Shown: positions 1 through 64,000 of the stretch, piece by piece
Position numbering within the stretch: the first letter of the stretch is position 1
Layout: the number at the start of each line of letters is the position of its first letter
Source: Mycolicibacterium lutetiense
Lineage (GTDB): Bacteria; Actinomycetota; Actinomycetes; Mycobacteriales; Mycobacteriaceae
Length of the DNA stretch: 64,000 bases
NCBI RefSeq assembly: GCF_017876775.1
Contig: NZ_JAGIOP010000001.1
Span: 310,001-374,000, forward strand
Direction: 5' to 3'
Translations under genes and position numbers: made by a program
The notes under the pieces: generated by a model
What the model was told of the DNA's origin: nothing
What the model saw: only the letters and a program-made list of their open reading frames with translations
Databases searched by the model: none

Positions 1-334
1 GTGGGGCCGGGTGCTGCAACGCCGCGCCGTACCAGTCCTGGTTCATCCGCCGGGTGCTGCTGCCCACGCCGAGCACGAACCGGCCACCGGCGAGGGCCTG
101 GATATCGGCGGCAGCCGACGCCAGTGCCAGTGGTGCGCGGGCGAAAAGCGGTGTGACACTGGTGCCGACGATCGCGTTCTCGGTGACGGCGGCGAACGAT
201 GCGGCCCGGGTCAGGCTGCTTCGGTTGTAGTAGTCGATGCTCCACAACGAGTGCACGCCGGCGCGGTCGGCGGCCTTGGCCACCTTGAGCGCGTCGGATG
301 GGTTTTCGTCCATGACGACCAGGCCGATCTTCAT
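1..334 (-). CDS. LLM-class flavin-dependent oxidoreductase (partial, N-terminal part)
   Basis: The minus-strand frame begins with ATG at 334, two bases after the stop of the upstream hydratase, and runs off the window edge, so about 111 N-terminal residues are visible. It starts MKIGLVVMDEN and contains an F420/FMN luciferase-like beta-alpha pattern, including a GRFVLGVG segment typical of bacterial-luciferase-like monooxygenases. In mycobacteria such enzymes usually use F420 or FMN for redox chemistry on small substrates. The substrate cannot be read from this fragment. The tight spacing suggests co-transcription with the enoyl-CoA hydratase, so a role in the same acyl-CoA or degradation pathway is possible. 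Confidence 0.75.
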   Translation of the reverse strand, partial: MKIGLVVMDENPSDALKVAKAADRAGVHSLWSIDYYNRSSLTRAASFAAVTENAIVGTSVTPLFARAPLALASAAADIQALAGGRFVLGVGSSTRRMNQDWYGAALQHPAP

Positions 335-335
335 G

Positions 336-1148
336 TCAGTCCGCCTGGCTCGGCTGTGCGGACGGGAAGTGCGGCGCGCGCTTTTCGCGCAAGGCGGTGT
401 AGCCCTCCACGACGTCCGGCCCCAGAAAGGTCAACATCTCGTAGGCCGCAGACTGGTCGAAGATCGGGCCCGCGTTGCGCAGCCAGTTGTTGAGCGCCCG
501 CTTGGTCAGCCGGATCGCCTGTTGGGCACCGTTGGCCAGGTTATCGGCGATCCGCAGCGCCTCATCTAGAACCTCCTCGCGCGGAAGGGCTTTGGCGACC
601 ATTCCGATACGCTCGGCCTCGATGCCGCCGATCATCTCACCGGTCATCAGGTAGTACTTGGCCTTCGCCGTGCCGGCCAGCAGTGGCCAGATGATGGCGG
701 CATGGTCGCCCGCGGCCACGCCGAGTTTGACGTGTCCGTCGCCGATCCGGGCGTCCTCGGCGATGATTGCGACGTCGGCGAGCAGGGCGGCCACCACGCC
801 GGCCCCGACTGCCACACCGTTGATCGCGGACACGATCGGCTTGTCGCAGTTGATCATGTTGTAGACCAGATCGCCCATCTCGCCGAGCATGTGTGACACC
901 CGGTCGTAGTCACCGGCCATCCGTTCGACCATGGCCAGATCGCCGCCTGCGCTGAAGGCCTTGCCGGCCCCGGTGATCACCGCGACCCGGGTCTGCGGGT
1001 CGGCGGCCACGTCCTTCCAGATGTTGGCCAACTCGGTGTGCATGCCCTCGTCGGCCGCGTTGTACTTTTCCGGCCGGTTCAGCGTGATCAACAGGACGCC
1101 GTTGTCGCGGCGGGTCAGCGTCAACTGTTGGTAAGCGGAGAAATCCAT
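336..1148 (-). CDS. enoyl-CoA hydratase/isomerase family protein
   Basis: This 270-residue crotonase-fold protein has the family landmarks: LNRPEKYNA near the N-terminus, an oxyanion-hole segment [14 protein letters not shown], and [14 protein letters not shown] in the acyl-CoA pocket. It should hydrate or isomerise an acyl-CoA in the cytosol. A longer frame reaches 1193, but ATG 1148 is preferred because AGAAGGGA precedes it at normal spacing and MDFSAYQQL fits the family start. It is divergent from the SDR at 1312, which resembles 2-hydroxycyclohexanecarboxyl-CoA dehydrogenases, so the two may act in one ring or branched-acid degradation route (inference). Confidence 0.85.
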
Positions 1149-1185
1149 GGGGACTGTCCCTTCTGTCTGCGTGCGCACGGGCACC

Positions 1186-1245
1186 CGGTTCAACCGAAGT
1201 TACGGTTTTTCGACCGCCTAAGTCAATTATCGACCATTCGGTTGA
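1186..1245. promoter_or_regulatory. divergent control region with small palindromes
   Basis: Between the hydratase and the SDR lie a perfect 11-base palindrome, CGGTTCAACCG (1186-1196), and an imperfect one, CGACCATTCGGTTG (1231-1244). Both share ACC/GGT arms, as in many TetR-family operators. No regulator gene is next to them in the window, so the assignment is only a suggestion. Confidence 0.25.
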
Positions 1246-1311
1246 TTTTCTGCATCGATCGGCCGATAGTGGCCATAGCGTCCACATCACCGCAGATCGG
1301 GAGGTCAGATA

Positions 1312-2049
1312 GTGCCATTCGACAACAAAGTCGCCGTGGTCACGGGTGCCGCCTCGGGGATCGGCCGGGCCATCGCGATCGCCCTGGCAGAGGAGGGCGC
1401 CGTAGTCGCCGCCGTCGACCGCAACGAAGCGGGCCTGAAGCAGACCGTGCGGGCCTGTGCGACTGCGACCGCTCACGTGGTCGATCTCGCCGATCCGGCA
1501 GCGGTCAGCACACTGCGCGACGAGGTGGTGGCCGCCCACGGACTTCCCGGCGTCATCGTCAATGCCGCCGGCTTCGATCGGGTCGAACCGTTCATGTCCA
1601 ACGACGACGCCCTCTGGCAGTCGTTGGTCGCGTTGAACTTCCTCGGACCCGTCCGACTCACCCACGCGTTCCTCGAAACGATCCTCGACGAGGGGAATAT
1701 GGCAAAGATCGTCAACATTGCCAGCGATGCAGGGCGGGTGGGCAGTCTGGGGGAGACGGTCTACGCCGGCACCAAGGGCGGGGTGATCGCTTTCACCAAG
1801 TCGCTCGCGCGCGAGATGGCCCGTCATCAGATCAACGTCAACTGTGTTTGCCCTGGACCGACCGACACCCCGCTGTTCGACTCGCTTCCCGACCGGGTCC
1901 GTGAGGGGCTGATCAGAGCCATCCCGTTCCGCCGGGTCGCCAAACCGGAAGAGGTTGCCAAGGCTGTGCTCTTTTTTGCCTCCGACGATGCCAGCTTCAT
2001 CACTGGCCAAGTCCTCAGTGTCAGTGGGGGCTTGACGATGGCCGGTTGA
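1312..2049 (+). CDS. SDR-family NAD(P)-dependent dehydrogenase
   Basis: This is a classical short-chain dehydrogenase of 245 residues. It has the cofactor motif TGAASGIG near residue 11, NAAG, the catalytic Ser in NIASDAGRVG and the Y-x3-K pair (YAGTKGG). The GTG start at 1312 follows GGGAGGTCAG. The NIASDAGRVGS...GETVYAGTKGG stretch resembles BadH-type 2-hydroxyacyl-CoA dehydrogenases, so an acyl-CoA alcohol is a likely substrate. That reading is by resemblance, not a search. It is divergent from the enoyl-CoA hydratase. Confidence 0.85.
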   Translation: MPFDNKVAVVTGAASGIGRAIAIALAEEGAVVAAVDRNEAGLKQTVRACATATAHVVDLADPAAVSTLRDEVVAAHGLPGVIVNAAGFDRVEPFMSNDDALWQSLVALNFLGPVRLTHAFLETILDEGNMAKIVNIASDAGRVGSLGETVYAGTKGGVIAFTKSLAREMARHQINVNCVCPGPTDTPLFDSLPDRVREGLIRAIPFRRVAKPEEVAKAVLFFASDDASFITGQVLSVSGGLTMAG

Positions 2050-2188
2050 TGGCCAACTGATGGCCGGCCGGCGTCGAACCCACCCTTGGTCGATGCCAGA
2101 TAGCAATGGCATACTTGCTCAGCCCCTGGGCTCAACCCAGCCAATTCGGTTAGCCTCGGGGAGCAGATTGGCCAGTTGGGGGATTGCT

Positions 2189-2464
2189 ATGGCAAACGAT
2201 CTGAGAGTGGACCCGGGGGCGCTTCGTGCGGGGGCCACTAGCAGCGAGATGATCGCTGCCGAATTGGGGGCACCGCCTGCCGGTCCCGATGCCGGCGGCT
2301 ATCCGAGCAGTACCGGCGTCGTCGCGATGGACAGCGCGGTCATCACTGCGCGGACCTCCCAGTCGAGTCGTGTGAGCGTCCAGGCGGGGGACCTGTCTGC
2401 GGCCGCACTGCGATACACCGCGGTCGATGAGCAACACGGCGGAGGTCTGGCGGAGTTGATGTGA
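2189..2464 (+). CDS. EspC/DUF2580-like small ESX-substrate-type protein
   Basis: This 91-residue protein begins MANDLRVDPGALRAGA, the usual opening of mycobacterial ESX-1 secretion-associated (DUF2580-like) proteins. It carries Y-T-A-V-D at residues 76-80, matching the YxxxD/E type VII secretion motif. ATG 2189 follows GGGGGATT. Its stop overlaps the GTG of the next gene by four bases, the arrangement of co-secreted helical pairs. No ESX machinery lies in the window, so secretion would depend on a system encoded elsewhere. Confidence in the family is moderate and in secretion lower. Confidence 0.7.
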   Translation: MANDLRVDPGALRAGATSSEMIAAELGAPPAGPDAGGYPSSTGVVAMDSAVITARTSQSSRVSVQAGDLSAAALRYTAVDEQHGGGLAELM

Positions 2465-3015
2465 ATGATCCGTCTACTACCGGACCGTCTGGTGGAGCCT
2501 TGACTCGATCTCAGTTGGAAGGTTGGGACACAACGTATCTGGCGGACGCCGCAGCCCGCTGGCGGCAGTTGGCCGCCGAGTCGGAAGCATTGTTCGAGTG
2601 GCACCGGCAGAACATTTTCGCGCCCGGCGGTGCCGAGTGGTCCGGCGAAGCCAGTGAAGCCGCGGGGGAGCGGGTCAGCGCGGACGCTGCCGTGGTCCGC
2701 AGGCAGGGCGACATTCAGCGTGAGGCCTCCGAGATCGCCGAGAACGGCTGCCGGGACATCCGCTTGGCCGTGGGGCAGGTACTCGACGCCATCACCGCCG
2801 CCGAGGAAGACAGTTTCCAGGTGGCCGAGGATCTCAAGGTCCGCGATACCCGACGCATCGACGTGACGACCATGGCGACGCGCTACACGGCGTCGCGGGA
2901 ACATGCCGAGGACATCCGGTGGCACTGCGAGCGGCTCATGCAGGCCGAGATCTACCTGGGGCAGCGGCTCGAGGGTAAGGCCCTCGAGCTCGCCGCCGTC
3001 CAGTTCTCGGTGTGA
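2461..3015 (+). CDS. hypothetical protein, likely partner of the DUF2580-like protein
   Basis: This 184-residue, mainly helical protein starts with GTG at 2461, inside the stop of the preceding gene (GTGA overlap), so it is translationally coupled. An aromatic-rich segment, APGGAEWSGEASEAAG (about residues 53-68), recalls the W-x-G turn of WXG100-like helical hairpins. The rest is charged helix. There is no signal peptide or transmembrane segment. In mycobacteria such pairs often precede a toxin or hydrolase domain. Here the unit simply ends, with a convergent aldehyde dehydrogenase 13 bases on. Function unknown. Confidence 0.6.
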   Translation: MNDPSTTGPSGGALTRSQLEGWDTTYLADAAARWRQLAAESEALFEWHRQNIFAPGGAEWSGEASEAAGERVSADAAVVRRQGDIQREASEIAENGCRDIRLAVGQVLDAITAAEEDSFQVAEDLKVRDTRRIDVTTMATRYTASREHAEDIRWHCERLMQAEIYLGQRLEGKALELAAVQFSV

Positions 3016-3027
3016 CGAGCTCGCCCG

Positions 3028-4485
3028 CTACAGCTGCGCCCAGATTGTCTTGGTCTTCAGATAGGCGTCGATGCCCTCGTATCCGAATTCCTTGCCGACG
3101 CCTGACTGCTTGTAGCCGCCGAACGGCACGTTGTGGTCGAATGTCAACTGGCAGTTCAGCCCCACCATGCCGGCCTGCAGGCGCTTGCCCAGGCTGTGCG
3201 CACGGGCCAGGTTCGAGGTCCAGACGGTGGCGGCCAGGCCGTAGCTCGTGTCGTTGGCCATTGCGATGGCTTCATCGTCGTCGTCGAACGGCAGAATGGT
3301 GGCGACCGGGCCGAAGATCTCTTCCTTGTACAGGCGGCTGGTGGCCGGGTCGACGTTGGTGACCACAGTGGGCTTGACGAAGTAGCCCTTGCGGTCCAAT
3401 CGATAACCACCGGAAACGATTTCGGCACCGTCTCGCTTGCCCTGATCGATGTAGCCCAGCACGCGGTCGAGCTGCTTCTGACTGACCAGTGGGCTGATCA
3501 TGGCGCCCTCGTCCTTGGGGCCGCCCAGCACCAGGTTGTCGCCGATCATCGCGATGCCCTGCACCACGCGTTCATACACGCTGCGCTGCACAAAGATTCG
3601 TGATCCGCACACGCAGCCCTGCCCGGAGTGCACAAAGATGCCCATCGAGGCCATCATGATCGCCATGTCGAGGTCGGCATCGTCGTAGATCAGTACCGGG
3701 GACTTACCGCCCAGCTCCAGGGTCACCTTCTTCAGGTTGTCCGCCGAGTCCCGCATGATCTGCTTGCCGACCTCGGTCGAGCCGGTGAAAGCGACCTTCT
3801 CCACGTCGGGGTGCGCGGTGATCGCGGCACCCGCGGTGGCGCCGTAGCCGATCACGAAGTTTGCCACGCCGTCTGGCACGCCGGCCTCACCGATCAGCCG
3901 TTCGAGCAGCACGGCTGACAGCGGGGTCTCTTCGGCGGGCTTGACGACGAGGGAGCAGCCGGCGGCCAGAGCCGGGGCGATCTTGGCGCAGGCGTTGAAC
4001 AGTGGGCCGTTCCACGGGTAGATCAGGCCTACCACGCCGTACGGCTCCTTGGTGGTGTAGGCGTGCAGGTTGGAGTAGTTGCTGTTGACCCCGCCCTCCA
4101 TCTGCACCTGGTAGCTGCTGCCGTTGAGCTTGGTACACCAGCCCGCGTAGTAGCGGAAGAACTCCGCGCAGGTGGAGACGATCATCTCGGCCTGCATCGG
4201 GGGCATCCCGGCGTCCAGCGACTCCAGTTCGGCGAATTCCTTGGCGTGCTCGTCGATCAGATCGCCCAACTTCCACAGCACCTTGGCGCGCTGGCGGGCC
4301 GGGATGTCAGTCCAAACCCCGGACTGGTACGCGGCCTTCGCGGCGGCGACGGCCGCGTCGACCGCGGCGACCCCGCAGTCGCGGAACTCGGTGATCTGCT
4401 CCTCGGTCGCGGGGTCGATGACCGGAATGGTCTCGCCCGTGCCGGGTCGGTTGCGGAGCTCTTCCAAAACCGTCTGCAGTGCCAT
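3028..4485 (-). CDS. NAD(P)-dependent aldehyde dehydrogenase
   Basis: This is a full-length 485-residue ALDH-superfamily enzyme that oxidises an aldehyde to its acid. It has cofactor residues in KPAE (182-185) and FTGSTEVG (233-240), the general base Glu257 in LELGG, and the nucleophile Cys291 in GQGCVCGSR. The C-terminal oligomerisation strand is intact. ATG 4485 is the natural start. It is monocistronic and convergent with the ESX-like pair. The substrate is unknown. Confidence 0.9.
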   Translation of the reverse strand: MALQTVLEELRNRPGTGETIPVIDPATEEQITEFRDCGVAAVDAAVAAAKAAYQSGVWTDIPARQRAKVLWKLGDLIDEHAKEFAELESLDAGMPPMQAEMIVSTCAEFFRYYAGWCTKLNGSSYQVQMEGGVNSNYSNLHAYTTKEPYGVVGLIYPWNGPLFNACAKIAPALAAGCSLVVKPAEETPLSAVLLERLIGEAGVPDGVANFVIGYGATAGAAITAHPDVEKVAFTGSTEVGKQIMRDSADNLKKVTLELGGKSPVLIYDDADLDMAIMMASMGIFVHSGQGCVCGSRIFVQRSVYERVVQGIAMIGDNLVLGGPKDEGAMISPLVSQKQLDRVLGYIDQGKRDGAEIVSGGYRLDRKGYFVKPTVVTNVDPATSRLYKEEIFGPVATILPFDDDDEAIAMANDTSYGLAATVWTSNLARAHSLGKRLQAGMVGLNCQLTFDHNVPFGGYKQSGVGKEFGYEGIDAYLKTKTIWAQL

Positions 4486-4617
4486 ATGGTTCCCTTCGTC
4501 GACGAAATGCTGAGCATCTGCTTAGCAGCCGGGGGCCGAGGCGGTCAAGACCGCATGTGCGGTTCAAAACCGGCGAATTCTCCTGTGTTTGCGGTTGTTG
4601 GGTGGATATTCGGCCGA

Positions 4618-4632
4618 TAGGCTGTCGCGGTG
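4618..4632 (+). promoter_or_regulatory. leaderless promoter -10 of the TOBE regulator
   Basis: TAGGCT at 4618-4623 lies six bases before GTG 4630. This is the mycobacterial -10 spacing expected if transcription starts on the GTG itself. No Shine-Dalgarno sequence is visible. Confidence 0.55.
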
Positions 4633-5037
4633 CCAGACATCCGGGTCCGTGAGGCGGCCGAACTGCTCGGGGTCAGTGACGACACCGTGCGGCGCTGGAT
4701 CGACGACGGATCGCTGCCGGCCCACCTCGACGGCTCCGGGCGCAAGGTGATCGACGGGGCCGCACTGGCCGCCTTCGCCCGTGCCAACGCCGCTGCGGCG
4801 CCCAAGGATCCGCTCGGCATCGGCAGCTCGGCACGCAACCGCTTCGCCGGGCTGGTCACCCACGTCATCGCCGATGAGGTGATGGCGCAGGTGGAGATGC
4901 AATGCGGACCGTTCACCGTGGTGTCGCTGATGAGCAGCCAATCGGTACGCGAGCTGGGCCTGGCCCCCGGCAGCATCGCTGTCGCGGTGGTCAAGGCCAC
5001 GACCGTGATCGTGGAAACCCCGAAAGGACAATCGTGA
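4630..5037 (+). CDS. HTH plus molybdate-binding TOBE (Mop) domain regulator
   Basis: This 135-residue cytosolic protein has an N-terminal excisionase/MerR-like helix-turn-helix (VREAAELLGVSDDTVRRWID) followed by a single TOBE/Mop domain from about residue 68. That domain contains the NRFAGLV and VVKATTVIVE elements that bind molybdate or tungstate. It likely senses oxyanion and controls the downstream modA, with whose start it overlaps by four bases. ModE-like function is inferred. Compared with ModE it has one TOBE domain and a short HTH, the architecture common in actinobacteria. Confidence 0.8.
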   Translation: MPDIRVREAAELLGVSDDTVRRWIDDGSLPAHLDGSGRKVIDGAALAAFARANAAAAPKDPLGIGSSARNRFAGLVTHVIADEVMAQVEMQCGPFTVVSLMSSQSVRELGLAPGSIAVAVVKATTVIVETPKGQS

Positions 5038-5816
5038 ACCGAGTCCGGATGTTCGCAATGGCGCTCAGCGTGGTGGGTGCGACCGCCCTGGTCGGTGGCT
5101 GCACCTCGACCGAGAAAGCCGCGGCACCCTCGAACACCGAGGGTGGCTCGATCACGGTGTTCGCCGCGGCCTCGCTGAAATCGGCGTTCACCGAGATCGG
5201 CGAGCAGTTCAAGACCGGCAACCCGGGCAGCTCGGTGGAGTTCTCGTTCGCCGGATCCTCGGACCTGGTCACCCAGCTCACCCAGGGCGCCGACGCCGAC
5301 GTGTTCGCCTCGGCCGACACCCGGAACATGGACAAAGCGGTGACCGCCGGCCTCGTCGAGGGCACCCCCGTCAACTTCGCCACCAACACCCTGACCATCG
5401 CTGTCGCCCCGGGAAACCCCAAGGGCATCAAGACTTTCGCCGACCTGGCCAAGCCCGGCACCAGCGTCGTGGTGTGCGCCCCGCCGGTACCCTGCGGCGG
5501 CGCCACCGAAAAGGTCGAAAGGGCCACCGGCGTGACACTGTCCCCGGTGAGCGAGGAGACCTCGGTCACCGACGTGCTGGGCAAGGTGACCAGCGGACAG
5601 GCCGATGCCGGCCTGGTCTATGTCACCGATGCCGCCGGAGCCGGGGACAAGGTCACCAGCGTGGCCTTCCCCGAGGCGGCCGGGGCCGTTAACACCTACC
5701 CCATCGCCGTGCTGAAAGAGTCCAAGCGGGCGGAGCTGGCGCACCGCTTCGTCGACCTGGTGACCGGCGAGGCCGGCCAAAAAGCGCTCGCCAAGGCCGG
5801 ATTCGCCAAGCCCTGA
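5034..5816 (+). CDS. modA: molybdate-binding lipoprotein ModA
   Basis: This is a periplasmic-type solute-binding lipoprotein of 260 residues. The lipobox VGGC follows a hydrophobic signal, then ITVFAAASLKSAF opens the ModA fold. Ligand-site regions include FAGSSDLV, DVFASAD and DAGLVYVTDA. GTG 5034 overlaps the regulator stop (GTGA). It would capture molybdate for an ABC importer, but no modB permease or modC ATPase follows. The next gene is pat, with its own promoter. The permease must be elsewhere or lost. Confidence 0.85.
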   Translation: MNRVRMFAMALSVVGATALVGGCTSTEKAAAPSNTEGGSITVFAAASLKSAFTEIGEQFKTGNPGSSVEFSFAGSSDLVTQLTQGADADVFASADTRNMDKAVTAGLVEGTPVNFATNTLTIAVAPGNPKGIKTFADLAKPGTSVVVCAPPVPCGGATEKVERATGVTLSPVSEETSVTDVLGKVTSGQADAGLVYVTDAAGAGDKVTSVAFPEAAGAVNTYPIAVLKESKRAELAHRFVDLVTGEAGQKALAKAGFAKP

Positions 5817-5836
5817 CCGCACCCGCGGCGGCGTCG

Positions 5837-5851
5837 TAGCCTGGGGACGTG
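5837..5851 (+). promoter_or_regulatory. leaderless promoter -10 of pat
   Basis: TAGCCT at 5837-5842 is followed by six bases and GTG 5849. It separates pat transcriptionally from modA despite the 32-base gap. Confidence 0.55.
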
Positions 5852-6850
5852 GCCGATCTGACCGAGATCAGTGCCGACGACCTGGCGGCACTGGAATTCT
5901 TCGCCGGATGCCGGCCGTCCGTACTGGCGCCGTTGACCACCCTGCTGAGGCCGCTGACGGCCCCGGCCGGGCAGGTGCTGATCCGGCAGGGTGATCCGGC
6001 CCTGACGTTCATGCTGATCGCCTCCGGGCGGACTCAGGTGGTCCATGACGGGCCCGACGGCCGGACGGTCGTAGCCGATCTGGAGCCGGGGCTGATCATC
6101 GGTGAGATCGCGCTGCTGCGCGATGCGTCGCGCACGGCCACGGTGACCGCCTTGGAACCGGTCACCGGTTGGGTCGGTGACCGCGATGCGTTCGAGGGCA
6201 TCCTGCACGTGCCCGGGATGTTCGACCGCCTGGTGCGCATCGCCCGCCAGCGGCTGGCCGGGTTCATCACACCGATCCCGGTGCAGGTGCGCACCGGGGA
6301 CTGGTTCTATCTGCGGCCGGTGCTACCCGGCGACGTCGAGCGCACCCTGAACGGGCCGGTCGAATTCTCCAGTGAAACCCTCTACCGCCGTTTTCAATCC
6401 GTGCGCAAACCGACCAAGGCCCTGTTGGAGTACCTGTTCGAGGTCGACTACGCCGATCATTTCGTCTGGGTGATGACCGAGGGCGCACTGGGGCCCGTCG
6501 TCGCCGATGCCCGCGTGGTCCGCGAGGGCCACAATGCGACGACAGCCGAGGTCGCATTCACCGTCGGCGACGATTATCAAGGCCGCGGCATCGGAACATT
6601 CCTGATGGATGCCCTGGTGGTGTCCGCGGATTATCTTGGGATTCAACGTTTTACCGCACGGGTGTTGAGCGAGAACTATGCGATGCGGCGCATCCTGGAC
6701 CGGCTCGGCGCGGTATGGGAGCGGGAGGATCTGGGTGTGGTGCTCACCGATGTCGCGGTGCCCGCGGCCGACACCCTCAGTCTGGAACCCGAACTGGCGG
6801 CGAAGATCAAGGATGTGACCCGGCAGGTGATCAAGGCGGTCGGCCAGTGA
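5849..6850 (+). CDS. pat: cAMP-regulated protein lysine acetyltransferase (Pat/KAT)
   Basis: This 333-residue protein has an N-terminal cyclic-nucleotide-binding domain (about 10-140, with GEIALLRDASRTATV in the phosphate-binding cassette) fused to a GNAT domain (about 150-310, acetyl-CoA loop YQGRGIGTFLM). This architecture is specific to the mycobacterial enzymes Rv0998 and MSMEG_5458. They acetylate acyl-CoA synthetases and a universal stress protein in response to cAMP. A potential target, an acetyl/propionyl-CoA synthetase with the PKTRSGK motif, is encoded at 59073-60950. GTG 5849 with a leaderless -10 sets the start. Confidence 0.92.
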   Translation: MADLTEISADDLAALEFFAGCRPSVLAPLTTLLRPLTAPAGQVLIRQGDPALTFMLIASGRTQVVHDGPDGRTVVADLEPGLIIGEIALLRDASRTATVTALEPVTGWVGDRDAFEGILHVPGMFDRLVRIARQRLAGFITPIPVQVRTGDWFYLRPVLPGDVERTLNGPVEFSSETLYRRFQSVRKPTKALLEYLFEVDYADHFVWVMTEGALGPVVADARVVREGHNATTAEVAFTVGDDYQGRGIGTFLMDALVVSADYLGIQRFTARVLSENYAMRRILDRLGAVWEREDLGVVLTDVAVPAADTLSLEPELAAKIKDVTRQVIKAVGQ

Positions 6851-6855
6851 GGCCG

Positions 6856-6916
6856 CCGTTGACCGCCCGTGGCCGGAGGCCACCGTTGACCGCCCGTGGC
6901 CGGAGGCCACCATTGA
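6856..6916 (+). repeat. 27-bp tandem repeat duplicating a ribosome site and TTG start
   Basis: Two identical 27-base units (6856-6882 and 6883-6909) and the first bases of a third (6910-6916, one change) lie between pat and the shikimate-dehydrogenase-like gene. Each unit begins with an in-frame TTG and ends with GGAGG placed six bases before the next TTG. The start module is therefore repeated at 6859, 6886 and 6913 without shifting frame. Confidence 0.85.
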
Positions 6917-7737
6917 ACAAAGACACCCGGGTGTGCATCTCACTGGCCGCGCGGCCCAGCAACATCGGCACCCGGTTCCACAACTACCTCTACGACGAAC
7001 TCGGCCTGGACTACCTCTACAAGGCGTTCACCACAACCGATATCGCCGCAGCCATCGGCGGGGTACGGGCGTTGGGTATCCGCGGCTGTTCGGTATCGAT
7101 GCCGTTCAAGAAGGCGGTCATGGACCTCGTCGATGAGGTCGAACCGTCCGCGCTGGCCATCGATGCGGTCAATACGATCGTCAATGACCTGTCGGTGCCC
7201 GGAGGTCGTCTCGTCGCCTCCAACACCGACTACCTGGCGGTGCAGGAACTCATCGGCCATTTGGACCCGAGTGATGCGGTGCTGATCCGGGGCAGTGGCG
7301 GCATGGCCAAGGCAGTCGGTGCGGCATTGCGGGACAAGGGGTTCCGCAACGGGACCGTCATCGCGCGCAATGCGGAAGCCGGACGTGGACTGGCCGGGAC
7401 ACTCGGCTACGGCTTTGCGCCGGAGGTCGGCGCATTGACCGCACCCATCCTGGTCAACGTCACCCCGATCGGGATGACGGACGGGCCCGACGAGCACCGC
7501 AGCGCATTCGAGCCCGCGACCATCGCGGCAGCCCGCGCCGTCGTCGACGTCGTGGCGATGCCGGCCGAAACCCCGTTGATCACCGCGGCCCGCGCGGCGG
7601 GGCTGCCGGTCATCACCGGCGCCGAAGTGATCGCGCTGCAGGCCGCCGAACAATTCGAGCGTTACACCGGAGTGCGGCCGACACCTGAGCAGGTGGCTGC
7701 GGCGTCAGCCTTCTCGCGGCAGGCGGCTACGGGGTGA
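6913..7737 (+). CDS. shikimate 5-dehydrogenase-like protein (SdhL type)
   Basis: This 274-residue AroE-fold oxidoreductase begins NKDTRVCISLAARPSNIGTR. It closely resembles the shikimate-dehydrogenase-like HI0607 (SdhL) subfamily rather than housekeeping AroE. Features are the substrate-site SMPFK, the nucleotide loop GSGGMAKAV and a C-terminal GAEVIALQAAEQFE. TTG 6913 is chosen because homologues begin at this point and GGAGG lies six bases upstream. GTG 6847, overlapping the pat stop, is an alternative and would add two RPPLTARGR repeats. SdhL enzymes are slow on shikimate and their physiological substrate is uncertain. Confidence 0.8.
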   Translation: MNKDTRVCISLAARPSNIGTRFHNYLYDELGLDYLYKAFTTTDIAAAIGGVRALGIRGCSVSMPFKKAVMDLVDEVEPSALAIDAVNTIVNDLSVPGGRLVASNTDYLAVQELIGHLDPSDAVLIRGSGGMAKAVGAALRDKGFRNGTVIARNAEAGRGLAGTLGYGFAPEVGALTAPILVNVTPIGMTDGPDEHRSAFEPATIAAARAVVDVVAMPAETPLITAARAAGLPVITGAEVIALQAAEQFERYTGVRPTPEQVAAASAFSRQAATG

Positions 7738-8425
7738 TGACCGTCTCGTCATCGATCGCCGAGGTAGCATCCATCAGTGGACCCATCTGATCCTCCGTGC
7801 CATCGGCGTTGAACTGCAAGACAAACAGCCCGTCCGACCCGGGGATCACCACTGTTTTCTGGGCGATCAGTCGGGTGGCGCCGTCCTTCACGTAGGTGCC
7901 ACCGATCTGATAAGAATCGAACCCGCTCAGCTCGCCTGCTGAGCCGTCCCCCTGGTTCTGGTAACCCGGCAGGTTCTTGATCTCGTTCGGTGCGTACTCC
8001 AAGATCTTGGCCGCGTCGACGTCGCCGGTCAGCTTTGACATCAACACGATGATCGACGGCGGATCTGCCTCGAAGGCCGGATCGGTGGATACGATTGCGG
8101 CCCAGGCCCATTCGGGAGCCGACGAGGTCGCGTCCGTCCAGCCGTCGGGAATCGGCAGGTCCAATGTGGGTGTGCCCGGATCGCCCCGGCGCACCGGAGC
8201 TTCGGTGAGTTTGTTGTCACGGATGTAGTCCACGATCGTGTACTGGTGCCCGGCCGTGGGTGTGCGCGTTTCGTTGGCCTTGGTCTCGCTCGGTTCGCTG
8301 CTGACGCTGGTCCCGGTCGCCTCGGTGGCGGTGCCGGATACCGTCTTGTCGCCGCAGCCGGCCAGCGTGACCCCGAGTGCGACGGCAGCGATGGCGATTC
8401 CGCCGGCCCTCATTGAGGTGGTCAT
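7727..8425 (-). CDS. LpqN/LpqT-family lipoprotein
   Basis: This 232-residue secreted lipoprotein has a signal peptide ending in the lipobox LAGC, a Thr/Ser-rich linker (residues 25-60), and a domain opening YTIVDYIRDNKL with PDGW. It matches the LpqN/LpqT (Rv1016c-like) family, which also has a member at 32020-32667. It is anchored to the outer leaflet of the plasma membrane. LpqN-family proteins have been linked to cell-envelope processes, but no enzymatic motif is visible. Start ATG 8425 has GGAGA upstream. Its tail overlaps the convergent dehydrogenase by 11 bases. Confidence 0.8.
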   Translation of the reverse strand: MTTSMRAGGIAIAAVALGVTLAGCGDKTVSGTATEATGTSVSSEPSETKANETRTPTAGHQYTIVDYIRDNKLTEAPVRRGDPGTPTLDLPIPDGWTDATSSAPEWAWAAIVSTDPAFEADPPSIIVLMSKLTGDVDAAKILEYAPNEIKNLPGYQNQGDGSAGELSGFDSYQIGGTYVKDGATRLIAQKTVVIPGSDGLFVLQFNADGTEDQMGPLMDATSAIDDETVITP

Positions 8426-8574
8426 CGGTCTCCAATCGGTGGGACGCCCTGGCGAGGCGCAACTGATTGCACGATAAACGCTCACCTGGGCATTAGCTGG
8501 CAGAAGCGGCGGTCCTGGGACCCCGATCCTTTGCGCAGGGAAATGTTCCGTGGTGTCGCCGACCCGGGTCGGGC

Positions 8575-8826
8575 TCAGCAAATCGCGGACAGATACACCG
8601 TCTGCCGCAGAACCTGCGCCGGCCGTACCGATGAGACGGTGCAGCGATCGAGTGCCGCCGTACCGGCCCGGTAGATGATGACGTCGAAACCCTGACGCTC
8701 CAGTTCGTCGGCCGTGTCCTGCGCGGACCCGACCCCCGACGGGGCGGCCAGAGCCGGGACGGGAAAACCCAGGGCCAGGGCCGACAGTGCGGTGCCGGCC
8801 AGCGCAGCTCCCGTCAGTCCGTACAT
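8575..8826 (-). CDS. small secreted hypothetical protein
   Basis: This 83-residue protein has a signal peptide (MYGLTGAALAGTALSALAL, with cleavage near ALAA) and a short mature domain containing ADELERQGFDVIIYR and two Cys residues (RCTV and the C-terminal IC), which could form a disulfide. The family of small exported mycobacterial proteins with an ELxxxGYxV motif is familiar, but its function is unknown. ATG 8826 is chosen because the signal peptide starts there. Confidence 0.6.
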   Translation of the reverse strand: MYGLTGAALAGTALSALALGFPVPALAAPSGVGSAQDTADELERQGFDVIIYRAGTAALDRCTVSSVRPAQVLRQTVYLSAIC

Positions 8827-8934
8827 GTTGGTGCCAACCGGTCCTGCCACGATTAAATTCCGCTGTATCGCAACACTTGTCGTATGCCGACGAGCACCCT
8901 CGACAGCAAACCCGGCCTGTGGTATCAACACGCC

Positions 8935-9603
8935 GTGCGCCTTTTCGCCGTCGCGGCGGTCCTCTTGGCTTTCGGGGTGGCCTGCGGGCCGCAGCCGGCG
9001 CCGGAACCGACGCCGACATCGTCGAGACCTCAGGCCACCGGCAGTGTCGCCACGGTGAACCCGGTCCGCATCGACCGCGTGCGTCAGGCGCTGCCGCCGG
9101 GCTACGAAGTGGTGGCCATCGACCCGCAGGCGACCCCGGTGTCCGTGTGGGGTTTCGGCCCGGACTGGACGGCCGACCCCGCGGAATGCGGGGCATTGCC
9201 GGCCCGTGAAGTCGAGCCGACCCGGGGCTGGTCGGCCTCGGGGTCCGGCGGCATCGTGTACGCCGGCATCTTGAAGCTTGCGCCAGGCGTACCTGCGGAT
9301 CGCCGCGAACCGCCGTGTGAACAGTGGAGTGTGTCGGGCGGCCATTCCGTCGGCACCGTCGACTCCGTCGCGGCCCCGGCGATCGAGGGCGCGACAACCG
9401 CGGGGATGTCCACCGCCGTCACCACGGTCGTCGAGGGTGGCACCGAAACCAGATCTCACGCCGACACATTCACCGCCGATCTGGGCGGCGGCTATCACGT
9501 GTTCGTCAGCGTCGTCACCGATCCCGGATCACCCAATCCTGCGCTCGACCCGGCGTTCGCCGCCGACCTGCTGGTGAAATCGGTTTCGGCGCTACGCGGC
9601 TGA
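8935..9603 (+). CDS. Rv0999-like lipoprotein (DUF5642-type), copy 1
   Basis: This 222-residue exported protein has a hydrophobic N-terminus and lipobox FGVAC, then a Pro/Thr-rich linker and a globular domain (PPGYEVVAI..., ECGALP, DLLVKSVSALRG). It shares the layout, Cys positions and C-terminal motif of the next gene, so the two are tandem paralogues. GTG 8935 is preferred over ATG 8884 because it begins directly at the signal peptide. The position after pat corresponds to Rv0999 in M. tuberculosis. Function unknown. Confidence 0.7.
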   Translation: MRLFAVAAVLLAFGVACGPQPAPEPTPTSSRPQATGSVATVNPVRIDRVRQALPPGYEVVAIDPQATPVSVWGFGPDWTADPAECGALPAREVEPTRGWSASGSGGIVYAGILKLAPGVPADRREPPCEQWSVSGGHSVGTVDSVAAPAIEGATTAGMSTAVTTVVEGGTETRSHADTFTADLGGGYHVFVSVVTDPGSPNPALDPAFAADLLVKSVSALRG

Positions 9604-9631
9604 GTCAGCGGTCCCAGGTATCTTGACAGCG

Positions 9632-10306
9632 ATGCCGAACCGCAACGTCTTACTCGCCACCGCAGGCGTGCTTGCCTGCGCCACCGGATTGGTCGCCTGC
9701 GGTCAATCGGACCAGTCGACGTCCGCCGACGCGGACATCGCCAACGTCGCCAAGGTGCGGTCCAGCTTCGGGCCGGAATTCAAGGTCACCGATGTCGCCC
9801 CGGCCGGAATCGACCCGAAAAAGCTGGCGCCGCACAAAATGCCGCCCGGGGTGAAGGTCGAACCCGCCGATTGCGCGAAGTTCGCCGAGGGCCAGTCCCT
9901 GCCCGAGGGTCTGCAGGGAAACGTGGCGGCCACCACGGCCGAAGGCGCGGGCAACCGGTTCATCGTGATGGCTCTGGAGACCTCGGAGCCGGTCCCGCTG
10001 AACGTTCCCGGCGATGAGTGCAAGCAGGTGAAGTTCCTCGGTCCCGGGATGCGTGGGCAGGTGGATGTGGTCGAGGCGCCGCAGATCGACGGGGCACGCA
10101 CGACGGGAACGCACCGCGTCGTGCAGACCGCGATGGGCGGCCAGCCACGTACCGGGGAGTTGTACAACTACGTCGCCAGTTTCGACACGTTCACGGTGAT
10201 CGTCACGGCCAACCCGCTGGTGGAGCCGAACAAGCCGGTGGCTCCGGTGGACGACAAGCGGGCCCGCGACCTGCTCAGCGCCGCGGTCGCCGCGGTCCGG
10301 GGCTAG
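9632..10306 (+). CDS. Rv0999-like lipoprotein (DUF5642-type), copy 2
   Basis: This 224-residue lipoprotein has a signal peptide and lipobox LVAC. The mature domain includes VRSSFGPEFKVTDVAP, MPPGVKVEPADCAKF and a C-terminal DLLSAAVAAVRG. It lies 28 bases after the preceding paralogue on the same strand and is probably co-transcribed. Together the pair occupies the Rv0999 position. There is no catalytic motif. A ligand-binding or envelope-structural role is a guess. Confidence 0.7.
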   Translation: MPNRNVLLATAGVLACATGLVACGQSDQSTSADADIANVAKVRSSFGPEFKVTDVAPAGIDPKKLAPHKMPPGVKVEPADCAKFAEGQSLPEGLQGNVAATTAEGAGNRFIVMALETSEPVPLNVPGDECKQVKFLGPGMRGQVDVVEAPQIDGARTTGTHRVVQTAMGGQPRTGELYNYVASFDTFTVIVTANPLVEPNKPVAPVDDKRARDLLSAAVAAVRG

Positions 10307-10315
10307 TCCGGCACC

Positions 10316-10912
10316 TCAGCGCACGTCGTGCGGGCGGAACTGGATGCTGATGCGCGGTCCGACCAGGCTGGTGGTCTTCGGTATCGAATGCTCCCAGGTG
10401 CGTTGACACGACCCGCCCATCACCAGCAGATCGCCGTGGCGGTGCTGTAGCCGCAACGCGTGACCACCGCCGCGGGGGCGAAGCGCGAAAACCCTTGTCG
10501 CACCCAGCCCGATGATGGCCACCATGGTGTCGTCGGTGCGGCTGCGGCCGATGGTGTCGCCGTGCCAGGCGACGCTGTCATTGCCGTCGCGGTACAGACA
10601 CAGGCCCGCGGTGGTGAACGGTTCACCGAGCTCGCCGCCGAACGTGTCGTTGAGCTTGCGCCGGATCTGTTTGAGCCGGGGGTGCGGAACCGGTTCGTTG
10701 ATCAGGTGGTGGAAGCTGACCAGCCGCGGCACCGCCACCACGCGGTCGTACATCTCGCGTTCCTCGGACCGCCAGGGGATCCCGTCCATCAACTCCTCGA
10801 ACAGCGAGTCGGCGTCGGGCAACCAGCCCGAGCGCAGCTCCACCCAGGCGTCGTTGCCGAGTCGACGACGCTCCGCGTGCTCGAACAGTGAGCCTTGCAA
10901 CGCCAGCTCCAT
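10316..10912 (-). CDS. alkB: AlkB-family 2-oxoglutarate/Fe(II) dioxygenase
   Basis: This 198-residue enzyme is in the position of Rv1000c. The iron ligands of the double-stranded beta-helix are visible as His117 and Asp119 (WHGDT) and His175 (WEHSIPK), and the 2-oxoglutarate-binding arginines as Arg187 and Arg193 (GPRISIQFR). AlkB proteins oxidatively remove alkyl adducts from DNA or RNA bases. Its ATG at 10912 opens a clean frame. It runs convergent to the lipoprotein pair and downstream of soxR on the same strand. Confidence 0.88.
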   Translation of the reverse strand: MELALQGSLFEHAERRRLGNDAWVELRSGWLPDADSLFEELMDGIPWRSEEREMYDRVVAVPRLVSFHHLINEPVPHPRLKQIRRKLNDTFGGELGEPFTTAGLCLYRDGNDSVAWHGDTIGRSRTDDTMVAIIGLGATRVFALRPRGGGHALRLQHRHGDLLVMGGSCQRTWEHSIPKTTSLVGPRISIQFRPHDVR

Positions 10913-10946
10913 GCGCGCGAGTGTATCGCACAGACGTTCGACTGGG

Positions 10947-11378
10947 TTAGAGGCGGGAGGCCCCGGGGCCGCGTTCGGCGAGGACGTCGTCGGGGTTGGT
11001 CAGCAGGCACGTCTTGAGACTCAGGCAGCCGCAGCCGATGCAGCCGGTCAGGTTGTCGCGCAACCGTTGTAGATGCAGGATGCGGTCATCGAGGTCCTGG
11101 CGCCAACCGGCCGACAGCTTGGCCCAGTCCTTGCTGGTCGGAACCCGGTCGGGGGGCAGGCCGGCCAGTGCCTCGCGGATGCGGGCCAACGGAATGCCCA
11201 GGCGTTGCGACATCCGGATGAATGCCACGCGGCGCAGCGTCTCACGTGCATAGCGCCGCTGGTTTCCCGAGGTGCGGCTACTGGCGATCAGGCCCTCGCG
11301 CTCATAAAAGTGGAGTGCGGACACCGCAACGCCGCTGCGCTGGGACATCTCGCCAGGAGTTAACTCGTGCGTCTCCAT
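10947..11378 (-). CDS. soxR: SoxR-like redox-sensing MerR regulator
   Basis: This 143-residue MerR-family protein has an N-terminal winged helix (MSQRSGVAVSALHFYEREGL), a dimerisation coiled coil, and the four-Cys [2Fe-2S] ligand set at 113, 116, 118 and 124 (CIGCGCLSLKTC) that defines SoxR. In actinobacteria SoxR responds to redox-cycling compounds and usually controls oxidoreductases or exporters. Here the only candidate operator is shared with the divergent arcA. ATG 11378 follows a -10 TATGGT (complement of 11387-11392) by eight bases, so the message is nearly leaderless. Confidence 0.88.
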   Translation of the reverse strand: METHELTPGEMSQRSGVAVSALHFYEREGLIASSRTSGNQRRYARETLRRVAFIRMSQRLGIPLARIREALAGLPPDRVPTSKDWAKLSAGWRQDLDDRILHLQRLRDNLTGCIGCGCLSLKTCLLTNPDDVLAERGPGASRL

Positions 11379-11382
11379 ACAC

Positions 11383-11405
11383 CTCAACCATAGTTGAGTT
11401 AACGT
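11383..11405. promoter_or_regulatory. SoxR operator with overlapping divergent promoters
   Basis: The inverted repeat CTCAAC-CATA-GTTGAG (11383-11398) matches the SoxR box form CCTCAAG-n4-CTTGAGG at most positions. The minus-strand -10 TATGGT (11392-11387) lies within it. A plus-strand -10 TAACGT (11400-11405) lies just beyond it, six bases before the arcA GTG at 11412. SoxR bound here would therefore touch both promoters. Confidence 0.65.
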
Positions 11406-11411
11406 CATGGG

Positions 11412-12617
11412 GTGGAAACTGCGGCGTTCGGTTCCAATTCCGAGGTCGGCACCCTGCGCGCCGTGATCCTGCATCGACCGGGGCCCGAGCTGCAACGGCT
11501 GACGCCACGCAACAACGACGCCCTGCTGTTCGACGGCCTGCCCTGGGTTTCCAAGGCGCAACGTGAGCACGACGCCTTCGCCGACGTGCTGCGCTCGCGC
11601 GGGGTCGAGGTGCTGCTGTTGGCCGACCTGCTGACCGAAGCGCTGGACAGCGGAGCCGCGCGCATGCACGGTATTTCCGCTGCCGTCGATGCCCGGCGTC
11701 TCGGTGTGCCACTGGCTCAAGAACTTTCGGCCTACTTGCGGGCCCTGGCTCCGGCCGATCTGGCCCATATCCTGATGGCCGGCATGACCTTCAACGAGGT
11801 GCCGTTTCACGGTGCCGAACTGTCGCTCGTGCGCCGCATGCACCACGACGGCGATTTCGTGATCGAGCCGCTACCCAACCTCCTGTTCACCCGGGATTCG
11901 TCGTTCTGGATCGGGCCGCGGGTGGCCATCACCTCGCTTGCCCTCCCGGCCCGGGTGCGCGAGACCTCGCTGACCGATCTGATCTACGCCCACCATCCGC
12001 GCTTCCTCGGCGTCCGGCGGGCCTACGAATCGCGTTCGGCGCCCGTCGAAGGCGGCGACGTGCTGTTGCTGGGGCCCGGCGTGGTGGCGGTAGGGGTGGG
12101 GGAGCGGACCACACCGGCCGGTGCCGAAGCGTTGGCGCGCAGTCTGTTCGACGACGACCTGGCCCATACCGTACTTGCGGTGCCGATCCGGCAGGAGCGC
12201 GCCCAGATGCACCTGGACACCGTGTGCACGATGGTCGACGTCGACGCCGTGGTGATGTACCCCAACATCGTGGACTCGTTGTCGGCGTTCACCATCCACC
12301 GCACCGAGGCCGGAATCCAGATCGACGACGAAATGCATTTCGTGCAGGCGGCCGCGAATGCGATGGGGATCGAGCAGTTGCGCGTGATCGACACCGGGCT
12401 CGACCCGGTCACCGCCGAGCGCGAGCAATGGGACGACGGCAACAACACCCTGGCCTTGGCACCGGGGGTGGTGGTGGCCTATGAGCGCAACGTCGAAACC
12501 AATGCACGGCTGGCAGATTCGGGAATCGAGGTGCTGCCGATCGAGGCCTCGGAGCTGGGCACGGGCCGCGGCGGGCCCCGCTGCATGTCGTGTCCGGCGG
12601 CGCGGGACCTGCTCTAG
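11412..12617 (+). CDS. arcA: arginine deiminase
   Basis: This 401-residue cytosolic enzyme hydrolyses arginine to citrulline and ammonia (Rv1001 position). Guanidine-modifying signatures include FTRDSS, EGGD, the HLDT segment and the catalytic Cys391 in GGPRCMS at the C-terminus. GTG 11412 lacks a Shine-Dalgarno sequence but is correctly placed for leaderless expression from TAACGT. No arcB, arcC or arcD follows, so it is a stand-alone deiminase that could supply ammonia for acid resistance or nitrogen. Confidence 0.93.
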
Positions 12618-12621
12618 CCAC

Positions 12622-12767
12622 CCTTGCTCACCGTTTTCTACACCAGGGTCGCGGCCCGGCCATCCTTGCTCGCCGTTTTCGACCTGAGGGTTGTTGTGCG
12701 TGACGTTTTACAGCCCGCAGGTAGAAACCGGCGCAGAGGCGTCGGGCCACGAAACCGGCGCAGAGGC
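12622..12767. repeat. intergenic repeats, including an inverted-repeat element
   Basis: A 30-base sequence occurs twice in imperfect form (12622-12651 and 12664-12693, both starting CCTTGCTC), and GAAACCGGCGCAGAGGC occurs twice exactly (12724-12740 and 12751-12767). The second 30-mer also provides the left arm GTTTTCGACCT (12675-12685) of an inverted repeat whose right arm is AGGTAGAAAC (12719-12728). A similar element lies at 26555-26609. Confidence 0.65.
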
Positions 12768-12778
12768 ATGCGGCACAA

Positions 12779-14329
12779 CTACCGCCAGGAAGGCAGCCAG
12801 ATCTCCAGATTCCAGGTCGACTGTGAAACCGGAATACCCGTCAGGACCGGGTACAGCCACGCGAAGTTCGCGATCACCAGCGCCACGTAGAAGCAGACCA
12901 CCAGCAGCCCCAACGTTTTACGTTCGGGGTTCTGCCGGGGCTGATAGAGGATGTCGCCGAGGATCAGCGCGATCGCCAAGATCAGGAACGGCGCCATCAC
13001 CGTGGCGTAGAAGAAGTACATCTGCCGGTCGATGTCGAAGAACCAGGGCAGGAAACCGGCTGAGTATCCGACCAGAACCACGCCGAATCGCCAGTCGCGC
13101 CGCACCACGGCCCGCCACAGGGCCCACCCGAGTACCGGCAGCGCGATGAACCACATCGCCGGAGTGCCCACCAGCATCACGGCTTTCACGCACGACTGCG
13201 TGCCACAGCCCGCCACATCCTGGTTGTCGATCGCATAGAGCACGGGCCGCAACGACATCGGCCAGGTCCAGGGCTTGGATTCCCACGGGTGGTGGTTGCC
13301 GTCGGCGTTGGTCAGCCCGGCGTGGAAATGGTAAGCGGCATAGGTGTAATGCCACAGCGAGCGCAGCGCGTCAGGCAGCGGGATGATGCTGTTCTCGCCG
13401 ATGGACTGGCCGGCCTCGTACCGGTTGATACCCGTCTCGGAGGCGAACCACGGTCCGTAGGACGCCAGGTACACCGCGATCGGGATCAGCCCGAATACGT
13501 ATGCGGCCGGCCCGACATCGCGGCGCAGCACGCCCCGCCACGGTGCCTGCACGTGGTACTGCTTGCGCGCGATCGCGTCGAGCACGAGCGTCATCACGCC
13601 GAAGAACGCCACGAAGTACAGCCCCGACCACTTCGTCGCGCACGCCAGACCGAGCAGCACCCCCGCACCGAATCGCCACCACCGCACGCCCAGCCGAGGG
13701 CCCCACGGCGTCTCGGCGATCCGGCCCTCCATGAACGCGTTGTACATGCGTTGGCGCACGTCGTCGCGGTCCACCATCAGGCAGGCGAACGCCGCCACCA
13801 CGAACACCACCAGGAACACATCCAGCAGCGCCGTCCGGGCCGAGACGAAGCTGACCCCGTCGGCGATCAGCAGCAGCCCGGCGATACCGCCGACGAGAGT
13901 GGAGCGGCTGATCCGGCGCGCGATCCGCACCACCAGCAGCACGATCACCACACCGCACAGGGCCCCGGCGAACCGCCAGCCCAGCCCGTTGTAGCCGAAC
14001 AGTGCCTCACCGATCGCGATGAGCTGCTTGCCCACCGGCGGGTGCACCACGAGCCCGTAGCCCGGGTTGTCCTCGACCCCGTGGTTGTGGAGCATCTGCC
14101 AGGCCTGCGGCGCGTAGTGCTTTTCGTCGAACACCGGGGTGCCGGCATCGGTCGGCGAGCCCAGATTCAGGAACCGGCTTATTGCGGCCATCCCGGTGAT
14201 GACGACCGTCATCAACCAGCCCTGCAGCCGGTCCGTCGGGCCGAAATCCGCGGCCGGGATCAGCGGCGCCGGGCTGATCAGCGGGACCGAGCGACCAGCC
14301 GTCGGCGTTGCGGTGGCGGTGGCGGTCAC
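12779..14329 (-). CDS. pmt: polyprenyl-phosphate-mannose protein O-mannosyltransferase (PMT, GT39)
   Basis: This 516-residue integral membrane GT-C glycosyltransferase corresponds to Rv1002c. It transfers mannose from polyprenol phosphate to Ser/Thr of exported proteins at the outer face of the membrane. The catalytic loop acidic pair sits in VFDEKHYAPQAW (about residue 66), and a second conserved loop is HPPVGKQLIA. About ten hydrophobic segments follow. GTG 14329 is the start. Mycobacterial PMT works with Sec-exported substrates, including Ala/Pro-rich proteins such as the one at 53765. Confidence 0.93.
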   Translation of the reverse strand: MTATATATPTAGRSVPLISPAPLIPAADFGPTDRLQGWLMTVVITGMAAISRFLNLGSPTDAGTPVFDEKHYAPQAWQMLHNHGVEDNPGYGLVVHPPVGKQLIAIGEALFGYNGLGWRFAGALCGVVIVLLVVRIARRISRSTLVGGIAGLLLIADGVSFVSARTALLDVFLVVFVVAAFACLMVDRDDVRQRMYNAFMEGRIAETPWGPRLGVRWWRFGAGVLLGLACATKWSGLYFVAFFGVMTLVLDAIARKQYHVQAPWRGVLRRDVGPAAYVFGLIPIAVYLASYGPWFASETGINRYEAGQSIGENSIIPLPDALRSLWHYTYAAYHFHAGLTNADGNHHPWESKPWTWPMSLRPVLYAIDNQDVAGCGTQSCVKAVMLVGTPAMWFIALPVLGWALWRAVVRRDWRFGVVLVGYSAGFLPWFFDIDRQMYFFYATVMAPFLILAIALILGDILYQPRQNPERKTLGLLVVCFYVALVIANFAWLYPVLTGIPVSQSTWNLEIWLPSWR

Positions 14330-14340
14330 GCAAGCGATCG

Positions 14341-14356
14341 TAGGCTGTCGGTCGTG
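14341..14356 (+). promoter_or_regulatory. leaderless promoter -10 of rsmI
   Basis: TAGGCT at 14341-14346 is seven bases before GTG 14354, and no Shine-Dalgarno sequence is visible. Confidence 0.5.
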
Positions 14357-15190
14357 ACACCCGGCAAACTACTGATCGGCGCCACGCCGCTGGGCCTGCC
14401 CTCGGATGCCTCTGCGCGTCTCATCGCAGCGCTGCAGACGGCCGACATCGTGGCGGCCGAAGACACCCGACGCGTGCGAGCGCTGGCCCAATCGCTGGGC
14501 GTGCAACCGTCCGGGCGGATCCTGAGCTTCTTCGATCAGAACGAGGCGAGCCGCGTGCCCGGTCTGGTCTCCGAGATCCAGGCGGGAGCGACGGTACTCG
14601 TGGTCAGCGACGCCGGCATGCCGCTGATCAACGACCCCGGCTACCGCCTGGTCGCGGCCTGCGCCGAGGCGGATCTGCCGGTGTCCTGCCTGCCTGGCCC
14701 GAGCGCGGTGACGACGGCGCTCGCGGTGTCCGGGCTGGCCTCGGACCGGTTCTGCTTCGAGGGCTTCGCGCCGCGAAAGCACGCGGCCCGGCTGACCTGG
14801 CTGCAGACCCTGGCCGCCGAACCGCGCACCACCGTGTTCTTCGAATCCCCGCGCCGGCTGGGTGAGACCCTGCGTGACGCGGTCGAGGTGCTGGGGCCTG
14901 CGCGGCGTGCCGTGGTGTGCCGCGAGCTGACCAAGACGCATGAGGAGATCCGCCGCGGCAGCCTGGCCGAGCTGGCGGAATGGGCCGCCGACGGCGTGCT
15001 GGGGGAGATCACCGTGGTGCTGGCCGGAGGCACCCCGACCGTCGAACTGCCCGACCTGGTGGCCGAGGTCGAGGAGCTCGTCGCCGACGGGGCCCGCGTC
15101 AAGGACGCCTGCGCCCAGGTGATCGCCGCGAACCCGGGGGCACCGTCCCGGCGGGCGCTTTACGACGCGGTGCTGCGCGCCCGGGACTGA
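14354..15190 (+). CDS. rsmI: 16S rRNA (cytidine-1402 2'-O)-methyltransferase RsmI
   Basis: This 278-residue SAM-dependent tetrapyrrole-methylase-fold enzyme is the Rv1003 equivalent. Motifs are LLIGATPLGLPSD at the start, AAEDTRRVRAL, VSDAGMPLINDPGY, LPGPSAVTTALAVSG and FFESPRRLGETL. It 2'-O-methylates C1402 of 16S rRNA with RsmH. The start is GTG 14354, where the family alignment begins. The longer open frame upstream is antisense to pmt. It overlaps the convergent pabB by 31 bases. Confidence 0.92.
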   Translation: MTPGKLLIGATPLGLPSDASARLIAALQTADIVAAEDTRRVRALAQSLGVQPSGRILSFFDQNEASRVPGLVSEIQAGATVLVVSDAGMPLINDPGYRLVAACAEADLPVSCLPGPSAVTTALAVSGLASDRFCFEGFAPRKHAARLTWLQTLAAEPRTTVFFESPRRLGETLRDAVEVLGPARRAVVCRELTKTHEEIRRGSLAELAEWAADGVLGEITVVLAGGTPTVELPDLVAEVEELVADGARVKDACAQVIAANPGAPSRRALYDAVLRARD

Positions 15191-16392
15191 ACGATCGAGG
15201 CCGCCTTGTGCAGGCATTCATCCCATTCCGCGTCGACATCGGAATCGGCGGTGATGCCGCCACCCACGCCGAGGACCGCCGCCCCGCCGGCGTCGAATTC
15301 GACCGTGCGGATCGCTACGTTCAGCTCGCAACCGGCCACGGGTGAGGCCAATCCGACTGTGCCGCAATACACTCCGCGCCGGGTCGGCTCCCACTGGCGC
15401 AGCAGTTCGCGGGCCCGTCGCTTCGGGGTCCCGGTCACCGAGGCGGGCGGGAACGTGGCGTCCAGCAGCGTGCTCATCGGCACCTGCGCCGGCACCTCGC
15501 CGGTGACGGTCGAGACCAGATGCCATACCCCCGGCGCCGGATGTACTGCGAGCAACTCGGGCACCGTCACGCTGCCCGTCGTCGCCACCCGGCCCAGGTC
15601 GTTGCGGACCAGATCGACGATCATGACGTTCTCGGCGACATCCTTGACCGAAGCCAGCAGGTCCGCCGGGTCGGCCGAGCACGGCAGCGTGCCCTTGATC
15701 GGACTGGAGGCCACGGCCGTACCGGCCCGGCGCAGGAACAACTCCGGTGACATTGAGGCCACCGCGCCCCAGTCGCCGGCCACGTACGCGGCCCGCGCCG
15801 GTGCGGTCCGGGCCACGGCCTCGCTGAAGAAGTCGATCGGCTCGCCGTCGAGGTGGCCGATGAAGCGGGTGCAGACACAGGCCTGATACACCTCGCCGGC
15901 CGCGATGGCTTCGAGGCAGGCCAGCACGCCGCGGCGGTGATCGTCGCGGTCGGGCGCCGTCCAGGCGATGGCGCAGGCGTGCGGGGTCGCCGGCCGAAGG
16001 GTGGTGAGCCACGCGGGAAGTGCTGCACCGCTGAGGCTTTCGAACCACCAGATATCCTCGGAATCCTGGCGCAGCACGCAGTCCGACCAGCCGCCGGCGG
16101 CCACCGGGATGCGCGGCGGGGTGCCGTCGGATCCGGGGTCCGGGTAGGAGAGATAACCGAACCACCCACCCCCGACCGAGCCGGCCGGCCCCGAAGCATC
16201 GTGTGCCACCTCGAACGCGGCTTCCGGCGCAACGGGGGTTGCCGCCACCGACGGTGCGATCACCGCTCGTGAGGAGAACCAGTCACCGATCAGCGCGGCG
16301 GGTGGCGCCAGGCCGGCGGCCCGGCCGGCCGCGGCGACGCCACACAGCACCGCCGAGGCATTGCCCAGCGCGCCGAGCCGCTCGATTCGCAT
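15160..16392 (-). CDS. pabB: aminodeoxychorismate synthase component I
   Basis: This 410-residue chorismate-utilising enzyme is in the Rv1005c position. The C-terminal chorismate-binding half has YQACVCTRFIGHL, SSPIKGT, ENVMIVDLVRNDLG, FPPASVTGTPKRRA and GVGGGITADSD. It converts chorismate plus ammonia to aminodeoxychorismate for folate synthesis, with the glutaminase PabA encoded elsewhere. ATG 16392 (MRIERLGALG) is chosen over the upstream MKSAIL start, which would run into the palindromic repeat. Confidence 0.88.
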   Translation of the reverse strand: MRIERLGALGNASAVLCGVAAAGRAAGLAPPAALIGDWFSSRAVIAPSVAATPVAPEAAFEVAHDASGPAGSVGGGWFGYLSYPDPGSDGTPPRIPVAAGGWSDCVLRQDSEDIWWFESLSGAALPAWLTTLRPATPHACAIAWTAPDRDDHRRGVLACLEAIAAGEVYQACVCTRFIGHLDGEPIDFFSEAVARTAPARAAYVAGDWGAVASMSPELFLRRAGTAVASSPIKGTLPCSADPADLLASVKDVAENVMIVDLVRNDLGRVATTGSVTVPELLAVHPAPGVWHLVSTVTGEVPAQVPMSTLLDATFPPASVTGTPKRRARELLRQWEPTRRGVYCGTVGLASPVAGCELNVAIRTVEFDAGGAAVLGVGGGITADSDVDAEWDECLHKAASIVQSRARSTAS

Positions 16393-16411
16393 GCCCCCAA
16401 GCTTGCTTCCT

Positions 16412-16477
16412 CCCGCGAGCAGACGCAAAATCGCACTTTTCAAGGCGAAACAGTGCGAGTTTGTGTCTGCTCGCGGG
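16412..16477. repeat. palindromic repeat, copy 1 (GCGAGCAGAC family)
   Basis: Two 25-base arms (16412-16436 and 16453-16477) pair at 23 of 25 positions around a 16-base loop. The outer part, GCGAGCAGACGCAAA, is shared with copies at 59005-59064 and 61061. The copy lies 19 bases beyond the stop of the ECF sigma gene, where it could end or protect the transcript. Confidence 0.85.
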
Positions 16478-16495
16478 GAAGTTCGCGGAAGAAAC

Positions 16496-17410
16496 TCAGC
16501 GGCTGATCACCCGCGGGACATCGATGCCGGCGAGCTTGTCCGGATTGCGCATCGCGTAGAAGTGGGTGATCTTGCCGTCGATGACCTCGACGGTGAAAAC
16601 CCCTTCCATGCCGGCGTCGCTGCGGATCATCACCGCGGGTTCGCCGTTGCACGTGATGCGCTCGAACGACAGCCCAGGGACCCGTTCGCCCGCGCGGAAC
16701 AAGCCGACCAGCATGGCCGCGACCCTCTGCGCGCCCACCACGGGCCGCCGGGCCGCACTGGCTTTTCCGCCGCTGTCGGCGGTGTACACCGCGTCCGGCG
16801 CCAGCAGCGCCAGCAGGCCGTCCATGTCGCCGGTGGCCGCCGCAGTCAGGAATTCCTCGGTGACCCGGTTGGACTCGTCGAGGTCGACGGGCTCGAACCG
16901 CTTGCGCCGTGACTGCACGTGCTCGCGGGCCCGGTGCGCCATCTGACGCACCGCGCCCGCGGATTTGTCGATCGCAGCGGCGATCTCGTCGTGGCTGAAC
17001 CCGAACACCTCGCGCAACACGAACACGGCGCGCTCGTCCGGGGTCAGCGTCTCGAGCACCACGAGCATGGCCATCGAAACCGATTCGGCCAGCACCACAT
17101 CGGCGGCCGCGTCACGCTGGTCCAGCAGCAACGGTTCGGGCAGCCAGGGGCCCACGTAATCCTCGCGACGCCGCGACTGCGCGCGCAGGGCATTGAGGGC
17201 CTGGCGGGTGACGAGCTGGGCCAGGAACGCCTTGGTATCGCGGACCGTGTCCAGATCGACCTCGGCCCAGCGCAGGTAACTCTCCTGCAGGACATCATCG
17301 GATTCTGTTGCCGCCCCGAGGATCTCGTAGGCGATGGTGAACAACAGCGGCCGCAGCAAAGTGAATCGTTCGGCGTGTTCGTTCGAGTTGCCTGCGCCGG
17401 GGGTGTTCAT
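16496..17410 (-). CDS. ECF41-type sigma factor with C-terminal SnoaL-like domain
   Basis: This 304-residue protein combines sigma region 2 (residues 15-80), sigma region 4 (about 115-165, FSHDEIAAAIDKSAGAVRQ) and a SnoaL-like C-terminal extension. ECF41 hallmarks are visible: WLPEP between the sigma regions, a DSGGKA version of the DGGGK motif, and NPDKL near the end. In ECF41 factors the extension itself regulates activity, replacing an anti-sigma factor. Its ATG overlaps the stop of the oxidoreductase (ATGA), the usual ECF41 partner arrangement. It resembles SigJ and SigI but is a separate locus. Confidence 0.88.
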   Translation of the reverse strand: MNTPGAGNSNEHAERFTLLRPLLFTIAYEILGAATESDDVLQESYLRWAEVDLDTVRDTKAFLAQLVTRQALNALRAQSRRREDYVGPWLPEPLLLDQRDAAADVVLAESVSMAMLVVLETLTPDERAVFVLREVFGFSHDEIAAAIDKSAGAVRQMAHRAREHVQSRRKRFEPVDLDESNRVTEEFLTAAATGDMDGLLALLAPDAVYTADSGGKASAARRPVVGAQRVAAMLVGLFRAGERVPGLSFERITCNGEPAVMIRSDAGMEGVFTVEVIDGKITHFYAMRNPDKLAGIDVPRVISR

Positions 17411-18591
17411 CGGACCGGTGTCTCCTGCTGTGCCTGGGCCAGCTGGCGCGCTCGGTTGCCACCCTTGAACCAGAAGTACGAACCTGGCTTCACGCCCTCC
17501 TTGCGCAGGAACGTGATGGTCGCCCGGCAGACCTGCTCCTTGAGCATCGCCCCGGTCCGCCCGCCGATGAAGACCCGCCGCGGGCTGTCGTCCGAGTGGC
17601 ACAGCTGCACTGTCCCGGCGTTGCGGCCGACACTCACGCACTGCCCGGCGAAGGCCTGGTTGATCACCTCGGGCTCGGCGCCGGCGATGCGGGCCAGTAC
17701 GGTGTTGGCCGCCTGGACACCCAACGGGCCGGCCGACTGGCAGCTCATCCGCAGCGGAACCCCCGACGGTGAGGCCGCGTCGCCGGCCGCCACGATGTGC
17801 GCGTCGTCGACACTGGTCAGGGTTTCGTCGGTGAGCAACCGGCCCAGCTCATCGGTGCGCAGTCTGCTCGCGGCGGCCAGGCCCGGAACGCCGAACCCGG
17901 TGGTCCACACCGTCACCGCGCTGGGCAGGCGGTTGCCGTCGGCCAGCGTGATGGCATCCGCTTCGACCCCGGACACCAGGATCTCGGGTCCGTCGATGAT
18001 CGAGACGCCGAGCTTGGTCAGCGCCTTGACGATCGAGGCACGGGCACCTGCCCCCACCGAGGCGCCGACCACATCGGTGACGAGCGTGACCTTGCGGCCC
18101 ACCTCGGCCAGCTCGCTCGCCGCCTCGATGCCGGTCAACCCGCCGCCGACCACGACCACCGGTGCCGACATCGGCACGTCCTGCAGCCGGGTGCGCAGGC
18201 GCTGAGCCTGTTCCAATTCCGAAAGCGGATAAGCGAATTCCGCCGCACCGGGCACCGAGGCGGGCACTCCGCCGGTGCTGCCGACGGCGTAGACCAGATA
18301 GTCGTAGTCGAGCACCTCGCCGGACGTCAGCTGTACCTGACGGATGTCGGCGTCGATGTACTCGGCGCCGTCGACCAGCAGCCGCACCCCGTCGCCCAAC
18401 AACGTGTCGTAGGCCGCGGTGGCGTCGTGGTTACCGGCCGCCAGCTGGTGCAGGCGGATCCGCTCGACGAACTCGGGCCGCGGATTGACCAGCGTGACAG
18501 CCACTCCCGGTGTGCCCTGCAGTCGGTTGGCCGCCAGCACCCCGGCGTAACCTCCGCCGATCACGACGACGTGTGTGTTCTGCGCGTTCAT
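17407..18591 (-). CDS. NDH-2-like FAD-dependent oxidoreductase, ECF41 partner
   Basis: This 394-residue flavoprotein has two Rossmann folds: VVVIGGGYAGVLAANRL at the N-terminus and VVVVGGGLTGIEAASEL near residue 147. A third FAD contact is HIVAAGDAA. It belongs to the pyridine nucleotide-disulfide/NADH dehydrogenase-like group, with no C-terminal membrane helix evident. Being first in the operon and coupled to the ECF41 factor, it is the likely main target of that sigma factor. The electron acceptor is unknown. Confidence 0.85.
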   Translation of the reverse strand: MNAQNTHVVVIGGGYAGVLAANRLQGTPGVAVTLVNPRPEFVERIRLHQLAAGNHDATAAYDTLLGDGVRLLVDGAEYIDADIRQVQLTSGEVLDYDYLVYAVGSTGGVPASVPGAAEFAYPLSELEQAQRLRTRLQDVPMSAPVVVVGGGLTGIEAASELAEVGRKVTLVTDVVGASVGAGARASIVKALTKLGVSIIDGPEILVSGVEADAITLADGNRLPSAVTVWTTGFGVPGLAAASRLRTDELGRLLTDETLTSVDDAHIVAAGDAASPSGVPLRMSCQSAGPLGVQAANTVLARIAGAEPEVINQAFAGQCVSVGRNAGTVQLCHSDDSPRRVFIGGRTGAMLKEQVCRATITFLRKEGVKPGSYFWFKGGNRARQLAQAQQETPVR

Positions 18592-18623
18592 GGTGTCTCC
18601 TCTCGAAAGGCTTGTGCCCTCAA

Positions 18624-18650
18624 GACACCGCGCGGACCGCCGTTGTGACA
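18624..18650 (-). promoter_or_regulatory. candidate ECF41 sigma-factor promoter
   Basis: On the minus strand TGTCACA (complement of 18644-18650) is followed by 16 bases and TGTC (18624-18627). The ECF41 consensus is TGTCACA-n16-CGTC, so seven of seven and three of four bases match. It lies 32 bases upstream of the oxidoreductase ATG, which has AGAGGAGA as ribosome site. The operon is therefore probably autoregulated. Confidence 0.7.
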
Positions 18651-18677
18651 GCCATACGGGAAATGTGGTCTAGATCA

Positions 18678-21576
<2,899 letters not shown>

Positions 21577-21584
21577 TTGGTCCC

Positions 21585-21594
21585 ACCTTATGGT
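21585..21594. promoter_or_regulatory. overlapping divergent -10 elements of metS and tatD
   Basis: The 10-base sequence ACCTTATGGT carries TAAGGT on the minus strand (21590-21585, eight bases before the metS ATG) and TATGGT on the plus strand (21589-21594, six bases before the tatD GTG). The two -10 boxes share two bases, so polymerase binding should be mutually exclusive. Confidence 0.5.
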
Positions 21595-21600
21595 GTTGAG

Positions 21601-22455
21601 GTGGGTTCGAAACGCTCAGCCAGGGAGAAGCCGCCGGCACCGGAGCCGTTGGCGCCGCTGGTCGACGCGCACACACACCTCGACGCCTGCGGCGCGCAGA
21701 CCGCCGAGGACGTGCGCGCGATCATGGATCGCGCGGCCGCCGTCGGGGTGGGCCAGGCGGTCACCATCGCCGACGATCTGGACTCGGCGCGCTGGGTGAC
21801 CACGGCCGTCGAGGCTGACGAGCGGGTCTACGGGGCAGTGGCGTTGCATCCCACCCGGGCCAACGCGCTCACCGACGCGGCCAGGGCCGAACTGGAGCGT
21901 CTCGCCGTCCATCCCCGCGTGGTGGCGGTGGGGGAGACCGGGATGGACCTGTACTGGCCGGGCCGGTTGGACGGCTGCGCGACGCCGGCCGAGCAGCGCG
22001 AGGGCTTCGCCTGGCACATCGACCTGGCCAAGCGCACGGGTAAGCCGTTGATGATCCACAACCGGGACGCCGACGCCGAGGTGCTCGACGTGCTGCGCGC
22101 CGAAGGGGCGCCCGAGACAGTGATCTTCCACTGTTTTTCGTCGGGACCTGAGATGGCTCACACCTGCGTCGAGGCCGGCTGGGTGCTGAGTCTTTCCGGC
22201 ACGGTCAGTTTCCGCAACGCCAATGAGCTGCGGGAAGCCGCCCGGTTGATCCCGCCGGGCCAGCTGCTGGTCGAGACCGACGCGCCGTTCCTGACCCCGC
22301 ATCCGTTCCGCGGAGCACCGAACGAGCCGTACTGCCTGCCATACACTGTGCGGGCACTCGCAGAGTTGCTGGACCGGCCCGCCGAGAAGGTCGCGTCCGA
22401 GACCGCAGCCACTGCGGCGCGGGTGTACGGACTTAACGGGAGCCACCCGGCGTAG
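21601..22455 (+). CDS. tatD: TatD-family metal-dependent deoxyribonuclease
   Basis: This 284-residue TIM-barrel hydrolase is the Rv1008 equivalent. Metal ligands are visible in DAHTHLD, the Glu of [11 protein letters not shown], the His of MIHNRDA and HCFSSG, and the Asp of [10 protein letters not shown]. TatD enzymes are 3'-5' DNA exonucleases involved in repair and quality control. GTG 21601 is chosen because a -10 TATGGT lies six bases upstream and the family alignment begins shortly after. The longer frame upstream is antisense to metS. Confidence 0.9.
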
Positions 22456-23687
<1,232 letters not shown>

Positions 23688-23722
23688 CTATTCGACTGCT
23701 CGGGCGGACCGAGATACGACGC

Positions 23723-24595
23723 TTGGCGAAAGAAATCGACTTTCGACCACGCAAGGCCTTTGGCCAGAACTTCGTTCATGATGCCAACACCGTTCGGCGC
23801 ATCGTGTCGGCGTCCGGGATTCACCGGGACGACCATGTGCTCGAAGTCGGACCCGGCCTCGGGTCGCTGACTCTGCCCCTGTTGGACCGTGGTGCCAGGG
23901 TGACCGCGGTGGAGATCGACCCGGTGCTGGCCAAGCAACTGCCGGCCACCATCGCCGATCATTCGCACAGCGAGATCAACCGGCTCACCGTCATCAATCA
24001 GGACATCCTGACCCTGATGCCGTCCGATCTGACCGATCACCCGACGGCACTCGTGGCGAACCTGCCCTACAACATTGCGGTGCCCGCACTGCTGCACCTG
24101 TTGGCCGAATTCCCGTCGATTCGCACGGTGATGGTCATGGTGCAGGCCGAGGTGGCCGAGCGTCTGGCGGCCGAACCCGGCGGCAAGGACTACGGCGTGC
24201 CCAGTGCCAAGGCGCGTTTCTACGGAAACGTGCGCAGGCACGGGATGGTGTCGCCGACGGTGTTCTGGCCGATCCCGCGGGTGTACTCCGGGCTGGTCCG
24301 CATCGACCGGTACGAGACATCGCCGTGGCCGACGGAGGCCGAGTTCCGTGATGAGGTGTTCAAGCTCATCGACATCGGATTCGGGCAGCGGCGCAAGACC
24401 TCTCGTAACGCGTTCGCGGATTGGGCGGGTTCGGGCAACGAGTCGGCCGAGCGGCTGCTGGCCGCCAGTATCGACCCGTCGCGCCGCGGCGAGACGCTCG
24501 GTATCGCCGACTTCGTCCGGCTCCTGCAGCGGGCCAAGGAGGCCGAGGGTGAGGCCGCCGCCGAGGTTGCGGCGGAGCCTTCGCGCCCAACGTGA
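23723..24595 (+). CDS. rsmA: 16S rRNA dimethyladenosine transferase RsmA (KsgA)
   Basis: This 290-residue SAM-dependent enzyme dimethylates A1518 and A1519 of 16S rRNA (Rv1010). Motifs are [39 protein letters not shown] and the catalytic [12 protein letters not shown] 23723 is the only usual start codon after an in-frame stop at 23663, but the homologous frame ([13 protein letters not shown]) extends upstream to CTG 23684 near the rpfB stop. The true start may therefore be non-canonical. The stop lies inside a long inverted repeat shared with the convergent kinase. Confidence 0.92.
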
Positions 24596-24638
24596 AGAAG
24601 ATCGCGAGATTTTTCGATAATCTCGCGATCTACTTCAC
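24592..24638. terminator. 20-bp inverted repeat containing both convergent stop codons
   Basis: The arms 24592-24611 and 24619-24638 pair at 19 of 20 positions around a 7-base loop. The rsmA stop TGA (24593-24595) is in the left arm and the kinase stop (24635-24637, complement) is at the mirror position in the right arm. The symmetry makes it a likely bidirectional terminator. Its AT-rich core differs from the GC-rich hairpins elsewhere in the window. Confidence 0.75.
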
Positions 24639-25501
24639 ATTGGGGACGTGATTGCCTCGGCGATCAGGCTGACGAACTCCGAGCATGAGTCGTATCGCCG
24701 TTCCGGGTCCTTCGCCATCGCCCTGGTGACGATTGAGTCTGCCGAAGGTGCAATCCAGTTGCACCGCTGCGATATTCGTGGCGGTCGGCTGTACATCTGG
24801 TGATCGATCAGGGCTATCGCGGTATCCGCGGAGAACGGCGGCGACCCGGTCAGTAGCTCAACCGTCGTGCAGGCCAGTGCGTACTGGTCCGTTGCCGCCG
24901 ACGGCGTCCGGTCACTGAGTAGCTCGGGTGCCGAATAGGGCAGTGACGCTTGAATATCCGGGTGCGGACGGGGCGCCCGGCGGGTGATGCGTCGGGCCGG
25001 GTCGAGGCTCATCCTGCTGTGCCGGTCCTGGGCCAGCTTGGCGGCCACGTCTGCGGCCATCGAATGGGCCACCCCGAAATCGATCAGCACTGCTCTCGAA
25101 AATGGTTGATCGACAAGGATATTGGCAGGTTTGACGTCGCAGTGCACGATGCCGCGTCGATGGACGTGATCGAGCGCCCCGGCGATCTGGGTCAGCGCGG
25201 TGAGCCGCTCGGGGATGCCGGTCAGGTTGGTCACCCTGCCACCGTCGAGGAGTTCCATCGCCAGCCAGCCCGGGCCCGCCGCGTGTGCCGTGACGACGTT
25301 CGGATGGGTGAGCTGGCGGGCGAAGTCGAACTCGCGTTGCAGCCGGGCCAACTGGGCGGGCCTGCGGTGCCGATCATCGAGAACCTTCAGTGCGACGAGG
25401 GCCCCGTCGGGATCGCGTGCCTGATACACGAGCGCTGAGCCGCCGTACCCCACGACCTTCGTCGCGGTGTATCCCGCTATTCCCACCTCGAGTGAGGGCA
25501 C
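24635..25501 (-). CDS. soluble serine/threonine protein kinase
   Basis: This 288-residue Hanks-type kinase has a Gly-rich loop (VGYGGSALVY, 17-26), ATP Lys39 (VALKVL), catalytic loop HCDVKPANI (120-128), DFG 141-143, a long activation segment rich in Arg/Ser, and APE 191-193. The protein ends with the catalytic domain. There is no transmembrane helix or sensor domain, unlike most mycobacterial Pkn proteins. GTG 25501 is preceded by -10 TAGGCT and six bases. The gene interrupts the rsmA-ispE adjacency seen in M. tuberculosis and is read in the opposite direction. Targets are unknown. Confidence 0.88.
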   Translation of the reverse strand: MPSLEVGIAGYTATKVVGYGGSALVYQARDPDGALVALKVLDDRHRRPAQLARLQREFDFARQLTHPNVVTAHAAGPGWLAMELLDGGRVTNLTGIPERLTALTQIAGALDHVHRRGIVHCDVKPANILVDQPFSRAVLIDFGVAHSMAADVAAKLAQDRHSRMSLDPARRITRRAPRPHPDIQASLPYSAPELLSDRTPSAATDQYALACTTVELLTGSPPFSADTAIALIDHQMYSRPPRISQRCNWIAPSADSIVTRAMAKDPERRYDSCSEFVSLIAEAITSPM

Positions 25502-25507
25502 CGTCTC

Positions 25508-25559
25508 AGCCTAGGTTCACCGACAACCGTGGGTGGACGGCGATAGTGTCGTGGCCGTG
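25508..25559. promoter_or_regulatory. divergent leaderless promoters of the kinase and ispE
   Basis: The minus-strand -10 TAGGCT (complement of 25508-25513) is six bases before the kinase GTG 25501. The plus-strand -10 TAGTGT (25544-25549) is seven bases before GTG 25557 of ispE. ispE therefore has its own promoter, which it would need after separation from rsmA. Confidence 0.55.
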
Positions 25560-26525
25560 TCAGCATCCGACGGCAGTACCGCCTCCGAGTGGGTCCCCAC
25601 CGGTTCGGTGACCGTGCGCGTCCCCGGCAAGGTGAATCTCTACCTGGCCGTCGGCGACGTGCGCGACGACGGCTATCACGACCTCGCCACGGTGTTCCAC
25701 GCCGTGTCGTTGCTGGACGAGGTGACGGTGCGCAATGCCGACATGCTGTCGGTGACGGTCGAGGGTGAGGGTGTGGAGTCGGTGCCCACCGACGAGCGCA
25801 ATCTGGCCTGGCGTGCGGCCGAACTGTTGGCTGAGCATGTGGGCCGGGCGCCGGACGTGGCAATCAGCATCGACAAGTCGATCCCGGTGGCCGGCGGCAT
25901 GGCCGGGGGGAGTGCCGACGCGGCCGCGGTGCTGGTGGCTATGAACACGTTGTGGGAGCTCGGGGTGCCCAGGCGCGATCTGCACGCCCTGGCCGCCAAG
26001 TTGGGCAGTGACGTCCCGTTCGCGCTGCACGGTGGTACTGCGCTGGGTACCGGCCGCGGTGAGGAGCTGGCCACGGTGTTGGCCCGCAACACTTTCCACT
26101 GGGTGCTGGCGTTCGCACGCAAGGGCCTGTCCACCCCCAAGGTGTTCGGCGAGCTGGATCGACTGCGCGCGGACACCTCGACTCCAGGCCCGCCGCGGAC
26201 CGAGGAGCCCGAGCCCGTGCTGGCCGCGCTGGCGTCCGGTGATCCGGCCGAACTGGCCCCGCTGCTGGGCAATGACCTGCAGTCGGCCGCGCTGAGCCTG
26301 TACCCGGATCTGCGCCGGACCCTGCGGGCCGGGGTGGAGGCCGGCGCCCTGGCCGGCATCGTGTCCGGTTCGGGCCCGACGTGTGCGTTCCTGTGCTCGT
26401 CGTCGACGTCTGCGGTGGACGTGGGTACGGAACTGGCCGGGGCCGGCGTGTGCCGGACGGTGCGGGTGGCCAGCGGCCCGGTCAGCGGTGCCCGGGTTGT
26501 TCCCGAGCCGTCGACGTCGGCCTGA
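25557..26525 (+). CDS. ispE: 4-diphosphocytidyl-2-C-methyl-D-erythritol kinase IspE
   Basis: This 322-residue GHMP kinase of the MEP isoprenoid pathway (Rv1011) has [12 protein letters not shown] at the N-terminus, the ATP loop [17 protein letters not shown], the Asp in [11 protein letters not shown] and the C-terminal [10 protein letters not shown]. It phosphorylates the 2-hydroxyl of CDP-ME. The start is taken as GTG 25557, seven bases after a -10. GTG 25551 and ATG 25533 are in frame upstream but would lie before or at the transcription start. Confidence 0.92.
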
Positions 26526-26949
26526 CAGTCGGGTCTGACCCGCTGTCGTCTGTCGTTTTCGACGCCAGGGCTGTGGATTTTTTGGCAGAACGGCCCCTGG
26601 GTGGAAAGCGGTGCGGCCCACCCCATTGACGTCGGCCTGAAAATGTGACGCAGACCTCAATTAGTGCGAGGGTTTGGCAGTTACTTAAGGGCCTCTTAAG
26701 ATGGTCGACGGTGAATGCTAGCGATCTTGCATCGAACGCGACTTGTGCGCCTGCCGTCCACGACGGTGGGTGGTCGCCCAGACGTACACCCGCTTCCGGG
26801 GCATCACCTTTTCGAGACATAACTGCTCCCCAATCGTGCGCGCGCGCCTACCCGCAAGCGGTGCACAGCGGGCGGAGCATGGATAACCGGGCAACTGCAC
26901 CTGGCGCACTGCCGCCGGTGTCGGGGCCGCGGAAGCCAAGGAGGTCGTC
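26526..26949. other. 424-bp intergenic region between ispE and the acyl-AMP ligase
   Basis: No convincing gene is seen. The region holds an inverted-repeat element (26555-26609) similar to one at 12675-12728. It also holds a 13-base direct repeat, GACGTCGGCCTGA, at the ispE stop (26513-26525) and again at 26627-26639. A 17-base near-palindrome, CTTAAGGGCCTCTTAAG (26684-26700), could be an operator for the downstream ligase. A frame at 26645-26953 has no recognisable features. Confidence 0.5.
26555..26609. repeat. inverted-repeat element, second member of the GTTTTCGAC family
   Basis: The left arm GTTTTCGACGCCAGGG (26555-26570) and right arm CCCTGGGTGGAAAGC (26595-26609) can pair with three or four mismatches. 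The left arm and the flanking AGGG-TGTG resemble the element downstream of arcA. Confidence 0.5.
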
Positions 26950-28584
26950 GTGAGCAGATTCACCGAGAAGATGTACCGCAACGCTCGTGAGAGCAAGCGC
27001 GGCATGGTGACAGGTGAACCACAGGAGCCGGTTCGCCACACCTGGGGTGAGGTTCACGAGCGGGCCCGGCGCATCGCAGGCGGCCTGGCCGCCGCGGGTA
27101 TCGGTCACGGCGACGCTGTCGGCGTGCTGGCCGGCTACCCCGTCGAGATCGCGCCGACCGCGCAGGGCGTGTGGATGCGCGGCGCGAGCCTGACCATGCT
27201 CCACCAGCCGACCCCGCGTACCGACCTGGCGGTGTGGGCCGAGGACACCATGAACGTGATCGGCATGATCGAGGCGGACGCCGTCGTCGTGTCCGAGCCG
27301 TTCCTGGTCGCCATCCCGGTGCTGGAGGAAAAGGGCATCAAGGTGGTCAAGGTCTCCGACCTGCTGGCCGCCGACCCGATCGACCCGGTGGAAACCGGCG
27401 AGGACGATCTGGCGCTGATGCAGCTGACGTCCGGGTCTACTGGATCCCCGAAGGCAGTGCAGATCACCCACCGCAACATCCACTCCAACGCCGAGGCGAT
27501 GTTCATCGGCGCGAAGTACGACGTCGATACGGACGTCATGGTCAGCTGGCTGCCCTGCTTCCACGACATGGGCATGGTCGGCTTCCTGACCATCCCGATG
27601 TACTTCGGCGCGGAGCTCGTCAAGGTCACGCCGATGGACTTCCTGCGTGACACCCTGCTGTGGGCCAAGCTGATCGACAAGTACAAGGGCACCATGACCG
27701 CGGCGCCGAACTTCGCCTATGCGCTGTTCGCCAAGCGGTTGCGTCGCCAGGCCAAGCCCGGCGATTTCGACCTGTCCACGCTGCGGTTCGCGCTCTCGGG
27801 TGCCGAGCCCGTGGAGCCGGCCGACGTCGAGGACCTGCTCGACGCGGGCAAGCCGTTCGGTCTGAGGAAGTCGGCGATCCTGCCGGCCTACGGCATGGCC
27901 GAGACCTGCCTGGCGGTGTCGTTCTCCCCGTGCGACACGGGCCTGGTGGTCGACGAGGTCGATGCCGACCTGCTGGCCGCACTGCGCCAAGCTGTGCCCG
28001 CCACCAAGGGCAACACCCGGCGGCTGGCCTCACTGGGCCCGCTGCTGAAGGATCTGGAGGCCCGGGTCGTCGACGAGCACGGTGACGTCATGCTGGCCCG
28101 CGGCGTCGGCGTCATCGAGTTGCGCGGCGAATCCCTGACCCCCGGCTACCTCACCATGGGCGGCTTCCTGCCGGCCCAGGACGAGCACGGCTGGTACGAC
28201 ACCGGCGACCTCGGTTACATCACCGAAGAGGGCAACATCATCGTGTGCGGTCGCGTCAAGGACGTGATCATCATGGCCGGGCGCAACATCTACCCGACCG
28301 ACATCGAGCGCGCCGCCGGCCGCGTCGACGGCGTGCGTCCGGGTTGCGCTGTGGCGGTGCGCCTGGACGCCGGGCACTCGCGTGAGACCTTCGCTGTCGC
28401 AGTGGAGTCCAACGCCTGGCAGGATCCGGCCGAGGTGCGCCGGATCGAGCATCAGGTGGCGCACGAGGTGGTGTCCGAGGTCGATATGCGTCCGCGCAAC
28501 GTCGTGGTGCTCGGGCCCGGCAGCATCCCGAAGACCCCGTCGGGCAAGCTGCGTCGCGCCAACTCGGTCTCCCTGGTCACGTAG
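26950..28584 (+). CDS. fatty-acyl-AMP ligase/acyl-CoA synthetase (Pks16/FadD-like)
   Basis: This 544-residue adenylate-forming enzyme is in the position of pks16 (Rv1013). The P-loop [15 protein letters not shown], the [12 protein letters not shown] segment typical of fatty-acyl-AMP ligases, [12 protein letters not shown] and YDTGDLGY are visible, with the C-terminal Lys in [11 protein letters not shown]. FAALs hand acyl adenylates to carrier proteins for lipid synthesis. No carrier or polyketide synthase is adjacent. GTG 26950 follows AAGGAGG at good spacing. Confidence 0.87.
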
Positions 28585-28700
28585 CCTTTTTCGGCACGCG
28601 AGCGAGCGCGACTCGCCGCGAAATCATCTGGCTCTCGGCAGGTAAACGGTGTCCGACCTGTGTATTCTGACGCCGAAACTAATTTGACGAGAGGACCGGC

Positions 28701-29132
28701 ATGGTCAATTCCCGATGGGTTTCGGCGATCCTCGGTGCGGGCGTTATTGCTGCCGGGATTACCGCGGGCACCGCGTGGGCGGGTGGTCCCGGCGGTTACG
28801 TCGAGGATCCCGAAGACATATTCGCAGCAGTCGGCACCGGCGAATTCGTCGACACCCTGGCTGGTTTCACCGCGACCGGTGATACGAGTGAAGAGGCGTC
28901 GGCAGCGGTGATCGCCGCTTGCGAGAGCGCCGGTGGCGTGGAATGTACCGCCGACGAGGTGACCAACGACAACGTCTGCATCGTGTCCGTCGCCAGCCCC
29001 AGTAACCACGCGGTGGCCGGTGGGGCCGGGGCGACGGTGGAGGCTGCCCGCCAGGACGCGTTCACCCGGGCGGCGGCGAACAACACCCCGCTCGATGCAG
29101 ATTCCCACGTCGTCGTATCGGCCTGCCCCTGA
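28701..29132 (+). CDS. secreted DUF4189-like protein
   Basis: This 143-residue exported protein has a signal peptide cut near TAWAGG and a small domain with the SSEEAS/AACESAGGVECTADEV pattern of DUF4189 proteins. Cysteines at ACES, ECTA, NVCIV and ACP form two likely disulfides. ATG 28701 follows GAGAGGAC. Proteins of this family are small and exported, and their function is unknown. The next gene, also secreted, starts around its stop codon. Confidence 0.75.
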   Translation: MVNSRWVSAILGAGVIAAGITAGTAWAGGPGGYVEDPEDIFAAVGTGEFVDTLAGFTATGDTSEEASAAVIAACESAGGVECTADEVTNDNVCIVSVASPSNHAVAGGAGATVEAARQDAFTRAAANNTPLDADSHVVVSACP

Positions 29133-29161
29133 TGAGCGAGGCGCGGAAAGGCAAGGAACTG

Positions 29162-29386
29162 ATGACAGGTCGCGGCAAGTTGGCCTTCGTGATGGCGGGT
29201 TTGGCTGCAGCATCGGTGATTTCGGCACCGGTGGCGTCAGCTCGGCCGACCTGCCAGGACACGGCCACCAAGACGATCTGCACGACCAACGGCAGCACGT
29301 CGATCAAGGCGCGGCCCGGCACCGTCGCACCGCCGGCCAATCAGCCGATGATGCCGTGGCTCGGTATGCCCGGTCGTCGCCGCTAG
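29162..29386 (+). CDS. small secreted hypothetical protein
   Basis: This 74-residue precursor has a clear signal peptide (MTGRGKLAFVMAGLAAASV, cleaved near ASA) and a short mature peptide of about 40 residues containing TCQDTATKTICTTNGS, with two Cys suited to one disulfide, and a Pro-rich tail. ATG 29162 is preferred over ATG 29132 (which overlaps the previous stop) because AAGGAA lies at the right distance and the signal peptide begins there. Probably co-transcribed with the DUF4189-like gene. Confidence 0.65.
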   Translation: MTGRGKLAFVMAGLAAASVISAPVASARPTCQDTATKTICTTNGSTSIKARPGTVAPPANQPMMPWLGMPGRRR

Positions 29387-29411
29387 CCAACCTCGTAATA
29401 TTCCGTACCCG

Positions 29412-29445
29412 CGAGCGGGCGTGTCTCACCTGACACGCCCGCTCG
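29412..29445. terminator. GC-rich bidirectional terminator hairpin
   Basis: A perfect 14-base-pair stem (29412-29425 with 29432-29445) with loop TCACCT lies between the convergent secreted-protein gene and the 44-residue membrane ORF. No U-tract follows, as is usual in mycobacteria. Confidence 0.75.
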
Positions 29446-29451
29446 AGGTCG

Positions 29452-29586
29452 TCATGGAGCCGTCGGCGCAGCGGGCTCGGCCGCGTCGGCGATCCGGTTC
29501 TGCCGAATGACGTAGCCGCGCAACATCAACAGAATCGCCACTGGCGCCGCCATCAGCGACAGCACTTCGAGCATGTCCGACCTCAT
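29452..29586 (-). CDS. 44-residue single-helix membrane protein
   Basis: A small minus-strand frame begins with ATG 29586 (MRSDMLEVLSLMAAPVAILL), giving one transmembrane helix (about residues 7-22), a basic stretch RGYVIRQNR and an Ala/Pro/Glu-rich tail. It ends just inside a strong terminator hairpin, which supports a real transcript. Positive-inside charge suggests the C-terminus faces the cytosol. No clear ribosome site or homology is recognised, so it remains a candidate. Confidence 0.45.
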   Translation of the reverse strand: MRSDMLEVLSLMAAPVAILLMLRGYVIRQNRIADAAEPAAPTAP

Positions 29587-29700
29587 ACGTCGGGTGTACC
29601 TGCTGCGCACACGCTCGAGTCGGGCCTGAACGGTTTCTTTACGGCCGAGGGGGAGATCCTTGCACCCTGGGGAGGGTTTCCGGTGGCCCGCCCCGCGGCA

Positions 29701-30276
29701 TCACCAGGCGTGCACGGTGTTCTGGGCCGGTTCCAGGCCCTCGGCGATCATCAACTCGGTGGCGTCGGCGGCCTGCTCGCAGATCGTCGGCACTTCGGCG
29801 CGTTCGGTGGCGGTGAACGCCTCGAGCACGTACGCCGCTGGATCCTTACGGCCCGGCGGGCGGCCCACTCCGATGCGGACTCGCTGAAAGTCCTTGCTGC
29901 CCAAGACCGATGCGATTGAACGCAGCCCGTTGTGGCCGCCTTCGCCGCCGCCGACCTTGAGCCGGATCCGTCCGAAGTCGATGTCGAGCTCGTCGTGAAT
30001 GACCACGAGCCGGCCCGGCGGCACCGAATAGAACTTGGCCAACGGTCCGACCTGGCGGCCGGACTCGTTCATGTAGCACCGAGGTTTGGCCAGTATCACC
30101 GGGGCTCCTGCGAGCCGACCGGTGAGTACCTCGGCGCCGGACTTCTTGTGAACCTTGAAGGCCGAGCCGATGCGGGCGGCCAGCACATCGGCCACCATGA
30201 ACCCGACATTGTGCCGGGTCTTGGCGTAGGCGGGCCCGGGATTTCCCAGGCCCACCACCAGCAGCGGCTCGGCCAT
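29701..30276 (-). CDS. pth: peptidyl-tRNA hydrolase
   Basis: This 191-residue enzyme recycles stalled peptidyl-tRNA (Rv1014c). It has [21 protein letters not shown] at the N-terminus with the catalytic His22-type residue, YMNESG, and the [20 protein letters not shown] segment. The start is ATG 30276, 12 bases after rplY, so the pair is co-transcribed, as in other mycobacteria. Confidence 0.96.
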
Positions 30277-30288
30277 CGAAAGGGGTGC

Positions 30289-30933
30289 CTACTCGGAGGC
30301 TTCGGCAGCCGCGGCCGCCGGCTGCTCGGCCGGGGCCGCGGGGGTCTCGGACTCGAGCTCCTCGGCACTCGGAGCCTCGACGACGTTGACCACCAGCAGC
30401 TCGGGATCCGACACCAGCGAAACGCCCGCAGGCAGCTCGACCTGGCCGGCCAGGATCTGGGTGCCGGCCTCGACGCCCTCGATCGACACGGTCAGGTGCT
30501 CGGGGATCGACAGGGCCTCGGCCTCGATCTCGATGGTGTTGGTGTCCTGGGTGACCAGTGCGCCCGGAACGGCGTCACCCTCGATGACGACGCTGACCTC
30601 GACGTGGACCTTCTCGCCACGGCGCACGACGAGCAGGTCGACGTGCTGGATGTTGCGGCGGATCGGGTGGATGTCGAGCGACTTGGTCAGGGCCAACTGC
30701 TCCTTGCCCTCGATGTCGAGGGTCAGCACGGCGTTGGTGCCCGAGTTGCGCAGCACGGCAGCGAACGCGCGGGCGTTGATCTCCAGGTGCTGGGGGTCGG
30801 TGCCGTGGCCATACAGCACGGTGGGCACGTTGCCGTCGCGGCGAGCCTGACGGGAGGCGCCCTTGCCGGTGCGGGTACGCACGGCGGCAGTCAGCTTATT
30901 GGGGGCGTTCTTGGATGATGCGGCCTTGGCCAT
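30289..30933 (-). CDS. rplY: 50S ribosomal protein L25/general stress protein Ctc
   Basis: This 214-residue two-domain L25 (CTC type, Rv1015c) has an N-terminal 5S rRNA-binding domain ([20 protein letters not shown]) and a C-terminal Ctc domain (about residues 100-185). An acidic Ala/Glu/Pro tail, typical of mycobacterial L25, follows. It binds 5S rRNA at the central protuberance. ATG 30933 is preceded by GAGGAGCAACACC. It is transcribed ahead of pth. Confidence 0.95.
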
Positions 30934-31112
30934 GGTGTTGCTCCTCTAGTTGCGGTACTGCGGTCAGATCGTCAGCACGGCAAGGGTCACAACACTTACA
31001 GAAGTTCCCGCCGATAACGGTGGTCCAGAAGGTCCACCCTCGCCGTGACGCCAGGTCAGGGTAGCAAACGACGCAGGTCGCCCCAAAATCCGGTGGAAAT
31101 CGCCCAACGCCC

Positions 31113-31994
31113 CTACAGCGGATAGGCCGTCTTGGTGAGCTCTTCGGACAATCCCCAGAGCGCCCTCTGGGTGTCCACCCGCCGGGCCAGCGGGCTGCGC
31201 CCGACCGGTTGGCTGGGGCCGAACTGGCCGAACCGCGGCCCGATGAAGCTGTCGCCGGGAACATCCTGGGACGCCGCGAACAGGGTCTGCCGGGCGCCGA
31301 ACGACGCATCGCTGGCGAAAACCCGGTTGGCGGTCGCCATCATGCGCGCGCCGAACTTGTTGCCGGTCTGGCCCTGCAGGTTGGTGGCCGAATAGCCGGG
31401 GTGGGCGGCCAGGGCGCGCACCTGCGACCCCGAGGCCGTCAGCCGGCGCTGCAACTCGGAGGTGAACATCAGGTTGGCCAGCTTGGACTGGCCGTAGGCC
31501 AGCCACGCCGAATACGGCCGCGATTTCCAGTTCAGGTCCCCCAAGCTGATCTTCCCGATCATGTGCATCAACGAGGACACCGTCACCACCCGATCGGTGA
31601 TCTTGGGTAGCAGCAGATTCGTCAGCGTGAAATGGCCGAGGTGGTTGGTGCCGATCTGGCTCTCGAAGCCGTCGACGGTGCGGCTGAGCGGGACCGCCAT
31701 GATTCCGGCGTTGTTGATCAGTACGTCGACGCTCTCGACGGTGTCGGCGAACTCTCGCACCGAGGCCAGGTCCTGCAGGTCGAGTTTGCGGACCTCGACA
31801 GAGTTTCCCTGCGCGCCGGTCATCGTCTCGGCGGCTGCGGTGCCCTTCTCCAGGTTGCGCACCGCAACGGTGACCTTGGCGCCGACGCGGGCGAGCTCAC
31901 GTGCGGTGATGAGCCCCAGCCCGCTGTTGGCGCCGGTGACGATCACCCGGCGGCCGGAAAACGAGGGCAGGTCGGCGCTGGTCCATCCACTCAT
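31113..31994 (-). CDS. SDR-family oxidoreductase (retinol-dehydrogenase-like)
   Basis: This 293-residue short-chain dehydrogenase has VIVTGANSGLGLITA (cofactor loop), LDLQDLASV, LINNAGIMAVP, Ser in VTVSSLMHMIG, and Y-x3-K in YGQSKLAN. The length and the NNAGIM motif place it with WWOX/retinol-dehydrogenase-like SDRs (cf. Rv0068-type mycobacterial proteins). The substrate is unknown. ATG 31994 is preferred; GTG 32003 is in frame. It sits alone between rplY and lpqT. Confidence 0.85.
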   Translation of the reverse strand: MSGWTSADLPSFSGRRVIVTGANSGLGLITARELARVGAKVTVAVRNLEKGTAAAETMTGAQGNSVEVRKLDLQDLASVREFADTVESVDVLINNAGIMAVPLSRTVDGFESQIGTNHLGHFTLTNLLLPKITDRVVTVSSLMHMIGKISLGDLNWKSRPYSAWLAYGQSKLANLMFTSELQRRLTASGSQVRALAAHPGYSATNLQGQTGNKFGARMMATANRVFASDASFGARQTLFAASQDVPGDSFIGPRFGQFGPSQPVGRSPLARRVDTQRALWGLSEELTKTAYPL

Positions 31995-32019
31995 GCTGAC
32001 CACCCTACGGGTGGCTCAA

Positions 32020-32667
32020 TTACTTCTTCGCGACGTTGAAGCCCGCGATGATCGATTCGATGTCCGGCCCCTGCGCCGCAGCCTCATCGGCGTAGGTCGT
32101 CACGGTCAGCTGGATGAGATACCGCTGCGGGGGCTGCAGCCCGTCATTGGCGATGACGACCCGGTTGTAGCTCTGCATGCGCTTGCCGTTGAGGTCGTAG
32201 CTGCCCTCGATCATCGCCGACGGGAAGCCCTTCCAGTCGGCGGTGGATGCGTTGAGCTGCTTGAAGTTCTCCGACAGTTGAGCATCGGCGTAACCGTGGT
32301 CTTTGAGGGCCTTGGGAATGTCGAAGTCACCGTGCAGGGCGAAGGCCAGCATCATCGCGGTGGGGTAGGTGTCGCCCTTGGCGATCATCCGGGTGCCTGG
32401 GGCCAGGTTCGGATTGTTGTAGGTATGCCATCCCGGTGGGTTCGGCATGGTCACCGTCAGACGCGGGATCTTCTCGGGCGCGATGGCCTCGCCGATCACA
32501 CCGGATTCCTCCAGGTATTGCCACAGCGGCACCGGCTGCTTGTCGGCGGCGGCGGCGGCCGGAGCCGTCGAGCTCGTGGTCCAGATCGACTTGTAGTCAG
32601 GCGTTTCGGCGCCGCAACCGGTAACCAGCACCGCCAGCGCGCCGGCCGTGGCGAGCAGCTGCTTCAC
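32020..32667 (-). CDS. lpqT: LpqT-like lipoprotein
   Basis: This 215-residue lipoprotein is in the Rv1016c position. Signal and lipobox are LAVLVTGC, followed by an Ala/Lys linker and the LpqN/LpqT domain (VPLWQYLEESGVIG..., MPNPPGWHTY..., QRYLIQLTVTTYADEA). It is attached to the outer face of the plasma membrane. GTG 32667 overlaps the stop of the arsC-like gene by four bases, so translation is coupled. It is a paralogue of the lipoprotein at 7727. Confidence 0.85.
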   Translation of the reverse strand: MKQLLATAGALAVLVTGCGAETPDYKSIWTTSSTAPAAAAADKQPVPLWQYLEESGVIGEAIAPEKIPRLTVTMPNPPGWHTYNNPNLAPGTRMIAKGDTYPTAMMLAFALHGDFDIPKALKDHGYADAQLSENFKQLNASTADWKGFPSAMIEGSYDLNGKRMQSYNRVVIANDGLQPPQRYLIQLTVTTYADEAAAQGPDIESIIAGFNVAKK

Positions 32668-33005
32668 AGAATCTCGCGCACCGAATCGATCGGCCGGGCC
32701 AGCCTGGTGCCGTTGTCGGTGACGACGAACGGCCGCTCGATCAGGATCGGGTTCTCGGCCATCGCATCGAGCAGTTCGTCGTCGGAGGCATCGGCCAAAC
32801 CCAGTTCGGCATAGAGGGATTCACGCTTGCGCACCGCGGTGCGGACATCGATCCCGGCAGCTTTGATCAGCGCGGCGATCTCATCGCGTGTCGGCGGCGT
32901 CTTCAGGTACTGCACAACTTCGGGCTCGATCCCGTTCTCGCGCAACAGGTCCAGCGTCTTGCGTGAGGTGGAGCACTTCGGGTTGTGGTAGATACGCGCC
33001 GGCAC
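32664..33005 (-). CDS. arsC: ArsC/Spx-family thioredoxin-fold protein (arsenate reductase-like)
   Basis: This 113-residue protein is of the glutaredoxin-coupled ArsC family. The catalytic Cys is in YHNPKCSTSRK, RPI/ERPFVVTDNG holds the anion-site Arg, and TPPTRDEI is conserved. It would reduce arsenate to arsenite, though housekeeping members next to prs often lack ars neighbours and may act on other oxyanions. GTG 33005 is two bases after the prs stop, forming a prs-arsC-lpqT unit. Confidence 0.85.
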   Translation of the reverse strand: MPARIYHNPKCSTSRKTLDLLRENGIEPEVVQYLKTPPTRDEIAALIKAAGIDVRTAVRKRESLYAELGLADASDDELLDAMAENPILIERPFVVTDNGTRLARPIDSVREIL

Positions 33006-33007
33006 CG

Positions 33008-33988
33008 CTATGCCGACCCGTCGAAGAGCCCGGTCACCGAACCGTTCTCGAACACCGCGCGAATGGTGCTGGCCAGCAGCGGCGCGATGGACAGCTCGGT
33101 CAGCTGTGGGAACTTCTTGTCCTCGGTGATCGGCAGCGTGTTGGTGACGATCACCTCACGGGCGCCGCAATCGGCCAGGCGCTGGGCGGCCGGGTCGGAC
33201 AGCACGCCGTGCGTCGCGGCGATCACCACGTCCTTGGCGCCGTCCTCACGCAGCAGCTTGACCGCGCCGGCGATGGTGCCGCCGGTGTCGATCATGTCGT
33301 CGGTGAGGATGCAGGTCTTGCCCTTGACGTCGCCCACCACCCGGTTGGCCACGACTTGGTTGGGCACCAGCGGGTCGCGGGTCTTGTGGATGAACGCCAG
33401 CGGCACGCCGCCCAGCGAGTCGGCCCACTTCTCGGCGACACGCACGCGGCCCGAGTCCGGTGACACCACGACGACGTCGGAGTCGTTGTACTTGTCGGCG
33501 ATGTAGCCGCACAGCAGCGACTGGGCGCGCATGTGGTCCACGGGGCCGTCGAAGAAGCCCTGGATCTGGTCGGTGTGCAGGTCGACCGAGACGATGCGGT
33601 CGGCGCCGGCGGTCTTGAGCAGGTCGGCGACCAGGCGGGCCGAGATGGGCTCGCGGCCGCGGTGCTTCTTGTCCTGCCGCGCGTACGGGTAGAACGGCAG
33701 GATCGCGGTGATCCGCTTGGCGCTACCGCGCTTGAGCGCGTCGATCATGATCAGCTGCTCCATGAGCCACTGGTTCAGCGGCGCAGGGTGACTCTGCAGC
33801 ACGAACGCGTCGCAGCCGCGCACGGACTCGTCGAACCGGACGAAGATCTCGCCGTTGGCAAAGTCACGGGCGGTCTGCGCCGTGACCTCGATGCCGAGTT
33901 CCTTGGCCACTTGCTCCGCCAACTCGGGGTGCGCACGCCCCGAGAACAGCATCAGGTTTTTTCGATTGTCGGTCCAGTCCGTGGCCAC
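33008..33988 (-). CDS. prs: ribose-phosphate pyrophosphokinase
   Basis: This 326-residue PRPP synthetase (prsA, Rv1017c) supplies PRPP for nucleotides, His, Trp and the decaprenyl-phosphoribose of arabinan. Visible features are the ATP flexible loop YARQDKKHRGREPISA, the divalent-metal segment DLHTDQIQGFF and the PRPP loop DDMIDTGGTI. The start is GTG 33988. It lies 186 bases downstream of glmU on the same strand. Confidence 0.96.
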   Translation of the reverse strand: MATDWTDNRKNLMLFSGRAHPELAEQVAKELGIEVTAQTARDFANGEIFVRFDESVRGCDAFVLQSHPAPLNQWLMEQLIMIDALKRGSAKRITAILPFYPYARQDKKHRGREPISARLVADLLKTAGADRIVSVDLHTDQIQGFFDGPVDHMRAQSLLCGYIADKYNDSDVVVVSPDSGRVRVAEKWADSLGGVPLAFIHKTRDPLVPNQVVANRVVGDVKGKTCILTDDMIDTGGTIAGAVKLLREDGAKDVVIAATHGVLSDPAAQRLADCGAREVIVTNTLPITEDKKFPQLTELSIAPLLASTIRAVFENGSVTGLFDGSA

Positions 33989-34174
33989 TATGGCTGCCTT
34001 CGCGGTTGGGGATCGATACGGGGCAATCGTACGTAGCGTTTCCGGTAGTTCGTAGCCGGGTTACCAGATTGCCAACATGAAACGTCCGTTCAGCCGCTGG
34101 GCCGGGTGGACCGATAACCGCTTATGCGGCGGATTGCTGCTCGATAGTGGCTGCAATTCGCCGCATTGACGTGC

Positions 34175-35623
34175 TCAGTCGCCCTCGCCGCGGGCTTTGC
34201 GGGCAGCTTCGGCCGCGGCAGACCCCGGACGCTTGCGTTCCACCCAGCCCTCGAAGGTGCGCTGGGCGTTGTCCGAGACCGCCAGCGCGCCGGGCGGGAC
34301 GTCGTCGCGCAGCACGGTGCCCGCGCCGGTATAGGCACCGTCGCCGACGGCCACCGGGGCGATGAACATGGTGTCGGAGCCGGTGCGCACGTGGGAGCCG
34401 ATGGTGGTGCGGTACTTGTTCTCGCCGTCGTAGTTGACGAAGACGCTGGAGGCCCCGATGTTGCTGTGATCGCCGATGTCGGCGTCGCCGACGTAGGTCA
34501 GGTGGGGCACCTTGGTGCCGGTACCGATCGTGGAGTTCTTCGTCTCGACGAAGGCGCCGAGCTTGGCCTCGGCCCCGAGGGTCGTGCCCGGCCGCAGATA
34601 GGTGAACGGGCCGACGGTCGCGCCCGCGCCGATCACAGCGAGCTGGGCGTGCGTGCGCACCACGGATGCGCCGTCACCGACCTCGACGTCGGTCAGGGTG
34701 GAATCCGGACCGATCTCGCAGCCGGCGCCGATCTCGGTGGTCCCCAGCAGCTGGGTGCCGGGGCGGACGACGGTGTCGCGGCCGATGGTGACGTCGACGT
34801 CGATCCACGTGGAGGCCGGGTCGATGATCGTCACACCGGCGCGTTGATGACGGGCCACGATGCGGCGGTTGAGCTCGGCGCCGAGGTCGGCGAGTTGCAC
34901 CCGGTCGTTGACGCCGGCGACCAGCGCGCTGTCGTCGACGTGCATGGCCCGCACCGTCCGGCCGTCCTGGCGCACGATCGCGATGACGTCGGTGAGGTAG
35001 AGCTCCTGCTGGGCGTTGTTCGAGCTCAGCCGGCTCAACGCCGAGCGCAGGTCGGCGATGTCGAAGGCGTACACGCCGGCGTTGACCTCGCGGATGGCCC
35101 GCTGTGAGTCGGTGGCGTCGGCCTGCTCGACGATGCCGATTACTTCGTTGTCCTGGGTGCGCAGGATGCGGCCGTAACCGGTGGGGTCGGGCACGGTGGT
35201 GGTGACGACGGTGACCGCGGCCGGTTGCGCGCTGTGGGACTGGATGAGGCCGGCCAGGGTGTCGGCGTCGAGCAGCGGGACATCACCGGAGGTCACCACG
35301 ACCGTGCCGGTGAATTCGTCGGGCAGTGCGCTCAGGCCGCAGGCCACGGCGTGGCCGGTGCCGAGCTGTTGATCCTGGATCGCGACGTCGATGGTGCGGC
35401 CCAGCTTGTCGGCCAGCTCGCCGATAGCGGGGGCGATGCGCTCCCGGTCGTGACCGAGGACGACCACCAGGTGTCGGGCGGTGGCATTGGCCACGGTGTG
35501 CACGGCGTGGCTGAGCATGCTGCGGCCGGCCAGGGTGTGCAGCACCTTGGGGGTGTCCGAGCGCATCCGGGTGCCGGCGCCTGCCGCCAGTACGACGACT
35601 GCGGCCTCCATCGGTGCGGTCAT
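34175..35623 (-). CDS. glmU: bifunctional GlmU (GlcNAc-1-P uridyltransferase/acetyltransferase)
   Basis: This 482-residue enzyme makes UDP-GlcNAc for peptidoglycan (Rv1018c). The N-terminal pyrophosphorylase has [20 protein letters not shown] and the GTGHAVACG motif. The C-terminal left-handed beta-helix acetyltransferase starts about residue 265 (hexapeptides such as [14 protein letters not shown]) with the catalytic His in [14 protein letters not shown]. The Ala/Arg-rich tail is typical of mycobacteria. ATG 35623 follows GGAGAGGAGA. Confidence 0.96.
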
Positions 35624-35708
35624 GTTCTCCTCTCCGGCGAGCGACCGGGTCTGTACGCCGACACGCCGTCCTTAGTGTCATATTGCGGTCGCTCGCGGAA
35701 GTTTGAGC

Positions 35709-35779
35709 TCCGTCGCCAGGACTCGAACCTGAACTATCTGAACCAAAATCAGAGGTGCTGCCGATTACACCACGACGGA
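35709..35779 (-). tRNA. tRNA-Gln (anticodon TTG)
   Basis: On the minus strand a 71-base cloverleaf has acceptor arms TCCGTCG/CGACGGA, D-arm region TGGTGTAATCGGCAGCA, anticodon stem CTCTGA/TCAGAT around loop TTTTGGT (anticodon TTG), and T-arm GTTCGAGTC. CCA is not encoded. The position after glmU is where M. tuberculosis carries glnU. Confidence 0.95.
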
Positions 35780-35809
35780 ATGTCCGGGAGAGACTCTAGT
35801 CGAACGGTC

Positions 35810-35825
35810 TAGCCTGATATGCGTG
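35810..35825 (+). promoter_or_regulatory. leaderless promoter -10 of the TetR gene
   Basis: TAGCCT at 35810-35815 lies seven bases before GTG 35823, and no Shine-Dalgarno sequence is visible. Confidence 0.5.
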
Positions 35826-36458
35826 GCAGCACCCGAGAAGGAAGTGCGGGCCCCCCGGGCCCGGATGACCGGCAGTGAACGGCGACAACAGCTCATCGAG
35901 ATCGCCAAGTCGCTGTTCGCCGAACGAGGCTACGAGGGGACCTCGATCGAGGAGATCGCCCAGCGTGCGAACGTCTCCAAACCCGTGGTCTACGAGCATT
36001 TCGGCGGCAAAGAAGGCTTGTACGCCGTCGTCGTCGACCGGGAGATGTCGGCCTTGCTGGACGGGATCACCTCGTCGCTGACCAACAACCGGTCCCGGGT
36101 GCGGGTCGAACGGGTGGCCCTGGCCCTGCTGACCTACGTGGAGGAACGCACCGACGGTTTCCGCATCCTGATCCGCGATTCGCCGGCGGCCATCACCTCG
36201 GGGACCTACGCCACGTTGCTCAACGACGCGGTCAATCAGGTGTCCTCGATCCTGGCCGGGGATTTCTCCCGCCGCGGGCTCGACCCGGACCTGGCGCCGC
36301 TGTATGCCCAGGCGCTGGTCGGTTCGGTGTCGATGACCGCGCAGTGGTGGCTCGACGTGCGTGAGCCCAAGAAAGAAGTGGTGGCCGCGCACGTGGTCAA
36401 CCTGGCCTGGAACGGACTGACCCATCTCGAGTCCGATCCGATCCTGCACGAGGAGTAG
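35823..36458 (+). CDS. TetR-family regulator (Rv1019-like)
   Basis: This 211-residue regulator has an N-terminal helix-turn-helix (RQQLIEIAKSLFAERG, then EGTSIEEIAQRANVSKPVVYEHF) and an all-helical ligand domain. In M. tuberculosis, Rv1019 sits upstream of mfd and has been described as regulating itself and the mfd-mazG genes. Here an SRPBCC-ArsR pair, a lysA-like gene and a hypothetical gene have been inserted between tetR and mfd, and mfd has its own -10. The ligand is unknown. Confidence 0.85.
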   Translation: MAAPEKEVRAPRARMTGSERRQQLIEIAKSLFAERGYEGTSIEEIAQRANVSKPVVYEHFGGKEGLYAVVVDREMSALLDGITSSLTNNRSRVRVERVALALLTYVEERTDGFRILIRDSPAAITSGTYATLLNDAVNQVSSILAGDFSRRGLDPDLAPLYAQALVGSVSMTAQWWLDVREPKKEVVAAHVVNLAWNGLTHLESDPILHEE

Positions 36459-36468
36459 CGCAACTAAC

Positions 36469-36520
36469 TGCAACCTGGGGGTTGCAATCTCGGGTCTTCA
36501 TGTGCAACTGTTGGGTTGCA
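36469..36520 (+). promoter_or_regulatory. two ArsR-type operators upstream of the SRPBCC-arsR pair
   Basis: Box 1 is TGCAACC-TGGG-GGTTGCA (36469-36486) and box 2 is TGCAAC-TGTTGG-GTTGCA (36503-36520), both perfect palindromes of the same half-site. Their centres are 34 bases apart, about three helical turns. They are the likely binding sites of the ArsR protein encoded two genes downstream. Confidence 0.65.
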
Positions 36521-36546
36521 GTAATCCGGCGAGAGGAAATCCTGAC

Positions 36547-36996
36547 ATGACCACCGACTACGACCGCATCGAGCGCGAGATCGCTATCGACGCACCGGCG
36601 CAACGCGTCTGGGACCTGGTGAGCGAACCCGGTTGGTACATCAACGAAGAGCGGATCACCGAACATCGCATCGACCGTGACGGCGACGTCGCCATCGTCA
36701 CCGACCCCACACACGGCAGGTTCGCCTTGCGGACCGTCACACTCGACGAGCCGCGCTACGCGGCCTTCCGGTGGCACATCGACGCCGACGACGTGGACAG
36801 CTCTTCGACCCTTGTCGAATTCTGGATCACCCCGGCGCCGTCCGGCGTGCTGCTGCGTGTCGTCGAGAGTGGGTTCGCCTCGCTCGACGAGCCTGAGGCC
36901 GACCGCCGCTCCCGGTTCGACGATCACAGCGGCGGCTGGCCGATCGAGCTGAACCTCGCCCAGAAGTACCTGGTGGGGGCCGCTGCCGATGCATGA
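36547..36996 (+). CDS. SRPBCC/AHSA1-domain protein
   Basis: This 149-residue START-like fold protein begins IEREIAIDAPAQRVWDLVSEPG and continues to the helix LNLAQKYLVG, typical of AHSA1-like polyketide-cyclase/SRPBCC proteins with a hydrophobic ligand cavity. It is paired with an ArsR regulator through an eight-base overlap, a very common arrangement in actinobacteria. ATG 36547 follows GAGAGGAAATCC. The ligand is not known. Confidence 0.85.
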   Translation: MTTDYDRIEREIAIDAPAQRVWDLVSEPGWYINEERITEHRIDRDGDVAIVTDPTHGRFALRTVTLDEPRYAAFRWHIDADDVDSSSTLVEFWITPAPSGVLLRVVESGFASLDEPEADRRSRFDDHSGGWPIELNLAQKYLVGAAADA

Positions 36997-37318
36997 GAAT
37001 GCCTCGCCGGTACAGGTTTTCGCCGCACTTGCCGACGACAGCCGCTGGCAGGTTCTGGTGGCACTCGGGCGTCGGCCCGCGTCTGCGTCGGCACTGGCCG
37101 ACGAGCTCCCGATCAGCCGCCAGGCCATCGCCAAACATCTGAAAGTGCTCACTGATGTCGGCCTGGTGGTCGCCACCCGGGCCGGGAGAGAGATCAGGTA
37201 CGAGGCGGTGGGGGCCCGGCTCAGCGAGGTGGCACGCCGGCTCGACGGAATCGCGGCGGGGTGGGAGCGTCGGCTTTCCCGGATCAAGGACGCTGCCGAG
37301 CGGGGCGGATCAACGTAA
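36989..37318 (+). CDS. ArsR-family transcriptional regulator
   Basis: This 109-residue winged-helix repressor has the pattern VFAALADDSRWQVLVAL..., recognition helix ISRQAIAKHLKVL, and wing VVATRAGREIRYE. There are no Cys residues of the metal-sensing type, so it belongs to the non-metal ArsR group that accompanies SRPBCC proteins. It probably represses the pair through the two palindromes at 36469-36520. Confidence 0.87.
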   Translation: MHENASPVQVFAALADDSRWQVLVALGRRPASASALADELPISRQAIAKHLKVLTDVGLVVATRAGREIRYEAVGARLSEVARRLDGIAAGWERRLSRIKDAAERGGST

Positions 37319-37323
37319 CCGAC

Positions 37324-37378
37324 GGGTCTTCGCGCAAGCGGCTCAACTCCACTGCCGGGTCTTCGTGCAAGCGGCTCA
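37324..37378. repeat. 22-bp direct repeat pair
   Basis: GGGTCTTCGCGCAAGCGGCT (with CA following) at 37324-37345 recurs at 37357-37378 with one change, a 33-base period. It lies between the convergent arsR and lysA-like genes, with the second copy reaching the lysA-like stop codon. Confidence 0.7.
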
Positions 37379-38716
37379 TCCCCGATCCCGCGATAGCAGG
37401 TCGGCGGTCGTCTCACGACGTACCAACATCCGCGAAGCGCCGTCGCGCACCGCCACCACGGGTGGGCGGCCCACCATGTTGTAGGTCGAGGCCATGCTGT
37501 GTTGGTAGGCCCCGGTGCAGGCTACTGCCAGCAGATCGCCGGCATGGATGTCGGCGGGCAGCTCGACATCGTGCACGATCTCGTCACCGGCTTCGCAATG
37601 CCGGCCGACCACCGTGGCCACCACGCTCGGGCCCAGCGGATGTCGATTTGCCAGGGCCACAGTGTATTTCGCCCCATGCAGGGCGACCCGCGGGTTGTCG
37701 CTCATGCCGCCGTCCACCGCGACGAACGTGCGCCCACCCGGCTGGGACTTCACCCCGCACACCCGGTACAACGTCACGCCCGCCCGTGCGCTGAGGGCCC
37801 GGCCGGGTTCGACGACCAGACGTGGCCGCTGAAATCGCTCGGCCGCGCAGGCCGTGGTCAGTGCGTCGTCGACGACGGCGGCGAACGCGCCGGTATCGAG
37901 GGCCGCGTCCCCGCGGACATACGGAACCCCATGGCCGCCACCGATGTTGAGTTCGGTCAGCAGTACGCCGTGTTCGGTACGGATATCGGCCATCGCGCCG
38001 ATCAGCCGGTGCACGGCCTCGCCGTAGGGCGCGGGATCGCTGATCTGCGAACCGATGTGGCAGTGCAGCCCAACCAGATCGAGGTTCGGGGTGGCCAGAA
38101 TGCGAGCGGCGGCGCGGGCGGCTCGGCGGTCGGCCAACGCGAAGCCGAACTTCTGATCGGTCACGCCCGTGGTGACCGCTCGATGCCCGTGGATGTCGAT
38201 GTCGGGGGTGACCCGGATCAGTACCGGCTGGGGCCGACGCACCAACCCGGCCAGGTAGGTGATCTCCATCGGGGAGTCGATCACGATGCGGCCCACGCCG
38301 ACGTCGATCGCATTGCGCAGCTCGTCACAGGATTTGGCGTTGCCGTGCAGCACGATGCGCGCCGGGTCGACCCCGCCGGCCAACGCGGTCGCGAGTTCAG
38401 CCGCCGAGCACACATCCAGACCGAGGCCTTCCTCGGCAACCCAGCGGGCCACAGCGGTAGTCAGCAGCGACTTGCCGGCATAGACCACAGCGGCCTGGGG
38501 CAGCGCAGCGCGGTAGCGCCGGGCGCGGGTCCGGAAATCGGTTTCGCCCAGCACGTAGGCCGGGGTGCGGTATTGGTCGGCGATGTCGGTCAGTGCCACC
38601 CGGCCGACGGTGATCCGGCCCAACTCGTCGACACCCGTGGTCAGCGGCCAGATGTTCGGGTCGAGCCGTGGTCGGGTGGTGCCGCGCAGCGACGGCAGGA
38701 TGTCCAGCAGGGTCAT
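37376..38716 (-). CDS. diaminopimelate decarboxylase family protein (LysA paralogue)
   Basis: This 446-residue fold-III PLP decarboxylase has the PLP lysine in VVYAGKSLLT, HCHIGSQ, the phosphate-binding GGGHG and EPGRALSA. The second active-site segment reads HCEAGDEI instead of the usual CESSD of LysA, and GAYQHSMAS instead of a GAYCYS/MSS form. Its 446 residues are close to LysA length. Because housekeeping lysA normally lies beside thrA in mycobacteria, this is probably a second enzyme for DAP or a related amino acid. Start ATG 38716. Confidence 0.8.
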   Translation of the reverse strand: MTLLDILPSLRGTTRPRLDPNIWPLTTGVDELGRITVGRVALTDIADQYRTPAYVLGETDFRTRARRYRAALPQAAVVYAGKSLLTTAVARWVAEEGLGLDVCSAAELATALAGGVDPARIVLHGNAKSCDELRNAIDVGVGRIVIDSPMEITYLAGLVRRPQPVLIRVTPDIDIHGHRAVTTGVTDQKFGFALADRRAARAAARILATPNLDLVGLHCHIGSQISDPAPYGEAVHRLIGAMADIRTEHGVLLTELNIGGGHGVPYVRGDAALDTGAFAAVVDDALTTACAAERFQRPRLVVEPGRALSARAGVTLYRVCGVKSQPGGRTFVAVDGGMSDNPRVALHGAKYTVALANRHPLGPSVVATVVGRHCEAGDEIVHDVELPADIHAGDLLAVACTGAYQHSMASTYNMVGRPPVVAVRDGASRMLVRRETTADLLSRDRG

Positions 38717-38797
38717 GACTTCAGCGTCGGCTCCGCGCAGGCCCGCGTCACCAGGTTTGACGATCCCTTGACGCCGATCCGCTCAATCTTGACGGGC

Positions 38798-39358
38798 TCA
38801 GGTCCTACCGAACGTTGTGGTGCCGGTACCGGTGGCGACGAACCCGTTGCCCTTGACGGCGTCGGCCATCCGGCAGGCCAACAGGATGTCGTCGGTGTGG
38901 ATGCAGGTGGCGTTGCCCGCCTCGAAGCGCTGACCGGCGGGCAGGATCGGCGCCTCGTCCTCGCGTAGGCCGTCGACGGGGCTGAGCGGCTCATCGGTGT
39001 GGGTGAAGCTCATCGGGATGGCACCGTTGGTGGTGCCGTAACTGAACAGATGCGCGAGGTTGGCGTCATGGGGCGCCCCGACGAACGGCCCGCGGCAGTC
39101 CAGGGCGTACATCGCCCGGTGTTGGGTGGTCATGCAGACGAAGCCGTCGGGGGTGCGAAACCCCTGGACCGGAAAACCTTGACCCTCGTGCAGGACGTAC
39201 CGCGCCGGATCGGCGGCGGGGTAGGCGGCGAAGTCAGGGATACCGTCGGGCCCGAGGTGTGTCGCAATCGCGGTGTGTGGGGTTTCCCGGGTGGCGAGCC
39301 ACAACCCGGCCAGGACCGCCGTCAGGACCGATACGGCCGCCACCGCCACACGCACCAT
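38798..39358 (-). CDS. exported or membrane-anchored hypothetical protein
   Basis: This 186-residue protein has an N-terminal hydrophobic segment (MVRVAVAAVSVLTAVLAGLWL) serving as signal anchor and a mature domain with four Cys (GFVCMTT, ALDCRG, NATCIHTD, LACRMA) likely forming two disulfides. No known motif is recognised. ATG 39358 is the start at the hydrophobic segment. It is divergent from mfd with a 67-base gap. Confidence 0.65.
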   Translation of the reverse strand: MVRVAVAAVSVLTAVLAGLWLATRETPHTAIATHLGPDGIPDFAAYPAADPARYVLHEGQGFPVQGFRTPDGFVCMTTQHRAMYALDCRGPFVGAPHDANLAHLFSYGTTNGAIPMSFTHTDEPLSPVDGLREDEAPILPAGQRFEAGNATCIHTDDILLACRMADAVKGNGFVATGTGTTTFGRT

Positions 39359-39410
39359 TGCTCCATGATCGCCCGGGGCAGATCGGGACGGAGCCGAATT
39401 CCCGGCCCCG

Positions 39411-39416
39411 TAGAAT
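39411..39416 (+). promoter_or_regulatory. -10 element of mfd
   Basis: TAGAAT at 39411-39416 lies nine bases before ATG 39426, predicting a leader of only a few bases. Confidence 0.5.
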
Positions 39417-39425
39417 GGCGTCATC

Positions 39426-43073
<3,648 letters not shown>

Positions 43074-43075
43074 CC

Positions 43076-44131
43076 ATGACTGTCGTTCTGGTTGATCCCC
43101 GCCGCCCGTCGCTGGTCCCGGTCGAAGCGATCGAATTCCTGACCGGCGACGTGCAGTACACCGAGGAAATGCCGATCAAGGTGCCGTGGACGTTGCCCGC
43201 CGCCCGGCCCATCTACGGCGACGACGAGGACAACCCGGCACCGGTGCTGCTGTCCTCGGATCCCGAGCATCCGGCGGTCAAGGCCCGATTGGCGGCCGGG
43301 GACCGGTTGATCGCGGCCCCGCAGGCGCAGGCGGGGGAGCGGCTCGTGGATGCCGTGGTGATGATGGACAGGCTGCGCACCGACGGGCCGTGGGAGAGCG
43401 AGCAGACCCACGATTCGCTGCGTCGCTACCTTCTGGAGGAGACCTACGAGGTGTTCGACGCGGTCCGCGGCGGCAACGCCGACGAGTTGCGCGAAGAGCT
43501 CGGCGATGTGCTGCTGCAGGTGCTGTTCCACGCCCGCATCGCCGAGGATGCGCCCGTGCATCCGTTCGACATCGACGATGTCGCCGATTCGCTGGTCCGC
43601 AAGCTCGGTAATCGGGTGCCGGCAGTGCTTGCCGGAGAATCGATTTCACTGGAGGAGCAGCTGGCCCAGTGGGAGGAACGCAAGGCCCAGGAGCAGAAGG
43701 TGAAGGCCCGTGCGTCGTCGATGGATGACGTGCCCACCGGGCAGCCGGCGCTGGCGCTGACACAGAAGGTGCTGGCCCGGGTGACGCAGGCCGGGTTGCC
43801 CGCCGACCTGGTGCCCGCGGCGCTGACGGCGGTGGTGGTTTCGGCGGACGCTGACGCTGAAAACGATCTGCGCAGTGCGGTTTTGGAATTCATGGACACC
43901 GTGCGGTTGGTGGAGTCCGACGTCGCCGCCGGCCGTCGGGGCGAGGATGTTCCCGAGGAACTCGACGCGACACCGCTGGGGTCGATCACCGAAGACGAGT
44001 GGCGAGCGTACTGGCCGGGTGCGGTGGTCGAGGTGCCGGCCGTCGAACCCGAGGTCGACGAGGACGCCGAGCTTGAGGCCGACGCTGAGGCCGTCGACGA
44101 TGACGCCGAGGAAGATCCGCCCCGCTCGTAA
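43076..44131 (+). CDS. mazG: MazG-family nucleoside triphosphate pyrophosphohydrolase
   Basis: This 351-residue housecleaning NTP pyrophosphatase (Rv1021) has the metal-binding EExxE-x(n)-ExxD pattern as LLEETYEVFDAV...REELGDVLLQV, in a single catalytic domain at about 95-200. It hydrolyses damaged or excess NTPs. ATG 43076 is chosen over GTG 43070 because GGGGAGG lies eight bases upstream. It nearly overlaps the mfd stop, so the two are co-transcribed. The acidic Asp/Glu-rich C-terminus is characteristic of the actinobacterial protein. Confidence 0.92.
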   Translation: MTVVLVDPRRPSLVPVEAIEFLTGDVQYTEEMPIKVPWTLPAARPIYGDDEDNPAPVLLSSDPEHPAVKARLAAGDRLIAAPQAQAGERLVDAVVMMDRLRTDGPWESEQTHDSLRRYLLEETYEVFDAVRGGNADELREELGDVLLQVLFHARIAEDAPVHPFDIDDVADSLVRKLGNRVPAVLAGESISLEEQLAQWEERKAQEQKVKARASSMDDVPTGQPALALTQKVLARVTQAGLPADLVPAALTAVVVSADADAENDLRSAVLEFMDTVRLVESDVAAGRRGEDVPEELDATPLGSITEDEWRAYWPGAVVEVPAVEPEVDEDAELEADAEAVDDDAEEDPPRS

Positions 44132-44241
44132 CCCCAGGGCGATTCCCGGCCGGTTCTGCCGCCAGCACGTTACGAACGCGAGCTACGGCGGTGGCGTACC
44201 TCCTGACGGCGTGGCATCAGCCCGCCACCTCGGGGCCGAAT

Positions 44242-44256
44242 TACGGTGGCCGCATG
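44242..44256 (+). promoter_or_regulatory. leaderless promoter -10 of the beta-lactamase-like gene
   Basis: TACGGT at 44242-44247 lies six bases before ATG 44254, matching the other leaderless starts in the window and fixing the start choice. Confidence 0.5.
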
Positions 44257-45069
44257 CGGGTACTGCGGGTCGTTGCCGTCGTCGTGGCTCTCAGTCTGGG
44301 AACGGTTGCACCGCAGGCCGGGGCGGACTGTGCGGCAACGGGCTGCGACCTGCGCTCGCGTATCGCGGCGGCGGACGCCTACTTGGCGTCGCGGCCCGGC
44401 ACCGTTGGGTATGTCCTGCGTGACCGTGCCGCGGGGACGCGCTACGCCAATCCCAATGCGAACACGATGATCTGGACCGCCTCCACCATCAAGCTGGCGA
44501 TGGTGGTCGACCTGTTGACCCGGGAACGTGCCGGGGCGTTGCGCATGTCGGGCAATGATCGGCAGCTCATGGTGAACATGTTGCGGGACTCCGACAATGA
44601 CGCGGCCGATTCGCTGTGGAAACGCTACGGCGGACCCGATCACAAGGCGTTCAATGCCGGTTTCCCGCGTTACGGCATGACGGACGTGAGGCCGCAACCG
44701 GGATTCGGCGACATGTTCCCGTACTGGGGCTTCCAGAAATCGACCACCAATGACCTCGACCGGTTGATGAACTACGCACTGACCCAACTGAATCCGCCCG
44801 ACGCGGCCGCCGTGGTCGCGGAGATGCAGCGGGTTGGGGGAGAGCAACGGTGGGGTGTGTGGGGCGCAGGGCCGTCGATGAGCCCCGGCAACAAGAACGG
44901 GTGGTCGCAGGAACAGGGCGGCTGGGTCGTCAACTCGGTCGGCTTCGCCGGACCCAACCAGCGCTACACGCTGGCCATCATGAACGGGCTCAACGGGCAG
45001 GGCGGCTACGACGACGGGGTCGCCACCACCACCCGGCTCAGCCAGATTCTGCTCGGGCCGAACGGCTGA
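44254..45069 (+). CDS. secreted class A beta-lactamase-like serine hydrolase
   Basis: This 271-residue exported protein has a signal peptide ending near QAGA and a penicillin-binding-protein/class A beta-lactamase-like fold. SxxK is in TASTIKLAMV, an SDN-like DSDNDAAD follows, and KNGWSQ replaces the KTG triad. The altered third motif suggests a peptidase or esterase rather than a true penicillinase. Similar mycobacterial proteins are annotated as serine hydrolases. It is convergent with dsbA. Confidence 0.75.
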   Translation: MRVLRVVAVVVALSLGTVAPQAGADCAATGCDLRSRIAAADAYLASRPGTVGYVLRDRAAGTRYANPNANTMIWTASTIKLAMVVDLLTRERAGALRMSGNDRQLMVNMLRDSDNDAADSLWKRYGGPDHKAFNAGFPRYGMTDVRPQPGFGDMFPYWGFQKSTTNDLDRLMNYALTQLNPPDAAAVVAEMQRVGGEQRWGVWGAGPSMSPGNKNGWSQEQGGWVVNSVGFAGPNQRYTLAIMNGLNGQGGYDDGVATTTRLSQILLGPNG

Positions 45070-45088
45070 GCAAGACTGCCAGACACAG

Positions 45089-45742
45089 CTATTCGGCCAG
45101 AGCCTTGTCGAACGCGGTGGACAGGTCTTCAAGGCTGTGTGGCTGGATACGGGAGCCGTTGAGGAAGAAGGTCGGTGTTCCCTGCACGCCCAGGGCGCGG
45201 CCGTCGGCCACGTCGAGTTGGACCCGTGCGGCGGTGGCGGGGTCGCGGTAGGCCTTGTCGAATGCGGTCATGTCGAGGCCGAGTTCGGCGGCAAAGGTGC
45301 GGAACACTTCGTCGGCCGGGGTCTGTTTCTCGCCCCACTGGCCCTGGGTCTCGAACATCTTCTTGTACATCGCCTCGAACTTGCCCTGTTGGGCCGCGGC
45401 TTCGACGGCGCGCGCTGCCCGTTCACCGTTGAAGTGCCCGCTCATGGGGAAGTGCCGGATGACGAAGTTCACCCGACCGCCGTACTCGGATCGAAGTTGC
45501 TCGATCGCCGGGTGCACCGCGCGACAGCCCTCGCATTCGAAATCGAGGAATTCCACGAAGGTGACCGCACTGTCCGGCACGGAGCTCAGCCGGTGACTGT
45601 TGTCGCGAACCAGCTGGCCGGCGTCGGCGGTCGCAGCTTGCGGTGGCGCACCGCGATCGCGACTTGACTGGTACACGAGAACGCCGACGGCCATCAACGC
45701 GATGACGAATGCGGTCAGCAGGATTCGGGTGTTGCGCGTCAT
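45089..45742 (-). CDS. DsbA-like thiol-disulfide oxidoreductase, membrane-anchored
   Basis: This 217-residue protein has an N-terminal transmembrane anchor (residues 8-24) and an extracytoplasmic thioredoxin fold with the active site CEGC in FLDFECEGCRAVHP and a cis-Pro loop GTPTFFLNG. It should form or isomerise disulfides in exported proteins. It begins 12 bases after efeB on the same strand, extending the efeUOB operon. Its partner may be one of the Cys-containing exported proteins or the Efe system itself (inference). Confidence 0.85.
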   Translation of the reverse strand: MTRNTRILLTAFVIALMAVGVLVYQSSRDRGAPPQAATADAGQLVRDNSHRLSSVPDSAVTFVEFLDFECEGCRAVHPAIEQLRSEYGGRVNFVIRHFPMSGHFNGERAARAVEAAAQQGKFEAMYKKMFETQGQWGEKQTPADEVFRTFAAELGLDMTAFDKAYRDPATAARVQLDVADGRALGVQGTPTFFLNGSRIQPHSLEDLSTAFDKALAE

Positions 45743-45754
45743 CTGATCAGTACC

Positions 45755-47083
45755 TCACTCGAAGAGTGTCGAACCCCAGTAACCCGAGGTGTCACCGTCA
45801 CGCAGCCCAGGTGGGCAGGCGAAGATAGCCGTCCCGGTGTGGGTGATGTACTCGTTGAGCAGGTCCTTGCGGGCCAGCTCCCGCTGCATCGGGATGAACT
45901 GCTTCTCGGGGCTGCGCACAAACGCGATGAAGAACAGGCCCGCGTCCAGGTGGCCGACGCCATCCGAACCGTCGGTGAAGTTGTAACCGCGGCGCAGGAT
46001 CTCGATGCCGCCCAGATGCTCGGCCGAGGCCAGCCGCACATGCGCGGCCACGTCGATCTTCGGATTGCCCTTGCCGTCGGTGATCTCGAAGTTGAGCTCG
46101 TCGAACTCGTCCTGAAGGCCGATGGGCGCACCGCTGCCCTTCGTCCGCCCGATCACCCGCTCCTGCTCCAGAAGCGTGGTGCGGTCCCAGTTTTCGATCC
46201 GCATCCGGATCCGCCGGGTGATCAGATAGCTGCCGCCGGTGAGCCAGCCCGGTCCGTCTCCCTCGGCCACCCACACGCTCTGGTTGAGCTGGTCTGTCTC
46301 GTCGGATTTGAGGTTGTTCGTTCCGTCCTTGAACCCGAACAGGTTTCGCGGTGTCGCCTGCTCCCTGGTGGTGGACGAGGTGCGGCCGAACCCCAGCTGG
46401 GAGTACCGCACCGCGACCGTGCCGAACCCGACGCGGGCCAGGTTGCGGATCGCGTGCACCGCGACCTGTGGGTCGTTGGCACAGGCCTGCACGCAGATGT
46501 CGCCGCCACTGCGAGCCGGGTCCATGGTCTCGTTGGGGAACTTCGGCAGGTCTTTGAGCTCGGCGGGCTGCTTGTCGGCGACACCGAAGCGGTCCTTGCC
46601 GTCCTTGCGGAAGAAGGACGGTCCGAACCCGATCGTCAGGGTCAGCTGGGAGGCCGGCAGGCCCAGCGCCTCACCGGTATCCGACGGCGGCGCATACGGA
46701 TTGCCGTCCACCGCGCCGCCGGCTTCGGTCTCCTCGCCGCGCGTCATCCGCTCGGCCATCGTCGTCCACTGCTTGAGCAGCGCGACGACGTCGTCGCGGT
46801 TGTCGGTGGTGATGTCGAAGGAGCAGAAATGCATCCGGTCCTGCGCCTCGGTGATGATGCCTGCCTGCCGGTCACCCCGAAACGGGACCGGCCCCTGCAG
46901 GGCGCCGTGCGGGGCGCTGGCCGCAGAGGCGCGGCCCGCCAGCGCACCCGCGCCGGCCGCACCGACTACCGCAGCGGTGACCCCGGCAGCGCCGAACAGC
47001 TTGCGTCGGGAGAACCCGCTCGTCTGCTCGGCATCCGGGGTGGAGCCCGAATCCGCTATCGGGTCACTGGTGGGCGATGACAC
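45755..47083 (-). CDS. efeB: Tat-exported Dyp-type haem peroxidase EfeB
   Basis: This 442-residue deferrochelatase/peroxidase has a twin-arginine signal in GFSRRKLFGAAGV. The Dyp fold includes the distal GFKDGTNN motif (GXXDG) with catalytic Asp, the proximal haem His in the DVAAHVRLAS region, and the C-terminal ARKDLLNEYI. Together with EfeU and EfeO it forms an acid- or low-iron-induced ferrous iron uptake system. The GTG start at 47083 lies 20 bases inside the 3' end of efeO. Confidence 0.93.
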   Translation of the reverse strand: MSSPTSDPIADSGSTPDAEQTSGFSRRKLFGAAGVTAAVVGAAGAGALAGRASAASAPHGALQGPVPFRGDRQAGIITEAQDRMHFCSFDITTDNRDDVVALLKQWTTMAERMTRGEETEAGGAVDGNPYAPPSDTGEALGLPASQLTLTIGFGPSFFRKDGKDRFGVADKQPAELKDLPKFPNETMDPARSGGDICVQACANDPQVAVHAIRNLARVGFGTVAVRYSQLGFGRTSSTTREQATPRNLFGFKDGTNNLKSDETDQLNQSVWVAEGDGPGWLTGGSYLITRRIRMRIENWDRTTLLEQERVIGRTKGSGAPIGLQDEFDELNFEITDGKGNPKIDVAAHVRLASAEHLGGIEILRRGYNFTDGSDGVGHLDAGLFFIAFVRSPEKQFIPMQRELARKDLLNEYITHTGTAIFACPPGLRDGDTSGYWGSTLFE

Positions 47084-48227
47084 CTTGCACCTGGCTCACT
47101 TCTTTGCTCAGCGCGTCGATGGCGCGCGACAGTTCCTGGCGTTGGGGTTCGGTCACCTTGTCGTAGGAGACGAAACCATCGCCGTCACGATACTTCTCCA
47201 GCAACTTCTCGACATCGGCGAACCGCTGGTCCACGCGGTTGCCCAGTTCGGCGTCGCGCTCGTCGAGGATCGGCCGCACGGAGGCCACCGCGGTCTGCGA
47301 ACCTTCGACGTTGGCCCGGAAGTCCCACAGGTCGGTGTGGCTGAAGATGTCCTCTTCGCCGCTGATCTTGCTCATCGAGATCTCGTCGAGCAGACCCTGT
47401 GCGCCACCGGCGATCTGGGTGGAGTCGATGGTCCAGTCGGGTGCTCGCACCCCGGCCTGGAGTTCCTTGACGTCGGCGATCAGCTGGTCGCCCAGCGCGC
47501 TCGCGTCCGGCTGCAGGCCGGTCACCCACAGCTGCTTCTCCAGAGCGTGGAAGCCGGTCCACTTCTGCCCGGGCTCCAGATCGGCCTCTCGCAGGTCGAC
47601 GCGGGGATCGAGGTCGTTCGGGAAGGACTCGGCGACCGGCTCGATGCGCTCCCAGTAGATCCGGGAGGTCGGGTAGAGCTCCTTGGCCCTGGCGACATCC
47701 TTGGCCTTGACCGCGGCGACGAACTCTTCGACGGCCGGGACCAGGGCGTCGACCTGGCTGTTCACGTACCGCTTGTAGTTGTCGGCGGCGTCTTTGAACT
47801 TGCCCTCGGTGTCGACCTTCACGGCCTCGCCGGTCACCACGAAATCGCCGCGGATGCCCTCACCGACCATGCCGGGGCGGCACGAGGTCCGGTAGGTGCC
47901 CGGCTGGGTGAGCTGCACGATCAGCTGGCGCTTGAGCCCGGGGGAGATGTTCTCCACCTCGCCCATGACCCGCTCGCCCTCGCCGTAGACGTAGAACTCG
48001 GTGACCTTGTCGCCGCTGTTGGTGACGACGAAGGTGCTGGGGCCGGTGGTCGCGGTGGTCCCGGACAGCTCGCAGCCGGTGTCGGTGGCGTCGACCGTGA
48101 TCTGAGTGCCCTCGGCGCCGGCGCTGCCGTTGTCGGCTTCCTTTGCCTGGCAGGCGCTCATCGAGATGCCGGCCAGCACCGCGGCGGTGGCCGCGAATCC
48201 GGTCTTGACGGCAGGGGTGATCTTCAC
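47064..48227 (-). CDS. efeO: iron-uptake lipoprotein EfeO (cupredoxin plus M75 domain)
   Basis: This 387-residue extracytoplasmic protein has a signal with lipobox-like MSACQAK, an N-terminal cupredoxin domain (about 35-135, PGTYRTSCRPGM) and a C-terminal imelysin/M75 domain with the HxxE-type metal site in GFHALEKQLW. It binds ferrous or ferric iron and passes it to EfeU. ATG 48227 overlaps the efeU stop by four bases, and its own stop lies within efeB. Confidence 0.92.
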   Translation of the reverse strand: MKITPAVKTGFAATAAVLAGISMSACQAKEADNGSAGAEGTQITVDATDTGCELSGTTATTGPSTFVVTNSGDKVTEFYVYGEGERVMGEVENISPGLKRQLIVQLTQPGTYRTSCRPGMVGEGIRGDFVVTGEAVKVDTEGKFKDAADNYKRYVNSQVDALVPAVEEFVAAVKAKDVARAKELYPTSRIYWERIEPVAESFPNDLDPRVDLREADLEPGQKWTGFHALEKQLWVTGLQPDASALGDQLIADVKELQAGVRAPDWTIDSTQIAGGAQGLLDEISMSKISGEEDIFSHTDLWDFRANVEGSQTAVASVRPILDERDAELGNRVDQRFADVEKLLEKYRDGDGFVSYDKVTEPQRQELSRAIDALSKEVSQVQGVIAHQ

Positions 48228-49177
48228 TTGGTCGACCTTTCGGGTGCGATGGCGGTCTCCGGCTCGACCGTCGGCTCGGAGGAAATCTCAGTGGAAGCTG
48301 AGGCACTGGCAGATGGGGCGACTGCGGCCCGAATCGGCTTCAGGAACAGCGTCAGCACCACCACGATGTAGGCCACCCACGCGGCGAACTGCAGCACGGT
48401 CGGCGTGGGGTCGATGTTGAAGACACCCTGGATGATCTCGCCGTACCAGGCCGACCAGTCGAAAGCGCCGCTCATGTCGAAGGCCTTGGTGCCCAGGCCG
48501 GGCAGCCAGCCCACGGTCTGCAGCGCCTTGATGCCGTAGGCGAGGATTCCGGCCGCCACCACGATCAGGAACATGCCGGTGTAGGTGAAGAATTTGGCGA
48601 GATTGATCCGGACGGCGCCGGCGTACATGCCGTAGGCGATCGCCGCGGCGATCAGCACGCCGATGATCAGGCCGGTCAGCGGCCAAAGTGTCTCGGCCTC
48701 GGCGTAGCCGACCATGAACAGTGCGGTCTCCACACCTTCCCGACCGACCGCCAGGAAGGCCAGCAGCGCCACGGCCGGGCCGCCGGTCTGCAGCGCCTGC
48801 GACATTTCGCCGCGTAGCTGGCCGGACATCGAGGCGGAGGCCTTCTTCATCCACAGCACCATGGTGGTGACGATGACGACGGCGATCAGTGAGGCGATAC
48901 CGGCGATGGCTTCGGCACCGAGTCCGCTGATGGTGTTCTCGCCGAACTGGATGACCAGGAAGACGGTGGCGGTCATGGCGATCGCGGCGCCGACACCCAG
49001 CCACACCCATTTGAGTGCGTCGCGGCGTTCGGATTTGACCAGGAATGCGACGAGGATCGACACCACGATGGCGGCTTCGAGGCCTTCCCGCAAACCGATC
49101 AGCCCACTGCCGAATACCTGGGATGTGACGTTGGACGCGGCCAGTGTGCTGGTCGGAACGTCCGAGATGACAGACAT
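48224..49177 (-). CDS. efeU: ferrous iron permease EfeU (FTR1/OFeT family)
   Basis: This 317-residue, seven-helix permease has the two iron-pathway REGxE motifs, REGLEAA near the N-terminus and REGVETA in the middle. The C-terminal Ser/Thr/Pro/Glu tail is cytosolic. It imports iron oxidised or delivered by EfeO and EfeB. ATG 49177 (MSVISDVP) is preferred over longer starts because GAGGACG lies at the right distance. It is first gene of efeU-efeO-efeB-dsbA. Confidence 0.92.
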   Translation of the reverse strand: MSVISDVPTSTLAASNVTSQVFGSGLIGLREGLEAAIVVSILVAFLVKSERRDALKWVWLGVGAAIAMTATVFLVIQFGENTISGLGAEAIAGIASLIAVVIVTTMVLWMKKASASMSGQLRGEMSQALQTGGPAVALLAFLAVGREGVETALFMVGYAEAETLWPLTGLIIGVLIAAAIAYGMYAGAVRINLAKFFTYTGMFLIVVAAGILAYGIKALQTVGWLPGLGTKAFDMSGAFDWSAWYGEIIQGVFNIDPTPTVLQFAAWVAYIVVVLTLFLKPIRAAVAPSASASASTEISSEPTVEPETAIAPERSTK

Positions 49178-49240
49178 CAAAGCGTCCTCGTTCGACCGGG
49201 GTGAAAACACCATGAAAAATGTAGCCTTGGCTTGCCATAG

Positions 49241-49259
49241 CAAGGCGTGGCTCACCTTA
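49241..49259 (-). promoter_or_regulatory. possible IdeR/DtxR box upstream of efeU
   Basis: The minus-strand sequence TAAGGTGAGCCACGCCTTG agrees with the IdeR consensus TTAGGTTAGGCTAACCTAA at about 12 of 19 positions. The site lies 64 bases upstream of the efeU ATG. Iron control of efeUOB is expected, but this box is weak. Confidence 0.35.
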
Positions 49260-49385
49260 TCAGGGGGGCCTGTGAGGCCGGCTGTCTTCACCTGCTGTTC
49301 TCCCGGCATGGACCCGTCGCCCGCCACGTCCGCAGTCGCGCATGCGACGATGGCCAATCAGACCGAACGGGGTTGAGGGAGTCCG

Positions 49386-50117
49386 GTGTCGCCAGTGCGT
49401 TGGCTGCGGGCTGTCGCCGTAATTGCTGCGACAGCGCTGCTGTTGGCATCCAGCTGTTCGTGGCATCTGGGGACCCCAATTCCCGAGGGCGTGCCACCGC
49501 CGGCCGGGGATGCGGTGCCGGCAATCGATACCTATGCCAAGGGCAGACCGGCCGATCAGCTGCACGAATGGGCGGTACGGCGAGCACCCGCCATGGGCAT
49601 GCCTGTCAACGCCCTGGAGGCCTACGCCTACGCCGCGCGCGTCGCCCAGGTGGAGAACCCCAACTGCAAATTGGCCTGGACCACCCTGGCCGGCATCGGC
49701 ATGGTCGAAAGCCACCACGGCACCTATCGCGGCGCGATGGTCGCCCGCAACGGCGACGTCACCCCGCCCATCCGCGGCGTGCAGCTGGACGGGACCGCGG
49801 GCAACATGCGCATTCCTGACACCGACAAGGGCAAGCTCGACGGCGATCCGCTGATGGATCGGGCCATGGGGCCGATGCAGTTCATCCCGGAGACGTGGGG
49901 GCATTTCGGGGTGGACGCGAACAACGACGGCGTGGTGAGCCCGGACAACTTCGACGACGCCGCGCTCTCGGCGGCCGGTCTGCTGTGCTGGTACGGCAAG
50001 GACCTGTCCAGCCCGAGGGGCTGGATGACGGCGCTCAAGGCCTACAACAACTCCGAGCAGTACGCGCGTGCGGTGCGGGACTGGGCAACGGCGTATGCGG
50101 CCGGCCACGGTTTGTGA
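49386..50117 (+). CDS. lpqU: LpqU-like lytic murein transglycosylase lipoprotein
   Basis: This 243-residue lipoprotein (Rv1022) has a signal peptide and lipobox LLASSC and a C-terminal SLT/MltB-like fold. The catalytic Glu is in GIGMVESHHGTYRG, followed by GPMQFIPETWGHFGVDANNDG and AAGLLCWYGKDLSS. It cleaves glycan strands at the cell wall. GTG 49386 begins the signal peptide. It precedes eno but eno has its own promoter. Confidence 0.9.
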   Translation: MSPVRWLRAVAVIAATALLLASSCSWHLGTPIPEGVPPPAGDAVPAIDTYAKGRPADQLHEWAVRRAPAMGMPVNALEAYAYAARVAQVENPNCKLAWTTLAGIGMVESHHGTYRGAMVARNGDVTPPIRGVQLDGTAGNMRIPDTDKGKLDGDPLMDRAMGPMQFIPETWGHFGVDANNDGVVSPDNFDDAALSAAGLLCWYGKDLSSPRGWMTALKAYNNSEQYARAVRDWATAYAAGHGL

Positions 50118-50139
50118 TCCGGGTGAGCGACCCGTGTGA

Positions 50140-51498
<1,359 letters not shown>

Positions 51499-51525
51499 CG
51501 CAGGCGTCTGCGCACCCATACGGCA

Positions 51526-52230
51526 ATGGCTGAAGCGAAGCGGCCCGATCCGAGGCGACGGTCCCCGGCCTCCCGACCCGGCAAGCCGGGTAAGGCAGGG
51601 GAGTCGAATCGGCCGCGCGCTTCGCAACCCCGACGCCGGACGACCGAGTCCCGGCCGGCGCAGGCTGAGCCGGTAGCCGACGAGACGGTCACCAAAGCCA
51701 TTGCGGTGCAAGCTCAGCAGCAGGCCGAGCTGCAGTCCGAACAGCGGTTCGGGTCGACTGCGCGCCGGGCGGCGATTCTGGCCGCGGTGGTGTGCGTGCT
51801 GACCCTGACCATCGCCGGGCCGGTGCGCACCTACTTCGCCCAACGCACCGAGATGAAACAGCTCAAGGCCAGCGAGGAGCAGTTGCGGGCCAAGATCGGC
51901 GACCTGGAGCAGCAGAAGGTCAAACTGGCCGACCCGGTGTTCATCGCGGCCCAGGCCAGGGAGCGGCTCGGCTTCGTGATGCCCGGCGATACTCCGTATC
52001 AGGTACAACTGCCCCAGGGGGCCGTCGTGTCCGGCGAGCCGGGGGAAGCGGTGCTGCCCGGTTCGACCGTGCCGGCCGGTCAGCCCTGGTACACCTCGCT
52101 GTGGCACACGATCGCCGAAGAGCCACACGGGGTTTCACCGACTATCGGCGGGCCACCTGTTCCAGCACCGCCGCCGGGCGGGCCGCCTGTGCCGGCCCCG
52201 CCGGCCGAACCAAGAGGTCCTAATGGTTGA
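51526..52230 (+). CDS. FtsB/DivIC-like septum formation initiator
   Basis: This 234-residue membrane protein (Rv1024) has a disordered basic N-terminus (RRSPASRPGKPGKAG...), one transmembrane helix (about 80-100, AAILAAVVCVLTLTIAG), an extracytoplasmic coiled coil (LKASEEQLRAKIGDLEQQ) and a Pro/Gly-rich tail. This is the DivIC/FtsB form found beside enolase in many Gram-positive bacteria. It joins the FtsQ/FtsL division complex. Its end overlaps the next gene by eight bases. Confidence 0.88.
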   Translation: MAEAKRPDPRRRSPASRPGKPGKAGESNRPRASQPRRRTTESRPAQAEPVADETVTKAIAVQAQQQAELQSEQRFGSTARRAAILAAVVCVLTLTIAGPVRTYFAQRTEMKQLKASEEQLRAKIGDLEQQKVKLADPVFIAAQARERLGFVMPGDTPYQVQLPQGAVVSGEPGEAVLPGSTVPAGQPWYTSLWHTIAEEPHGVSPTIGGPPVPAPPPGGPPVPAPPAEPRGPNG

Positions 52231-52714
52231 TCCCACTGACATCGAGGCTGTGACGCGGCAGTTGGGCCGCGAACCACGTGGCGTTCTGGAGATCGCCTAC
52301 CGCTGCCCCAACGGCGAGCCGGCCGTGGTGAAGACTGCGCCCAAACTTGCTGACGGCACACCATTTCCGACGCTGTACTACCTGACGCACCCCGCACTCA
52401 CCGCGGCCGCCAGCCGGCTGGAATCCTCCGGGCTGATGCGTGAGATGTCCGAGCGGCTGCAACAGGACGAGGAATTGGCCGCGGCGTACCGGCGGGCACA
52501 CGAGTCGTATCTGGCCGAGCGGGACGCGATCGAATCGCTGGGTACCACGTTCACCGGGGGCGGTATGCCCGATCGGGTCAAATGTCTGCACGTGGTGATG
52601 GCCCACTCGTTGGCAAAAGGCCCCGGGGTCAACCCCTTTGGCGACGAGGCACTTGCGATGCTGGCGGTCGAACCCGCGATGGCGGGAATCCTGGATCGAG
52701 AGGTGTGGGTTTGA
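52223..52714 (+). CDS. DUF501-family protein
   Basis: This 163-residue cytosolic protein (Rv1025) has the DUF501 landmarks RCPNGEPAVVKTAPKL, TPFPTLYYLTHP, and C-terminal VKCLHVVMAHSLAKGPGVNPFGDEAL with Cys and His residues. The function is unknown, but it is almost always encoded between divIC and ppx in actinobacteria. Both ends overlap neighbours, indicating translational coupling. Confidence 0.88.
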   Translation: MVDPTDIEAVTRQLGREPRGVLEIAYRCPNGEPAVVKTAPKLADGTPFPTLYYLTHPALTAAASRLESSGLMREMSERLQQDEELAAAYRRAHESYLAERDAIESLGTTFTGGGMPDRVKCLHVVMAHSLAKGPGVNPFGDEALAMLAVEPAMAGILDREVWV

Positions 52715-53649
52715 GTAGGGTCGGCGCCATCGACTGTGGCACGAATTCGATTCGTCTGTTGATCGCCGACGTGGTGGACGGAAAGCTGCGAGACGTGCAC
52801 CGCGAGATGCGGGTGGTGCGGCTGGGTCAGGGCGTCGATGCCACCGGGCAGTTCGCTCCGGAAGCCTTGGCGCGCACCGAATCCGCACTGGCCGACTATG
52901 TGGCGTTGATGGTTGAGCATTCGGTGACCGCGGTGCGCATGGTCGCCACCTCGGCTGCACGTGATGCCGGCAACCGCGACGAGTTCTTCGCGATGACCGC
53001 GAGCCTGCTGGGCAAGGTGGTCCCGGGATCGGTGGCTGAGGTGATCACCGGCACCGAGGAGGCCGAGCTGTCGTTCCGCGGTGCGGTCGGTGAACTCGAC
53101 CCTGCCGCAGGCCCTTTCGTGGTGGTCGATCTGGGTGGCGGGTCAACCGAACTGGTGCTCGGCGAGACGGCCGTGCAGGCGAGCTTCTCCGCCGACATCG
53201 GGTGTGTGCGGCTCACCGAGCGGTGCCTGCACTCCGATCCGCCCACCGCGGACGAGGTGGCGCAGGCGCGGGCGGTGGCTCGCGACGGCCTGGCCCAGGC
53301 GTTGCGGGAGGTGCCGGTCGAAGGTGCGCGCACGTGGGTCGGTGTGGCCGGGACGATGACCACCCTGTCTGCCCTGGCGCAGCGGATGACCGAATACGAT
53401 CCCGACGCAATTCACCTGTCCCGCATCGGGTTCGATGCTCTGCTCGGGGTGTGTGAGCAGCTGATCGGAATGACCAAGGCCGAACGCCTGGCGCTCGGCC
53501 CGATGCATGCCGGCCGTGCCGATGTGATCGGCGGCGGTGCGATCATCGTCGAGGAGTTGGCGGCCGTTCTCGGCGATCGGGCCGGCATCGGCGAACTGGT
53601 GGTCAGCGAGCACGACATTCTCGACGGCATCGCGTTGTCGATCGCCTGA
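52711..53649 (+). CDS. ppx: Ppx/GppA-family phosphatase (Ppx2, Rv1026)
   Basis: This 312-residue ASKHA-fold enzyme has IDCGTNSIRLLIADV (phosphate-1), VVDLGGGSTELVLG (phosphate-2) and GVAGTMTTLSALAQ. Family members hydrolyse polyphosphate or pppGpp. Mycobacterial Ppx2 was reported as a short-chain or weak exopolyphosphatase, so the exact substrate is uncertain. TTG 52711 overlaps the DUF501 stop (TTGA) and has GAGAGG seven bases upstream. GTG 52705 is also possible. Confidence 0.88.
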   Translation: MSRVGAIDCGTNSIRLLIADVVDGKLRDVHREMRVVRLGQGVDATGQFAPEALARTESALADYVALMVEHSVTAVRMVATSAARDAGNRDEFFAMTASLLGKVVPGSVAEVITGTEEAELSFRGAVGELDPAAGPFVVVDLGGGSTELVLGETAVQASFSADIGCVRLTERCLHSDPPTADEVAQARAVARDGLAQALREVPVEGARTWVGVAGTMTTLSALAQRMTEYDPDAIHLSRIGFDALLGVCEQLIGMTKAERLALGPMHAGRADVIGGGAIIVEELAAVLGDRAGIGELVVSEHDILDGIALSIA

Positions 53650-53714
53650 CTGCGTTCGCTGCGTTCTCTGCGCGGCTGGAGGCAAATGGAAGCGTGGGAT
53701 CCTCCACATAAAAC

Positions 53715-53750
53715 AACGGCCGAACGCGGTTACCCGCGTCCGGCCGTTGC
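53715..53750. terminator. strong bidirectional terminator hairpin
   Basis: Arms 53715-53730 and 53735-53750 pair at 15 of 16 positions (CAACGGCCG.../...CGGCCGTTG) around a 4-base loop, preceded by AAAA. It separates the convergent ppx and MPT63-like genes. Confidence 0.8.
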
Positions 53751-53764
53751 CTTGACTACCTAGA

Positions 53765-54844
53765 TCAGGACGCAGTCCCGTGGTTGCTCGCCGGCGCGAC
53801 CGCGGGGGCCGGGGCGGGCGTGATGACGGGCTGGGTGCCCGCCGGAACCAACGCGGGCTCGCCGGCCGGTGCGGGAGCAGCCGGAGCCGGGGCACCCGGA
53901 GCGGCCGGAGCAGCGGGAGCACCCGGAGCAGCGGCGGGCACACCCTCAGCGGGCACACCCTCAGCCGGCGAAAGCGCGGTGGCGGCGTTGCCTGCACCGG
54001 TGGCGGCCGGTGCCGGTGCACCCTCGGCGACCGGAGCGCCGTGCGCGACCGGAGTCGACTCGGGAGCCGGAGCGCCCGGTGCCGGAGCGGCCGGAACCGC
54101 TTCGGCGTCAACCGGGGCTGCGGCCGGGGCGCCCGGAGCGGCGGCAGGCAGGTCCGCCGCGCGGCTACCTGCGCCGGTGCCGGCCGGTGCAGCCGGGACG
54201 GCGGCGGGCGCGGGGGATGCGACGGCAGGAGCAACAGCCGGAGCGCCAGCAGCAGGTGCGGCCGCGGGTGCGGCAGCAGGTGCGGCAGCCGGAGCCGCGG
54301 CGGTGGCCGGACGCTTCGGAGCGCCGGCAGCCGGGGCTGCGGCGGGTGCGGCGCCCTTGTCCCACGCCAGCACGTCGTGGCCACCGGCGTTGTAGACGAC
54401 GGAGGTCGGCTGCTCACCGGTCACGTCGAAGTAGATCTTGCCGCTGGTCTTCTGACCCTGTGCGAGGGTGGCCGGGTTGACGCCCTGTGTGGTGGGCACC
54501 TGGAACAGCGCGCGGTAGTTCTGCCCGTCGGCGGCGCGGATGTTGAAGTTGGAGACGATCGGCGTCACCGAGCCCTCGAGGGCTTCATTGGTCGCGGTGA
54601 CTTCCCACAGGGTGCCGCGGGGCGTGTAGTTGATGGTGTCGGTGCTGGGCTTCAGGTCGGTGACCGTCCAGCTCTGGGTGCCGTTGTCCAGCTTGCCCTG
54701 GCCGCCGAGCGCGGCGGTGGTGACGGCGTTGTTGTCGGCGCTGGCGTCGGCGAGCGCCATCGGGGCGCTTGCGACGATCGCCGCGGCGGCAATAGCCGCT
54801 CCGGCAAAGGCCGTACCGATATTGGTCTTCTTCAAGGCGTTCAC
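53765..54844 (-). CDS. MPT63-like (DUF1942) secreted protein with long Ala/Pro tail
   Basis: This 359-residue exported protein has a signal peptide (cleavage near ALADA) and an immunoglobulin-like MPT63/DUF1942 domain (about 45-165). Matching motifs are WTVTDLKPSTDTI, GSVTPIVSNFNIRAADGQNYRALFQ and SGKIYFDVTGEQPT. About 190 low-complexity Ala/Pro residues then follow, ending VAPASNHGTAS. MPT63 itself lacks such a tail. Tails of this composition are O-mannosylated in mycobacteria (Apa), and PMT is encoded at 12779. GTG 54844 follows GGAG. Confidence 0.8.
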   Translation of the reverse strand: MNALKKTNIGTAFAGAAIAAAAIVASAPMALADASADNNAVTTAALGGQGKLDNGTQSWTVTDLKPSTDTINYTPRGTLWEVTATNEALEGSVTPIVSNFNIRAADGQNYRALFQVPTTQGVNPATLAQGQKTSGKIYFDVTGEQPTSVVYNAGGHDVLAWDKGAAPAAAPAAGAPKRPATAAAPAAAPAAAPAAAPAAGAPAVAPAVASPAPAAVPAAPAGTGAGSRAADLPAAAPGAPAAAPVDAEAVPAAPAPGAPAPESTPVAHGAPVAEGAPAPAATGAGNAATALSPAEGVPAEGVPAAAPGAPAAPAAPGAPAPAAPAPAGEPALVPAGTQPVITPAPAPAVAPASNHGTAS

Positions 54845-55043
54845 TCCTGACTAGTCCAAAGAACTGGTGGCAGGCCCCCCGGCGGTGGGACACCCACTTC
54901 ATCCGAAACTATCAGCTTAAGAGGATGGTTAGGAACAGTAGTTCACAGTTCTGCCACCGGCGCATGGCAGAAAGGTGCGTTGACCGGGCCTCTGACGCTG
55001 CTGATCGGATGTGAATGCGGCCAGGATCAGCCGGTTCGCGGCC

Positions 55044-56615
55044 TCATCGAATCTCGATGAGCGGTAATGCCTGACTGGCCGACAGGGAAAGTCGTTGACG
55101 CCCCAGCGCGGGCCAGGCCTGTACCGCGCAGAACGGTGCGCACTGGTGTTCGGCCGAGTCCGACTGCCCGGACCGGGTGCCGACGTGTACACAGCACTGG
55201 GTGAGTCGTTCCTCGATCATCGTGGACATGTCCATGAACGGTTTGACGGTCAGCCGCACCACGCGCTCGCCGAGCAACCTGCGAATCTTGCGGCGACGGC
55301 CCGGCAGGGCCGAGGACGCCAGCGTCAACAATGTCCCCATTCCGAGGTCGCAGCTCTCACAGATGGCGCGCCAGACGTCGCCGATCTGAGGATGGGAAAG
55401 CGACGACTGCTCGGAGAGCAGCCCGAGCAGTGACTCCTGCACCGCCATGCGAAGTTGGCGGGGGATCTCGGTGTCGGCGATCCGGTTGGAGACCAGGCCA
55501 AGCTTGTCCTTGAGGCTCTCGGTGCCGATCAGCGATACCAGCGAGCGCCACTGGTCGCTGTCGTCACGGACCAGGTAGCCGACCGAACAGCAGTGCGGGT
55601 GCGAGCAGGGCAGCGCGGTCAGGTCGCGCCAGGTGACGGCGCCGCCGGTCTGCGGGCCCAGCCGCTTGAGCACCCCGGTGTGGGTGAGCCGGTTCATCGG
55701 GTCGATCGCGCCCGAGCGTCCGGAGCCGAACTGCGGTTGGATGGTGAGCCCGCCGACGTACGGGGTGTCCAGGGCCAGCCGGACCATGTCCCCGATTTCG
55801 TCGTCGTTGATGCCCAGCGCGCAGGTCATCACCAGCGTCGTGAAAATCTCCCGCTCGGAGAGTCGCTGGAGGGCTTGGCTTTTGATCTTCCGCAGGTCGC
55901 CGCCGCGGTGGTGGCGGTGCGCCTGTTCGGACAACCCGTCGTATTGCAGATAGACCTCGACGCGTTCCCGGTATGCGGTGAGCAGATCCAGTAGCGCGTC
56001 GTCGTTGGCGATGCGGACCCCGTTGCTGTTGACCAGGATTCGGGTGATCGGCCGGGCCACCAGCTGGTCGAGCAGTTCGGCCAGGTTCGGGTGCAGGGTT
56101 GGTTCGCCCCCGCTGAGCATCAGAACGTCGATACGGCCGTTCTCCCGGGCCAATCGCTGGTCGACGTTGGCCAGCACGTCGGCGGTCGGCACCACATGGC
56201 GCAGATCGGGGGAGCTGTCGGTGAAACAGGTCGGGCAACGCAGGTTGCACGTTTCGGCGATGTCCTGCAGGAGGATGCAGGTGTGTTGGGTCTGCATCTC
56301 GGGCAGGCCGCGCAGATAGGCCGAGGGAATCGGGTCGAAGTTCCCCGCGACGTCGGGAACGTGGGCCTTGGTCGGGGCGGTCCACTCCTCCAGATAGGAC
56401 AGGATCTCGGGATCCTCGTCATAGAGCGTGCTTACCAGTCCATGTGTGCGGCAGCCGCGTTCGAGCCAGACTCGTCCCTCGCGCTCGACCAGGATGCCGG
56501 CCAGGCGCGCGACGTCGGCCAGCGGCCGCTCGGGTGCCTCGTCGTGGCATCGCGGGCAGAACGCGGTGACGTACCGGTGCAACCGGTCGCCGCGCAACCC
56601 CATTCCGGTGCTCAC
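55044..56615 (-). CDS. radical SAM enzyme, Tes/MJ0619-like
   Basis: This 523-residue protein has an N-terminal zinc-ribbon-like part (C20, C23, C55 and H58 in CPRCH and CRTHG), the radical-SAM cluster site C123-x3-C127-x2-C130 (CNLRCPTCF), SGGEPTLHPN for SAM, and further Cys groups near the C-terminus (LPCSHPHCCS, ICESC, CCVHVG, CAPFC) that could bind extra iron-sulfur clusters. This pattern resembles archaeal tetraether-lipid synthase (Tes) and MJ0619-type enzymes, which join or methylate lipid or cofactor carbon atoms. GTG 56615 overlaps the stop upstream by four bases. The substrate here is unknown; proximity to an Lgt-like gene suggests a lipid. Confidence 0.78.
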   Translation of the reverse strand: MSTGMGLRGDRLHRYVTAFCPRCHDEAPERPLADVARLAGILVEREGRVWLERGCRTHGLVSTLYDEDPEILSYLEEWTAPTKAHVPDVAGNFDPIPSAYLRGLPEMQTQHTCILLQDIAETCNLRCPTCFTDSSPDLRHVVPTADVLANVDQRLARENGRIDVLMLSGGEPTLHPNLAELLDQLVARPITRILVNSNGVRIANDDALLDLLTAYRERVEVYLQYDGLSEQAHRHHRGGDLRKIKSQALQRLSEREIFTTLVMTCALGINDDEIGDMVRLALDTPYVGGLTIQPQFGSGRSGAIDPMNRLTHTGVLKRLGPQTGGAVTWRDLTALPCSHPHCCSVGYLVRDDSDQWRSLVSLIGTESLKDKLGLVSNRIADTEIPRQLRMAVQESLLGLLSEQSSLSHPQIGDVWRAICESCDLGMGTLLTLASSALPGRRRKIRRLLGERVVRLTVKPFMDMSTMIEERLTQCCVHVGTRSGQSDSAEHQCAPFCAVQAWPALGRQRLSLSASQALPLIEIR

Positions 56616-57088
56616 AGGCTGTACACCGCTGGGTTGATGCCGGTGCAGAATCCGGCGGAGAACAACGAGACCAGGGCCCAGCCGACCATCAGCCCGATGC
56701 CAAGGCCCTTGGCTGCCGGGTTCTTCGACGCCAACAGTGCGGCGCCACCGCCGAAGGCGATGAGGGCCAACAGCACCGCGGCGCCGCCCACCGCCGCAAC
56801 GGGACCGTTCCCGGTGCTGTCGACGGACCCGGCGACCATCAGGGCGAGGAAACCGACCACCAGGTTGAGCGCGGCGTAGAGAAACGGGCCGAGGATCACC
56901 ATGAGCACCGAAATGCGGCGCTGCGGTTGTGGCGGCGGGTACGGGTATGCGGGATAGCCCGGGGGTGGCGGGGGGAAGCCCGGATATGCCGGTGGGATCC
57001 CTTGTGGTTCATAGCTTTGTGGGCCGAACGCCGGTTGATCGAACCCGTGTGGAGGTGTGTCATCGGATGGGCCGGGTGGTGTCGTCAT
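56612..57088 (-). CDS. Pro-rich small membrane protein (DUF4190-like)
   Basis: This 158-residue protein has a cytosolic Pro/Gly/Tyr-rich N-terminus (residues 1-62, FPPPPPGYPAYPYPPP) and three predicted transmembrane segments, VLMVILGPFLYAALNLVVG, VGGAAVLLALIAFGGGAALL and GLGIGLMVGWALVSLFSAG. Such proteins often scaffold envelope complexes, but the role here is unknown. ATG 57088 overlaps the Lgt-like stop (ATGA) and its own stop overlaps the radical SAM start, so all three are translated together. Confidence 0.7.
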   Translation of the reverse strand: MTTPPGPSDDTPPHGFDQPAFGPQSYEPQGIPPAYPGFPPPPPGYPAYPYPPPQPQRRISVLMVILGPFLYAALNLVVGFLALMVAGSVDSTGNGPVAAVGGAAVLLALIAFGGGAALLASKNPAAKGLGIGLMVGWALVSLFSAGFCTGINPAVYSL

Positions 57089-57870
57089 GCGGGCACCTCC
57101 TGAGTGTGGGCTGGGCTGCGATAGTACCCACGGCGGTAGCCGTACCACAGCCGAAACCCCAGGATCAGCATCGATGGCAGCAGGAACCATTGCGCGCGGG
57201 TCAGATCCAGCCACACGGTCTCGTTGGCCCGGACGAATTCGACAAGGAAGCGGAACACCGCATGGCCCGCGACGTAGAACACGAACAGCTCACCGGGCCT
57301 GCTGATCCGGGGACGCAGCCACAGCAGTACGGCGAATGCGGTGAGCTGGAAGGCGATCTCGTACAGAAACGACGGGTGCATCGCCGCTCCGGCCAGGCAT
57401 CCCGGACATTCGGGGGTATCGGCCGGGGCGTGGATCCCCCAGGGCAGGGTGGTGGGCCGCCCGGGGGCTTCGGTGAGGAAACAGCCGATGCGGCCGATCG
57501 CCATGCCGAGCGCGACCGCAGGTGCGAACAGATCGCCGGTCTTTCCGCGATATCCGCCCAGGCGCTTGGCGATCAACACCCCGAGATAGGCGCCTAGCAG
57601 TCCACCGAGGATGCTGCGAGAGCCGAACTGCCAGGCTTGCGCCAGGCTCGGATTGGCGCTGAAGTCCAGGTGACGTATCCACCCGGTCAGCCTCATGCCG
57701 ATAGCGCCACCGATCAACGCCCCGGCCGCGGCGACCACGGACTGCTCGTTGACCGCACCACGCCGGCGGGCCTCGGCAACGAACACCAGCAATGCGGCGA
57801 ACACTCCGAATGCCACGAACAGGTTGTGCACTCCGACGTTGAGAGGCCCCAGGTGCCACTGCGTAGTCAC
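57085..57870 (-). CDS. Lgt-family membrane protein, divergent paralogue
   Basis: This 261-residue protein has about seven transmembrane helices and resembles prolipoprotein diacylglyceryl transferase. It has RSILGGLLGAYLG where Lgt has a catalytic His (xxHGG), and GRIGCFLTEAPGRPTTLPWG where Lgt has GRIGNFING/ExxGRP. The conserved GRIG Arg and GRP remain, but the His and Asn of classical Lgt are Leu and Cys. It is therefore probably not the housekeeping lgt, which lies elsewhere in mycobacteria; M. smegmatis is reported to carry a second non-essential homologue. GTG 57870 is the start. It may transfer a lipid group to another acceptor (inference). Confidence 0.78.
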   Translation of the reverse strand: MTTQWHLGPLNVGVHNLFVAFGVFAALLVFVAEARRRGAVNEQSVVAAAGALIGGAIGMRLTGWIRHLDFSANPSLAQAWQFGSRSILGGLLGAYLGVLIAKRLGGYRGKTGDLFAPAVALGMAIGRIGCFLTEAPGRPTTLPWGIHAPADTPECPGCLAGAAMHPSFLYEIAFQLTAFAVLLWLRPRISRPGELFVFYVAGHAVFRFLVEFVRANETVWLDLTRAQWFLLPSMLILGFRLWYGYRRGYYRSPAHTQEVPA

Positions 57871-57887
57871 CCGCTGAACCTAACGCT

Positions 57888-58592
57888 TCAGCCGGCCAGT
57901 GACAGCCCCGCGGCGACGGCAAATCCCAGCACGGCCGCCAGTCCGGCGTTCTCCCGGGCTTTCTCGGTGGCCTCTGGAATCATCGAGCCCACCAACATGA
58001 CCAGCAGCGCTCCCGCGGCGAAACCGTTGATCCCGCCCTGTAATTGGGCGCCGGCGACATCCTGCAGCTGATAGCCGCCCACCGTGGCCAGTGCGCACAG
58101 TACAGCGATCAATGCCCACCCGCCCACGATCCGGCGGGCCGGCTCGCCGGCTGAGCGCATGTCGCTCGCCGATCCGATGGCCTCGGGGAGGTTGGACACG
58201 AAGATGGACACCACCAGTGCGAGGCTGACACCCGCTCCGGTCGCGATGCCGATGCCGAGCGCGGCCTGTTCGGGAATGCCGTCGAGCAATGCACCCAGGA
58301 GCAGGGGCATTCCGGCGGTCTGGGTTCCCTTGCGGCCCAGTCGATCTACTGCCTTGTCGGCAAGATAGAACACCACGGCCCCGGTCGCCAGGCCGAGCGC
58401 CACGGCCCAGGCGCCGCTGGCCCGGAAGCCTTCCTCGGCGAGTTCGAAGGAGATGCTGGAGATGAGCGCCCCGGCGCCGAAACCGAGTACGAGGCCGACG
58501 AGGCGCCGGTTCCAGTCCCGGATCACTCCGGCGATGGCACCGATCAGCAGTGAGGATGCAGCGACCAGGCCCCAGACCAGCGCGGTGAGCAC
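57888..58592 (-). CDS. ZIP-family metal transporter
   Basis: This 234-residue membrane protein has eight hydrophobic segments. The metal-pathway helices are recognisable as DGIPEQAALGIG and FVSNLPEAIGS, together with the helix-II SFELAEEGF acidic cluster. The usual ZIP His residues are replaced by acidic and amide residues, as in some bacterial ZIPs. It probably imports zinc, iron or manganese. It lies 17 bases ahead of the Lgt-like gene and downstream of the Cys-rich peptide, on the same strand. Confidence 0.82.
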   Translation of the reverse strand: MLTALVWGLVAASSLLIGAIAGVIRDWNRRLVGLVLGFGAGALISSISFELAEEGFRASGAWAVALGLATGAVVFYLADKAVDRLGRKGTQTAGMPLLLGALLDGIPEQAALGIGIATGAGVSLALVVSIFVSNLPEAIGSASDMRSAGEPARRIVGGWALIAVLCALATVGGYQLQDVAGAQLQGGINGFAAGALLVMLVGSMIPEATEKARENAGLAAVLGFAVAAGLSLAG

Positions 58593-58663
58593 AGTCGCAG
58601 CATAAGCCGACGCAGGCTCAGCACGGGGGACGTGGGAGTAGTGATAAATGCGACGAAGCGCGA

Positions 58664-58688
58664 GATCGCACGACCGATTGGTGCGATC
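58664..58688. repeat. small hairpin upstream of the ZIP gene
   Basis: GATCGCAC (58664-58671) and GTGCGATC (58681-58688) form a perfect 8-bp stem with loop GACCGATTG. It lies between the Cys-rich peptide gene and the ZIP gene and may act as an operator or an attenuating hairpin. Confidence 0.45.
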
Positions 58689-58770
58689 GATGGGTTATGA
58701 CTCGTTCAGCGGGCGATGTGGCGGGTGGTGACCTGCCGCCGGTTGCGCTGGCGACAGGCCACCGACAACG

Positions 58771-58869
58771 TCAGCGTCGTGCGTTGCAGTTCGGGGGGTT
58801 TCCGCAGTGGTGGCCACCGTCGCAGGCATTACAGCGACAGGTGCAGGATCCCTTGGTTGCCATGCGCAT
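58771..58869 (-). CDS. 32-residue Cys/His-rich peptide, metallothionein-like
   Basis: A short minus-strand frame starts with ATG 58869 (a second ATG is at 58863) and encodes a basic peptide with CTCRCNACDGGHHCGNPPNC in its middle. That is six Cys and two His within 20 residues, a composition expected of metal-thiolate clusters and not of random sequence. GAGGAG lies about ten bases upstream, a convincing ribosome site. It does not match the mycobacterial metallothionein MymT as I recall it. It lies upstream of a ZIP metal transporter on the same strand, which supports a role in metal binding or sensing. Confidence 0.65.
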   Translation of the reverse strand: MRMATKGSCTCRCNACDGGHHCGNPPNCNARR

Positions 58870-59004
58870 CGTCGTTCAACTCCTCACTGTTCGGGTACTG
58901 CCGGTGTGGCCGGCAGCAAACTCCCGAGTTTGGGCGGACATCAACATATAACGATTTCACAATAGTTCGGGCCACCGTGAAAATAAAGGATCCCCGCTAT
59001 TGGC

Positions 59005-59064
59005 GCGAGCAGACGCAAAACTGCCCAAAACTAGGGGATTTAGGGCAGTTTTGCGTCTGCTCGC
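59005..59064. repeat. palindromic repeat, copy 2 (GCGAGCAGAC family)
   Basis: Perfect 22-base arms (59005-59026 and 59043-59064) flank a 16-base loop. The hairpin starts nine bases beyond the stop of the acyl-CoA synthetase gene and would end its transcript with a very stable stem. Confidence 0.9.
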
Positions 59065-59072
59065 CGAGAGAT

Positions 59073-60950
59073 TTAGCCCCGCAGCACGTCCTTGAGCGCA
59101 TCGAGCACCGCGGGATCCTCGATGGTGGAGGGCACCGGTTCGTCGAGTCCGTCGGCGATACCGCGCATGGTTTTGCGCAGGATCTTGCCCGAGCGGGTCT
59201 TCGGCAACGCCGCCACCACGTCGACCTTCTTGAAAACCGCTACCGCACCGATGTTTTCCCGCACCCGCGTGACCAGCTCCTCGGCGATCCCGTCGCCCGT
59301 GGCGCCGGACTTGAGCACCACGAAGCCTCGCGGCACCTGACCCTTGAGTTCGTCGGCGACGCCGATCACCGCGCATTCGGCCACGGAGGGATGGTCGGCC
59401 AGTACGGCCTCGATCGACCCGGTGGACAGCCGGTGGCCGGCAACATTGATCACGTCGTCGGTGCGGCCCATCACGAACAGGTAGCCGTCGGAGTCCAGGT
59501 AGCCGCCGTCGCCGGTGAGGTAGTACCCGGTGAACGCCGACAGGTACGACGCCACGTAACGGTGGTCATCGCCCCACAGGGTGGGCAGCGTGCCCGGCGG
59601 CAGCGGCAGCTTGATGCAGATGGCGCCCTCCTCGCCGGGGTCGCACCGGGTGCCGTCCGATTGCAGGATCTGTACGTCGTAGCCGGGCATCGGCACGGTC
59701 GCCGAGCCCGGTTTGATCGGCAGCACCTCCAGTCCCATCGGATTGGCGGCGATGGGCCAGCCCGTTTCGGTCTGCCACCAGTTGTCGACGATCGGGATAC
59801 CGAGCTTGTTCGCCGCCCATTGGTAGGTGTCGGGGTCGAGGCGCTCGCCGGCCTGGAACAGATACTTCAAGCCGGACAGGTCGTAGTTGCCGATCTGGGT
59901 GCCTTCGGGGTCTTCCTTCTTGATCGCGCGGATCGCGGTCGGGGCGGTGAACAGCGCCTTGACGCCGTACTCGGCGGCCACCCGCCAGAACGCGCCCGCA
60001 TCGGGGGTACCGATCGGTTTGCCCTCGTAGAGAACGGTTGTCGCGCCCAGGAGCAGGGGTGCGTAGACGATGTAGGAGTGCCCGACGACCCAGCCGACGT
60101 CGGAGGCCGCCCAGAAAACGTCGCCGGGTGCCACGTCGTAAACGTGGCGCATGCTCCACAGCAGGGCCACCGCGTGCCCGCCGTTGTCACGGACGATGCC
60201 CTTGGGCTTACCGGTCGTGCCCGACGTGTACAGCACGTACAACGGGTCGGTCGCGGCCACCGGTACCGGATCGGCCGGTTGGGCGGCAGCCACCAGATGC
60301 TGCCAGTCGTGATCACGCCCGTCGACCAATTCGCAGGGGCTCTGCTCGCGCTGCAGGACGACGCAGGCCCGGGGCTTGTGCTCGGCGATGTCGAGCGCCG
60401 CATCCAGCATCGGCTTGTACTCGATGATGCGGGTCGGCTCGATGCCGCAGGATGCGCTCACCACGACCACGGGGCGGGCGTCGTCGATGCGGGTGGCCAA
60501 CTCGTGCGCGGCGAACCCACCGAACACCACCGAGTGCACCGCGCCGAGCCGGGCGCAGGCCAGCATCGCGATGACGGCTTCGGGGATCATCGGCATGTAG
60601 ATCACGACGAGATCGCCCTTGTTCACCCCGAGCCCACGCAGGGCCCCGGCGAACTGGGCGGTGGCGTCGCGCAACTCGCGGTAGGTGTAAGTGGCCTTGG
60701 TTCCGGTGACGGGGGAGTCGTAGATCAGTGCGGCCTGATCGCCGCGTTCGGCGACGTGGCGGTCCAGGGCGTTGGTGCAGGTGTTGAGCTCGGCGTCGGG
60801 GAACCAGCGGTAGAACGGCGGCCTGGAGTCGTCCAGAATCTGGTCCGGCGCGCGCGTCCAATCGACCGCCTTGGCGGCGTCGGCCCAGAAGGTGTCCGGG
60901 TCGTCGAGACTGGCTTCAAAAAGGGCACGGTAAAGGCCGGGGTCGGACAT
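59073..60950 (-). CDS. prpE: propionyl-/acetyl-CoA synthetase (PrpE type)
   Basis: This 625-residue adenylate-forming enzyme activates short-chain acids. It has LYTSGTTGKPKGIVR (P-loop), the PrpE-type stretches DNGGHAVALLWSM, DVFWAASDVGWVVGHSY and WQTETGWPI, and the C-terminal catalytic Lys in LPKTRSGKILRK. That lysine is the site acetylated by Pat-type enzymes in this family, and a Pat is encoded at 5849. Whether acetate or propionate is preferred cannot be told from sequence alone. Start ATG 60950. Confidence 0.9.
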   Translation of the reverse strand: MSDPGLYRALFEASLDDPDTFWADAAKAVDWTRAPDQILDDSRPPFYRWFPDAELNTCTNALDRHVAERGDQAALIYDSPVTGTKATYTYRELRDATAQFAGALRGLGVNKGDLVVIYMPMIPEAVIAMLACARLGAVHSVVFGGFAAHELATRIDDARPVVVVSASCGIEPTRIIEYKPMLDAALDIAEHKPRACVVLQREQSPCELVDGRDHDWQHLVAAAQPADPVPVAATDPLYVLYTSGTTGKPKGIVRDNGGHAVALLWSMRHVYDVAPGDVFWAASDVGWVVGHSYIVYAPLLLGATTVLYEGKPIGTPDAGAFWRVAAEYGVKALFTAPTAIRAIKKEDPEGTQIGNYDLSGLKYLFQAGERLDPDTYQWAANKLGIPIVDNWWQTETGWPIAANPMGLEVLPIKPGSATVPMPGYDVQILQSDGTRCDPGEEGAICIKLPLPPGTLPTLWGDDHRYVASYLSAFTGYYLTGDGGYLDSDGYLFVMGRTDDVINVAGHRLSTGSIEAVLADHPSVAECAVIGVADELKGQVPRGFVVLKSGATGDGIAEELVTRVRENIGAVAVFKKVDVVAALPKTRSGKILRKTMRGIADGLDEPVPSTIEDPAVLDALKDVLRG

Positions 60951-61060
60951 ACCGGCACCGTATCGTGTCCGGCTGGTCGAAATCGGCGATTGTCGCTGGT
61001 CGGTTGCCTGTCCTCGACGGGTGGTCGCTTGCGCGCGGTCATCGGTCCGTCACCTTCCCG

Positions 61061-61114
61061 GCGAGCAGACACAAACCTGCCCGTTTTCGCGGGAGAAGGG
61101 ACAGTTTTGTGTCT
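61061..61114. repeat. palindromic repeat, copy 3, interrupted by the IS110 element
   Basis: The left arm (61061-61082) equals that of the other copies. The loop is 16 bases, and the right arm stops after GTGTCT at 61114. Its missing end, GCTCGCCGGG, reappears at 62431-62440 beyond the insertion element, six bases from the kdpE stop. Confidence 0.85.
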
Positions 61115-61126
61115 CAGTGTCAGTCT

Positions 61127-61310
61127 GGCAATTGCCGCGTTGCGGTGGTTGGGTCTGGATCATCTGGTGTCTGGCTCATTTTGTGTCTGCCGCCCCTTTG
61201 GTGGGTTGGCGTTGAGCAGTAGTGCCGGCATCAGATGTGAAGGACCGGACGGCGTGACTTGATAGGAGCGTGGCATCGCCCCCGACTGAGAAGTGTCCGC
61301 CGACCGGCCC
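61127..61310 (+). ncRNA. putative bridge RNA of the IS110 element
   Basis: The left end folds as a 5' hairpin (CCGC-GTT-GCGG, 61135-61145) followed by two guide loops. Loop 1 has an 11-bp stem (61161-61171 with 61227-61237) and contains TTTTGTGTCTGC (61179-61190), equal to the left target, and GAGCAG (61214-61219), the complement of CTGCTC. Loop 2 has a stem of nine pairs in ten (61245-61254 with 61298-61307). It contains CTTGATAGGAGC (61258-61269), matching the element's right end, and ACTGAG (61285-61290), the complement of CTCAGT at the left junction. Order and content match the bridge RNA described for IS621. The ends are approximate. Confidence 0.75.
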
Positions 61311-61352
61311 AACCTCAACACACCCTCTTCATGACTGAAGGAGGCAACCATC

Positions 61353-62417
61353 ATGGTTGTTGTTGGAGCCGATGTACACAAGTCCACCCACACCTTTGTC
61401 GCGGTCGATGAGGTCGGGTGCAAGCTCGGCGAGAAGACCGTCAAGGCCACCACTGATGGGCATCGCAAGGCCATCATGTGGGCCCGCGAGCAGTTCGGTG
61501 TCGAGTTGATCTGGGGCATCGAGGACTGCCGCAACATGTCGGCACGGCTGGAGCGTGACCTGCTCGGTGCGGGGCAGAAGGTGGTGCGGGTACCCACCAA
61601 ACTGATGGCCGCCACCCGCAAGTCCGCGCGCGCTCGAGGCAAGTCCGATCCGATCGATGCGCTTGCGGTGTCGCGGGCAGTGCTGCGCGAACCTGATCTG
61701 CCGGTCGCTTCGCACGACGAAGTGTCGCGGGAGTTCAAGTTGTTGACTGATCGTCGTGATGTTCTTGTGGGACAACGGACCTCGGCGATCAACCGGGTGT
61801 TGTGGCATGTTCATGACCTCGATCCCGAGTGGGCCGCCGCGTTGGGCTCACTGACTGCTCTCAAGCATCAGAAGGCCCTGATGGTGTGGCTGGCCGAGCG
61901 GCCCGGTGTGGTCGCTGAAATCGCCCGCGCTGAGGTGGGCGACATCATCCGGCTCACCAGTGAGATCAACACCTTGACCAACCGCTTGGCGGCCAGCATC
62001 GGCCAGGTCGCACCGACGCTGCTGGCGATTCCTGGCTGCGCGGAGCTCTCGGCGGCCAAGATCGTCGGCGAGGTCGCCGGCATCGGCCGGTTCACAAGTG
62101 AGGCAGCGTTTGCCTGCCATACCGGGGTTGCGCCCATCCCGGCGTGGTCTGGGGCCAGTGCCGGGCAGATGCGGTTAAGCCGGGCCGGCAACCGTCAACT
62201 CAACGCCGCCATCCACCGCATCGCCCTGACCCAGATTCGGATGACCGGCAGCCTCGGGCAGATCTACTTCCAAAAACTGATCGAGACCGGGAAAACCAAA
62301 CGCGCGGCGCTGCGCTGCGTCAAACGCCGAATCGCTCGCCGCGTCTACCAAGCCCTACGCCGCGACGCCCACGACCACCAAAACCCAGTCAAGCCGCCAC
62401 AATCAGTGGCGGCTTGA
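61353..62417 (+). CDS. IS110-family DEDD transposase (recombinase)
   Basis: This 354-residue protein has an N-terminal RuvC-like DEDD domain (VVGADVHKSTHTFVAVD, GIEDCRN, KSDPIDALAVSRA), a coiled-coil middle and the C-terminal Transposase_20 domain. The C-terminal domain contains IPGCAELSAAKIVGEV and the Ser-bearing WSGASAGQMRLSRAGNRQLN region. It catalyses RNA-guided excision and insertion. AAGGAGG lies ten bases before ATG 61353. The gene is intact, so the element may be active. Confidence 0.93.
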   Translation: MVVVGADVHKSTHTFVAVDEVGCKLGEKTVKATTDGHRKAIMWAREQFGVELIWGIEDCRNMSARLERDLLGAGQKVVRVPTKLMAATRKSARARGKSDPIDALAVSRAVLREPDLPVASHDEVSREFKLLTDRRDVLVGQRTSAINRVLWHVHDLDPEWAAALGSLTALKHQKALMVWLAERPGVVAEIARAEVGDIIRLTSEINTLTNRLAASIGQVAPTLLAIPGCAELSAAKIVGEVAGIGRFTSEAAFACHTGVAPIPAWSGASAGQMRLSRAGNRQLNAAIHRIALTQIRMTGSLGQIYFQKLIETGKTKRAALRCVKRRIARRVYQALRRDAHDHQNPVKPPQSVAA

Positions 62418-62445
62418 CATAGGAGCTATTGCTCGCCGGGAAAAG

Positions 62446-63147
62446 TCACTCCTGGAAGCGGTAGCCCATCCCTGCTTCGGTCAGCAGGTGCACCGGATGT
62501 GACGGATCGTCCTCGAGCTTGCGGCGCAGTTGCGCCAGGTACACCCGCAGGTAATGGGTTTCCTTGGCGTAGGCGGGCCCCCACACCTCACGCAACAGTT
62601 CTTCACGGCCCACCAGCTTGCCGCGATTGCGCACCAGCATCTCCAGCATGCCCCACTCGGTGGGCGTCAGGTGGACCTCGTGATTGTTCTTGGTCACCTT
62701 CTTGGCGGCGAGGTCGACGGTGAACGAGGAGGTTTCGATGACGGGCTCATCCGTCTCGGAAGCTGCCGCGCCACGGCGCACGGCCGCGCGCAGCCGGGCC
62801 AGGAACTCGTCCATGCCAAAGGGTTTGGTGACGTAGTCGTCGGCGCCGGCATCGAGCGCCTCGACCTTGTCCGACGAGTCGGTGCGGGCCGAGAGCACGA
62901 TCACCGGTGCCGAAAGCCAGCCGCGAAGCCCGGCCAGCACCTCGATGCCCGACATGTCCGGCAGGCCGAGATCGAGCACGATCACGTCGGGTCGGTGATC
63001 GGCGGCGGCGCGAAGTCCCTGCCCGCCGTTGGTGGCGGTGTCGACCTCGTAGCCGCGTACCGAAAGGTTGATCCGCAGCGCGCGCAGGATCTGCGGTTCG
63101 TCGTCGATCACCAGGACACGGGTCTTGGCGGAGTTGGTGGGTGTCAT
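62446..63147 (-). CDS. kdpE: response regulator KdpE
   Basis: This 233-residue OmpR-type regulator (Rv1027c) has a receiver domain with phospho-acceptor Asp in VIVLDLGLPDMSG and switch Lys in YVTKPFGMDE. The winged-helix DNA-binding domain follows (HLTPTEWGMLEMLVRNRGKLV...ETHYLRVYLAQLRRKL). It activates kdpFABC for potassium uptake under K+ limitation. Its start overlaps the kdpD stop by four bases. The IS110 element now lies 19 bases past its stop. Confidence 0.94.
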   Translation of the reverse strand: MTPTNSAKTRVLVIDDEPQILRALRINLSVRGYEVDTATNGGQGLRAAADHRPDVIVLDLGLPDMSGIEVLAGLRGWLSAPVIVLSARTDSSDKVEALDAGADDYVTKPFGMDEFLARLRAAVRRGAAASETDEPVIETSSFTVDLAAKKVTKNNHEVHLTPTEWGMLEMLVRNRGKLVGREELLREVWGPAYAKETHYLRVYLAQLRRKLEDDPSHPVHLLTEAGMGYRFQE

Positions 63148-64000
63148 GCCGGTTCGTCCTTTGGCGGTGCAGCAAGGTCGATTTCGACGGTGAGCCCACC
63201 GCCGGGGGTGTCGGTCGCCAAGATGGTGCCGCCCATGGCTTCGACGAATCCGCGGGCGACGGACAGGCCCAGCCCGACGCCGATGGTGGTGTTGTGATCG
63301 CCGAGTCGCTGGAACGGTGCGAAGAGTTGTTCCCCGGCCCCGCGCGGCATTCCGGGCCCCTCGTCGATCACCGCGATCAGTACCCGGTCGGCGACCTGTC
63401 CGGCGCTGACCCGGATGGGGCCGTCGGGTGCGTACCGCAGGGCGTTGTCGATCAGGTTGGCCAGCACCCGCTCGAGCAGTCCGGCGTCGGCCATGGCGAC
63501 CGCATCGCCGACCTCGACCTTCACCCGGTCCAGGCCTTCGCGGGTGAATCCGGTGGCACCCTTGCTGATTCCCAACAGGGCGCGCTGCGTCGTCTCCTCC
63601 AGATACACCCGGCGCAGCTCGGGGCGAACCACGCCGGCCGACAGCCGCGACGAGTCCAGCAGGTTGCCGACGAGCGCGGTGAGCGCGTCGACGGATTCCT
63701 CGATGGTGGCCAGCAGTTCGGCGGTGTCCTCGGCGGAGAAGTCGATGTCCTCGCTGCGCAGGCTCGACGCCGCCGCCTTGGCCGCGGCCAGCGGGGTGCG
63801 CAGGTCATGGCTGACCGCCGAGAGCAGTGCCCGGCGCAATTCGTCCGCCTGGGCGATGGCCGCGGCCCGGCCGGCTTCCTCGGTGAGCTCGCGTTGCTTG
63901 ACCAGTCCGGCGGCCTGTTTGGCGACGGCGCTGAGTACGCGGCGGTCGCGGGCGGCCAGTTTGCGTCCGGCCATCAGCAGCCAGAATTCGTCGTCCCCGA
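63144..64000 (-). CDS. kdpD: sensor histidine kinase KdpD (partial, C-terminal part)
   Basis: About 285 C-terminal residues are visible and the frame continues beyond the window. The GAF-type segment is followed by the H-box (LLSAVSHDLRTPLAAAKAA), N-box (NLIDNALRYAPDGPI), G1 (VIDEGPGMPRG) and G2 (GVGLGLSVARGFVEAMGG). The N-terminal KdpD and UspA-like domains and the transmembrane helices lie outside. It phosphorylates KdpE, with which it is translationally coupled. Confidence 0.93.
   Translation of the reverse strand, partial: GDDEFWLLMAGRKLAARDRRVLSAVAKQAAGLVKQRELTEEAGRAAAIAQADELRRALLSAVSHDLRTPLAAAKAAASSLRSEDIDFSAEDTAELLATIEESVDALTALVGNLLDSSRLSAGVVRPELRRVYLEETTQRALLGISKGATGFTREGLDRVKVEVGDAVAMADAGLLERVLANLIDNALRYAPDGPIRVSAGQVADRVLIAVIDEGPGMPRGAGEQLFAPFQRLGDHNTTIGVGLGLSVARGFVEAMGGTILATDTPGGGLTVEIDLAAPPKDEPA

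Follow-up and report, generated by a model that had tools for sequence, protein, structure and literature searches.

Insertion site and extent of the element

The window, that is, the entire 64,000-nucleotide stretch of Mycolicibacterium lutetiense contig NZ_JAGIOP010000001.1 (positions 310,001 to 374,000) analyzed here, contains a complete IS110-group element between genes for a KdpE-like response regulator and an acyl-CoA ligase of the propionate/acetate type, where KdpE-like denotes the best NCBIfam match of the regulator, which is below the cut-off of that model. Both neighboring genes lie on the minus strand, so the insertion site is downstream of the regulator gene. The features of the element and its flanks are collected in Table 1. 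When the flanks TTTTGTGTC and TGCTCGCC are rejoined they are the exact complement of GGCGAGCAGACACAAA at 61060-61075 (hairpin arm GGCGAGCAGACACAAA/TTTGTGTCTGCTCGCC), and the joined flank matches 12 further places in the genome, two of which are half-hairpins beside other copies of the element. The closest relative having the locus, L098, lacks the hairpin there and offers no orthologous empty site for the window copy; hairpins of the same genome were therefore used as empty sites instead. Perfect 10-base arms are found at four such uninterrupted hairpins, and because these read GTTTTGTGTCTGCTCG, without an extra CTAT, the element is delimited as in Table 1, with no target duplication. A reading in which the CTAT or AAAC following TAGGAG derives from the target, giving a right guide of 9 bases, is ruled out by the empty sites. 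Two further uninterrupted hairpins of the target repeat family are present in the window, at 16412-16489 and 59005-59069 (GCGAGCAGACGCAAAA...).

Table 1. Features of the IS110-group element, its putative bridge RNA and its target. Positions refer to the window unless a locus is named.
Feature	Position	Strand	Basis or remark
Left part of target hairpin	61060..61113	.	Dispersed palindrome; ends TTTTGTGTC = left target + first core base
Complete IS110-group element	61114..62429	+	1316 bp, TCAGTG...TAGGAGCTAT, without target duplication
-10-like box CAGTCT	61121..61126	+	17 nt from TTGACA once the ends join in a circle
5' hairpin of predicted bridge RNA (GCCGC/GCGGT)	61134..61146	+	100% of cells paired, 19 sequences
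Predicted target-binding loop with closing stem	61161..61237	+	Stem 1: CATCTGGTGTC 61161-61171 / GGCATCAGATG 61227-61237, 11 bp including two G.U
Left target guide (LTG) TTTTGTGTCTGC	61179..61190	+	Matches empty target; slot co-varies with left flanks, 64 insertions
Right target guide (RTG) GAGCAG	61214..61219	+	Complement of CTGCTC; slot co-varies with right flanks, 57 insertions
Handshake-like guide TAG	61220..61222	+	Complementary to CTA 62426-62428; presumed role as in IS621
Predicted donor-binding loop with closing stem	61245..61307	+	Stem 2: CCGGACGGCG 61245-61254 / CGCCGACCGG 61298-61307, 9 of 10 bp
Left donor guide (LDG) CTTGATAGGAGC	61258..61269	+	Near copy of CTTGACATAGGAGC 62413-62426, two-base gap; nearly invariant in family
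Right donor guide (RDG) ACTGAG	61285..61290	+	Pairs with left-junction CTCAGT, its complement; invariant in 19 sequences
IS110 recombinase, 354 aa, intact	61353..62417	+	Pfam, NCBIfam, IS621 structure, invariant residues
TTGACA, -35-like box in right end	62414..62419	+	Presumed role
Right end TAGGAG+CTAT	62420..62429	+	Sisters: TAGGAG+AAAC, 2 nt before start codon
Right target TGCTCGCC, remainder of hairpin arm	62430..62437	.	Uninterrupted hairpins
Interrupted-copy pieces	L231:313-473 + 3115-3201; L039:295-886 + 3527-4258		

The recombinase contains the Pfam domains DEDD_Tnp_IS110 and Transposase_20 and scores 174 bits against a cut-off of 140 with NCBIfam NF033542, 'RNA-guided transposase'. 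Solved relatives recognized by sequence are IS621 (8wt6, E 1.4e-9) and ISCro4 (9t56, E 1.8e-8). Candidate catalytic residues D7, E57, D99, D102 and S266 are invariant in 10 aligned proteins; the last four align with the matching IS621 residues, numbered after PMC11208158 with a presumed offset of 2, and D7 is assigned by motif only because the IS621 alignment begins after it. Protein identity to the window recombinase is 72% for L041, 66% for L044 and 59% for L081.

Four copies are present in the genome: the window copy, L038, L039, and one split over L231/L037. The three complete ORFs are identical in protein, the further copy being split, and two whole elements share 1327 bp of identical DNA. 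All four have such a hairpin at the left end; the hairpin sequences end in TTTTGTGTC, TTTTCTGTC, TTTTGTGCC and TTTTATGTC. One 2640-bp IS21-like element, with IstB and integrase-core domains, is found in two of the copies in opposite orientation, where it interrupts the putative bridge-RNA region of one (window-equivalent 61269-61274) and the ORF of the other (61698-61705). A search of the genome for the target predicted from the RNA alone, TTTTGTGTCTGCTC, gives 13 exact sites and 17 with one mismatch, and none for the reversed pattern; the matches are often both arms of one hairpin, and some are the remaining arm beside a copy of the element.

A putative bridge RNA at the left end

A preliminary description of this DNA had read, by eye, a bridge RNA with two stems and four guides in the left end of the IS110 element. 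Re-reading of the sequence finds both stems and the LTG, RTG, LDG and RDG exactly where they had been placed (Table 1); the element itself extends beyond the limits assumed at that time. The bridge-RNA reading is supported by covariation of guides and flanks, by conserved stems, and by the relationship of the recombinase to that of IS621. The candidate guides of the donor loop are complementary to the junction of the joined right and left ends and are nearly invariant in the family. Among 19 left ends, base 9 (A) is invariant and base 13 (T) is at least 90% conserved, and the CAGTCT and TTGACA boxes may together constitute a promoter at the junction of a circular form. Between the 20 bases of left flank that end at the core T (61095-61114) and the region 61121-61300 there is a common run of 10 bases; among 5000 random 20-mers taken from the window, 9 do as well.

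Relatives of the element

A DNA search gave matches, some of them short, in 73 of 198 genomes of the genus, and a protein-alignment scan of GTDB genomes gave 479 confirmed loci, of which the best 80 were retained; hosts among these 80 include Mycobacterium, Mycolicibacterium, Pseudonocardia, Gordonia, Williamsia, Tsukamurella, Nakamurella, Knoellia, and others. From the genome and genus searches 60 regions were taken, leaving out shorter and weaker DNA matches, and the 80 GTDB loci contributed 67 to the survey of ends and 66 to that of guides (L151 was left out, being judged the same locus as L040). Where both ends are recognized they are mostly alike, with TCAGTG at the left and TTGACATAGGAG plus four bases at the right. 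The search strings were TTGACATAGGAG for right ends and CAGTG plus flanking letters for left ends, which makes them invariant in the counts by construction.

Guides were sought in 127 loci using text patterns as loop anchors that are blind to any match of guide and flank. An anchor is recognizable in 73; the 54 without one include many distant relatives and also true members with variant loops (L051, L059, L166, L184-L189). Removal of L079, which is too short, and of eight duplicates, defined by the last 12 left-flank bases being equal to those of another entry, left 64 distinct insertions, 57 of them with a right end; the dropped duplicates L165 and L182 are from other hosts and may be separate insertions. 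Williamsia sp. 1138 (L184-L189) has at least three copies, recognized from three left ends and three right ends at the edges of contigs. They differ in the target loop, have the right end TAGGAG-CAACTT and left flanks like GATGATGGGGCC, and possibly represent a further target class.

Full-length relatives with 71.7% DNA identity are carried by Mycobacterium intracellulare plasmids (records NZ_CP015268.1 and NZ_CP015279.1), and 43 plasmid records have some match. None of 15 pattern matches in viral contigs is a relative, and the left end has no match in phage records.

Covariation of guides with flanking targets

Each left guide was scored over 8 nucleotides against its own left flank in the best of three registers, with the shuffled pairings given equal freedom. 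The 64 insertions, which have 42 different left-guide slots, score on average 7.14 of 8, compared to a shuffled mean of 4.40 and maximum of 5.02, none of 5000 shuffles being as high. The individual scores are 8 in 30 insertions, 7 in 23, 6 in six, 5 in one, 4 in three and 3 in one; 59 of 64 therefore score at least 6, and the five that score 3 to 5 (L048, L069, L072, L157, and L160) are counted against the reading. Covariation is found within the class having AAAC ends, described below as the promoter class (n = 44; 7.11 vs 5.23 shuffled), and for other end types (n = 13; 7.38 vs 3.87). In the strictest test, limited to the three variable bases of TANNNT in the 38 of 44 eligible insertions, the score is 2.82 of 3 vs 1.57 shuffled (maximum 1.97). 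For the target half of the right guide (n = 57) it is 4.37 of 5 vs 3.02 (maximum 3.49), again with none of 5000 shuffles as high.

The 3' extension of the right guide matches the last four bases of the element with a score of 3.72 of 4 vs 3.21 shuffled (maximum 3.44), a statistic that rests on few end types and on related elements; of the 57 extensions, 43 are exact, 10 have one G.T, and four are otherwise. The single elements L074, L153, L175, and L194 have unusual left guides, which the equally unusual flanks match almost completely.

The preliminary description had proposed covariation of the loop-1 guides with flanking targets as a check, and this is borne out on both the left (n = 64) and the right (n = 57). 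It had also named unchanged loops 1 at unrelated targets as grounds for rejection. Thirteen left-guide slots occur at more than one insertion, comprising 35 insertions; 33 of these match their flanks at 6 to 8 of 8 positions, and two, L048 (5) and L160 (3), do not. Overall, the compared sequences indicate that loop-1 guides have been rewritten many times over evolution, with the target changing along with them.

Conservation of the predicted structure

The energy fold of the window RNA taken by itself does not stand out (z -1.57; 15 of 200 shuffled sequences fold equally well), and the case for a putative bridge RNA rests on comparison rather than on folding energy. An Rfam covariance-model search with E up to 5 gave no match in the RNA region; its two matches are both inside the ORF and both below gathering scores. 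The structure was evaluated by pair counts on 19 aligned left ends, obtained from 62 left ends plus the window by a redundancy filter that retained 23 plus the window, and by dropping L038, L091, L092, L095, and L179 by hand. In this alignment 94.8% of cells pair in the named structure vs 26-46% in slid versions. Stem 1 pairs in 99.5% of cells and contains two pairs in which both sides have changed; stem 2 pairs in 84.7%, with mismatched pairs in many relatives. Two-sided changes number 14 cells vs 4.8 in shuffles that ignore kinship. Of five structure measures, two are not above shuffles: how many pairs carry a two-sided change (4) and how many pair types occur (22). These two measures, the weak folding energy and the stem-2 mismatches are counted against the bridge-RNA reading.

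Cores, handshake pairing and register

With cores defined as in IS621 (positions 8-9), the window target is TTTTGTGT-CT-GCTC and the donor TAGGAGCTA-TT-CAGT, so the core is CT in the target and TT in the donor rather than CT in both. The CT core of IS621 shows high conservation, yet recombination also took place with TT, GT, and AT (PMC11208158). GAGCAG pairs with the target CTGCTC, and its extension TAG pairs with the donor CTA. The extension is placed like the handshake guide of IS621, a segment that binds donor bases once strands have been exchanged (PMC11208158). Guide and extension together form 9 bp at the right junction, one of them G.T. Donors of the promoter class read TAGGAGAAA-CT-CAGT, the right-guide extension in this class is TTT, and its target position 9 is unconstrained, with C in 14, T in 13, G in 13, and A in 4 of 44 insertions.

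Comparison of L044, L061, and L062 with empty sites shows that neither the left-junction T nor the right-junction C is derived from the target, which places the apparent exchange point between the two bases of the core. In IS621 the top-strand cut follows the second core base (PMC11208158), and at promoter-class junctions, for example L061 compared to L121, the apparent exchange is one base 5' of that cut; repair of a short heteroduplex is one possibility, in which we place little trust. Guide and target align without shift in all 12 elements with CTAT or CAAT ends, whereas guides of the AAAC class are shifted by 1 in 24, by 2 in 18, and by 0 in two (n = 44). Since shifts are confined to AAAC-class guides, flexible left spacing is a property of the promoter class.

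Sister elements at putative promoters and start codons

In 44 of the 57 insertions with a right end, the element ends in TAGGAG-AAAC and is followed by two bases and then ATG (36) or GTG (8), as in L042, L061, L062, and L163. A TANNNT -10 box is found 3-6 bases before the element in 40 of these 44, at a distance of 4 (23 insertions), 5 (15), 6 (1), or 3 (1); the other four have none at 2-7 bases. The -10 box is matched by the left guide and the start codon by the right guide, and the element end supplies the Shine-Dalgarno-like TAGGAG before the start codon.

Orthologous empty sites are contiguous at the junction for L061 (9 loci), L062 (8), and L044 (3), and insertion is exact for these three sister copies. 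Of the two empty-site loci of L043, L122 carries one extra base at the junction and L148 carries one three bases before it, which is counted against the best explanation; for L042 no spanning empty site was found among 30 loci compared. The nearest empty site, L121, is 96% identical to L061 and reads TTAGCGTGACG|GTATG. Together, the empty sites and the box distances put the start codon mostly 6-7 bases from TANNNT in the native arrangement, a spacing that corresponds to the layout of leaderless genes and suggests that the targeted genes are leaderless. Of the primary start sites in M. tuberculosis, 73% have a TANNNT centered 7-12 bp upstream, and roughly one gene in four is leaderless there (PMC3898074). 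TAGCGT-N6/7-ATG occurs at 35 genomic sites vs 10 for N12/13, with 45 and 44 in reversed-pattern controls, and these counts weakly favor it as a genomic signal.

In 39 of 44 insertions the downstream frame stays open for 50 codons or more, or as far as the sequence reaches, vs 42 of 88 off-frames; those of L050, L060, L157, L183, and L194 are closed. The downstream proteins, named for 13 hand-picked insertions of the 44 and in several cases truncated at the sequence end, include Pgi, dCTP deaminase, RNase PH-type, exonuclease/phosphatase-type, MsrB, and carboxylesterase proteins. Related elements have independent-looking insertions before pgi and dcd: L067 (Mycobacterium) and L163 (Pseudonocardiales), and L054 and L216.

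Discussion

The left end of the element very probably encodes a bridge RNA whose loop 1 pairs with the target and whose loop 2 pairs with the joined ends, the recombinase exchanging strands at the core. In the circular form, TTGACA of the right end would lie 17 nt from the [C/G]ANNNT box of the left end, like the junction promoter of IS621, and the RNA would start a few bases after the -10-like box and run to about 61310. Bound by the recombinase, it would guide it through pairing of loop 1 with the target (left guide TTTTGTGTCT, right guide CTGCTC) and of loop 2 with the element's own joined ends, with exchange at the cores CT (target) and TT (donor). The element would thereby insert into one arm of a dispersed intergenic hairpin, here that downstream of the KdpE-like gene.

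This arrangement resembles IS621 in the order of 5' hairpin, target loop, and donor loop at the left end, in a left guide that would pair with the bottom strand and a right guide with the top strand, in a right-end -35 box and left-end -10 box joined in the circle, and in the DEDD and serine residues and the handshake guide position (PMC11208160, PMC11208158), as well as in having a REP palindrome as target (PMC1525189). It differs in that the window recombinase is only distantly similar (E 1.4e-9), in the unequal donor and target cores, in three rather than two handshake-like bases, in an apparent exchange point inside the core, and in the flexible left spacing of the sisters. ISEc21 likewise has an upstream non-coding region and the same guide order, and natural re-targeting is described for ISEc21 and IS1111-family seekRNAs (PMC11187229); they belong to another lineage, and the text of that report available to us describes no promoter or start-codon target.

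REP palindromes are targeted by IS elements of five families (PMC1525189), and a recombinase that reads its target by protein-DNA contacts, the guide resemblance being due to chance or to copied-in target sequence, might also account for insertion into hairpins. We regard this as very improbable given the covariation of guides and flanks, including the unusual guides of L153, L074, and L175 that match unusual flanks, and given that L041, L044, and L081 insert at hairpins or start codons in accord with their own loop sequences. Membership in the IS1111 group, in which the transposase gene is followed by a seekRNA, would be compatible with the shared general recombinase family, but the long non-coding region lies upstream, the left guide precedes the right guide, and only 12 bp of element follow the stop codon, which leaves this alternative next to no credibility. 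A different question is whether the window copy is a bridge-RNA element in form that is dead or unexpressed, which would be compatible with the best explanation for the family. The interruption of two of the four genome copies by the IS21-like element points in that direction; the window copy, however, has an intact ORF and all guides, and the identity of three proteins and of two elements over their DNA is as expected after recent movement or copying, so we consider a dead window copy unlikely.

For the sister elements we consider it probable, from the guides and junctions compared, that an IS110 lineage in mycobacteria and other actinobacteria has bridge RNAs directed against leaderless promoters, with the window element as a branch aimed at intergenic hairpins. 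The left guide would read TANNNT and the right guide NNATG/GTG, and the target could have one or two additional bases between left guide and core. The left end of the element would then be located approximately at the transcription start, the host promoter making bridge RNA and recombinase, and the right end would provide the displaced gene with a Shine-Dalgarno sequence (TAGGAG-AAAC-NN-ATG), converting leaderless to leadered translation, so that genes such as pgi, dcd, and rph would apparently be spared by the insertion. IS900 of M. avium subsp. paratuberculosis, also of the IS110 family, inserts at start codons (PMC8141618), and its motif CATGNNNNNNTCTCCTT, in our reading of the other strand, consists of a Shine-Dalgarno sequence, six bases, and CATG; IS900 splits the Shine-Dalgarno sequence from the start codon, whereas the sisters here come between the -10 box and that codon.

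Bridge RNAs, natural re-targeting, REP targets, and start-codon targets of IS900 are already described (PMC11208160, PMC11187229, PMC1525189, PMC8141618). In a literature search covering mostly non-subscription papers, without preprints, judged by title and start of abstract and, among the papers listed since 2024, by title, no report of guides directed against leaderless promoters and no paper joining IS900 with a bridge RNA was found.

The family presents dozens of natural re-targeting events on one bridge-RNA scaffold, from which guide rules can be read in the sequence: the register, the handshake pairing, the core mismatch, and the flexible left spacing. Unequal cores reveal the exchange point at each junction, which equal CT cores hide. 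If the reading of the promoter class is true, a mobile element picks, by RNA, the promoter from which it will live while the host gene stays translatable, and the observation that IS900 inserts at start codons would gain a mechanism.
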